A stretch of DNA of 39,191 nt from Lysobacterales bacterium (GTDB lineage: Bacteria > Pseudomonadota > Gammaproteobacteria > Xanthomonadales > SZUA-36): contig JABAAB010000080.1 in NCBI GenBank assembly GCA_014238945.1, positions 1 through 39,191 of the forward strand, in the 5' to 3' direction. The notes under the pieces were generated by a model. That model was given only the letters and a program-made list of their open reading frames with translations, made no database searches and was not told where the DNA came from. The translations under genes and the position numbers were made by a program. Positions 1 to 39,191 of the stretch are shown here, in pieces (within the stretch, counting starts at the first letter, position 1; each line of letters starts with the position of its first letter).

Positions 1-92
1 AACGCTGCGGTCTTTACAACGCGGATGACGAGGCTTCAAGCCTGGGTTCCGGCCCACAATACCTGCTCGGTAACAAACCGGGTAACCCTTAA
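1..92 (+). CDS. C-terminal end of an unidentified protein (cut by window edge)
   Basis: An open frame enters from the left edge and stops at TAA 90-92. It gives about 29 residues, beginning RCGLYNADDE and ending GNKPGNP. Nothing in this fragment identifies a family. It converges on the tRNA-Thr 77 bases downstream, and bases 93-169 hold no feature I can support. In several gammaproteobacteria the tRNA-Thr beside the birA cluster is followed by further tRNAs and tuf. Here an unrelated gene in the opposite orientation sits there instead. The frame itself is plausible but short, so coding status is moderately sure and function is unknown. Confidence 0.5.
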   Translation, partial: RCGLYNADDEASSLGSGPQYLLGNKPGNP

Positions 93-169
93 ATCATCGC
101 TCAGGAACGATTAACTTCGGAAAGAAGGGTCCCGCTCCAATGAATGAAAATACATGAATAGGGATTGAA

Positions 170-245
170 TGGTGCCGGCACCAAGATTTGAACTCGGGAC
201 CTACTGATTACAAATCAGTTGCTCTACCAGCTGAGCTATACCGGC
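170..245 (-). tRNA. tRNA-Thr (anticodon TGT)
   Basis: On the minus strand the sequence begins GCCGGTATAGCTCAG and ends in an encoded CCA (bases 172-170), 76 nt in all. The acceptor arm pairs GCCGGTA with TGCCGGC. The anticodon stem-loop is CTGATTTGTAATCAG with TGT at the centre, which reads ACA (Thr). The T-arm carries GTTCAAATC. All four arms are intact. It is the last element of the minus-strand block fak-like, plsY, birA, SPOR. A birA ... SPOR ... tRNA arrangement is known from pseudomonads, but the usual companion tRNAs (Tyr, Gly) are not seen within the window. Confidence 0.97.
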
Positions 246-328
246 ACAGGATATATCAGGGGGTGGCAATTTTAGGTGCTTGTGGCCGTCAACGCAATGT
301 TTTTACACCGGCAAGTCAACACCGGATA

Positions 329-1189
329 TTAACCCTCTCCACCGGATGTATCATCGGCGCTACTTGCCCCGGTATCATTGTTCATTATCTCGGCAGCGCC
401 GGTGTTGCCGTTGGGATCTTCTCCCTCGGTTGTCCCTGCAGGGGCTGAATCGATATTTTCTGCAACATCTGCTTGTTGCGGACCGGTTTCATTGGCCTGG
501 GTTTCCACAAGTCCGGCAGTCAATCTGTTCGGGTCCGATTCTGCGCAGGGCATGGGGCGCAACATAAAATCGTTGGGCCGGTTTTGCATGTCCAGTGTGA
601 TCATCTCTGACCCCGGGGACTGTTCATAATCCAGCCAGTAGCGCACTTCGTTCTTGCGTTGCACCAGTATCATGGGGGTATAGCCCCTTTCCTCCAGACC
701 GCGTCGACGTTCCAGTGCGTTTTCCTGACGCAGAAAATATCCCAGCGATATGGAGTTTTTGAACTCTCCGCTGTAGAGGACCCGGATGTCTTCCAAACCC
801 AGCGCCTGTAACGATAACAAGGCTTCGTTGGCCTCGAGCAGGGAATTGTAGGGACGCATAAAGACCCAGTATCCCTGCTCCACCAACGCATGGGACTGTC
901 GCTCACCGATACTTTCTGCAACGACTTGTAAACGCGCACGGACCTGGTCCTTGTCACCGACATCAAGAAATGGACCCAGGTTAAAACACTGTCGCCCGCC
1001 CGATATCAGGTCCTGGTCCTGGATCAGTTCACTGAAGAGATGGATGGTTGGTAGATTGTTGTCCTCAGGGTTGTGCTCGGACCTGGTCTGCTGATCGAGG
1101 GGAACCTTCGTCGACACAGGTTGATCCATTTGAAATGCAAGCAACAGCAGGTTGGCCAGGAACAGGCTGATGACGACGATTCTCAACAT
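329..1189 (-). CDS. SPOR-domain membrane-anchored protein
   Basis: A 286-residue protein with an N-terminal hydrophobic anchor (residues 3-20), a polar linker, and a SPOR-like fold at about 104-187. That region reads as two repeats of the type YWVFMRPYNSLLEANE...L and GYFLRQENALERRRGLEERG. An acidic low-complexity tail rich in Asn, Gly, Glu and Asp follows (about 228-286). SPOR domains bind denuded septal peptidoglycan, so the likely site is the periplasmic face of the inner membrane. It lies 51 bases after birA on the same strand and 83 bases before the tRNA-Thr. A SPOR gene in this position follows coaX in pseudomonads, but coaX is absent here. A perfect TATAAT on the minus strand (1201-1196) lies just ahead of the start codon. 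Confidence 0.8.
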   Translation of the reverse strand: MLRIVVISLFLANLLLLAFQMDQPVSTKVPLDQQTRSEHNPEDNNLPTIHLFSELIQDQDLISGGRQCFNLGPFLDVGDKDQVRARLQVVAESIGERQSHALVEQGYWVFMRPYNSLLEANEALLSLQALGLEDIRVLYSGEFKNSISLGYFLRQENALERRRGLEERGYTPMILVQRKNEVRYWLDYEQSPGSEMITLDMQNRPNDFMLRPMPCAESDPNRLTAGLVETQANETGPQQADVAENIDSAPAGTTEGEDPNGNTGAAEIMNNDTGASSADDTSGGEG

Positions 1190-1240
1190 GCTGGCATTAT
1201 ATGCCGGTCATAGACGAGTTGATAACAACAGTACAAAATT

Positions 1241-2227
1241 TCAAGTCCCACTGGATCGGCTCAGGCTGGCATCACCGGAATGAAGTGTGTGCATTTTCTC
1301 TCCAACCTTCAACAAAAGAGCGCCCTGCCCGTCAATCCCTGCAGATATTCCTTTAAGCTTTCCGGTACCAGTGACAACATCTATTCTCTGACCTTTCAGG
1401 CCATCCATCGATTCCCATTGTGCCCTGAATGGTTCAAACCCATCTGCTTCGAAACGGGTCAAATGCTCCACCAGTTCGTCGAGCAACCCGGTGAGAAGTT
1501 GGTTACGGGAACTGCCGGGAACATGGCTGTTCAAGTCCGTCCAGGGCTGGTCTATGTTGCTGGCAGATGCGGCTTCGGGCATGTGCACATTGAGCCCCAC
1601 ACCCGCAACGATGTGAAAACACCCATTGGTGTCAAGCTGGCTTTCCACCAGGCAGCCCCCCAGCTTTTGTCCGTGCAACAGCAAATCATTGGGCCATTTG
1701 ATGCGGTGGTCGCTGAGCCCGGACTTGCTTAGCGCCCGGGCAGCAGCCAGCGCGACAACCAGCGACAGACAACCCATGGATGAGCTTGACCGGGGAAACG
1801 ACCAGCCTAACGACAGGTAGAGATTCCTGCCGAAAGGAGAATGCCAATTCCTGCCCCGTCTGCCGCGCCCGGCGGTCTGGTGTTCGGCTGCAATGGCCAT
1901 GGCGTGCCGGTCTTCAATGGGTAATTTCTGAATGGCCAAATTGGTTGAGTCGAGGGATGCAATTACCCTTAAACCGGAAAGTTTGTCGCGTGTGGGTTCG
2001 TTCACTTGTGCCAGTATTTGATTCTGATCCAGCAGTTCCAGAGGGTGCGTCAGGCGATAACCCTCGCCAACGACAAACTCTGTCTCGATATCGAGATCAG
2101 CCATGGCCGCAGCAAGCTCAACCACCCTGTCCGGCGAACAGTCCAATTCAGCGGCAATCGACTCCAATACCCGGTATCTGTCGGTAGAAAGACAGTGGAC
2201 CAGTTCAACTACATCAGCGGTGCTCAA
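1241..2227 (-). CDS. birA: Bifunctional biotin-[acetyl-CoA carboxylase] ligase / biotin operon repressor BirA
   Basis: A 328-residue protein. Residues 1-60 form a winged helix-turn-helix typical of repressor-type BirA. The catalytic biotin protein ligase domain contains the biotinyl-AMP loop GRGRRGR (120-126), KWPNDLL (about 178-184) and GGCLVE. A C-terminal SH3-like domain follows. It attaches biotin to the AccB carrier of acetyl-CoA carboxylase, and the N-terminal domain suggests it also represses biotin synthesis genes. The start is TTG at 2227-2225 and overlaps the plsY stop (TTGA), so the two are translationally coupled. An ATG further in would remove the helix-turn-helix. Placement beside plsY and the fatty-acid-kinase-like gene makes this a small lipid-synthesis cluster. 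Confidence 0.95.
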   Translation of the reverse strand: MSTADVVELVHCLSTDRYRVLESIAAELDCSPDRVVELAAAMADLDIETEFVVGEGYRLTHPLELLDQNQILAQVNEPTRDKLSGLRVIASLDSTNLAIQKLPIEDRHAMAIAAEHQTAGRGRRGRNWHSPFGRNLYLSLGWSFPRSSSSMGCLSLVVALAAARALSKSGLSDHRIKWPNDLLLHGQKLGGCLVESQLDTNGCFHIVAGVGLNVHMPEAASASNIDQPWTDLNSHVPGSSRNQLLTGLLDELVEHLTRFEADGFEPFRAQWESMDGLKGQRIDVVTGTGKLKGISAGIDGQGALLLKVGEKMHTLHSGDASLSRSSGT

Positions 2228-2865
2228 TGTTTACGAAAGAAAAGCTGCATGCGTTCAAAGCGGTTTTCGGTTCCTTCACTCATATGCCGCAGGTTTCGGC
2301 GGTGGGTGAACATCAGGAACAGGGCCGTTGCTGTGGTAAATATCACCAATTCCCGGCCGTCGAGCCACCAGGCGGAGGGGATGAGGCTGAAACCGGCCAG
2401 CACGGTCGAAAGGCCAACATAACCGCTCATGACCATGGAAACCAGCCAGACCACTGCCAAAGGCAGCAACAACCAGGGTTCAATGATCATCATTGCCCCA
2501 ATCGCGGTCGCTGCGCCTTTGCCACCCCGAAAACCATGCCAGATGGGGAAACAGTGACCCAGCATAGCGGCAAATCCGCACAGCATGACCTCACCGGCGG
2601 TTGCCGGTATATGGATCAGTAATTCTTCTGAACCCCCCAGGCCCAGATAAGGTACCCACAATGCCGCAATAACGCCTTTGCCCACGTCTATGATAATCAC
2701 GCCCAAAGCAAACAGTGCCCCCTGGGTCCGAAAGGCATTGGTACCGCCGGCATTGCCACTGCCCATGTCGCGGATATCAACATCTTTCAGCTTACCCAGA
2801 AACAGACTGCCTGAAACAGAGCCCAGCAGGTAGGCCAGCAGGATATTGATGATAAATATCGTCAT
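2224..2865 (-). CDS. plsY: Acyl-phosphate:glycerol-3-phosphate acyltransferase PlsY
   Basis: A 213-residue inner-membrane protein with about seven hydrophobic segments. It has the PlsY signature loops: GSGNAGGTNAFR (about 36-47), the glycine-rich acyl-phosphate loop GFRGGKGAAT, and a C-terminal HRRNLRHMSEGTE. It transfers an acyl chain from acyl-phosphate to the sn-1 position of glycerol-3-phosphate, the first step of phospholipid synthesis. Acyl-phosphate normally comes from PlsX acting on acyl-ACP. Here the gene immediately upstream encodes a protein resembling fatty acid kinase, which would supply acyl-phosphate from free fatty acids. It starts 47 bases after the end of that gene and overlaps birA by 4 bases. 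The length is normal for the family. Confidence 0.96.
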   Translation of the reverse strand: MTIFIINILLAYLLGSVSGSLFLGKLKDVDIRDMGSGNAGGTNAFRTQGALFALGVIIIDVGKGVIAALWVPYLGLGGSEELLIHIPATAGEVMLCGFAAMLGHCFPIWHGFRGGKGAATAIGAMMIIEPWLLLPLAVVWLVSMVMSGYVGLSTVLAGFSLIPSAWWLDGRELVIFTTATALFLMFTHRRNLRHMSEGTENRFERMQLFFRKH

Positions 2866-2912
2866 TTGAAGTTGGGTCCAGTCCTGGTCTGTTCAGTAAA
2901 GTCCATATAGGC

Positions 2913-4751
2913 TCAATTCAATTCCACGGGTTGGGGCAGAAATCCCACGATCAATCCACCCGGACCCAGGTGCACACCCAGCGCCGGTCCTGCCTCGGTA
3001 ATGTGGCAGGAATATACCCTGGTGTGCCTGCCCAGTATATACCTTCGAAGCGCCCGGGCACCCTCAATATTGGCACCGTGGGCGATCAATATCCGATAGG
3101 AAGTTTCGCGGTCCATTTTGTTTAACGATACCCTGCCCAGGGCGGCGGGATTTGCACCGGACCCTGGTGTAACTGATGCCAGTTTGAATTGGCCTTTTTT
3201 CGTGGTCAACAGCGGGCTGACGTGCAGTATCCCGGTTAGCGTTTTAACCCATGCAGGCAGACGTCCTCCGCGTACCACGTAGGACAGGTCATGGGGCATC
3301 GCGAACACACAGGTCATCGGCCGATATTTGAACAGCAGCGCTTCGATCTCGTCCAGCGACATTCCCTGCTGAGCAGCCTCAGCTGCAATCATGGCGAGAC
3401 AACCCTCCCCCGAACTCCCGCTCATGGTGTCAAATACCCGCACACGGTGATTACCAAACGGTGCTGCTGCAGAGCGTGCACCCTGGGTAGTACCACTCAG
3501 GGCTTCGGACAGACCTACGGTTATGACGTCATAACCATGACCGGTGAGCAAATCATACTGACGGCTGAAATCACCCGGAGGAGGTTGTGACGTCTTGGGC
3601 CATTCTTCGCAATCAATCAGCATACGGTACAGCTCGGCTGGTTGTAACGACACGTGGTCAATATATTCCCTCGCACCAAAATTCAAGCGGGCAGACACCA
3701 TGTGAATGGCCAGGCGTTCCTGCTCTTCATGGGGTATGTCGGCACCCGAATCTGTCACCACTGCAACGTGACCTGACTGGTTCATCAGACCGTGCTGACG
3801 AAGCATGTCATCCGCCTTTTGCTGCTGGAGTGCCCCAAACTGCTCACATGCCAGGTAGGCCTCTCCCGGGTTATTTACGTGGATGTGAACCCGTACACGG
3901 GTTTGACCACCCGCCACGACCAGAGAACTGCAGTCGAGTTGCTGTAACTGCCTCATGATGGCAATACGATCAAGGCCATCGCCTTCTATCACACACTCGG
4001 TACAAAAGCGGTGCGCATCCACGTCCATTTCCATCAAGGTGCTGCCGGCCGAAGACAGCTGGTCAAAATCGACGGAATCCGCTTCGGTTTCACCACCATT
4101 GATGTAGGTTCGGATTCCTTCCAGCAGGTCAACGAATCCTTGTCCACCTGCATCCACCACACCAGCCTGCTTCAATACCGGTAACAGGTCGGGTGTTCCG
4201 GCGAGGGATTTTCTGGCGCTCTCCAGACCCGTTTCAAACAGCACCCTTATATCATCGACACCCTGGCTGACCGCATCTTCCAGGGCATTGGAAAAGTCTT
4301 CCAAAACCGTGGGAAGTGTACCCACCACCGGCTCTGACATGGCGCTCCATGCAGACTTTGAACCCGCAATGCTGGCCACCGCCAGTTGTTCTGCTGTCAG
4401 GGATTCAAGACCGTGCACCGCCCTACTGAAGCCATGTAAATACTGCGCCATGATGGCACCTGAATTACCCCGGGCTGCGTCCAGTGAAGCCTCTGCAATC
4501 CGATTCATCAATTCACCCATCGTCAGTTTTTTGTCGCCGGGTTTCACAGCAGCGTGTATGACTTCGTGGATGACCTTGAAACTGAAGGCCATATTGGTAC
4601 CGGTATCACCATCGGGAACCGGGAAAATATTGATCCTGTCGATGTATTCCCGACGCACGAAAAGATGCCTGATCCCGGCGGACAGGCCGCGGATCATCCG
4701 GTCCGCATCAATGTAGGAGATAGCTGGAACCACTTCTGTTTTTCTGGCCAT
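2913..4751 (-). CDS. DhaL (DAK2)-DegV fusion, fatty acid kinase FakA-FakB-like protein
   Basis: Seen: with the ATG at 4751 the protein has 612 residues. Residues 12-215 match the DhaL kinase domain of FakA, with the metal/ATP loop FPVPDGDTGTNM (43-54), ARGNSGAIMAQ (93-103), PVVGTLPTV (141-149) and VVDAGGQGF (198-206). Residues 240-310 resemble the FakA middle domain (CTECVIEGD, VRVHIHVNNPGE). Residues 328-612 are a full DegV/FakB domain with VVTDSGAD (331-338), TSQPPPGDF (387-395), LSEALSGTTQ (414-423), VVRGGRLP (492-499) and GPALGVHLGPGG (588-599). Known: FakA phosphorylates fatty acids bound to separate FakB proteins in Firmicutes. Inferred: one chain does both jobs and feeds PlsY just downstream. 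The frame is open to an ATG at 4898, but the extra 49 residues look non-homologous, so the internal start is preferred. Substrate is not proven, and DegV-type proteins are often annotated only by fold. Confidence 0.85.
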   Translation of the reverse strand: MARKTEVVPAISYIDADRMIRGLSAGIRHLFVRREYIDRINIFPVPDGDTGTNMAFSFKVIHEVIHAAVKPGDKKLTMGELMNRIAEASLDAARGNSGAIMAQYLHGFSRAVHGLESLTAEQLAVASIAGSKSAWSAMSEPVVGTLPTVLEDFSNALEDAVSQGVDDIRVLFETGLESARKSLAGTPDLLPVLKQAGVVDAGGQGFVDLLEGIRTYINGGETEADSVDFDQLSSAGSTLMEMDVDAHRFCTECVIEGDGLDRIAIMRQLQQLDCSSLVVAGGQTRVRVHIHVNNPGEAYLACEQFGALQQQKADDMLRQHGLMNQSGHVAVVTDSGADIPHEEQERLAIHMVSARLNFGAREYIDHVSLQPAELYRMLIDCEEWPKTSQPPPGDFSRQYDLLTGHGYDVITVGLSEALSGTTQGARSAAAPFGNHRVRVFDTMSGSSGEGCLAMIAAEAAQQGMSLDEIEALLFKYRPMTCVFAMPHDLSYVVRGGRLPAWVKTLTGILHVSPLLTTKKGQFKLASVTPGSGANPAALGRVSLNKMDRETSYRILIAHGANIEGARALRRYILGRHTRVYSCHITEAGPALGVHLGPGGLIVGFLPQPVELN

Positions 4752-4930
4752 TCTGATACAGCAAAGTTTAGCATGCGAATCAGCGGATTCATTGGTGAAA
4801 ATATCCGGGTTTTGGTCAAATTTGCGTGACATTTGGCGTACAAAAGCCAACAAATCGTTGTACAGGGCCTTTTGGCACATTTGGCATGAAACCTGCATCG
4901 GTAAACTACCTAAGCAGACAGGAGAGAAAT

Positions 4931-5269
4931 ATGGAAGACGAAACTTTTTTTGACAGCATCAAGAGAAATCTCAACGGTGAGCCTGGACAGCCCATAGTGC
5001 TGGGTGTTTGCAAGACACTGGCGGAGCGTTTCAAACAGGAAGTCTGGCTGATCAGGTTGATCACCATCATCCTCGGTGTGTTTTACACTTTCGTGACACT
5101 GGTAGCCTACATCCTGCTGGGATTGTTTCTGGAAGAGACCTCTGCACGCAGCAAGGGTGTGTTCGAGGGTCTTGGAATCTGGTTCAGGGAATTTACCGAA
5201 AAAGCCGGTGAACGATGCAATGACGTGTTTGGTCGTAATGGCACTTCACACAGAAACGGCAGCGTATAA
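4931..5269 (+). CDS. PspC-domain membrane protein
   Basis: A 112-residue protein. Residues 18-68 match the PspC domain: VLGVCKTLAERF, then a polar-charged stretch, a double hydrophobic segment and LGLFLEE. A polar C-terminal tail follows that could be cytoplasmic. PspC domains occur in the phage-shock-protein inner-membrane sensor and in many stand-alone proteins linked to envelope stress. No pspA, pspB or pspF lies nearby, so it is best called a stand-alone PspC protein. The start ATG at 4931 is set by a good Shine-Dalgarno (caggagag, 4919-4926). The frame is open further upstream, but that part has no family match. It is transcribed away from the fatty-acid-kinase-like gene. Confidence 0.85.
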   Translation: MEDETFFDSIKRNLNGEPGQPIVLGVCKTLAERFKQEVWLIRLITIILGVFYTFVTLVAYILLGLFLEETSARSKGVFEGLGIWFREFTEKAGERCNDVFGRNGTSHRNGSV

Positions 5270-5370
5270 CCAGCACCGAAACAGAATGGCCGGGGAGTAA
5301 ATACGCACCCAGCGACTGAGTAATATCCGTCAACTGATGTAGCTTCAAGTCCATTCACTGAAGAGAATTT

Positions 5371-5425
5371 AACAGCGTCAGCTACGAATCAGCGCGTCCG
5401 CGTATTTCGAAGCTGACGCTTTGTT
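5371..5425. terminator. Inverted repeat, probable terminator after the PspC gene
   Basis: The arm AACAGCGTCAGCT (5371-5383) pairs with AGCTGACGCTTTGTT (5411-5425), a stem of at least 10 bp with one bulged T and a loop of about 27 bases. The right arm ends in a T-rich stretch (ttgtttta). The long loop is unusual for a rho-independent terminator, so an operator or attenuator is an alternative. Confidence 0.45.
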
Positions 5426-5440
5426 TTATAAATAGACGAG

Positions 5441-5468
5441 TAGACATTTGCTACAGTTGGTTTATGCT
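5441..5468 (+). promoter_or_regulatory. Candidate sigma-70 promoter for the M1 aminopeptidase
   Basis: TAGACA (5441-5446, five of six matches to the -35 consensus) and TATGCT (5463-5468, four of six to the -10) are separated by 16 bases. They lie about 90 bases before the aminopeptidase start and just after the inverted repeat. This is a match by eye only. Confidence 0.35.
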
Positions 5469-5556
5469 CTCGTTCCTCGCTTAACAACAAAATTATCTGG
5501 CCGTCTATAAGAATCAAACAAGGCCACACCAGCTCAACATGAATCAAGGACAAAAA

Positions 5557-8289
5557 ATGTCAATGACAAAAATTCTGCGGCTTGCAACCAGCCTTTTATT
5601 CACATGCGTCGTTCTTTACGGCTGTTCGGAATCCGACCAACAGCCTGTGGCACAGGCATCGAATCAACCAGCCGCCCCGATTGATCCCCAAGCACCCGTC
5701 GGACGTCTGGATGACACCGTCATACCGGTCCATTACCGTCTCGAACTGAAAATTGACCCAACACAGGAATCGTTTTCCGGAACGGTTGCCATTGATGTCG
5801 AATTCAGTGAATCCAGTGACCTGCTCTGGATACATGGGAAGAACATGGACGTGGGTGAAATTTACCTGACACAGGCCGAATCTGGGCGAATAGATGCAAC
5901 TTACGAGGAACGTCTGAAATCGGGAGTTGCGCTCGTAAGCCTCGCTAGTGCTGCACAGCCCGGTCCGGCAACGCTCCACCTTGGATTTGAAGCACCATTC
6001 AATACTTCCACCAATGCTTTGTTCAGAGTCTCACGTGGTGAAGATCACTATGCGGCCACCCAGTTTGAGCCGATCTCAGCCCGGCAGGCCTTCCCGGGTT
6101 TTGATGACCCCGGGTTCAAGGTTCCATTCGATCTGGCATTGGTCACACGGGCCGATGATGTCGCCATAACGACCACACCCGAGGCCTCCGTAGAAGACTT
6201 GGGTGATGGCTATGTGCGACGTGTTTTTGAAACCACCCGCCCCATGCCCACCTACCTTCTGGCCTTTGCCGTAGGCCCTTATGACCTGGTTGATTTCGGT
6301 ATGATCCCGGCCAACGACATCCGCGACCGGGAAGTCCATTTAAGGGCGATCGCAGCCAGGGGGCTTGGTCCAAAACTGGATTATGCACTGAAACATACCT
6401 ACGGACTGCTGACCTCGCTGGAGGAGTATTTTGGAACCCCCTACCCGTACAAAAAACTCGACCTGATCGCCGTACCCGAAAGTTTTGGCGGGGCCATGGA
6501 AAACATCGGCGCCATCACTTACGACGAGTACCTGATCCTGATGGATGAAAACTCTTCCCTGAGCCAGCGGCGTTCATACGCCAGGGTGCACGCCCATGAA
6601 TTGGCACATATGTGGTTTGGCAACCTGGTAACACCCGAATGGTGGAACGATATCTGGCTGAACGAAGCCTTTGCCAGCTGGATGATGAACAAGACAGCTC
6701 AGGACTACTGGCCCGAAGGTGAATTTGACCGCGAAACACTCAATGGCGCCATCGGTGCCATGAACAACGATTCGCTGGCCGCCGCACGCCAGATCCGTGA
6801 ACCGGTTCATCACAATAACAGTATTTCCGACGCATTTGATGGAATCACCTATCGGAAGGGTGGTGGTGTGCTGGCCATGTTGGAACGCTACATCGGTGAG
6901 GAAAAATTCCAGAAGGGAATCCAGTTGCATATCCAACGCCATGCAGACGGAAATTCGACCGCCGAGGATTTCATCAAGTCAGTGGCCGATGGTTCAGGTG
7001 TTGAAGATGTCGAGGCCGCGTTTAAGTCCTACATAGAACAACCCGGTGTACCACTGGTGTCTGCGCAGGTTAACTGCAGCGACGAGACTGGTCCCAGGCT
7101 TGAAGTCAGCCAGTCGCGATACGCGCCGCTGGGTTCTTCAATCAATCCGGACGATAGTGAATGGCTGATTCCCATGTGCGTCAGCTACCAGGCGGATGGG
7201 GCGCAAAAGAGTACCTGTACGATGCTGACTGAGAAAAAGCAGTCCATCAAGCTCGAATCCGATGATTGCCCGTCCGGTGTTCACCCGAATGCGGACGGTG
7301 CAGGCTACTACCGCTTTACCATGGATGAAACCTGGTGGAGTGGCTTGCTGGATGGGTCATTGGACATGGTTCCCTCCGAAGCGCTGATACTCGCCGACAG
7401 TCTTGACGCGGCTTTTCGGGCCGGTGAAGTCACCGCAGATACCTATCTTTCCGGAATGAACACGCTGGTCAATCACGAAGCATGGGATGTTGCCGATGCA
7501 GCGATGGACTACCTGGAAAACATTGCCGATATCGTCGAAGCCGATCAGCTCGAACCGGTGGAGCAGGTGTTTCGCAACATGGTCAATCCACGCTATGAGC
7601 GGCTGCAGGGCGCATCCGATGAGGGCTCAGTGTTATTGAAAGAACGTATGCAGCGCTTCCTGATCATCATCGCCAAAGACGAAGCCCTGAGGGCGCCACT
7701 GGCCGAACTGGCTGCCGCCAGGGTTGGCTTAAATGGTGACCCTGACCTCTCAGCGGTACCCGAGGACCAGATGGAGACCGTGCTGAGTGTCGGTGTACAG
7801 GACCTGGGTGAACGGTTTTTCGAACTGTTGCTCGAACTGGCACTTGCCTCGGAAGACCCGGCATTTCGGGATTCGGCCATGGGGGCATTGGCACGTGCGG
7901 AAGACCCGATGCTGGTCCAAAGACTCCAGGTCGCGGTACTCGAAAAGCAGTTCAAAGGCACCGAATACCTGGACGTCATCTTCCGGCAGATGGCCCGCGT
8001 GGCCAGCAGGGATTCCACTTATGCCTGGTTGGTTGAAAATGAAGCAGCCATTCTGGAAATGATTCCGGAGACATTCCGGGCCAGGGCGGTCTCGGCCATG
8101 GGTGGCTATTTCTGCAGTAATTCCCGTGCGGATGAGTGGCAACAATTCATTGAGGGTCATGCCGATAAATTAGCAGGCTATGAGCGCAGCCTGGCACAGG
8201 CTACCGAAAGCGTCCGATTGTGCGCCGGTCTGAGGGATGCCAAGGGTGAGGAACTCATAGCCGCTTTTGGCAGTTACAACCAGGGCTAG
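5557..8289 (+). CDS. M1-family zinc aminopeptidase, lipoprotein
   Basis: A protein of about 910 residues. The signal peptide ends in LYGC, so Cys23 would be lipidated (Tyr at -2 is an uncommon lipobox residue). The M1 catalytic set is complete: GGAMEN (about 311-316), HELAH (347-351) and the zinc glutamate at 370 in NEAFASWM, giving the HExxH-x18-E pattern. A tyrosine-containing region and a long ERAP-like C-terminal helical domain follow. It removes N-terminal residues from peptides in the periplasm or at the outer membrane. The start at 5557 has the Shine-Dalgarno caagga 8 bases upstream. An ATG at 5539 in the same frame lacks one. A promoter-like pair lies at 5441-5468 and a hairpin terminator follows at 8319-8350. 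Exact residue specificity cannot be read from the sequence. Confidence 0.93.
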   Translation: MSMTKILRLATSLLFTCVVLYGCSESDQQPVAQASNQPAAPIDPQAPVGRLDDTVIPVHYRLELKIDPTQESFSGTVAIDVEFSESSDLLWIHGKNMDVGEIYLTQAESGRIDATYEERLKSGVALVSLASAAQPGPATLHLGFEAPFNTSTNALFRVSRGEDHYAATQFEPISARQAFPGFDDPGFKVPFDLALVTRADDVAITTTPEASVEDLGDGYVRRVFETTRPMPTYLLAFAVGPYDLVDFGMIPANDIRDREVHLRAIAARGLGPKLDYALKHTYGLLTSLEEYFGTPYPYKKLDLIAVPESFGGAMENIGAITYDEYLILMDENSSLSQRRSYARVHAHELAHMWFGNLVTPEWWNDIWLNEAFASWMMNKTAQDYWPEGEFDRETLNGAIGAMNNDSLAAARQIREPVHHNNSISDAFDGITYRKGGGVLAMLERYIGEEKFQKGIQLHIQRHADGNSTAEDFIKSVADGSGVEDVEAAFKSYIEQPGVPLVSAQVNCSDETGPRLEVSQSRYAPLGSSINPDDSEWLIPMCVSYQADGAQKSTCTMLTEKKQSIKLESDDCPSGVHPNADGAGYYRFTMDETWWSGLLDGSLDMVPSEALILADSLDAAFRAGEVTADTYLSGMNTLVNHEAWDVADAAMDYLENIADIVEADQLEPVEQVFRNMVNPRYERLQGASDEGSVLLKERMQRFLIIIAKDEALRAPLAELAAARVGLNGDPDLSAVPEDQMETVLSVGVQDLGERFFELLLELALASEDPAFRDSAMGALARAEDPMLVQRLQVAVLEKQFKGTEYLDVIFRQMARVASRDSTYAWLVENEAAILEMIPETFRARAVSAMGGYFCSNSRADEWQQFIEGHADKLAGYERSLAQATESVRLCAGLRDAKGEELIAAFGSYNQG

Positions 8290-8318
8290 GCTTCATTGCC
8301 ATCACCAGTCGAGTCAAG

Positions 8319-8350
8319 GGTATCCTGCTTCAATCCTGAAGCGGGATACC
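8319..8350. terminator. Strong hairpin between convergent genes (bidirectional terminator)
   Basis: GGTATCCTGCTTCA and TGAAGCGGGATACC form a 14-bp stem with one T-G wobble and the 4-base loop ATCC. It lies between the aminopeptidase stop and the convergent thioredoxin-fold gene. There is no long T run, so intrinsic termination is probable rather than certain. Confidence 0.6.
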
Positions 8351-8374
8351 GCTCTTACTGAATATTGTCCATCC

Positions 8375-8614
8375 TCAATTCTGACCGTTGGCAAATAACT
8401 GAAGCTGATCGAGGTCAAACGGCCAGTACAACTCCATTTCATTGTCCTTGCGCTTCAATACCGGTACATGAATACCGTAGCTCTTGAGCAATTCAAGATC
8501 GGTCTCGATATCCACCGACTCACAATGGTCCAGTAAACCGGCAGAGAGCAACAGGCTTTCTGCCTCGTCACACAGGTGGCAATCAGGTTGGTAATACAGA
8601 ATCATTGCGTTCAT
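8375..8614 (-). CDS. Glutaredoxin/thioredoxin-fold family protein (DUF836-like)
   Basis: With the ATG at 8614 this is a 79-residue protein beginning MNAMILYYQPDCHLCDEAE. It shows the first beta strand and the redox-like CHLC pair of glutaredoxin-family proteins, then a conserved cis-Pro-type segment (HVPVLKRKDNE) and WPFDLDQL at the end. This matches the small DUF836 glutaredoxin-like family, whose partner is not known. The frame is open to 8668, but the added residues look unrelated and no clear Shine-Dalgarno decides the start. It is convergent with the aminopeptidase and divergent from sdaA. Confidence 0.82.
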   Translation of the reverse strand: MNAMILYYQPDCHLCDEAESLLLSAGLLDHCESVDIETDLELLKSYGIHVPVLKRKDNEMELYWPFDLDQLQLFANGQN

Positions 8615-8721
8615 TAACAGGTCATTGCGTTCAACACCTGGCGCTGTGGTGTATCGAGGAACGGACAACCAGGTAAGTTATCGGGTTAGAATCACCATAC
8701 ACGGATTTGGAAAAGCATGAC

Positions 8722-10101
8722 ATGGCTGTCAGCGTATTTGAATTGTTCAAGATCGGCATAGGCCCATCAAGTTCACACACGGTGGGCCCGATGCTGGCTG
8801 CGAACACCTTTGTGCATCAACTGGATGACTCGAATCTGCTGCAGCCCACGGCCAGGCTAAAGGTCTGTCTTTATGGCTCGCTGGCATTCACCGGTCGTGG
8901 TCATGGCAGTGACAAAGCCATCATACTTGGTTGCTTGGGCGAATTACCCGATAAAGTCAATCCTGATTCTATCGATGAGAGCCTGCAGCATGTTTACGAC
9001 AGTGGCAAATTATCGCTGGCAGGAATGCATGCGGTGGAATTCCAGTCAAAAACCGACCTGCTGTTCAAAAAACGTGAAACCCTTCCCTATCATCCCAATG
9101 GCATGAGATTTTTTGCATTTGACAGAAACGGGAAGATTTTGCTGGAACAGGATTATTATTCGGTGGGTGGTGGTTTTGTCATCAACAAGGATGAGGCTGC
9201 ATCGGACCGCATTGTTGAAGACAACACCGTTGTCCCTTTCCCCTTCAGCAGCGCCGATGAACTGCTGGAATTGTGTATTCAAAATAATATGAATATTGCA
9301 GAGATCATGATGGCCAATGAGCAGGTGTGGCGCAGCGAGAGCGAAATAAGGGATGGTTTGCGCAGTATCTGGGGCGCTATGCAGGGTTGTATCCGGCGCG
9401 GTTACCGCACCAGCGGTACATTACCAGGGGGTCTTAAGGTGCTCAGGCGTGCACCCATTCTCTATCAGGAACTCAATCGACAGGATGAAAGCGAAGACCT
9501 CGACCCGTTGCAGATCATCGATTGGGTGAACCTGTACGCTCTCGCAGTCAATGAAGAAAACGCCGCCGGCGGACGTGTGGTGACAGCACCCACCAATGGT
9601 GCAGCCGGTATTATCCCGGCGGTACTGAGTTACTACTGTAATTTTACCCCCCAAAGCAATGAAGACGGGGTCATTGAATTCCTGCTGACTGCAGGAGCCA
9701 TCGGCATCCTGTATATGCTCAATGCATCCATCTCCGGGGCCGAGGTCGGTTGCCAGGGTGAGGTCGGTGTCGCCTGTTCGATGGCTGCGGGAGCCTTGAC
9801 CGCCGCCGTTGGAGGGACCGTACAACAGGTTGAGAATGCCGCAGAAATCGGTATGGAACACAATCTTGGTCTGACCTGTGACCCGGTGGGCGGCTTGGTA
9901 CAGATTCCCTGTATTGAACGAAATGCCATGGCATCCGTCAAAGCCATCAATGCCCAAAGACTCGCCATGCGGGGTGTTGGGATGCAGAAAGTGTCACTGG
10001 ACAAGGTAATCCGTACCATGCGGGATACCGGTAGGGATATGAAAAATCAATACAAAGAGACCTCACGCGGCGGGCTCGCCGTCAATGTCATCGAATGCTG
10101 A
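8722..10101 (+). CDS. sdaA: L-serine ammonia-lyase, iron-sulfur dependent, single chain
   Basis: A 459-residue protein with the SdaA signature [15 protein letters not shown] near the N terminus (beta-chain domain) and the alpha-chain domain with [16 protein letters not shown]. The cysteines that hold the 4Fe-4S cluster lie in [15 protein letters not shown] and [14 protein letters not shown]. It deaminates L-serine to pyruvate and ammonia in the cytoplasm. The ATG at 8722 is preceded at suitable distance by ggaaaag (8709-8715). A TTG at 8707 is the alternative. A TAGAAT (8687-8692) could be its -10 box. The stop overlaps the start of the next gene by 7 bases, so the two are probably co-translated. 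The symbol sdaA is chosen over sdaB or tdcG by default, as these cannot be told apart here. Confidence 0.93.
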
Positions 10102-11057
10102 CCGGACTGAAAATTGCACCCGTTGCATCCAGGATAATGCTGGCCCTTTTTTGTTGCTCCCTGGTATCCGTTGCGCACAGTGGTGACATGTACAAATGGA
10201 AAGACGAAGAAGGCGTCTGGCACTTCAGTTCCCTGCCACCCGCAACAACCCAGCAATTCGACATGGTTGACGTTCCAGCAGATCCAAGACCGCTGGTGAC
10301 CTTGCGGAAACTGGGTCCCGAGCAGGAACCTGAATACGCATTCATCAATAACCTGTGGGGACCGGTCGAAGTGGAAGTCAGTTTGCTCGAGGCACGCAAT
10401 GTACAGTCTGACCCCCCATTGCCGGCCAGATTTGTATTACCCAGCCAGTCCGAACAACGTCTGCTAAAGGTCATGGCCAGAGACCCCGGCAAGGGCTTCA
10501 GTTTTCGTCTGCATTACAGGCCCATGACAGGCCCGCCACTTGATCATCTGCCTCCGGAGGTTGACTACTACCCTCCGTTTCCGCTCGGATCGCAGTTTCC
10601 GATCAGCCAGGGTTTCGACGACGACGCAACGCACAACAATCCTCCCAATGAGTACGCGGTCGACATTGTCATGCCCATCGGCACACCGGTTCTGGCCGCA
10701 CGCGCCGGCAAGATAATGGAAATGGAAGATGATTTTCGCGGTGCTGCACAGAAAGCACGATACCTGGCCCGTTCCAACAACGTGAGGATTTTACATAAAG
10801 ACGGCACCATGTCGGTCTATGCGCACCTGCAACCCAACAGTCTGCGGGTGCGAGCGGGTGCCATGGTGGGTACCGGTCAATGGATCGCCAACTCCGGCAA
10901 CACCGGTTTCAGCAGTGGTCCACACCTGCATTTTGTGGTTCAGTTAAATGCCGGCATGTCATTGGAATCCCTGCCCTTCAGATTTTACACACCCAACGGA
11001 GGCACCATGACACCTGCAAGCAGGATCATGATCGAGGGTGTATTGCCAAAACGGTAA
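10095..11057 (+). CDS. DUF4124 and M23 (LytM-type) peptidoglycan peptidase
   Basis: A 320-residue exported protein. A signal peptide (about 1-29, ending AHS) is followed by a DUF4124 motif ([15 protein letters not shown], about 32-46). A middle domain comes next, then an M23 peptidase domain in the C-terminal half, with [15 protein letters not shown] (Asp190), YAHL and GPHLHFVV (HLH at 277-279). The metal-binding set looks complete. M23 enzymes cut peptide cross-bridges in peptidoglycan or activate amidases in the periplasm. It overlaps the end of sdaA, which is unexpected by function. It shares the NEYAVD/EQYAVD block and a SLPFRF motif with the second M23 protein at 30788-31678, so the two are paralogs. 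Confidence 0.88.
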
Positions 11058-11085
11058 TTGCGGGCAACACCACGGGCCCCATGTC

Positions 11086-11094
11086 TGTTAAAAT
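11086..11094 (+). promoter_or_regulatory. Candidate extended -10 promoter for prfC
   Basis: TGTTAAAAT gives a TG one base ahead of TAAAAT (five of six to consensus), the form of an extended -10. No convincing -35 is present. It lies 32 bases before the prfC start, in the 69-base gap after the M23 gene. Confidence 0.35.
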
Positions 11095-11126
11095 TCGCGC
11101 CTCTTTATTCCACCTGAATTCAGCGT

Positions 11127-12725
11127 ATGTCAGAACTGCAAGAACAAATCGCCCGCAGGCGTACATTCGCAATTATCTCGCATCCGGATGCAGGTAAAAC
11201 CACGCTAACCGAAAAATTGCTGCTGTTCGGTGGGGCGATTCAGATGGCCGGCACGGTAAAAGCAAAAAAAGCGGCCAGGCATGCCACCTCGGACTGGATG
11301 AAACTGGAAAAAGAACGTGGTATTTCGGTTACCAGTTCCGTCATGCAGTTCAATTACAAGGACTTCATTGTCAACTTGCTGGACACGCCGGGTCACGCGG
11401 ATTTTTCCGAAGACACCTACCGGACGCTGACAGCTGTTGATTCCGCACTGATGGTCATCGACTGCGCCAAGGGTGTGGAACAGCGGACGATCAAGCTGAT
11501 GGAGGTCTGCCGGTTGCGCCAGACCCCTATATTCACCTTTATCAATAAACTTGATCGTGAGGGCCGTGATCCGATTGAATTGCTCGACGAGGTCGAGGAA
11601 GTGCTGGGTATCCAGTGCGCCCCCATTACCTGGCCAATCGGTATGGGTAAACGGCTTAAAGGTGTCTATCACATCGAGGATGACATCGTGCATCTCTACG
11701 AATCGGGCAAGAACTACGTCACCCAGCATGCGGAGCTGATTGAAGGTATTGACAACCCGTTGCTGGAGCAACGACTGGGTGAATACGATGCCCGGGAGTT
11801 GCGGGATGAAATCGAACTGGTGCGTGGTGCCAGCCACGAGTTTGACCCGCAGGCATACCTGCAAGGTGAGCAGACACCGGTATTTTTTGGCTCTGCCATC
11901 AATAATTTTGGTGTAACCCCATTATTGGAATCATTTATAACCCATGCACCTGCGCCTGCCTCCAGGGCTACCGTTGGTCGTGAAGTACACAGTGATGAAG
12001 TGGCCCTGAGTGGGTTTGTCTTCAAGATCCAGGCCAACATGGACCCCGCCCATCGCGATCGCATTGCGTTCGTTCGGCTGTGCTCAGGCCAGTTTTCCCA
12101 GGGTATGAAGGTCAGGCATGTGCGTCTGAATAAAGACATAAAAATCCCCAATGCGCTGACCTTCATGGCACAGGACCGGGGTCATGTTGAACAGGCCTGG
12201 CCCGGTGACATCATCGGCATCCACAACCACGGCACCATCGCCATCGGCGACAGCTTCACCGAGGGTGAAAAACTGCAGTTCACTGGCATCCCCAATTTCG
12301 CTCCGGAATTGTTCCGCCGTGCCCGCTTGCGCGACCCCCTGAAGCTGAAGGCCCTGCAAAAGGGTCTGTTGCAATTATCGGAAGAAGGCGCCACCCAGTT
12401 TTTCCGGCCACTGGTCGGTAACGAACTCATCCTGGGTGCTGTGGGTGTGCTGCAGTTCGACGTGGTAGCCTACCGCCTGAAAAGCGAATATAACGTGGAT
12501 TCCGTGTTTGAAAATGTGAGGGTGCAAACAGCACGCTGGGTGCGTTGTGATGATGAAAAATTGCTGACAGAGTTCACCAACCAGCTGATGAATAACCTGG
12601 CACGCGACGCGGCTGACCAGTTGGTGTATCTGGCACCTACACGGGTTAACCTGCAATTGACCGAAGAACGCTGGCCCGATATCCATTTTGCTGCCACCCG
12701 CGAAACTCTGCTGTTTGCAGAGTGA
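11127..12725 (+). CDS. prfC: Peptide chain release factor 3 (RF3)
   Basis: A 532-residue translational GTPase of normal RF3 length. The G1 loop is [15 protein letters not shown] (about 18-32), the switch region includes [22 protein letters not shown]3 is [14 protein letters not shown] and G4 is [10 protein letters not shown]. Domains II and III and the RF3 C-terminal region ([21 protein letters not shown]) are all present. It recycles RF1 and RF2 from the ribosome after peptide release, and it acts in the cytoplasm. The start is ATG 11127 with a weak Shine-Dalgarno. Upstream is an M23 peptidase, downstream a MATE transporter starts 25 bases after the stop. Codon usage looks like its neighbours. 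Confidence 0.97.
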
Positions 12726-12750
12726 ACACTTGAACACATTGACTGCCCGT

Positions 12751-14088
12751 ATGCTGAGCATTTTCCCCGACCGGGAAAGACGCAAAGCCATCTGGGCCAT
12801 TGCCCTGCCCATTATGGGTGGAATGATGTCCCAGAACGTTTTGAACCTGGTCGACATCGGCATGGTCGGTCGTCTGGGTGATGCCGCGCTGGCGGCTACC
12901 GGTATTGGCAGTTTTACCAATTACCTGGCGATTTCATTCATTATCGGCCTGTCAGCCGGTGTACAGGCTCTGGCGGCCCGTCGTCTGGGGGAGGAACGTC
13001 ACAGCGAAACCGCCATTCCATTGAACGGTGGGCTGATCCTGTCACTGATCATCGGGGTTCCCCTGTGTGCCCTGTTTTTTATGGTCATACCTTACGCTTA
13101 CCAGTTCCTGAGCAGTGACCCGGCCGTGGTCGAACAGGGGATACCCTACCTGCAGGTTCGAATTCTCAGCATGGTGGCGGTGGGGATGAATTTTTCCTTC
13201 CGCGGATACTGGAGTGCCATCCACATGACCGGCGTGTACCTGCGCACGCTCCTGATCATGCACGCCATCAACATATTTCTGAACTGGGTGCTGATTTTCG
13301 GCAATCTCGGCGCACCGGAAATGGGTGTATATGGTGCAGGACTTGCAACGACCGTTTCGCTTTACATCGGGACCGGTCTGTATTTCTTTTTTGCACTGCG
13401 CCATGCACGCGACAAGGGCTTTCTGCACCGTATCCCCTCGCGGAGCACGCTGTGGCAGCAGTTTAAGCTATCGCTTCCTGCCAGCCTGCAACAGTTGTTC
13501 TTTTCCGCCGGACTGGTTGCCCTGATCTGGATCATGAGTCAAATTGGAACCGCAGAATTGGCCGCCGTCAATGTGCTGATGACTTTCCACATCACCACCA
13601 TACTGCCGGCCTTTGGTGTTTCGCTGGCAGCAACCACGCTGGTGGGTAACGCGTTGGGCAGGGATGACATCGAGGATGCAGCACTGTGGGGTTGGAATGC
13701 CGCTGCCATTTGCCTGTTATACGGTCTGGCCCTCAGCATAATACTGATACCATTTGCCAATCAGATACTGGGTGTGTTCATCACCAATGAGGAGACCCGC
13801 CAACTGGCTTATGTTCCGATGATACTTTGGGTTTCGATCATTGGTCTCGATACCATGGGTATGGTTTTGATGAACGCATTGATCGGTGCCGGCGATACCC
13901 GCCGCAGCATGTGGATCAGCGTAATTGCGCAATGGGCTTTTTTCCTGCCTTTCGCCTACGTGGTTGGTCCGGTCATGGGGTTTGGACTGTTGGGAGTGTG
14001 GATTATTAACGCCATTTACCGCTCCGGACAGGCCATCGCGTGTATCCAGCAGTGGGCCAGCAGAAACTGGGTTGGGATCAAGCTTTAA
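12751..14088 (+). CDS. MATE family efflux transporter
   Basis: With the ATG at 12751 this is a 445-residue membrane protein with about twelve hydrophobic segments in two halves, starting MLSIFPDRERRKAIWAIALP. It shows the MATE pattern of the first segment (PIMGGMMSQNVLNLVDIGMVGRLG) and a matching second-half start (ASLQQLFFSAGLVALIWIMSQIG). MATE proteins export cationic compounds, drugs or metabolites using sodium or proton gradients. The frame is open back to 12688, inside prfC. Those residues do not look homologous, and no strong Shine-Dalgarno separates the options. It probably shares a transcript with prfC. The substrate cannot be predicted. Confidence 0.9.
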   Translation: MLSIFPDRERRKAIWAIALPIMGGMMSQNVLNLVDIGMVGRLGDAALAATGIGSFTNYLAISFIIGLSAGVQALAARRLGEERHSETAIPLNGGLILSLIIGVPLCALFFMVIPYAYQFLSSDPAVVEQGIPYLQVRILSMVAVGMNFSFRGYWSAIHMTGVYLRTLLIMHAINIFLNWVLIFGNLGAPEMGVYGAGLATTVSLYIGTGLYFFFALRHARDKGFLHRIPSRSTLWQQFKLSLPASLQQLFFSAGLVALIWIMSQIGTAELAAVNVLMTFHITTILPAFGVSLAATTLVGNALGRDDIEDAALWGWNAAAICLLYGLALSIILIPFANQILGVFITNEETRQLAYVPMILWVSIIGLDTMGMVLMNALIGAGDTRRSMWISVIAQWAFFLPFAYVVGPVMGFGLLGVWIINAIYRSGQAIACIQQWASRNWVGIKL

Positions 14089-14099
14089 TCACCGCTCAT

Positions 14100-14128
14100 T
14101 TGCCACGCACCACCAAAGCCGATACATT
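14100..14128 (+). promoter_or_regulatory. Candidate sigma-70 promoter for the nucleoside transporter
   Basis: TTGCCA (14100-14105, five of six) and TACATT (14123-14128, four of six) are spaced by exactly 17 bases, 45 bases before the start codon at 14174. This is the best-spaced promoter match seen in the window. It was judged by eye. Confidence 0.45.
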
Positions 14129-14173
14129 GCGGCATCAACAAAAGCATTGGCCCCCTTATTGGAGCATTGATTT

Positions 14174-15445
14174 ATGAGCAGCATTGCCTTTGGGTTATTC
14201 GGTCTGGCGGTATTGATCTCAATCGCCTACGCATTTTCGGGAAACCGGAAAGCGGTTGACTGGACGCAAATTGCTTCCGGTGTAGGCTTGCAGATTGCTT
14301 TTGCGGTGATCGTGATCATGGTTCCCGGCGGGCGGGAGTTCTTCAATGTTTTGAGCCAGGTTTTCGTCAAGATCATAGATTTTTCCCTGGTTGGCGCCCA
14401 GTTTATTTTCGGAGATCTGGCCAGGGAATCTGAATTCGGGTTTGTATTTGCGTTTCAGGTTTTGCCCACCATCATATTTTTCGCTGCCCTGATGGGTGTG
14501 CTCTATCATCTCGGTATCATGCAGAAAATAGTTCAGGGCATGGCCTGGGTCATGCTGAAGGTCCTGAGAGTCAGTGGCTCTGAATCCCTGTCGGTTGCAG
14601 CCAACATTTTTGTCGGGCAGACCGAAGCCCCATTGGTGGTACGGCCTTATATCGCCAAGATGACCGAATCCGAATTGTTCACCATGATGCTCGGCGGCAT
14701 GGCCACCATTGCCGGTGCGGTGCTGGCTGCCTATATCGCCATGCTGGGTGGCGGTGACGAAGCACAAAGACTGTTTTATGCTCGCCACCTGCTCGCAGCC
14801 AGTGTCATGGCTGCGCCGGCGACCATCGTGATTGCAAAGTTACTGCGTCCGGAAGTTGATGAGTCGCTTACCAAGGGTACGGTAAAACTCGAGGTTGAGA
14901 AAACCGCATCAAATGTCATTGAGGCCGCTGCAAATGGTGCAGGGGATGGGGTCAAGCTGGCACTGAATGTTGGTGGCATGCTGCTGGCTTTTATTGCATT
15001 GATCGCCATGATCGATTTTCCTCTGGGATGGCTGGGTTCAGTGACCGGTATCGAGGCTGCTCTGGGTCAGCCCCTGAGTCTGTCCCTCATCCTGGGGTTG
15101 ATACTCTCACCACTGGCCTGGATCATCGGTATACCCTGGAGCGAAGCAGTGGTTGTTGGCGGCCTGATTGGTGAGAAAGTTGTGACCAATGAATTCGTCG
15201 CCTTTGCACATCTCAATGAAATCAAGCAAACCCTGTCCTCCCATTCGGTATTGATCTCCACCTATGCCTTGTGCGGTTTTGCGAATTTTTCATCAATAGC
15301 CATACAACTGGGCGGAATAGGCGGTATGGCCCCCAATCGCAGACCCGATATCGCCAGACTGGGCTTGCGCGCGGTGATGGGTGGTACCCTCGCCACGATG
15401 ATGACGGCCACCATCGCGGGTGCTCTGACCGCATTGGCAGGATAA
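14174..15445 (+). CDS. Concentrative nucleoside transporter (CNT, NupC family)
   Basis: A 423-residue inner-membrane protein of the usual CNT length. It has the N-terminal Nucleos_tra2-type segments, the family motif FVGQTEAPLVVRPYI (about 146-160), a gate region and a C-terminal domain with GVQ-type residues replaced by WSEAVVVGGLIGEKVVTNEFVAF and YALCGFANFSSIAIQLGGIGG. These regions bind the nucleoside and the coupling ion. It imports nucleosides with sodium or protons. The ATG at 14174 follows ggag (14161-14164). It has its own promoter candidate and precedes the LplT-PlsC gene by 45 bases. The symbol nupC is withheld because the family has several subgroups with different specificity. Confidence 0.93.
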   Translation: MSSIAFGLFGLAVLISIAYAFSGNRKAVDWTQIASGVGLQIAFAVIVIMVPGGREFFNVLSQVFVKIIDFSLVGAQFIFGDLARESEFGFVFAFQVLPTIIFFAALMGVLYHLGIMQKIVQGMAWVMLKVLRVSGSESLSVAANIFVGQTEAPLVVRPYIAKMTESELFTMMLGGMATIAGAVLAAYIAMLGGGDEAQRLFYARHLLAASVMAAPATIVIAKLLRPEVDESLTKGTVKLEVEKTASNVIEAAANGAGDGVKLALNVGGMLLAFIALIAMIDFPLGWLGSVTGIEAALGQPLSLSLILGLILSPLAWIIGIPWSEAVVVGGLIGEKVVTNEFVAFAHLNEIKQTLSSHSVLISTYALCGFANFSSIAIQLGGIGGMAPNRRPDIARLGLRAVMGGTLATMMTATIAGALTALAG

Positions 15446-15490
15446 GCCGAGGGGTGAAGAGCTGGTGAACCACTAGGTAAACGTCAACGA

Positions 15491-17371
15491 ATGTCAGGCC
15501 ACTCACAGTTCCAGTTGTTCAAACAACGGCGATTCATGCCGTTTTTCACAACCCAGGCACTGGGAGCCTTTAACGACAACGTTTTCAAGAACGGTTTGGC
15601 CGCCATGCTGGTCTTCGAGAGCAGCCAACTGGCAGGCTTGAACACCAACCAGGTCGTAAACCTGAGTGCGATGACATTTATCCTGCCATTCTTTTTGTTT
15701 TCCGCCCTGTTCGGCCAGTTCGCGGACAAATATGAAAAGTCCAGGCAGATTCGCAATATCAAGTTGTTTGAGATTGTCATCATGCTGCTGGCGACCGTTG
15801 GATTCTGGCTTAACTACCTGCCACTGTTGCTCGGAGTACTGTTCCTGCTCGGTTTTCAGTCCACCATGTTTGGTCCTATCAAATACGGCATCATCCCGCA
15901 GGTATTGGATCGCCGAGAACTGGTCGGTGGTAATGCACTGGTCGAAATGGGCACCTTTGTCGCCATCCTGGCCGGAACCATTGCAGGACCCCTGTTGATG
16001 GGAATTGAGTCTGCCTGGCCCGTCTGGGTCAGTGCCGTTGCGCTGATCACTGCGATCGCGGGCTACCTCGCCAGTCGCAATATCCCGATCGCGGAGGCGG
16101 TTGCACCGGATTTGAAAGTCAACTGGAACTTCGTGACCGAAACGGTACGCAATATCCGTTTTATCAGCGGCAACAGGGTGGTGCTCAACAGCGTGCTGGG
16201 TATTTCCTGGTTCTGGTTTTTTGGTGCGACATTCCTGGTGCAGATCCCCAGTTTTTCGGAAACTGTCATGGGTGGTGATGAAAGACTGATGTCCACCTTG
16301 CTGGCCATGTTCATCATCGGCATCAGCACCGGATCGCTGTTGTGTGAACGCCTTTCCGGTGGCCAGATCGAAATTGGCCTGGTGCCCTTTGGTGCCATGG
16401 GACTGACCCTGTTTGGAGCCGATATGTATTTTGCCAGCCCGACCGAGCTGGTTAACTTCACAGGGTTGGGCAACTTTTTCTCCGAACCGGCGAACTGGCG
16501 CATCGTGTTTGACCTGTCCATGATCGGTGTTTTCAGTGGTTTTTACATCGTTCCCCTGTACGCACTGGTTCAGCAACGTACCGAGAGCGCACACCGTTCC
16601 CGCGTGATTGCGGGCAATAACATCCTCAATGCCCTGTTCATGGTGGTATCCGCGATATTTGCCATGATTATGCTGGGCAGCGTCGGGTTTACCATTCCCG
16701 AGTTGTTCCTGGCCACCGCCATACTCAACCTGGTCGTGGCCATCTACATCTTCAGCGTCGTGCCCGAATTCATGATGCGGTTCCTGGTCTGGATACTGGT
16801 CAATACCCTGTACCGCGTGGAGGTCAGAGGAATCGAGAACATACCCCGCCGTGACGCAGTCATCATCGCAGCGAACCACGTGAGCTTTGTCGATGCTCTG
16901 CTGATCGGTGGTGCGATCCGGCGTCCGGTGCGGTTCGTCATGTACTACAAGATCTTCCAGATACCGGTGCTTAGATTCATCTTCAAAACCGGCAAGTCGA
17001 TACCGATTGCAGCACGTCATGAAAATCCGCAGATTCTGGAACAGGCCTATGAACGAATTCACCAGACCCTGAACAACAGCAACGTACTGGGTATATTCCC
17101 CGAGGGTGGTATTTCAAATGACGGCGAGATTGGCACCTTTAAGAAAGGTATCGAAAAGATTGTCGGTGAAAAACCTGTACCGGTGGTGCCCATGGCGCTG
17201 TGCAACCTGTGGGGTTCAATGTTCAGCCGGCGTGATCCCCTGCTCAAACGCCGGCCATACAAATTCCGGGCATTGATCGAACTGCGTATCGGCCGCCCTA
17301 TTCCACCTGGAGAATTGAGTTCGGAACGTCTGGAGGAAGAAGTCCGGCGTCTGCGTGGAGAAGACCGTTAA
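15491..17371 (+). CDS. LplT-PlsC fusion: lysophospholipid transporter with acyltransferase domain
   Basis: A 626-residue protein. Residues 1 to about 415 are a major-facilitator transporter of the LplT type (ALGAFNDNVFKNGLAAMLVF near the N terminus, GFQSTMFGPIKYGIIPQ later). Residues 430-620 are a PlsC acyltransferase with the H-x4-D motif NHVSFVD (His463), the FPEGG block (536-540, for the usual FPEGTRS) and VPVVPMAL. The flippase part would bring lysophospholipid across the inner membrane and the acyltransferase would re-acylate it. In E. coli LplT works with Aas, which carries PlsC plus an acyl-ACP synthetase domain. The synthetase domain is missing here, so acyl-ACP must come from elsewhere. 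It is the last gene of the plus-strand run and converges on DUF2007. Confidence 0.93.
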   Translation: MSGHSQFQLFKQRRFMPFFTTQALGAFNDNVFKNGLAAMLVFESSQLAGLNTNQVVNLSAMTFILPFFLFSALFGQFADKYEKSRQIRNIKLFEIVIMLLATVGFWLNYLPLLLGVLFLLGFQSTMFGPIKYGIIPQVLDRRELVGGNALVEMGTFVAILAGTIAGPLLMGIESAWPVWVSAVALITAIAGYLASRNIPIAEAVAPDLKVNWNFVTETVRNIRFISGNRVVLNSVLGISWFWFFGATFLVQIPSFSETVMGGDERLMSTLLAMFIIGISTGSLLCERLSGGQIEIGLVPFGAMGLTLFGADMYFASPTELVNFTGLGNFFSEPANWRIVFDLSMIGVFSGFYIVPLYALVQQRTESAHRSRVIAGNNILNALFMVVSAIFAMIMLGSVGFTIPELFLATAILNLVVAIYIFSVVPEFMMRFLVWILVNTLYRVEVRGIENIPRRDAVIIAANHVSFVDALLIGGAIRRPVRFVMYYKIFQIPVLRFIFKTGKSIPIAARHENPQILEQAYERIHQTLNNSNVLGIFPEGGISNDGEIGTFKKGIEKIVGEKPVPVVPMALCNLWGSMFSRRDPLLKRRPYKFRALIELRIGRPIPPGELSSERLEEEVRRLRGEDR

Positions 17372-17407
17372 CCACCCGGGATGATTGCAGTCTTATGTTG
17401 CACGCAA

Positions 17408-17725
17408 TCAGGCAGCCCGGGCTTCGGAGCACTTCCAGCAATGGGTAAACACCGCTTCCTGTGGGGTGCCACAGGCGGCACATTCCCACGGCCCGGTGGG
17501 TTCCCCGGTGTCAGGGCCTTGCAATTCGGCAATCAGGGACCTGGCCTGTTTTTCATCAGAAGCGTTCAACACCCATAATTCGGGAACCACCTCGATGAAC
17601 GGAATTTCACCCGAACCGGAAGTACCGAACTGGTTCTTCATAAAGGTATCGATACCGTTGGATTCCAGTACCGACTGGTAATGCGCAACCTGCGTGATAT
17701 CAAAATCTTCAAATACCTTGATCAT
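17408..17725 (-). CDS. DUF2007 domain protein with C-terminal zinc-ribbon motif
   Basis: A 105-residue protein. Residues 1-70 match DUF2007 ([22 protein letters not shown]), a small family proposed to have a signalling fold of unknown role. Residues 80-100 contain two CxxC-type pairs (CAAC and CWKC) that could hold zinc. The ATG overlaps the stop of the VOC gene upstream by 4 bases (ATGA), so the two were translated together. No partner or substrate is visible. It converges with the LplT-PlsC gene 36 bases away. Confidence 0.82.
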
Positions 17726-18158
17726 AGGGGTGAATCGACGGCGAAAATTTGTTCATCGTTAGCAAAGATCTTGAACTCCAGGGCATTTCCGGACGGGTCG
17801 GTAAAAAACATGGTGGCCTGCTCACCGATTTCACCACTAAAACGAATCCGCGGTTCGATGACGAACTGAATATCCATAGATTTCAAGCGGTCACGCAACA
17901 ATTTCCATTGTTGCATGGTTGCACCACGCCAAAATGTGGCACGGGTACCGAATCACCATCGACCGGGTTATTCAAACGTTGCTCAAGCGTTCCGCTGTCA
18001 TCTAGATGACAGACCAACTGATGACCGAAAAAGTTAAAATCCACCCAACGCGACGCACTACGGCCCTCATCGCACCCCAGCAATTCTCCATAGAATGAGC
18101 GCGCAGCAGACAGGTCGTGTACCGGCACGAGATGGAATGGTCTGAGAGCGGATGTCAT
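17722..18158 (-). pseudogene. VOC-family (glyoxalase-fold) protein, frameshifted
   Basis: The first part (18158 to about 17921) reads [21 protein letters not shown] and ends in-frame at VPVPHFGVV, followed by non-homologous residues. The second part (17916 to 17722) reads [11 protein letters not shown] and [15 protein letters not shown]. Joined, they form one VOC (vicinal oxygen chelate) domain of about 145 residues with the usual betaalphabeta halves and the conserved DPSGN...EFK end. A single missing base near 17917-17921 explains the break. The start ATG 18158 has a good Shine-Dalgarno (aagggag). The substrate of this VOC subfamily is not evident. A sequencing error is possible, and re-initiation at the ATG at 17916 is a weak alternative. 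Confidence 0.75.
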
Positions 18159-18268
18159 CGGCTGCTCCCTTGCTGGTTCAATTTCATACCACTGCCCACG
18201 TCAAAATTGTTGCCCAAGGATACCTTACAATGATCAGATAAGTTTTAATATCACACTGAGTCAGAAAA

Positions 18269-19297
18269 ATGAGGATACTAAAAAAACTAGCCAGGCTACT
18301 GCTGGCTTTAACCTTCATTACCGTCGCCGGGCTGACTTACCTCGTGATGGCACGGGAAGATATCGAGCCGTTTGAGGAACTCTACCTGCCCGCCCAACAG
18401 GGAGACACACCTGCGGGAGCCCTCTCCATCCAGTTTCTTGGCAACACCAACCTGCAGATCAGTGATGGCAGCACCAGTATTCTCACCGATGGATGGTTCA
18501 GTCGTCCCTCGTTACTGTCCCTGACCACTTCGCATATTGAACCGGACAGGGACGCGATTGCACAGGCTTTGGAACAGGCGGGAATCTCCAGCCTGGATGC
18601 GGTCATCCCCGTGCATTCGCACTACGATCATGCCATGGATGCACCGCTGGTTGCCGAGGTCACCGGTGCAATTCTGATCGGTTCTGAATCCACCCTCAAT
18701 ATTGGCCGTGGTCTCGATCTGCCGGAGTCTGATATGCGCTTGGCGGTGAGTGAACAGCCGATGGTCTTCGGCGAGTTTTCCGTGACATTGATCGAGTCAA
18801 CCCATTACCGGTTTCCCGGCGGTATCCTTGAGGACTATGCAGATCCAAGGCAGGAAATCAGCCATCCTTTGGTGCCACCTGTTGATGTTTACGACTACAA
18901 GGCCGGGGCAGCTTACAGCATTCATGTGCAGCACCCCCGGGGCAACCTGTTGATCCAGGCCAGCGCCGGTTGGGTTGACGGTGCCCTCGATGACGTCGAA
19001 GCCGATGTCCTGTTCTTGGGTGTGGGTGGCATTACCGGACAAAGTGACGAATACCAGGAATCATACTGGCAGCAGGTGGTACATGCAGTTGGTCCGCGAC
19101 AGGTGATACCCATCCACTGGGACAGCATGACTGACCCATTGGCCCATGAAGCGCTGATGCCCACCCTGCTGTTTTCGCTGTTATTGGATTTCAATTCAGC
19201 CCGGGACCTGGCCTACGCACGGGGAAAAGCGAAGGAAGAGGGTATTGAGATTGCCCTGATGCCGATGTGGGAGCCGTTGTATTTGTTCACTGACTAA
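18269..19297 (+). CDS. Metallo-beta-lactamase-fold hydrolase (NAPE-PLD/UlaG-like)
   Basis: A 342-residue protein with an N-terminal hydrophobic segment (about 4-27) that acts as a signal or anchor. The core is a metallo-beta-lactamase fold: LSIQFLGNTNLQISDG with ILTDGWF, then the metal motif HSHYDH (His116, His118, Asp120, His121), a later ESTHYRFPGG, and a final histidine in PIHWDSM. Neighbours of this fold include UlaG and phospholipase-D-like NAPE-PLD enzymes, but the substrate cannot be read. The periplasmic or membrane-bound position is inferred from the N-terminus. It converges with the LssY_C lipoprotein and has no close co-directional neighbour. Confidence 0.85.
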   Translation: MRILKKLARLLLALTFITVAGLTYLVMAREDIEPFEELYLPAQQGDTPAGALSIQFLGNTNLQISDGSTSILTDGWFSRPSLLSLTTSHIEPDRDAIAQALEQAGISSLDAVIPVHSHYDHAMDAPLVAEVTGAILIGSESTLNIGRGLDLPESDMRLAVSEQPMVFGEFSVTLIESTHYRFPGGILEDYADPRQEISHPLVPPVDVYDYKAGAAYSIHVQHPRGNLLIQASAGWVDGALDDVEADVLFLGVGGITGQSDEYQESYWQQVVHAVGPRQVIPIHWDSMTDPLAHEALMPTLLFSLLLDFNSARDLAYARGKAKEEGIEIALMPMWEPLYLFTD

Positions 19298-19382
19298 ACT
19301 GGTCAGGATGCCAAATTTGATTCAGCTATCTGTCCAATAAGTCCGTATGCCCCTGCATGTCATCTTTAGACTGTGTTATGAC

Positions 19383-20642
19383 CTAATCCGGTGGTGATCG
19401 CCAGTCCTCAAAGGTCACATCATTCAGATCCACAGGTTGAGAAGTCACCCACAGCACCAGTCGATGACCGTCTGAAAACCAGGGGTCGCCGGTGAGATTA
19501 CCAGCAGGCTGATCCATGGACACTGCACCGACTCCACGGACGTAGGCTGCTTTTTCGAGTGCCTGGGCATAGGCGAGGTCCTCGAGCAGGTACTCACGGG
19601 TTTCATCCACGTCCGGATCGATTTTATGGGTGGTAATGGTCTTTACAGTCCAGCGCACCCCAATATCACGGGAAATCTGACCCAACCACACCAACTGACC
19701 GTGGAACCACACCGGTGCAAGCCACAGACGCAGATGATTGCGTTCATGGATGTTGCCACGGGTCTTCTGAAAGGCAATGTCCTGTGGACGACCAAATACA
19801 TAGAGACCACTTACCGGTGAATAACGGTATTCACCACCCCTGATAAAAGACTTCAGAGTCTTCCACGCGGTCCCTGTGGTGACCGTTTCGGTCTCGTCCC
19901 ATCCGGCACGGATGAAGGCTACATAGACATCCACCAAATCGCCAATGATCACCAGATTGACGGGGTCACCGGAGCCCTTTGTTTTTTTATCCGTGGTACA
20001 GCATACCTGCCCTTCCAGCCACTCGATCAGTTCGTCCGCCGACAGATCACTGACGGCTTCACGGGGGTACATTCCTTCCCAGTCGACGTTGTAGTGATCC
20101 ACCCTGAGACCGGGTACGGGTACAAAAAACGTGAACGATTCAAATAGTTCCGGTGCGATGATGTCGACATTGAAAGCCTTTGACCCTTCGTCCAGCTCAC
20201 TGAAAACAAACCCACTGCGTGTTTCACCACCGTGAATCTGCAGATCCATTCCGGACCCGAGCAGGTTTTGCCCTTTCGCCAGCGTTCCGGCGTTCGGGTC
20301 GGTGTCAATATTGGCCACCTCGACCGGGGTGTAATAGACCGGGTCCAATCCAACCGGCAGAAATGACACCTTCCGTTTTGTATCATTGGTGATTTCCAGC
20401 CATACCGATTGAATACCACGCTTATAAAGATCAATACCAAACCGCGCCTTGCTCTCTTTTGCACTTGGGACCGCTGCGGTGACGGAAATTCCGTCCCGGG
20501 TTTGGGTCTGGGTACGGGACATGAAATCCCCCTCATTCAGCGCTGACTCCATGTGCAAAGGCCCGGAACAAGCCGAAAAGACAAAAAACAGGCCAACCAT
20601 TATCAAGCTTGAAAACCCCGGATTTTGGCCTGGTAATCGCAC
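19383..20642 (-). CDS. Lipoprotein with LssY_C domain, intact paralog
   Basis: A 419-residue protein starting at GTG 20642. A signal peptide ends in FSAC (Cys25 lipidated). About 190 residues of unassigned extension follow, then an LssY_C domain at about 210-375. Its marks are CCT, DPVNLVIIGD, AGWDETE, YRYSPVSGLYVFGRPQDI, RNHLRLWLAP, VWLGQISRDIGVR and THKIDPDVDETREYLL. LssY_C was named from the Legionella lss secretion locus and is often joined to a PAP2 phosphatase. No such domain is here, and no biochemical role is established. Its start overlaps the stop of the paralog upstream by one base (TAGTG), so the two are translationally coupled. The export and tandem pairing suggest a shared envelope role. 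Confidence 0.83.
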   Translation of the reverse strand: MRLPGQNPGFSSLIMVGLFFVFSACSGPLHMESALNEGDFMSRTQTQTRDGISVTAAVPSAKESKARFGIDLYKRGIQSVWLEITNDTKRKVSFLPVGLDPVYYTPVEVANIDTDPNAGTLAKGQNLLGSGMDLQIHGGETRSGFVFSELDEGSKAFNVDIIAPELFESFTFFVPVPGLRVDHYNVDWEGMYPREAVSDLSADELIEWLEGQVCCTTDKKTKGSGDPVNLVIIGDLVDVYVAFIRAGWDETETVTTGTAWKTLKSFIRGGEYRYSPVSGLYVFGRPQDIAFQKTRGNIHERNHLRLWLAPVWFHGQLVWLGQISRDIGVRWTVKTITTHKIDPDVDETREYLLEDLAYAQALEKAAYVRGVGAVSMDQPAGNLTGDPWFSDGHRLVLWVTSQPVDLNDVTFEDWRSPPD

Positions 20643-21887
20643 TACTTTGCCCTCAACCCGGGTGGTTTATCCCACTGCTGAGTTTGCATTTCGAGCATGG
20701 AAAAAGGATCACCCGATAACCACATCAACAGACGGTAACCATCGGTGAAATACTGGGTGCCATGAATGTCTTCGCGAAATTGATCCGTTTCTACGGCTTC
20801 ACCAGAATCAAGCCAGGCAAGATGCATCAGGCTCTGGGAATACCACAGGTTTTGCATCAGGAAATTTCGGCCGTCGGTCAAATCCTGCGCCAAATGACGC
20901 CAGGGGCAGTGCATTCTGACGGCCGATAATATGCGTAATCCTGACCATCCAGACGGGTTCACCTTCCAACAACCAGGGTGACAGCCAGATGTTCAGTTCG
21001 TTTCGGACCATTCCACCCTGGCGCTTAAATCGGAATACGGCATCCGGCTGCCGTCCAAAAAGATAGTGAGCCTTTGCAGTATCAAATCCCGTTCGTAAAC
21101 TGGTCCATTCTGTCTCATACCAACCAGCCCTGAGTAGCGCCTGTTGAATTTCATTCCCGTGACCCACCAGGACAACCGCAACCGGGAGCCCATTTGGCTG
21201 CCCCACGTGGTTGCTGGTACAACATGGAAAACCGGACAGAAAACTGCGAAACCCCGCAGCATCAAAGTCCCGCAATTCAGAGGGTTGATACAGGTCATCA
21301 AAGTCGACCTCGGCATGATCGGGGACAAACCCTGGTACCTCCAGTAAGAACGCAAAAGAGTGATCCTCATCCCCACCACTGAAAACATCTACCAGCAGAT
21401 TTTTTGTACCTGGATCGACATGGGTGAAAACAAATCCGCTCGCCGTTTCCCCTGCCCCGATATAACGAGGCATTGCCAGATCAAATAAACGCCGCTCCAT
21501 CTCACGGCGTGACTGTTTTGAATAGCCTTTTCGATGCATAAAGGCGACTTCAAAAGGTGAAAAATAATCCCGGTCGCTGCCGGTGTGTGCATAACGGATA
21601 CGTCGCGAACCCTTGTTGCTTATGCTTAGCCAGACGGGCTGAATACCCCGGTCGTATATAGGAAAACCAAAAATTGACCCGGCTTGCTCCCTGCCGGGCA
21701 CAGCGACCGTCACCGTCACCTTGCCCTCGGTTTGGGTGCTGGCAGAGGACTCCAGATCGATAGATTCAATTGGCAGGTAATGGTACGGCGCCGATGCACA
21801 TCCCAGCAGACCGGCAAAGAAAAGAACCAGCAAGCTTCTCAAAACTGCTGTACCGTGAATGAACAACGATAAAATCGGATCATACAT
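20642..21887 (-). pseudogene. Second LssY_C lipoprotein, frameshifted in a C run
   Basis: The frame from ATG 21887 gives a lipoprotein signal (LLGC), the same roughly 190-residue extension as its neighbour, and most of an LssY_C domain up to RITHIIGRQNAL. The remainder (PWRHLAQDLTDGRNFLM through WDKPPGLRAK) is in another frame to TAG 20642. Removing one base from the C4 run on the minus strand (20903-20906) joins both into about 415 residues, matching its intact paralog in length. Shared marks are RGIQPVWLSIS, FTHVDPGTK, PDHAEVDFDDLY, CCT, AGWYETE and YLFGRQPD. The domain histidine of RNHLRLWL is replaced (RNELNIWL). It is a recent pseudogene, or a homopolymer sequencing error. Confidence 0.78.
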
Positions 21888-21913
21888 GTGCCCGGACGCA
21901 AACCACGTTGGAA

Positions 21914-22728
21914 ATGATACATTACAATGGTGACCGAACCAGCAAGTCAGGGCAAATCATCTTGAGTCCTGCCATACATCTGGAAGGGGGTTGCCTCGTC
22001 GCCCACCGCGAGGCCCTGGTATTGGCGCAATCGGGTGATCTTCAATGGTGCCGAGTAGCCGGACCGGAGGAAGGTACGCAAAAGCTGTCGCTGTTTTACT
22101 TTGAATTGGCAAAGGGAGACAGTGAAGGCATCAGTTTTGCCAACAGTGAGGTGGTGCTTTACCTGCTGAATGGGCCCCTGCAAATCAATATCAGCGGCCA
22201 GGTGTATGACGTAAACAGTCATTGCGGTATCCATGTTCGTAAGGGTGAATCCTTTAGTCTGCACAATGATTGCCCTGATACGACCCGACTGCTGGCCTCC
22301 GTTTGTCCCGGAATCAACCGGTTCGATTTTGTCACTGTCGGCAAAGGAAACTTTGACTCGCGATATCCAGAACGAATAGCAGATGCCATGAAAGGCGGGC
22401 GTCAACCCAGCGGCGATCGTTTCTATCGCTGGTCATTGGACCAAACAGCGGCTCCAAAAATGTGACCCAATTCATTGGCATGATTCCGAAGTCAAAAGCG
22501 CCTGAACATTTCCACACCTGCGAGGAGACGATATGTATCCTGTCCGGCCATGGTCGGATGTGGGCTGGTGAGTCCGTTACTGAGGTGCGCCCAGGCAGCA
22601 TGATTTTCCTGCCACGCGAACTGCCCCATCGTCTTGAGTGCAAAGATGTGTCCGGTATGATGCTGATCGGTAGTTTCTATCCCGCTGGCAGCCCTGCAAT
22701 TAGCTACAACAGCAACACAGACAGATGA
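21914..22728 (+). pseudogene. Bicupin protein, frameshifted between the two cupin domains
   Basis: The first frame from ATG 21914 covers an N-terminal cupin-like half. The second half reads in another frame as VIGPNSGSKNVTQFIG, then HFHTCEE...GHG and PGSMIFLPRELPH, the two classic cupin metal motifs. One missing base near 22425-22433 separates them. Repaired, it would be about 272 residues with the metal site only in the C-terminal cupin, as in many bicupins. The frame stops at TGA 22463-22465, and an independent start inside the second half is unlikely. No pathway partner lies beside it. It is divergent from the LssY_C pair, with a 26-base gap, so a shared control region would be very short. 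Confidence 0.72.
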
Positions 22729-22829
22729 AAAAATTGGACGAATGGCGAATTGCCAGGATTTGCCGCCTGGTTAATGAAGAGAGATACGTGTCAGGTCAGG
22801 ACTGTCTGCTATGCCGGATTGACTCTTAA
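22725..22829 (+). CDS. Possible 34-residue small protein
   Basis: ATG 22725 overlaps the bicupin stop (ATGA) and runs to TAA 22827-22829. The product starts MKKLDEWRIARICRL, is basic in its first half and has three cysteines, two in CLLC. I recognise no family. The overlap is the only argument for translation, and chance is a real possibility. Confidence 0.25.
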   Translation: MKKLDEWRIARICRLVNEERYVSGQDCLLCRIDS

Positions 22830-22860
22830 GCTGGGCGCAAATAATCGGTAATATGCCGGA

Positions 22861-22866
22861 TATAAT
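22861..22866 (+). promoter_or_regulatory. Candidate -10 box upstream of selO
   Basis: TATAAT, a perfect match, lies 36 bases before the selO start in an AT-rich stretch. No clear -35 box is found at 16-18 bases, so support is partial. Confidence 0.35.
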
Positions 22867-22901
22867 ATTATGGAAAGTAGAACCGGGACGGACACACCGC
22901 A

Positions 22902-24386
22902 ATGAATTCTGATCATGAAATCGTATTTGATAACAGCTATGCGAGATTACCTGGGCAGTTCTATACCCGTCAGCTACCTGTGCCGGTTTCTTCGCCCGCA
23001 CTCATTCGGGTAAACCGCGCTCTGACGGGTCAACTCGGTCTGGATGCAGATTGGCTGGAATCCGAAGCGGGCATACAGTTTATTGCCGGCAACGAGTTAC
23101 CCGAAGGATCTGATCCGATTGCCACGGTCTACGCCGGACACCAGTTTGGCGGATGGAACCCGCAACTGGGTGATGGCCGGGCGATCCTGCTGGGTGAGGT
23201 CATAGCTGTGGACGGTTTGCGTTACGACATCCAGCTAAAGGGATCCGGCCGCACACCTTATTCCCGCAATGGGGATGGGCGCGCCCCACTGGGCCCGGTG
23301 TTACGTGAGTACATCGTCAGCGAGGCCATGGCCGTGTTGGGGGTACCAACCACCAGGGCCCTTGCGGCGGTTACCACCGGGGAAAGTGTCTATCGCAAGA
23401 GCATGTTGCCGGGTGCCATTCTGGCGCGTGTGGCCCGGAGCCACATCCGCATAGGCACGGTGGAGTTTTTTGCCGCTCGCGGTGACGTGCCAAGTCTTGA
23501 AACCCTGGTAAGGCATGTTATTGATCGACACTACCCGGCATCGGAAAATACAGAAAACCCGGTTCGTGCACTTTTGGATTTGGTGATCGCCGCGCAGGCG
23601 GGGTTGGTGGCCCGTTGGCAGTTGCTGGGATTCATACACGGTGTCATGAACACCGACAACATGCTGTTATCGGGGGAAACCATCGATTATGGTCCCTGTG
23701 CTTTCATGGATGAATTCGACCCGGGCCGGGTCCTGAGTTCTATCGATCATGGAGGGCGTTACGCCTATGGCAACCAGGCCCACATCGCCCACTGGAATTT
23801 GAGCGTGCTTGCCCAATCCCTGTTACCGGTTATTGACCCGGACCGCAACGCGGCCATTGAGTCTGCCCAGGCGGCCATTGATACCTTCCCCGGACTCTAC
23901 CAGGCAGCTTTTCAAAAGGGCCTGTGCCGAAAACTGGGTATCTGGGCACCAACCACCGACGACGAGCCACTGACCCAGGACTTTTTGCAACTGATGAAGG
24001 ATGAAGCGACAGACTTCAGTCTGAGCTTTCGCCGTCTTTCAGACCTGGCAGACCAGGGCAATGAAGAAGCGAGTATTCAACACCTGTTCGAGTTTCCGGC
24101 AGCTTTTATACCCTGGCTTGAACGATGGCAACAGAGACTCGGTAGCGATCCCCGGGACGCCGCCACACGCCAGATGAGCATGTATTCAGTCAATCCGGTT
24201 TATATCCCACGCAACCACCTGGTGGAGGAGGTGATTGAGGCCGCCGAACTCCAGCAGGATCTGGAGCCGTTTCACAGCCTGGTCGAGGTACTCTCACAGC
24301 CTTTTGAGTTTGACAAAAGACAAACCCGTTACGCCATTCCGCCACGTTCCGATCAGATTGTCAGACAAACGTTTTGTGGAACCTGA
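22902..24386 (+). CDS. selO: Protein adenylyltransferase SelO (YdiU)
   Basis: A 494-residue pseudokinase-fold enzyme of normal bacterial length. Family blocks seen are YAGHQFGGWNPQLGDGRAIL, LKGSGRTPYSRNGDGRAPLG, VLREYIVSEAMAVLGVPTTRAL, the metal/ATP region HGVMNTDNMLLSGETIDYGP and FMDEFDPG. SelO transfers AMP from ATP to Ser, Thr or Tyr of proteins and protects against oxidative stress. The C terminus is FCGT, so a cysteine sits three residues from the end, as in E. coli SelO and at the selenocysteine position in animal SelO. It is a single gene between the bicupin and the symporter, 118 bases before the latter, and is likely transcribed from its own promoter. Confidence 0.97.
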   Translation: MNSDHEIVFDNSYARLPGQFYTRQLPVPVSSPALIRVNRALTGQLGLDADWLESEAGIQFIAGNELPEGSDPIATVYAGHQFGGWNPQLGDGRAILLGEVIAVDGLRYDIQLKGSGRTPYSRNGDGRAPLGPVLREYIVSEAMAVLGVPTTRALAAVTTGESVYRKSMLPGAILARVARSHIRIGTVEFFAARGDVPSLETLVRHVIDRHYPASENTENPVRALLDLVIAAQAGLVARWQLLGFIHGVMNTDNMLLSGETIDYGPCAFMDEFDPGRVLSSIDHGGRYAYGNQAHIAHWNLSVLAQSLLPVIDPDRNAAIESAQAAIDTFPGLYQAAFQKGLCRKLGIWAPTTDDEPLTQDFLQLMKDEATDFSLSFRRLSDLADQGNEEASIQHLFEFPAAFIPWLERWQQRLGSDPRDAATRQMSMYSVNPVYIPRNHLVEEVIEAAELQQDLEPFHSLVEVLSQPFEFDKRQTRYAIPPRSDQIVRQTFCGT

Positions 24387-24504
24387 GCTGGCTGTGAGAG
24401 TGTAGGTCGAAATACAACGCAATGAGCCTTACCGCCACGTTGTTTTACCTGGCAACCGATTCAAAGGTAAACTCCACCAGCAACCACCAGGCGCCTGAAC
24501 CTGC

Positions 24505-25812
24505 ATGAACCAACAAAAATTCTCCTCCCGGCTGACAACCATCCTCACCATGGCGGGTATCGCCATCGGTCTGGGCAATGTCTGGCGTTTCCCCTACATG
24601 ATGGGTCAGCACGGTGGCAGTGCCTTCCTGATCATCTATCTTGTGTTCGTATTACTGCTGGCCGTGCCAGCGATCAGCGCCGAATGGTCACTGGGGCGTG
24701 CCACGGGCCGTGGTCCGATCGAGGCTTACCGGGCCGCCTTTGGTAAGAAATCCGGTTTTCTGGTGGGCATGGTGCTGTTGTTCAGCATTTTCATGGCCTT
24801 GTGTTACTACAACATCGTGGTGGCAAATATTGTTTATAGCGTCGGATTTGCTACCTGGCACGGATTCGATGCGAGCACCCTGGAACTGTACCAGGCGGGA
24901 CTGGCGCGCAACGGGGTCCAGTATTCACTGGCGATCGCCGTGACAGGCGTTTCACTTTGGATTGTTCACCGTGGCCTGAAAAATGGCATCGAGTGGGCCA
25001 ACAAGCTGTTCATTCCGATCTTTGGTCTGATCGGTATCTACTTCATCATCATGGTATTGAACCTGGATGGCGCCATGATGAAATTGAGGCAGTTCCTGGT
25101 TCCGGATTTTACACTGGCAGGGCCGGACGTCTGGTTTGCCGCAATGGGCCAGGCCTGCTTTTCGATGGGTATTTCAGGCGCCATGGGTGTGATGTACGGT
25201 GCCTATTTGCGCAGGGACGAGAAAATTGTCTCCACGGCAGTTACCACCGGTCTGATCGACACCGGAGCGGCCTTCATGGCCACCTTGTTTGTTGTTCCAG
25301 CCGTGTTGGTATTCGGTCTGAATATGGCGGTTGGGCCGGGTTTGCTGTTCGATACCTTGCCTCGTCTGTTCGCGGTGATGCCGGGCGGGCGCTGGCTGGC
25401 ATCCCTGTTCCTGATCGGCTGGACGCTGGTGGCGCTGCTTTCGATTATCGCCACATTCGATGCCATTATCTCCGGCCTGGCCAGTCTGACCGAAGATCGC
25501 TTTAGCCGGCGTCAATGGACCTGGACCATCGGTATTGCCGTTGCAGGGGTGATGCTGCCGATCGCCTGGAATCCCGAGTCAATTGGCACACTGGACATGA
25601 TTTTCGGATCAGGCATGTTCATTACAGGCAGTCTGCTGGCCGTTATCGGCCTGGGCTGGGGGTTGGGCAAGCTGACCATTCATGAACAACTCGGCAACGG
25701 TCTTTCACCACGCATGGCCATCTGGTTTAGTTGGTGGTTGAGATACGTGGTGCCGATCGCGTTATTCGCCATACTCGCTGGTTATATTCTTTCGGTAACC
25801 AGCAATGGGTAG
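24505..25812 (+). CDS. Neurotransmitter:sodium symporter family transporter
   Basis: A 435-residue inner-membrane protein with about eleven hydrophobic segments. The first segment carries the NSS/LeuT signature MAGIAIGLGNVWRFPYMMGQ, which forms sodium and substrate sites. Later segments include SMGISGAMGVMYG and DTGAAFMATLF. Bacterial members import amino acids or similar compounds with sodium. The specificity cannot be predicted. Its TAG stop overlaps the ATG of the oxygenase gene downstream by 8 bases, so transport and oxidation are probably produced together. A weak inverted repeat (TTTACCT/AGGTAAA) lies upstream at about 24445-24472. Confidence 0.94.
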   Translation: MNQQKFSSRLTTILTMAGIAIGLGNVWRFPYMMGQHGGSAFLIIYLVFVLLLAVPAISAEWSLGRATGRGPIEAYRAAFGKKSGFLVGMVLLFSIFMALCYYNIVVANIVYSVGFATWHGFDASTLELYQAGLARNGVQYSLAIAVTGVSLWIVHRGLKNGIEWANKLFIPIFGLIGIYFIIMVLNLDGAMMKLRQFLVPDFTLAGPDVWFAAMGQACFSMGISGAMGVMYGAYLRRDEKIVSTAVTTGLIDTGAAFMATLFVVPAVLVFGLNMAVGPGLLFDTLPRLFAVMPGGRWLASLFLIGWTLVALLSIIATFDAIISGLASLTEDRFSRRQWTWTIGIAVAGVMLPIAWNPESIGTLDMIFGSGMFITGSLLAVIGLGWGLGKLTIHEQLGNGLSPRMAIWFSWWLRYVVPIALFAILAGYILSVTSNG

Positions 25813-26902
25813 GGATCTGCAAAAAAGAGGTATCGCTGCCGGCAGCCGGGACTTCGGCGAGTTTGATCAGGTCAACAAGCCGCATAATTACCAACTGGCG
25901 GAAAACCAGGGCAGCGAGGAATTTGATAATGAGTATGTTATTCAAAGCTGTGATTTGGGCTTGTTTTTCAATGGCGGACGCGACGGCCGCGATGCGTTTG
26001 CACAGCAACTGGGTTCGGCACTTGAAGGCATAGGCTTTGCCATCCTGACCGGTCACGGTATAGATGAAAGTCTATATGCTGCTTGCAACGAAAAGGTCCG
26101 GGAACTGTTCCGCCAGACCAGCCCGGCAGAACGTCTTGTATATGAAGCAAAACGTCACGGTTCGGTCAACCAGGGCTACTTTCCAGTCAAGAAAACCACC
26201 GTGATCCACCCGGACCTGGTGGAGGGCTGGGTATTTTGCCGGCGCGCATTCGGGATTGACGACAAGACCGCATTTGATGAATCTGAATTCTGGCCAAAGC
26301 CCGGTTATGAACCCGAATTCAGACAACTGGTCGGGGCACAGGAACAACTGATCCTGCCGGTGATGCAAAGCATGCTCAGTTATCTCGGATGTGACCCACA
26401 TATCTACGACAAAAAGCTGACCCGGACCAATTTCGGATTCCGGCTCAATTATTACCCCCCCGTATCGACGGCAGACAGGGATAGCGGAGCCGGTCGTATG
26501 CTGGGTCATGAAGATGTTGACCTGTTCACCTTTCTGCCGGCACCCGATGTCGACGGCCTGCAGGTGCTCAATCGCAACAATAGGAAATGGATCCGTCTGA
26601 ACGCCCCTCCTGGCAGCATCATTTTGAATACCGGAGATTATATGCAGCGTATTAGCAACGATATTTTCCCCTCCACCACGCACCGGGTGGGTCATCCGGT
26701 GGACCAGACGCTGCTTGGTAAGGCACGTATTTCATTTCCGATGGCCATCTATGTATGGGAGGATGAAGTGCTTGAAACTCTTCCCGGCACCGGTGTGTCG
26801 AAGTACCCGCCGGTAACGGCCATAAAGTTTCACACTGCCACCACCAGCAAGTATTACGGCGCTGAATATGCAGTCGACAACGATTCAACGGATGCCCCAT
26901 GA
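25805..26902 (+). CDS. 2-oxoglutarate/Fe(II)-dependent oxygenase, isopenicillin-N-synthase-like
   Basis: A 365-residue cytoplasmic enzyme. The N-terminal DIOX_N-type part includes FAQQLGSALEGIGFAILTGHG. The double-stranded beta-helix core has the iron triad HED (His235, Asp237) and His293 in STTHRV, and an arginine in KARISFPM for the 2-oxoglutarate. NYYPP (about 217) is also typical. Substrate is unknown: relatives include gibberellin oxidases, ACC oxidase and bacterial amino-acid or antibiotic oxygenases. The ATG overlaps the symporter stop by 8 bases and its own stop overlaps the msrB start by 4 (ATGA), a strongly coupled run. The first 50 residues look poorly conserved, so a later start is possible. 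Confidence 0.88.
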   Translation: MGRDLQKRGIAAGSRDFGEFDQVNKPHNYQLAENQGSEEFDNEYVIQSCDLGLFFNGGRDGRDAFAQQLGSALEGIGFAILTGHGIDESLYAACNEKVRELFRQTSPAERLVYEAKRHGSVNQGYFPVKKTTVIHPDLVEGWVFCRRAFGIDDKTAFDESEFWPKPGYEPEFRQLVGAQEQLILPVMQSMLSYLGCDPHIYDKKLTRTNFGFRLNYYPPVSTADRDSGAGRMLGHEDVDLFTFLPAPDVDGLQVLNRNNRKWIRLNAPPGSIILNTGDYMQRISNDIFPSTTHRVGHPVDQTLLGKARISFPMAIYVWEDEVLETLPGTGVSKYPPVTAIKFHTATTSKYYGAEYAVDNDSTDAP

Positions 26903-27303
26903 AGAAAATCAGCAAAGACCCGAAGCAATGGCGTGAACAACTTGACGCCGAACAATACCGAGTAACCCGGGAAGCGGGCACAGAAGCCCCATTCAGCGGA
27001 AAGTATTGCGATCAGACCGATGGCGGAACCTATCACTGTGTGTGTTGTAACCACCCGTTGTTCGGCTCAGAGAGCAAGTATCATTCGGGCTGTGGATGGC
27101 CCAGCTTTCATGGTGAACTGGATACGGCCGAGGTAGTCCAGCGACCCGATACCAGTCATGGAATGCACCGTATCGAACTACTTTGCCCGCATTGCGATGC
27201 CCACCTCGGTCACATCTTCAACGACGGTCCGCCACCCACCGGCCAACGCTACTGTATCAACTCCGCTTCACTCGATTTTGTCCCGGAAGACCAGCAGAAA
27301 TAG
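26899..27303 (+). CDS. msrB: Peptide-methionine (R)-S-oxide reductase MsrB
   Basis: A 134-residue enzyme of normal length. It has both zinc CxxC pairs (CVCC and CPHC), the GWPSF active-site block, HLGHIFNDGP and the catalytic cysteine in RYCINSASLDF. It reduces the R-form of methionine sulfoxide in proteins, using thioredoxin. No signal peptide is seen, so it acts in the cytoplasm. The ATG overlaps the oxygenase stop by 4 bases. Coupling to an oxygenase and symporter is unusual for this gene, which often sits alone or with msrA. Confidence 0.97.
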   Translation: MKKISKDPKQWREQLDAEQYRVTREAGTEAPFSGKYCDQTDGGTYHCVCCNHPLFGSESKYHSGCGWPSFHGELDTAEVVQRPDTSHGMHRIELLCPHCDAHLGHIFNDGPPPTGQRYCINSASLDFVPEDQQK

Positions 27304-27363
27304 TCAGCAGATGCTGCAAACGGGTTACCCGGTTGTTCAACTGACAGGAGTTCCTTGCGGATC

Positions 27364-28443
27364 ATGACCGGCAGGATAATACCGTTTTTACTGATAATTC
27401 TCACGGGGCTGACGTTGTTTTCATGTGCTGGTCCCGGATACTACCTGCAGGCGATTTCCGGCCAGTGGGGTCTGATGCACGCACGCCGGGATGTGAATGA
27501 ACTGATCGATAATCCGGCGACCGGCCCGCAACTCAAAAAGAGCTTGGAGACGGCCACCCGCATGCTGGACTATGCCGAATCTGAACTGGATCTGCCCGCC
27601 AACGGGAGTTATGCCAGCTATGTTGAAATCGAAACCGATGCACTGGTATGGAATGTGGTTGCTACCAAAGAATTTTCACTCAAAGCAAAGAAATGGTGCT
27701 TTCCGGTTGCCGGTTGTTTGCCTTACCGGGGCTATTTCAATCAATCGGACGCGGAAAATTTCGCAGCGGGTCTGCTCAGCGGGGGCCTGGATGTTATCGT
27801 TTCGCCGGCCACCGCATATTCATCACTGGGATGGTTCGAGGACCCGTTGCTCAGCACCATGTTCACGGGATCCGACACCCGCCTGGCCGCTTACCTGTTC
27901 CATGAACTTGCCCATCAGCGTTTGTACCTGAAGGGTGATGGCCGCTTCAATGAAAGCTATGCCAGTTTCGTCGAGGAAACCGGGGTACGGGCCTGGTTGA
28001 GTTCATACAGTGAATCGGAAGAACTGGAAAGGTGGCAAAGACTTGAACACGTCCGGCGAGATTTTAACCACCTGGTCAGGGATGTGCGGGAGGAATTGAA
28101 CATCGTGTACAGCTCCAGTCAGAGTGATGCGGTCAAACGACAACGGAAATCTGAAATTCTGGAGGGTATGGCCCGGTCCCACCAGGTGCTGGTCGCGGAA
28201 AAATGGGATGGTCGGAATTACTTCTCAGCCTGGTTCGAAATACCGCTGAACAATGCAAGACTGGCCCTGTTCGATACCTATGAAGGCGGTCAGTGTGCTT
28301 TCCGGAACCTGATGCACCAGGCCGGTGCTGATATTCGAACATTTCATTCACTGGCTGAGCAACAATCCCGGCTACCCGAAGCCGGGCGCAGTGTCTGGCT
28401 GGAACAGACCTGTGATGACGTTGGCCCGGCGGTGAAACCATGA
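27364..28443 (+). CDS. Zinc aminopeptidase lipoprotein (Aminopep family, PF10023-type)
   Basis: A protein of about 359 residues with a signal peptide ending in FSC and lipidated cysteine (LFSC). The catalytic zinc motif is HELAHQ (His180), preceded by TRLAAYLF and followed by FNESYASFVEETG with the third ligand glutamate. This matches the Aminopep family annotated as putative aminopeptidase. A Shine-Dalgarno caggag (27345-27350) lies 4 bases before a TTG at 27355 and 13 before the ATG at 27364, so the start is uncertain by 3 residues. It is the last of the symporter-oxygenase-msrB run, 60 bases after msrB. It may liberate amino acids for the symporter, which is inference. Confidence 0.85.
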   Translation: MTGRIIPFLLIILTGLTLFSCAGPGYYLQAISGQWGLMHARRDVNELIDNPATGPQLKKSLETATRMLDYAESELDLPANGSYASYVEIETDALVWNVVATKEFSLKAKKWCFPVAGCLPYRGYFNQSDAENFAAGLLSGGLDVIVSPATAYSSLGWFEDPLLSTMFTGSDTRLAAYLFHELAHQRLYLKGDGRFNESYASFVEETGVRAWLSSYSESEELERWQRLEHVRRDFNHLVRDVREELNIVYSSSQSDAVKRQRKSEILEGMARSHQVLVAEKWDGRNYFSAWFEIPLNNARLALFDTYEGGQCAFRNLMHQAGADIRTFHSLAEQQSRLPEAGRSVWLEQTCDDVGPAVKP

Positions 28444-28579
28444 CACTACGTCACGGGTACAAAACAGGCAGCAGCCACGATGGGATTACAGACCGGAATA
28501 CGCAGTTGATGCCATTCTTTAATCAACCATCCCTTGTTACAATGTACACGCTCACCCTGTTCAAATACGGCGCCGATTT

Positions 28580-30778
28580 GTGATTCCGAGAATCCCCAGA
28601 ACACCGAATCTGTTATCGGCCATAACCATCGTCATGCTGTTCTTTCATGTTGAGACGTCAGCCCAGGATGACCAGAATCCGGCACTGGCCTGTCCAGGGC
28701 CGACTTTGGCACCGATGATGAAGTCGACACCGGACCGCAGCGCTTCGCCCATCTCGGTCAAATCCAGGATGTTTGACGCAAACCTGGATGGCAAGGGACA
28801 TGCCAGTGGCAATGTGGAACTCCGCCGAGCCGACCAGTTGATGGTCACGGAGCTTCTGCAATATGACCCCGAAAATGGCACCATCACCATACCCGGAGAG
28901 ATGCAATACAAAGACGCTGTCTTTCACCTCAGCGGAACCAACGCCAGCTACAACTTTATCGATGAAAACGGACACTTCAGTGAAGTTGATTATGGTCTGA
29001 CCGGGTCCAGTGCCAGGGGCAGCGCTGAAGAGTTGATCATCGACTCTGAAAATCATTCGGTACTGCGCATGTTACGTTTTAGTACCTGCCCTGGAGAACA
29101 GCCTCAATGGGTGCTGACAGCCAAACATCTTGAGTTGGATTTTGACAAGGGCACCGGGACAGCCAAGAGAGCCAAGCTCAAGTTTTTTGATTTTCCGATA
29201 CTGTACCTACCCTATATGACCTTCCCCATTGACGACCGGCGCAAGAGTGGATTCCTTTACCCGTTTATCAGTACCGCGAATGACAACGGACTGGAATTCG
29301 GTATCCCCTACTACTGGAACATCGCGCCCAACCAGGATGCCACCATCACACCCCGCCATTTCAGCGCCCGGGGCGGCATGTTGACCGGGGAGTACCGGTT
29401 TCTGACCCGTAACACGGGTGGAGCACTTGATTTTGACTATATGCCGGACGACGCAAATACCGGCGAAACCCGCTATCACTACAAGTTCATTCACAGCGCC
29501 CGGTTCAGCCCACGCTGGGGTAGCAGGATACTGCTGGACCGGGTCAGTGATGACCAGTATTTTCAGGATTTTGCCAATAGCCTGGCAGCCTCATCACGCC
29601 AGTATCTCAGGAACCAGGCCGGCATTGACGGCAGCGGACGGTACTGGACTTTCTCCCTCATCGCCGATGACTTCCAGGTGGTTGATGAAGCGGTCAATCT
29701 GCGCAACGAACCCTATCGCCGCCTGCCCCGTATGGGTTTCAGGTTGGACCGACCACTGGGTAACCAGGGGTTGCGTGCACAACTGGATACCGAGTTGGTT
29801 TACTTTGACCGGGACCTGGGCGCCACCGGTTCACGCTTTGACATCTACCCGCGTATTGAATGGAACCTGGAAACAGACTGGGGTTACCTGCGACCCAGCG
29901 CAGGTTATCGTTACACCAGCTACAACCTGGACTGGCACGGTTTGCCGGGTGACGAATCACCGGACCGTGGCACCGAGATCGTCAGTGTGGATACCGGTTT
30001 GTTTCTGGAACGGGATACTGCCAACGGCATGCTGCAAACATTGGAACCACGTTTGTTTTACCTGTACGTACCCTATGAAAACCAGGACGGCTTTCCTGAC
30101 TTTGATTCCGCACCGTTCACCTTCGGTTTCAGTCAGCTTTTTCACTTCAATCGATTTACCGGTGCAGACCGTCAGTCAGATGCAAACCAGCTGACATTGG
30201 CCCTGACCACACGATCATTCAATCAGGCTACCGGCCACGAATTGTGGAGTCTGAGCTTCGGTCAGATTATCTATTTTGACGACCAGAAGGTCACTTCAAC
30301 ACCGTTTGATGAGCCTCTGGACGACGACGCTTCACCCTTTATCGCTGAAATTACCTATCAACCCACCAGACAGCTGAGTGGTCGCCTGAGTGCGCAATGG
30401 GACTGGCAGAGCAATGAGATTGACGTGGCGATTGTGGGTCTCGAGCACAGGGCCGCCAATGGTCGGCGCCTGGGTGCCGAGTACCGCTTCCGCCGCGACA
30501 GCCTGGACCAGTTTGACCTGCGTTACTACCACCCTCTCAATGAAAGCTGGAGACTGTTGTCCCGGGTAAACTATTCCCTGAAAGAAAACGACCTGCTGGC
30601 CGCAGAGGCCGGATTTCAGTACGACAGTTGCTGTTGGGCCCTGAGGGTGGTGGCGAGACGATTCCTCAAGAACCGCGACGGGGACCACCGTGATGCCATA
30701 TACATCCAGTTAACGCTCAAGGGTCTGGCCAGCATCGGCCGTAAAAACGCCCCGCTTTTTTACGATCTTGCCGAATAA
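28580..30778 (+). CDS. lptD: LPS-assembly protein LptD
   Basis: A 732-residue outer-membrane protein with a signal peptide (about 1-28). An N-terminal OstA/LptA-like jellyroll (about 50-190) is followed by a large beta-barrel with many alternating aromatic strands. Four cysteines match the E. coli pattern: Cys38 and Cys170, plus a Cys-Cys pair at 684-685 (DSCCWALRV), which form the two long-range disulfides needed for activity. With LptE it inserts lipopolysaccharide into the outer leaflet. The start is GTG 28580. In many gammaproteobacteria lptD begins a surA-pdxA-rsmA operon, but here it stands alone. The TAA stop is part of a hairpin shared with the convergent M23 gene. Confidence 0.96.
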   Translation: MIPRIPRTPNLLSAITIVMLFFHVETSAQDDQNPALACPGPTLAPMMKSTPDRSASPISVKSRMFDANLDGKGHASGNVELRRADQLMVTELLQYDPENGTITIPGEMQYKDAVFHLSGTNASYNFIDENGHFSEVDYGLTGSSARGSAEELIIDSENHSVLRMLRFSTCPGEQPQWVLTAKHLELDFDKGTGTAKRAKLKFFDFPILYLPYMTFPIDDRRKSGFLYPFISTANDNGLEFGIPYYWNIAPNQDATITPRHFSARGGMLTGEYRFLTRNTGGALDFDYMPDDANTGETRYHYKFIHSARFSPRWGSRILLDRVSDDQYFQDFANSLAASSRQYLRNQAGIDGSGRYWTFSLIADDFQVVDEAVNLRNEPYRRLPRMGFRLDRPLGNQGLRAQLDTELVYFDRDLGATGSRFDIYPRIEWNLETDWGYLRPSAGYRYTSYNLDWHGLPGDESPDRGTEIVSVDTGLFLERDTANGMLQTLEPRLFYLYVPYENQDGFPDFDSAPFTFGFSQLFHFNRFTGADRQSDANQLTLALTTRSFNQATGHELWSLSFGQIIYFDDQKVTSTPFDEPLDDDASPFIAEITYQPTRQLSGRLSAQWDWQSNEIDVAIVGLEHRAANGRRLGAEYRFRRDSLDQFDLRYYHPLNESWRLLSRVNYSLKENDLLAAEAGFQYDSCCWALRVVARRFLKNRDGDHRDAIYIQLTLKGLASIGRKNAPLFYDLAE

Positions 30779-30796
30779 AAATTCACCTTATTCGGC
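30770..30796. terminator. Hairpin made of the last codons of two convergent genes
   Basis: GCCGAATAA (30770-30778) and TTATTCGGC (30788-30796) are perfect complements with a 9-base loop. The left arm is the final Ala-Glu-stop of lptD, and the right arm is the same Ala-Glu-stop of the M23 peptidase on the other strand. A second pair (CGTAAAAA, TTTTTTACG) lies just inside lptD at 30740-30764. It probably ends transcription from both sides. Confidence 0.55.
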
Positions 30797-31678
30797 CCGG
30801 TAACGCCCTCCCCTGCGTAATTGTTCAATCACTCCATCTGTGTCCTTAAACCGAAACGGAAGGGATTGAGTACGACCCCACTCAACCGGCCGATACACGG
30901 CAAAATGCAGATGCGGCATCGTCGTATGCCCGGTGTTACCGGAATACCCGATCAGCTCACCACGTTTCACCTGGTCACCGGAGTCAACTACCACACCCCG
31001 TTGCTTCAAGTGGTAATACTCTCCAGTGGTCCCATCAGAATGCAGAATCACGATGAAATTGGCATATTTACCGCAACCCTTTTCCCAGCAACCCCGGGTA
31101 TGGGATGCCTCGACATTCGCCACAACACCACCACGGGCGGCGTGTACCGCCGTTCCAACGGTCATGTTGAAATCCACTGCGTATTGTTCCCGGCCCTTAT
31201 GGCTGAAACTGGAACCAAAGGTCTGCAATACCCGGTACCTGTGGTCACTGGCGTAGGGCAGTCGATAGACGTAGCTGTCATCGTGTTGCGCCCGGTGGTC
31301 GCCGACAGCCCATTTGTATGAATATCGAAACTGGATATCACTTTGCCTGTCTATGGCACGGTAACTCGCTGCAAGAATTCGTTTTCCGGCAGGAACCGTT
31401 TGCAGAATGGTACTCTCGACCGGACTTTGAAGGTTGCGGGTTCGGGTGGAAATGGTAATGGCAACCGGTACATTGCCCTTATTGACCAGGTACAGGTGCA
31501 CATCGAAGGCAGACTCATCGGTTTGTATACACACCCGGTCCTGATCGCAGGAATGCCGGGGCCTGGCGTTCGCCCCATCCAGTAACAGCAGGCAGCAGGC
31601 AAGCACCAATAATCCCGAAAGGAATGCATTCCTGTTGCCCTGGCTATTGTCGTGCCAGTTGTCGCGATTTACCCCCAT
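30788..31678 (-). CDS. M23 (LytM-type) peptidoglycan peptidase
   Basis: With the ATG at 31678 this is a 296-residue exported protein. A hydrophobic segment near residues 20-38 is followed by a middle domain and an M23 domain. The domain shows SHKGREQYAVDFNM, an inserted loop with cysteines (CWEKGCG), YYHLKQ and MPHLHFAVYRP. The metal ligands look complete. The frame extends to 31705, but the upstream M19 remnant ends at 31683, leaving 4 bases to this ATG, so the pair formed a tight operon. It shares blocks with the M23 protein at 10095-11057 and lacks DUF4124. Confidence 0.87.
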   Translation of the reverse strand: MGVNRDNWHDNSQGNRNAFLSGLLVLACCLLLLDGANARPRHSCDQDRVCIQTDESAFDVHLYLVNKGNVPVAITISTRTRNLQSPVESTILQTVPAGKRILAASYRAIDRQSDIQFRYSYKWAVGDHRAQHDDSYVYRLPYASDHRYRVLQTFGSSFSHKGREQYAVDFNMTVGTAVHAARGGVVANVEASHTRGCWEKGCGKYANFIVILHSDGTTGEYYHLKQRGVVVDSGDQVKRGELIGYSGNTGHTTMPHLHFAVYRPVEWGRTQSLPFRFKDTDGVIEQLRRGGRYRAE

Positions 31679-31682
31679 TTTT

Positions 31683-32286
31683 CTAATCGATCTTGTCCAG
31701 TTCACCGATAGTGGCCATGGATGCCGGTGTTTCTTTCTGCAAGCGTGACGTTATGCACCAGGGTCATGTCACGTACCCCCAGGTCGTAGTACGTACGCAT
31801 TACACCCAGCGAGTTGTACAGCGCATAGCCCCCTTCCATACCCAGCAGGGAAGCAATCTTTCCGGTCTCGAAAACCCGCCCAATATCACTCGCCGTTAAC
31901 GCCAGATCAAAGGTGTCCGGATGCGTTGATATGATGCGCCGCGCAATATCGATTTGTTCCATTTGTATGCGGCCATAATCAACCAGGGCTGTCTCACCGG
32001 GAATCCATACCGACCAGAACGGGCCACCTACCAATCCGGCACGCAATTTTGGAATGTCCGTCTCGTAAATATTACCGCCAACCAGATCAAATGCCGCGAC
32101 GGCACCACCGGTCACTTCACGAATCAACCAGGGCATATCATTATGACCATCGATCAATGGTGATGATTGCAGTACAGCGTGTGCAGGGGCAAGTGCTTCC
32201 CCTTCTCCGCTACAATGGGAATCCTGCGCCTGGGCATTGAGGCACAGAAAAACAGCCACACCCAATAGCTTTTGCAGCCTGGTCAT
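31683..32286 (-). pseudogene. M19 membrane dipeptidase with internal deletion
   Basis: The frame from ATG 32286 has a signal peptide (ending AQA) and the N-terminal half of an M19 renal-dipeptidase-like enzyme: DGHNDMPW (the zinc HxD), GMEGGY with the bridging glutamate, and LGVRDMTLVHNVTL. It then breaks at about 31735-31740. A family member needs roughly 200 more residues with two further histidines, and these are absent. Just after the break a different frame reads KETPASMATIGELDKID to TAG 31683, which looks like the C-terminal end of the same protein. An out-of-frame internal deletion of about 600 bases fits. The residual protein of 194 residues cannot be an active dipeptidase. Confidence 0.75.
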
Positions 32287-32420
32287 TCCAATCACGGTTC
32301 GTTACTCATTCCCATTGAGGTCTAGTGTACTATGATCGCTTTGGCCGATATTCCACGCGGGTTACAGAGACACAGAAAATTGACACGCCTGCACCTTAAA
32401 AATCAACTAATGAGACCTGT

Positions 32421-34196
32421 ATGAAAAGGATTCTGGGTATTATCTTGATCTTATTGACCACGCCAGTTTGGACCGATGGGCTGCCTGAGGGTTATTGGGA
32501 TGAGGAAAGTGCGGATGCCATTCTGGACCAGACCTCTGACCTGACACTCAGCCCCGACCTGTCAGGTCTTGAGCCCGATGAGCAACAGATGGTCGGTTTG
32601 CTGCTCAAGGTAGGCGGTATTTTTCAGCAACTGCATGAGAGAACGGTGCATGTGCAAAACGAAGAGGCATTGGACACGCTGAAGGATTTACAAAAATTGG
32701 GTATAGCACCACAAAACACTGAGAAACTGCTGCGTCTGCATCGTTTGTTCAAGGGTCCCATCGCCACCACATTGACCAACGAACGTGTGTCATTTTTACC
32801 CGTTTCACCTGAAGTAGACGGTAAAAACTTCTACCCCGCAGGAACCACCCGTGAGGAACTGGATGCGTATATGCAGGCCCATCCCGAAGAGCGCGATGCT
32901 TTGATGCACGTGCGTTCCCTGGTCAGACGTGGTGATTCCAACACGGTCACCCTGGATCTTGCAGCCCTTGACCGTCACCCGGTGTTGGAAGGGCTTCACC
33001 CGGGTCTGCGTGACTACATTGAAGATGCAGGAGAGCAGCAACGTGCATTCTACGCGGTGCCCTATGCCGTGGCCTTCGCTGACGAACTGGTCAGATCCCA
33101 CCAGCTTCTGCGTCGTGCAGCGAAACTGGCCAGCCAAACAGATCCTGATTTTTCCGTCTACCTGGCCAATCGCGCCCGTGATCTTCTGACCAATGATTAT
33201 GAATCCGGGGACGCGTCCTGGGTGCGCGGCCGCTTTGGCCGGTTCAATGCCCAGATCGGTTCCTATGAAACCTATGACGATACCCTCTACGGGGTAAAAA
33301 GTGCCTTCTCGTTCAGCCTGCTCAAACGCGACGACGAACGGACCGCGACACTGCGCAAATCCATGGCGGGAATCCAGGCCCTGGAAGACCGTCTACCCTA
33401 TGACAACCACAAGAAAGTTCAGGAAGATATCCCGGTGGGTGTTTACGAGATCATTGCCGATTTTGGCCAGTCACGCAGCGCCAACACCGCGACCATCCTG
33501 CCCAATTCCAGTGACCACGCACGTAAATATGGCCGAACCATCCTGCTGCGTTACAACATCATGACCAACGAAACCCTGTTTGACAGGCAGCTGGAAACCT
33601 GGCGACCGATCGTCGGTGAAGAATTTGCGGATGACCTGACACCGCAGGGACAGTTCAACCGCACCTTGTGGCACGAAGTCGGCCACTACCTGGGCCCGGC
33701 CCAGGACAGGAACGGCAACGAACACCAGGCCTCTTTGTCACCCTACGGTTCCGCATTCGAAGAGATGAAGGCCGACCTGGTATCCCTGTTTTCTGCCAAA
33801 TACTTCCATCTTGAGGGAGAATATGATGATGCCACCCTGCGTGCCATCTATGCAGGGGGTATCAAACGGGTGGTGCAATCCGTCAAACCCCGCAGCACAC
33901 AGCCTTACCAGACCATGCAATTGATGCAGTGGAATTACTTCATTGAAAATGGATTACTGATTTTCAATCCCGAAAGTGGCCGTTTTCAAATCGACTATGA
34001 AAACTACCACCAGGTGATCGATTCCTTGCTCACGGAGATCCTCGCAATCCAGTACGGAGGTGATGCCGCTGTAGCTGCAACCTTCGTCGACAAATACACC
34101 AACTGGAATGAGGAGCTACACGGTATCAGTGCCCGGAAAATCCGGGATGCGGCCCCCGCACGCTACACGTCCGTGCATTACGCGGTGATCGACTAG
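32421..34196 (+). CDS. M49-like (dipeptidyl-peptidase III-related) metallopeptidase
   Basis: A 591-residue protein with a signal peptide (about 1-18, MKRILGIILILLTTPVWT). The C-terminal half contains WHEVGHYLGP (His418 to His422) and a conserved FEEMKADLVSLF (Glu447, Glu448) that supplies the third zinc ligand, the order seen in M49 enzymes. Classical DPP III uses HExxxH, whereas this protein has the shorter HExxH. It would be a periplasmic peptidase, but the specificity is not evident. The preceding 125 bases hold no clear promoter. It is followed by 248 bases with no gene and then the decayed outer-membrane barrel. Confidence 0.75.
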   Translation: MKRILGIILILLTTPVWTDGLPEGYWDEESADAILDQTSDLTLSPDLSGLEPDEQQMVGLLLKVGGIFQQLHERTVHVQNEEALDTLKDLQKLGIAPQNTEKLLRLHRLFKGPIATTLTNERVSFLPVSPEVDGKNFYPAGTTREELDAYMQAHPEERDALMHVRSLVRRGDSNTVTLDLAALDRHPVLEGLHPGLRDYIEDAGEQQRAFYAVPYAVAFADELVRSHQLLRRAAKLASQTDPDFSVYLANRARDLLTNDYESGDASWVRGRFGRFNAQIGSYETYDDTLYGVKSAFSFSLLKRDDERTATLRKSMAGIQALEDRLPYDNHKKVQEDIPVGVYEIIADFGQSRSANTATILPNSSDHARKYGRTILLRYNIMTNETLFDRQLETWRPIVGEEFADDLTPQGQFNRTLWHEVGHYLGPAQDRNGNEHQASLSPYGSAFEEMKADLVSLFSAKYFHLEGEYDDATLRAIYAGGIKRVVQSVKPRSTQPYQTMQLMQWNYFIENGLLIFNPESGRFQIDYENYHQVIDSLLTEILAIQYGGDAAVAATFVDKYTNWNEELHGISARKIRDAAPARYTSVHYAVID

Positions 34197-34444
34197 CACG
34201 GGCTTTCTGACCGTAACATTCAACAACCCACCACCAATTAAATTCATCGATAGAAATGCGCTGGTAGACTATATTTTACTTGTGGGGTGGGTTCCAACAA
34301 CTGCTTTTTATTTCATGCCGGTTTAAACCGCCCCGAATTGAACACCGTTACCGGCAACCGGTCCTTTGGCCAGGGGAGCGATAACACAATATTCCAATTG
34401 GCGTGACCAATGCCCAGTCTCGAGACGCAAGGACGTACCAATTA
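34197..34444. other. Intergenic stretch with palindromes, no gene seen
   Basis: This 248-base gap is more AT-rich than the flanking genes. It contains a TATATT (34270-34275), a 12-base palindrome CGGTTTAAACCG (34319-34330), and AACCCACC with a distant complementary GGTGGGTT. A weak aagga sits just before the barrel gene start. No open frame of interest is present. The palindrome could be an operator, but nothing identifies a regulator. Confidence 0.4.
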
Positions 34445-35203
34445 ATGAAACATACTTTTCAGGCAATTCTTGTTTGCAGTATCTTAGTGCTGGCTCCCAT
34501 CCCTTCGTTCGCCCAGGGCTGGTCCTACCAGTTTGAACCCTACATCATGGTCACCAGCATCAAGGGGGACGCAGGTGTCGGGCGGGTAGAAGGTATCGAT
34601 ATCGACGTGGACATGAGCGATATTCTTGAAGTTCTTGAAATGGCCTTTATGGGTCATTTCTAGGCCCACAACGATAATGGCTGGGGCCTGATCTTTGATT
34701 ATGGTTTTATGGACCTCGGTGCAGATACAACCGGACCCCGGGGTGGCGTACTGGATGCCAGTATCCGACAGGGAATACTCGAAGCTCTGGTCTCCCGAAG
34801 TCGCGAATTGAACGGGGGAACTCTCGAAGTTTTCACGGGTGTACGCTGGTGGGACAATGATTTTGGTGTCGAGACAGATCCGGTGTTACTTCCCGGAAGC
34901 CCTTCTGTAGATGTCAAACAGGACTGGCTGGACCTGGTGATTGGTGCCCGCTGGACCAAACCCCTGTCTGACAAATGGCAGTTTTACCTGAAGGCCGATA
35001 TCGGCGGTTTTGGGTTGCAATCTGATTTCACTTCCTCCAATGCCATCGGTTTCCGCTATCGGATCAATGATCTGCTGGATGTGAACATGCAGTACAAGGC
35101 AACCTGGGTTGATTTTGAAACCGGCACACCCGGTGAGCCCGGTTATTTTGCCTATGATGCATTTATCCCGGGTCCAGCGATTGGATTAACCTTTAAGTTC
35201 TAG
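34445..35203 (+). pseudogene. Outer-membrane beta-barrel protein interrupted by an amber codon
   Basis: ATG 34445 opens a signal peptide (MKHTFQAILVCSILVLAPIP, cleavage near FAQ) and a barrel beginning GWSYQFEPYIMVTSIKG. The frame meets TAG at 34661-34663, then continues without a shift as AHNDNGWGLIFDYGFMDLG through IGLTFKF, which ends in the aromatic residue typical of outer-membrane barrels. If TAG is counted as one residue the protein would have 252. GAG to TAG is the simplest change. TAG ends other intact genes here (8287, 25810, 34194), so recoding is unlikely. It is 62 bases before the sulfatase and may have been its porin partner. Confidence 0.78.
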
Positions 35204-35265
35204 AAATCATTATCAGCAAATCGGAGAGGTAACGCCGGTGAGAATACATAAGTGAGGAGATACAC

Positions 35266-37552
35266 ATGAGACATAATATCCATACTGCTTACCCTGGCTT
35301 TGGCCGCGTGTGGTGGAGATACCGCCACTGACATCACGGCCGCAGCAGGTTCTGAAACACCGACGGAAGCCAGTGAATTTTCGATCTCGGAATGCGGGGT
35401 CAAAACCAAGAATGTCGAAGGCTTCGGCGGTGTGATCGCCGAGTCGTACGATGACTCGCAGGAATGGTGGACACCAGAGGAATTGCCAAAAGAAGGGTCC
35501 CCCAATGTCATCATTTTCCTTTTGGATGATGTCGGGTTTGCACAGGTTGAAAGTTTCGGTGGTCTGATCCATACCCCCAATATCGATGCACTGGCCGATA
35601 ATGGTCTGCGTTATAACAATTTCCACACTACGGCACTTTGCTCGCCGTCCCGCGCCACGCTGATGGCGGGGCGCAACCCGCACTCCATTGGTCTCGGCAG
35701 CCATGCCCTCACGGCCATGGGTTTCCCGGGCTATAACGCGATGATGCCTGAATCCGCAAAATCGGTGGCCAACTACCTTGAGGCCGAGGGTTATGTCCAT
35801 TATGCCCTGGGCAAGTGGGACCATAAACCGCTGTATGAAGTCTCGCAGGTCGGACCTTTTGACCGCTGGCCCAGCGGTGAAGGATTTGAGCATTCCTATG
35901 TATTCATGGCTGCAGATGTGCACCAGTTTGTACCGGTGATGTGGAATGATCACACACCCGAGCCCTATCGCAAATCGGTCCATCTCGACCAGGACCTCGC
36001 CGACCGGGCCATCCACTGGATTACCGGGCACAAATCGATCAAACCTGACCTGCCTTTCATGATGTTGTGGGCGTCGGGTTCGATGCACTCACCTCACCAC
36101 GCACCCGACAGTCACATAGAAAAATACCGTGGTAAATTCGATATGGGCTGGGACAAGGCAAGAGAGCAGATAATTGCACGCCAACTCGAATTGGGCATCA
36201 TCCCACCGGATACAAAACTGACCGAAGGTATTGATGAGATACCTGCCTGGGACTCTTTAAGTAAAGATGAAAAACGACTGTATGCACGTCAGATGGAGGT
36301 GTTTGCCGCACAGATGGAATGGGTGGATCTTCAGATTGGACGTGTCGTGGCCGAACTTGCTCGTATTGGTGCGTTGGACAACACTTTGATATTTGTAACC
36401 GCCGACAATGGCGCCAGCGGTGAAGGTGGGCTTCGGCACCTTCAACGAAACCTATGTACTCAACGGCTTGCAAACCCCGTTTGACTCCAGCCTGGAGCAA
36501 ATCGATGAATGGGGCACGGCATCGACCTACCCACACTACCATGCCGGTTGGGCCATGGCAGGCAACACCCCGTTCCGTTACTTCAAGCAAAGCGAACATC
36601 GTGGCGGGCAGACGGACCACCTGGTGGTGCACTGGCCGGATGGAATAAAGGCCAAGGGTGAAATACGCGACCAGTACCACCACATCGCAGATATCGCCCC
36701 AACCATCATGGAAGCCGCCGGTATTGAAGTACCCGATGAATACCATGGCGTCGCCCAGCAACCGATGGACGGTGTCTCCATGATGTATTCATTCGACCAG
36801 GCCGATGCTCCGAACAGGAAAAAACGCCAGTATTACGAAATGTTCGGCAACCGCGCCATCTGGTCCGAAGGCTGGAAAGCCGTTACCCTGCACGCCAAGC
36901 GCATGCCCTGGGACGTCAACGTGGTGCTGCCATTTGACGAGGAAGCCTGGAAGTACAACGTTTATCCATTGTATGACGACATGATCAAACGCATCGGTGT
37001 GCAGCAGGATCGTCTGTTTGGCAATCAGAAGGAGTTCATCTACTTCGCACCCCGAGCCATTCGTATTGCTGAGAAATCATCGGCACCGGTCAAGAACCGT
37101 ACCCACACCATTGAAACAACGATTGATCTATCCGGCACACATGAAGGTGTCATCGTTGCCGTCGGTGGCATGACCGGCGGATTTTCGATGTTTGTAAAGG
37201 ACCATCGCTTGTATTACGACTACAACTTCCTTGATGGCGTGCACTACATTCTGAAATCTTCCCCATTGCCGAAAGGACCGACCTGAAGTTCAATTTTATC
37301 AAGACCAAGGAATTCGGTGGTGTTGGCGAGCTATACGTCAACGGTGACAAAGTCGACAGTATCGACATGCCGCAGATGCATATCAGCACCTATTCATTGG
37401 CTGAAACCTTTGATGTGGGCCGTGATACCGGTACCCAGGTGTCGGATTTGTATACTGGGGTGTTTGAATTCGATGGTTTGCTTGACCGTGTGGTTTTCAA
37501 TGTATCGGATGATGAGTCAGAGCCACCACTGGTACCGGGTTCGTACCGCTAG
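35266..37552 (+). pseudogene. Sulfatase lipoprotein with three apparent frameshifts
   Basis: The best start is ATG 35266, with Shine-Dalgarno aggaga at 35255-35260. A one-base insertion near 35269-35275 shifts into the frame that reads LLTLALAACGG, a lipobox. That frame holds NVIIFLLDDVGFAQ and the formylglycine motif CSPSRATLMAGR (Cys codon at 35639-35641). A second lesion, one extra base in GGG 36428-36430, joins TADNGASGEGG to FGTFNETYVLNG. A third, one missing base near 37270, leads to DLKFNFIKTKEFGG and the end VPGSYR. Repaired it is a sulfatase of about 760 residues with a C-terminal jellyroll-like part. It would hydrolyse a sulfate ester in the periplasm. Two hairpins follow. Confidence 0.82.
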
Positions 37553-37566
37553 AAAGTCTTCACTGG

Positions 37567-37592
37567 CTGGCCGGTACCCCGATACCGGCCAG
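37567..37592. terminator. Hairpin after the sulfatase, first of two
   Basis: CTGGCCGGTA and TACCGGCCAG form a perfect 10-bp GC-rich stem with the loop CCCCGA, 14 bases after the sulfatase stop. It lacks a T run by itself. Confidence 0.55.
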
Positions 37593-37598
37593 TGACAG

Positions 37599-37626
37599 GG
37601 TGTCGCCTTTACCAACAGGCGACACC
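37599..37626. terminator. Hairpin after the sulfatase, second of two
   Basis: GGTGTCGCCT and AGGCGACACC form a perfect 10-bp stem with the 8-base loop ttaccaac, followed by agtttc. Two perfect hairpins six bases apart suggest a tandem terminator or an attenuator ahead of the ferric-reductase-like gene. Confidence 0.55.
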
Positions 37627-37670
37627 AGTTTCAATGTCATATCGGCTCATTGGAGAGAGTAGCAAATATC

Positions 37671-38324
37671 ATGAACCATCCAGCAGATAACCATCGAAAT
37701 TCAGCCGGATTGATCATTGCAATCACCATCCTGTTCTCTATTGGCTATGCGATCGTGCGGTACCACGTTGTTGGCCCGGCCCCCTGGAATGACTTTCCGT
37801 TTTTTATTTTGAACAAGGGTATTTCTCTGGCGGCTTTCATTTTGTTGACCTGTAATTTTGGCCTCGGACCCCTGCGGAATCTCGGGGTCAATGTGCCGGC
37901 AGGCTGGCTAAATGCCCGCAAAGCTCTGGGAATGACGGGCTTTTTGCTGGTACTGGTCCATGTCCTGATGAGTTTTTTACTGTTCAGCCCTGCTGTTTAC
38001 GCAAAGTTTTTCGAAACCGATGGCACACTGACACTGATGGCTGGCCTCAGCATGCTCGGTGGTGTCCTGGCTTTTGTGGTTCTGTGGGCTTACAACCTCA
38101 GTTTCCAGACACATTTGCGCGAAGACAAGTCATATATCCGTTTCATTACTTCACGAACTTTCCTGCTTTGGGCCATGCTGCTGGGCGCGTCACACCTGCT
38201 GTTCATGGGTTACAGCGACTGGATCAACCCATCTTCCTGGCATGGGGGCATTCCACCGGTCAGCCTGGTGGCCATCACGTTTTTCGTGACGGGCTATGTC
38301 TTCAATCTGTTGGGTAGAAAGTAA
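37671..38324 (+). CDS. Ferric reductase-like transmembrane protein
   Basis: With ATG 37671 this is a 217-residue membrane protein with about six hydrophobic segments. The core reads LNARKALGMTGFLLVLVHVLMSFL, then a pair of segments with WAYNLSFQTHL and LLWAMLLGASHLLF. Single histidines inside helices, as in VLVHV and ASHLL, are the positions that hold heme b in ferric-reductase and MsrQ/YedZ-type proteins. It therefore looks like a small heme membrane electron carrier. A start at TTG 37650 is possible but less likely. The Shine-Dalgarno ggagag lies 13 bases before the ATG. It is intact, unlike the genes on both sides. Confidence 0.8.
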   Translation: MNHPADNHRNSAGLIIAITILFSIGYAIVRYHVVGPAPWNDFPFFILNKGISLAAFILLTCNFGLGPLRNLGVNVPAGWLNARKALGMTGFLLVLVHVLMSFLLFSPAVYAKFFETDGTLTLMAGLSMLGGVLAFVVLWAYNLSFQTHLREDKSYIRFITSRTFLLWAMLLGASHLLFMGYSDWINPSSWHGGIPPVSLVAITFFVTGYVFNLLGRK

Positions 38325-38348
38325 GGCGCGGCTGGAGGAATATCAGGC

Positions 38349-38540
38349 ATGAATCCCGATGCACCGATTCGGATTACAGCAGTCTGTGGGAGTCTGAACA
38401 GCCATCGAAAAACGGCTGCTGAACATGGGCAGACTGGTGGTCAAATTTACCTCGCTGCAACGGAAAATAAGACAGGATGACTTCATGAGATTGTGGGAAG
38501 AACTGCCGACCTGGTGAATGCCCACCCGCCAGTTAATGGG
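38349..38540 (+). pseudogene. Probable remnant of an NAD(P)H-dependent flavin reductase
   Basis: ATG 38349 is preceded by a good Shine-Dalgarno (ggagga, 38334-38339), 24 bases after the ferric-reductase-like stop. It reads MNPDAPIRITAVCGSLNSHR, which resembles the first strand and phosphate loop of flavodoxin-like FMN reductases (ITAVCGSL). The frame then turns non-homologous and stops at TGA 38478-38480 after 43 residues. Later bases contain another short frame, LHEIVGRTADLVNAHPPVNG. A deletion remnant fits, but the match is short and I am not sure. Confidence 0.35.
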
Positions 38541-38579
38541 TCTGCTCACTGAATTTACATCTGTGTACCCTTTTGTCCA

Positions 38580-39191
38580 TCAGGGCTTTTTCGATCCTCG
38601 TGAATTTAATTTTAAAAATACCCCAAAGACGGTGGTGCCGGGTTCACCGTAAGGTGCCCGTGACCTGAAGAGTTCCTCATGATTCAGTGCAAACCTTTCC
38701 ACATCGGCAATGGTCGTACCCGGCAATGCGTCGGGAACCAGGTAATAATATGAACAAGCCAGCATCTCCGGAACAAGTTCATCCAGTGAGTTCCAGGGCG
38801 AGGCGTAGGACACCACCAATACCTGGCTGGAAACCAGCGCGGAGTACTCGCTGTAGACACATTGAGAGTTGTCAACCCAGGTAGAAACCAGCGCCATGTC
38901 AGCGAGAAATTGCTGCCGGACTTTCAAGGTTACCAAGCCGTCCTGCCGGGTAACCGACCGGGTCCAGTCATGCATGCTGGACAGTTTGGCCAGTTCTCCT
39001 TCGGGTGGGTTCATCAATCGCTCCAGTGATCTGCCAAGCCCATGCGGTACAGACAGGACAAATATCAACACCAGGGCCGCAGAAGATACGATTGAGCGGT
39101 ACTTTTCGTTGTTAAGCAGTCCCGAAACGGTGTGGATGGCCATCAGGAATACCGGCATCAGCACGGCAATAAAACGACTCATCTGATCGGG
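38580..39191 (-). CDS. Membrane protein of unknown function, cut by window edge
   Basis: The frame runs off the right edge (a codon triplet is open before ATG 39182), so only the C-terminal part of at least 203 residues is seen. Two hydrophobic segments (FIAVLMPVFLMAIHTVSGLL and IVSSAALVLIFVLSV) are followed by a soluble region of about 150 residues. This pattern of C-terminal membrane pair and periplasmic domain resembles polyprenol-phosphate-dependent glycosyltransferases, but no decisive motif is in view. The role stays unassigned. Confidence 0.6.
   Translation of the reverse strand, partial: PDQMSRFIAVLMPVFLMAIHTVSGLLNNEKYRSIVSSAALVLIFVLSVPHGLGRSLERLMNPPEGELAKLSSMHDWTRSVTRQDGLVTLKVRQQFLADMALVSTWVDNSQCVYSEYSALVSSQVLVVSYASPWNSLDELVPEMLACSYYYLVPDALPGTTIADVERFALNHEELFRSRAPYGEPGTTVFGVFLKLNSRGSKKP

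Follow-up and report, generated by a model that had tools for sequence, protein, structure and literature searches.

A predicted one-chain fatty acid kinase is encoded next to plsY in Lysobacterales genomes

Organization of the locus

The window, i.e. the whole analysed stretch of 39,191 nucleotides from a Lysobacterales bacterium (contig JABAAB010000080.1), carries a fusion gene followed on the same strand by plsY and birA (Table 1). The start of the fusion is placed at ATG 4751; the open frame itself extends to 4898, and homologues align from about residue 2–25. The plsY product scores 154.1 bits against the PlsY equivalog TIGR00023 and passes its cut-off of 137.2. PlsY residues Ser36, Arg46, Lys116, His188 and Asn191 are assigned, with the register set by motif, to the positions that bind G3P in A. 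aeolicus PlsY, and the corresponding Ser, Arg, Lys, His and Asn are kept in 69/69 aligned PlsY partners. These partners were drawn from 84 loci having both genes, with 15 omitted, namely same-genome repeats, cut-off genes, the divergent L145, and L188 and L189. The scan of the locus for promoters and terminators gave nothing clearly above shuffled sequences.

Table 1. Features of the fusion-plsY locus in window coordinates
Feature	Coordinates	Strand	Details
birA, biotin-protein ligase	1241..2227	-	
plsY, acyl-phosphate:glycerol-3-phosphate acyltransferase	2224..2865	-	TIGR00023
Gap between fusion stop and plsY ATG	2866..2912	-	47 bases
Single-chain fatty acid kinase (predicted), DhaL + FakA-like middle + DegV/FakB	2913..4751	-	612 aa
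DegV/FakB domain	2937..3767	-	residues 329-605; Pfam DegV 3.4e-59
FakA-like middle (metal/dimer) domain	3792..4010	-	residues 248-320; Pfam FakA-like_M 1.3e-13
DhaL (Dak2) domain	4110..4622	-	residues 44-214; Pfam Dak2 6.4e-33

Domain architecture and predicted structure of the fusion

Pfam matches on the frame bear out the originally proposed architecture, in which one chain holds DhaL, FakA-like middle and full-length DegV domains, and the short spacing claimed between its stop and the plsY start is confirmed as well. The DegV match is nearly complete (profile positions 2–278 of 280) and passes the cut-offs of both PF02645 (200.9 bits vs 27) and TIGR00762 (204.9 bits vs 99.7). The cut-offs of FakA NF038248 (161.8 bits vs 975), YloV TIGR03599 (249.8 vs 396.1) and the FakB1 equivalog (104.9 vs 350) are missed, and the FakA and YloV family models cover the fusion only to model position 312–314 of 530–549. 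Judged from these matches, the DegV domain takes the place of the FakA C-terminal domain and is not appended after it, giving a FakA(N+M)–FakB arrangement. A FakA that keeps its own C-terminal domain is ruled out by the full DegV match and by the point at which the FakA/YloV models end.

The structure model of the fusion (pLDDT 91.4) matches FakA-N 7rzk in its kinase part with a TM of 0.96, while its DegV part matches the fatty-acid-binding DegV 2dt8 with a TM of 0.91 and S. aureus FakB1 with a TM of 0.85–0.88, aligned along the entire FakB (all by target length). The expected agreement with the FakB fold was therefore found.

Conservation of catalytic and ligand-site residues

Fourteen catalytic and site residues known from the literature were checked, and all are invariant in the alignment of 56 fusions from the order and the class, the window's own included. 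In the DhaL domain Asn41, which lies just ahead of the Pfam Dak2 match, Asp47, Asp49, Thr50, Asn96 and Asp200 correspond to the nucleotide/Mg residues of S. aureus FakA. Cys250, Glu252, His289 and His291 of the middle domain are equivalent to FakA Cys240, Glu242, His282 and His284, and Thr387, Ser419, Arg497 and His594 of the DegV domain to FakB Thr62, Ser95, Arg173 and His270, for which the FakB numbering was verified. The equivalent of FakB Trp180 is also present. In a wider set of 45 proteins the FakA-side residues Asn32, Asp38, Asp40, Asn82, Asp185, Cys240 and both His are invariant; in the FakB site Ser95 and Arg173 are found in 45/45, Thr62 in 41/45 with Ser in the other four, and His270 in 40/45, being changed in five.

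FakB Arg205, described as fully conserved, aligns with Pro529 of the fusion and Arg209 with Ala533, i.e. both of these arginines, which contact the membrane and FakA, are absent. The Pro529 column holds Arg in 6/56 family members, and the column two residues further holds Arg or Lys in 35/56 and Ser in the window's fusion, with the register of Arg205 in the family being unsure. Of the FakB residues, on whose retention the original prediction hinged, the key site residues are kept, though Arg205 is gone in the window's protein.

It might be argued that the protein is a conventional FakA with a C-terminal DegV-like domain that simply happens to be recognized better, and that a separate FakB is still needed. 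Indeed, the C-terminal domain of FakA is related to FakB and is named a DegV domain in a review (excerpts of PMC9136124 and PMC10146087). We consider this very unlikely, given the DegV profile coverage, the early end of the FakA/YloV models and the invariant fatty-acid-site residues. Moreover, the model spans the whole FakB length, whereas FakA-C is described as having no tunnel insertions (PMC9136124, in the part available), and the window's genome (G000) gave no second match to the fusion chain, and thus no separate FakA or FakB, though the same query does pick up stand-alone DegV-like frames elsewhere (G391, G352).

Distribution of the fusion and plsY in the order

Matches to the fusion chain occur in 47 of 61 close genomes, with fragments or pieces only in four (G005, G020, G024, G036). 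The full chain is present in many phyla; the fusion is thus neither a chance product nor peculiar to a single genome. The open frame in the full-length matches among the close genomes rules out a frameshift or an error of assembly; the stops inside the G031 and G055 matches fall in the terminal codons of the matched stretches, which the frames used do not include.

In a sample of 150 genomes of the order, at least 35 of which also belong to the 61-genome sample so that the tallies overlap, the fusion is found in 62 and PlsY in 62, together in 61. One genome has the fusion only (at a contig end), one has PlsY only and 87 have neither; belonging to one order, these genomes do not give independent counts. 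All fusion-positive genomes but one (61 of 62) have a single fusion match, the exception (G564) having two pieces; no separate FakA or FakB was thus seen in them. The two genes are adjacent in 59 pairs, which upholds the predicted plsY link within the order, and of 83 locus pairs on the same strand, 23 show an overlap of 1, 4 or 8 bases between the two frames (frames picked automatically, some genomes fetched twice).

Of the 61 order genomes having both fusion and PlsY, half of the carriers (31) yielded no PlsX. Put the other way, PlsY without PlsX occurs in 31 order genomes and all 31 carry the fusion, its frame being interrupted in one (G564). Fusion, PlsY and PlsX are all missing in 6/61 relatives and 66/150 order genomes, and the route is therefore dispensable there.

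Recurrence in the class and in other phyla

The class search of 377 genomes gave 18 matches, of which 13 were counted as fusions outside the order (G353 matching over residues 23–518 only, G409 over 8–524 only and G082 containing a stop) after exclusion of G000 and G047, which lie in the order, and of the partial G177, G275 and G391. In 13/13 of these fusion-positive Gammaproteobacteria plsY is not adjacent and PlsX is present. The 73-genome class sub-sample consists of these 13 and of 60 others taken at fixed steps from the 377; among the 60, which carry no full-length fusion, PlsX is missing in only 2 of 58 PlsY-positive genomes. PlsY without PlsX or fusion is seen in three genomes (G042, G145, G343).

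Farther away, the fusion followed by plsY recurs in loci of Fidelibacterota, Calditrichota, CSSED10-310 and Bipolaricaulota. Among 80 named loci, the best 80 of at least 564 matches, 27 have plsY adjacent to the fusion, in 26 of them downstream and on the same strand; the other 53 have no adjacent plsY, of which contig ends and divergence may conceal some. The 50 named genomes examined comprise the 27 linked and 23 unlinked ones from these best 80. Cultured relatives that yielded no PlsX include Arenimonas oryziterrae DSM 21050, Pseudoxanthomonas sp. Root630 and Lysobacter daejeonensis GH1-9.

Chance synteny is ruled out by the co-occurrence and adjacency in the order together with the recurrence in other phyla. 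The link could also be an inherited gene order devoid of functional meaning: genomes of one order are kin, and since the block continues with birA behind plsY in most Lysobacterales loci, it is partly vertical synteny. We regard this as extremely unlikely. Within three families (f1, f2, f12) and two genera (g301, g302) the fusion and PlsY are jointly present or jointly absent, PlsX absence is rare in the class genomes with no full-length fusion, and the pair recurs in the four phyla named above. In the searched loci of these other phyla, a number of which stop shortly past plsY, there was no birA match, and birA is therefore probably merely a neighbour of the pair.

Another possibility is that the fusion phosphorylates some other lipid or small carboxylate bound by DegV rather than long-chain fatty acids for PlsY. 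The ligand choice of DegV proteins depends on pocket shape, according to excerpts of PMC10146087, and in many of the phyla that have the fusion, the loci examined (the best 80 of at least 564) reveal no link to plsY. Still, the fusion and PlsY occur together in 61 order genomes vs one each alone, every one of the 31 PlsX-less PlsY genomes carries the fusion, and PlsY, whose donor is acyl-phosphate, adjoins it in several phyla; we find this alternative quite unlikely.

Discussion

In Firmicutes, separate FakA and FakB proteins make acyl-phosphate, the substrate of PlsY. We suggest, with a probability of roughly 0.8, that the fusion is a one-chain fatty acid kinase making acyl-phosphate for the adjacently encoded PlsY. 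The DegV domain would pick a free fatty acid out of the membrane, while the DhaL domain would hold ATP and two Mg ions. The middle domain, with its Cys250, His289 and His291, would be required for the active enzyme and probably dimerizes the protein. The tethered DegV domain may stand in for both FakB and the FakB-docking domain of FakA. Acyl-phosphate would then pass to PlsY, and glycerol-3-phosphate would be acylated to lysophosphatidic acid. According to the available part of PMC9136124, S. aureus FakA(N+L) without FakA-C stays active, with a FakB Km of 0.99 vs 0.09 μM, and the tether could therefore replace FakA-C.

The fusion shares with the Firmicutes kinase subunit FakA (YloV/VfrB) the DhaL and middle domains, the nucleotide/Mg residues and the Cys-His-His set; however, the C-terminal FakB-docking domain is not recognized and a full DegV is found instead. 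With FakB/DegV proteins it shares the full-length predicted fold and the site residues, but it is covalently bound to its kinase and, in the window's protein, has no Arg205 and Arg209. The PlsX–PlsY pathway likewise delivers acyl-phosphate into PlsY, whereas the fusion would use free fatty acid and ATP, not acyl-ACP. The DhaL domain is also common to DhaK–DhaL dihydroxyacetone kinases (weak matches to PRK14479 and dak_ATP), although Pfam reported no DhaK domain in the fusion.

The genome of the window carries both PlsX and PlsB, and acyl-phosphate therefore need not bypass acyl-ACP in it; here the fusion would provide an extra free-fatty-acid route alongside these two enzymes. Of the original prediction, the FakA/FakB-like chain with its site residues, fold and plsY link is supported; a route with no acyl-ACP step is not supported for this organism and fits only the PlsX-less relatives (31/61). 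In those relatives PlsY would have no known substrate source other than the fusion, and in many of them the fusion–PlsY pair appears to initiate membrane lipid synthesis with free fatty acids and no PlsX. It is rather likely that at least eight family-level groups of Lysobacterales/Xanthomonadales have lost PlsX and run PlsY wholly by a one-chain fatty acid kinase.

PlsY is said to be absent from Xanthomonadales in the accessible passages of a 2026 paper (PMC13400652), which the order genomes contradict. They also put in question the description of FakAB as a Gram-positive strategy, found in excerpts of a 2023 review (PMC10146087). Neither a DhaL–DegV or FakA–FakB fusion nor a proteobacterial Fak was found described in titles, abstract openings and passages of the open-licence PMC literature. 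The way in which FakB and FakA meet is the subject of two conflicting published models, as excerpts of PMC11617999 tell; an acyl carrier tethered to its kinase may ease solving of the active complex and help with this open docking question.

If the proposal is true, part of the membrane lipid would receive its first acyl chain straight from free fatty acids and ATP, disconnected from the acyl-ACP pool. If, further, acyl-phosphate cannot reach acyl-ACP in the PlsX-less species, salvaged fatty acids are expected there at sn-1 only. It would be an acyl-phosphate shunt working without PlsX, in an order reported to have no PlsY.

Layout of the fusion gene

The fusion, a single chain with DhaL, FakA-like middle and DegV/FakB domains, lies next to plsY (see table). 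Frame, Pfam and equivalog checks bear out the original prediction in the coordinates of both genes and in the 47 bases between the fusion stop and the plsY start. The open frame extends upstream as far as 4898; since alignments of homologues to the fusion begin only at about residue 2-25, position 4751 is a fair candidate start codon.

Features of the window, with fusion domains in residue numbers
Feature	Position	Strand	Length	Remarks
Fusion	2913-4751	minus	612 residues	frame translation
Dak2 domain	fusion residues 44-214			Pfam, well above cut-off
FakA-like_M domain	fusion residues 248-320			Pfam, well above cut-off
DegV domain	fusion residues 329-605			Pfam, well above cut-off; profile positions 2-278 of 280
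plsY	2224-2865	minus		over NCBI PlsY equivalog cut-off
MFS transporter domain + PlsC-like acyltransferase	15491-17371	plus	626 aa	transporter domain LplT-like, under cut-off
Two adjacent long genes	19383-21887	minus		similar stretches shared (by eye); probably tandem paralogues
Two overlapping frames, different phases	35300-37286	plus		both seem to belong to a single sulfatase-like enzyme whose gene may be broken or misassembled

The transporter-acyltransferase protein matches only positions 4-583 of 1140 of PRK06814 (acyl-ACP--phospholipid O-acyltransferase), the second half being missing.

Database models (Pfam, NCBI family profiles) cover the domains of the fusion separately. An arrangement as FakA followed by FakB is ruled out: FakA models align only to position 312-314, and a full DegV domain comes directly after. 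The passages of PMC9136124 on S. aureus FakA describe N (ATP), L/M (dimer, Cys-His-His) and C (FakB-docking) domains, the last related in fold to FakB but without the insertions that form the tunnel. Hence, one reading of the fusion is a FakA with a working fatty-acid carrier as its C domain. According to the same passages, S. aureus FakA(N+L), from which FakA-C is removed, remains active, but its Km for FakB rises 11-fold (0.99 vs 0.09 μM). This makes the FakA(N+M)-DegV layout mechanistically sensible, and tethering would be expected to cure the Km defect of the missing FakA-C. We found no published description of a DhaL-DegV fusion in a search that covered titles, the opening lines of abstracts and text passages.

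Conserved residues and predicted structure

With FakA numbering taken by eye from the alignment and PMC9136124, and FakB numbering counted from the alignment, the equivalents of FakA Asn32, Asp38, Asp40, Thr41, Asn82, Asp185, Cys240, Glu242, His282 and His284 and of FakB Thr62, Ser95, Arg173 and His270 are invariant in 56/56 fusions from the order and the class. Most checked residues are still invariant in a second set of 45 fusions from many phyla, some Lysobacterales among them; the exceptions are Thr41 (differs in 1/45), Glu242 (2/45), Thr62 (Ser in 4/45) and His270 (differs in 5/45).

FakB Arg205, called completely conserved and in contact with both membrane and FakA in the passages of PMC8892158, is not kept in the window's protein, nor is Arg209; they align with Pro529 and Ala533. 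The Pro529 column holds Arg in 6/56 fusions of the family alignment, and the column two residues further holds Arg/Lys in 35/56 and Ser in the window's protein. Relaxed constraint in this region would be expected, because there is no FakA-C to dock to; this leaves the membrane contact unaccounted for. Trp180, described as membrane-inserting in FakB1, aligns with Trp501.

The AlphaFold2 model of the fusion (45-sequence input) has pLDDT 91.4 and pTM 0.84. Among the first 50 Foldseek matches listed, its N-terminal part resembles FakA-N (TM 0.96, rmsd 1.5), and its C-terminal part resembles the fatty-acid-binding DegV 2dt8 (TM 0.91 by target length, rmsd 2.2) and S. aureus FakB1 (TM 0.85-0.88). 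S. suis FakA chains match the whole model at TM 0.32 by query and 0.36-0.37 by target (rmsd 25 Å), thus the domain placement in the model differs from that of S. suis FakA or is uncertain.

Co-occurrence with PlsY and PlsX in the order

Named relatives place the window's genome, by sequence, in the Lysobacterales/Xanthomonadales: among the best 80 of at least 564 confirmed fusion matches, the fusion has 71% identity to a Xanthomonadales MAG, followed at greater distance by Wenzhouxiangella, Dokdonella, Arenimonas, Pseudoxanthomonas and Lysobacter. The genome (98% complete) holds one fusion match, one PlsY (the window's), one PlsX on another contig and one PlsB. The proposal that acyl-phosphate reaches PlsY without an acyl-ACP step is thus not supported as worded for this genome, and the fusion would here be an added route into PlsY beside PlsX, not the only one.

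Among 61 relatives, the window's genome included, fusion matches occur in 47 (fragments or pieces only in G005, G020, G024 and G036), PlsY in 49, PlsX in 37 and PlsB in 60; 46 hold both fusion and PlsY. The fusion is present in 17/18 relatives with PlsY and without PlsX found, the exception being G042, whose PlsY is under cut-off. PlsX is matched in G005, which keeps plsY beside a decayed fusion, and in G006 and G053, which keep plsY but lack the fusion; the PlsX match of G053 is in three pieces with a stop. Six relatives lack fusion, PlsY and PlsX alike, and five have PlsX alone of these three. In G005 only the C-terminal end of the fusion remains beside plsY (L071).

A wider sample comprised 150 genomes of ≥95% completeness spread across the order, at least 35 of which are also among the relatives; they share ancestry, and their counts are not independent. 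Fusion and PlsY are each found in 62, together in 61, and neither in 87. In the sole fusion-only genome the gene runs off the end of a 3761-base contig (G536), and the sole PlsY-only genome, G053, has a PlsY of the usual gammaproteobacterial type. In 59/61 pairs the genes lie on one contig at most 150 bases apart; the other two pairs (G014, G047) are split over different contigs. Fusion and PlsY are present or absent together within families f1, f2 and f12 and genera g301 and g302. PlsX was not found in 31/61 genomes with both, which represent 21 genera and 8 families. The fusion is carried by every order genome with PlsY and without PlsX found (31/31), in one case with an interrupted frame beside plsY (G564, locus L189). 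PlsX without fusion or PlsY occurs in 21 genomes, and 66 lack all three. PMC13400652 (2026) states that Xanthomonadales have only PlsB and PlsC, PlsY being absent.

Other Gammaproteobacteria

Outside the order, 13 of 377 genomes sampled across the class carry a fusion (two matches partial, one with a stop). PlsX is present in 13/13 and plsY stands beside the fusion in 0/13; the predicted plsY link of homologues holds within the order and not in these 13 genomes. A comparison set of 60 class genomes lacked a full-length fusion; PlsY is present in 58 of them, and PlsX accompanies it in 56/58. Together with the 31/31 above, this makes PlsY without PlsX rare except alongside a plsY-linked fusion.

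Divergent fusions (24-30% identity) of other gammaproteobacterial families, at loci L056, L059, L060, L064 and L067, have no plsY nearby, and their genomes have PlsX. Three genomes (G042, G145 and G343; loci L068, L073 and L074) have PlsY with neither PlsX nor fusion found; two of these PlsYs are on long branches and the third is outside the tree's set.

Other phyla and phylogeny

The best 80 of at least 564 fusion matches come from Fidelibacterota (Marinimicrobia), Bacteroidota, Bacillota, Spirochaetota, Gemmatimonadota, Calditrichota, Coxiellaceae, Woeseiaceae and others. In 27 of these 80 plsY adjoins the fusion, 26 times downstream on the same strand and once divergently (L145). Sixteen of the 26 are non-Pseudomonadota (11 Fidelibacterota, 2 Calditrichota, 1 CSSED10-310, 1 Bipolaricaulota, 1 unclassified). 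Of 83 same-strand pairs, in which some genomes appear twice, 23 have fusion and plsY frames that share 1, 4 or 8 bases. In most Lysobacterales loci the gene after plsY is birA; it had no match in the other-phylum loci searched, several of which stop shortly beyond plsY. A PlsX match was lacking in 11/27 linked vs 5/23 unlinked genomes of these 80, the 50 being of unstated completeness and some of them small MAGs; among the 11 are the isolates Arenimonas oryziterrae, Pseudoxanthomonas sp. Root630 and Lysobacter daejeonensis. Two fusion loci (L087, L114) are on MAG contigs labelled Janthinobacterium lividum and Klebsiella pneumoniae, labels that may be binning or naming errors.

In quick maximum-likelihood trees, a branch with SH-aLRT 99 splits fusion-linked Lysobacterales PlsYs from the usual gammaproteobacterial PlsY. 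They cluster in 25/26 cases (82; L038 outside), and the cluster takes in the PlsY of 7/9 unlinked-fusion class genomes in the tree and of one fusion-less genome. Lysobacterales fusions cluster (99) inside a gammaproteobacterial set nested among plsY-linked Fidelibacterota proteins, and transfer between Fidelibacterota and Gammaproteobacteria is possible. At the position that probably corresponds to A. aeolicus PlsY Ser142, in a register set by motif reading, 54/69 fusion-linked PlsYs have Gly and 15/69 have Ser; this Gly is possibly a mark of the type.

Proposed mechanism

Sequence, predicted fold and gene distribution point to a one-chain kinase feeding PlsY as the best reading of the fusion. 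We suggest that the DegV domain holds a free fatty acid, which the tethered DhaL/middle unit would phosphorylate, and that the resulting acyl-phosphate would pass to PlsY. A 2026 E. coli preprint (PMC13060810) proposes that acyl-phosphate may inhibit LpxC. In PlsX-less species acyl-phosphate would have no known route into acyl-ACP, thus fatty acids salvaged by the fusion would enter at sn-1 only, and PlsB would supply the chains made de novo.
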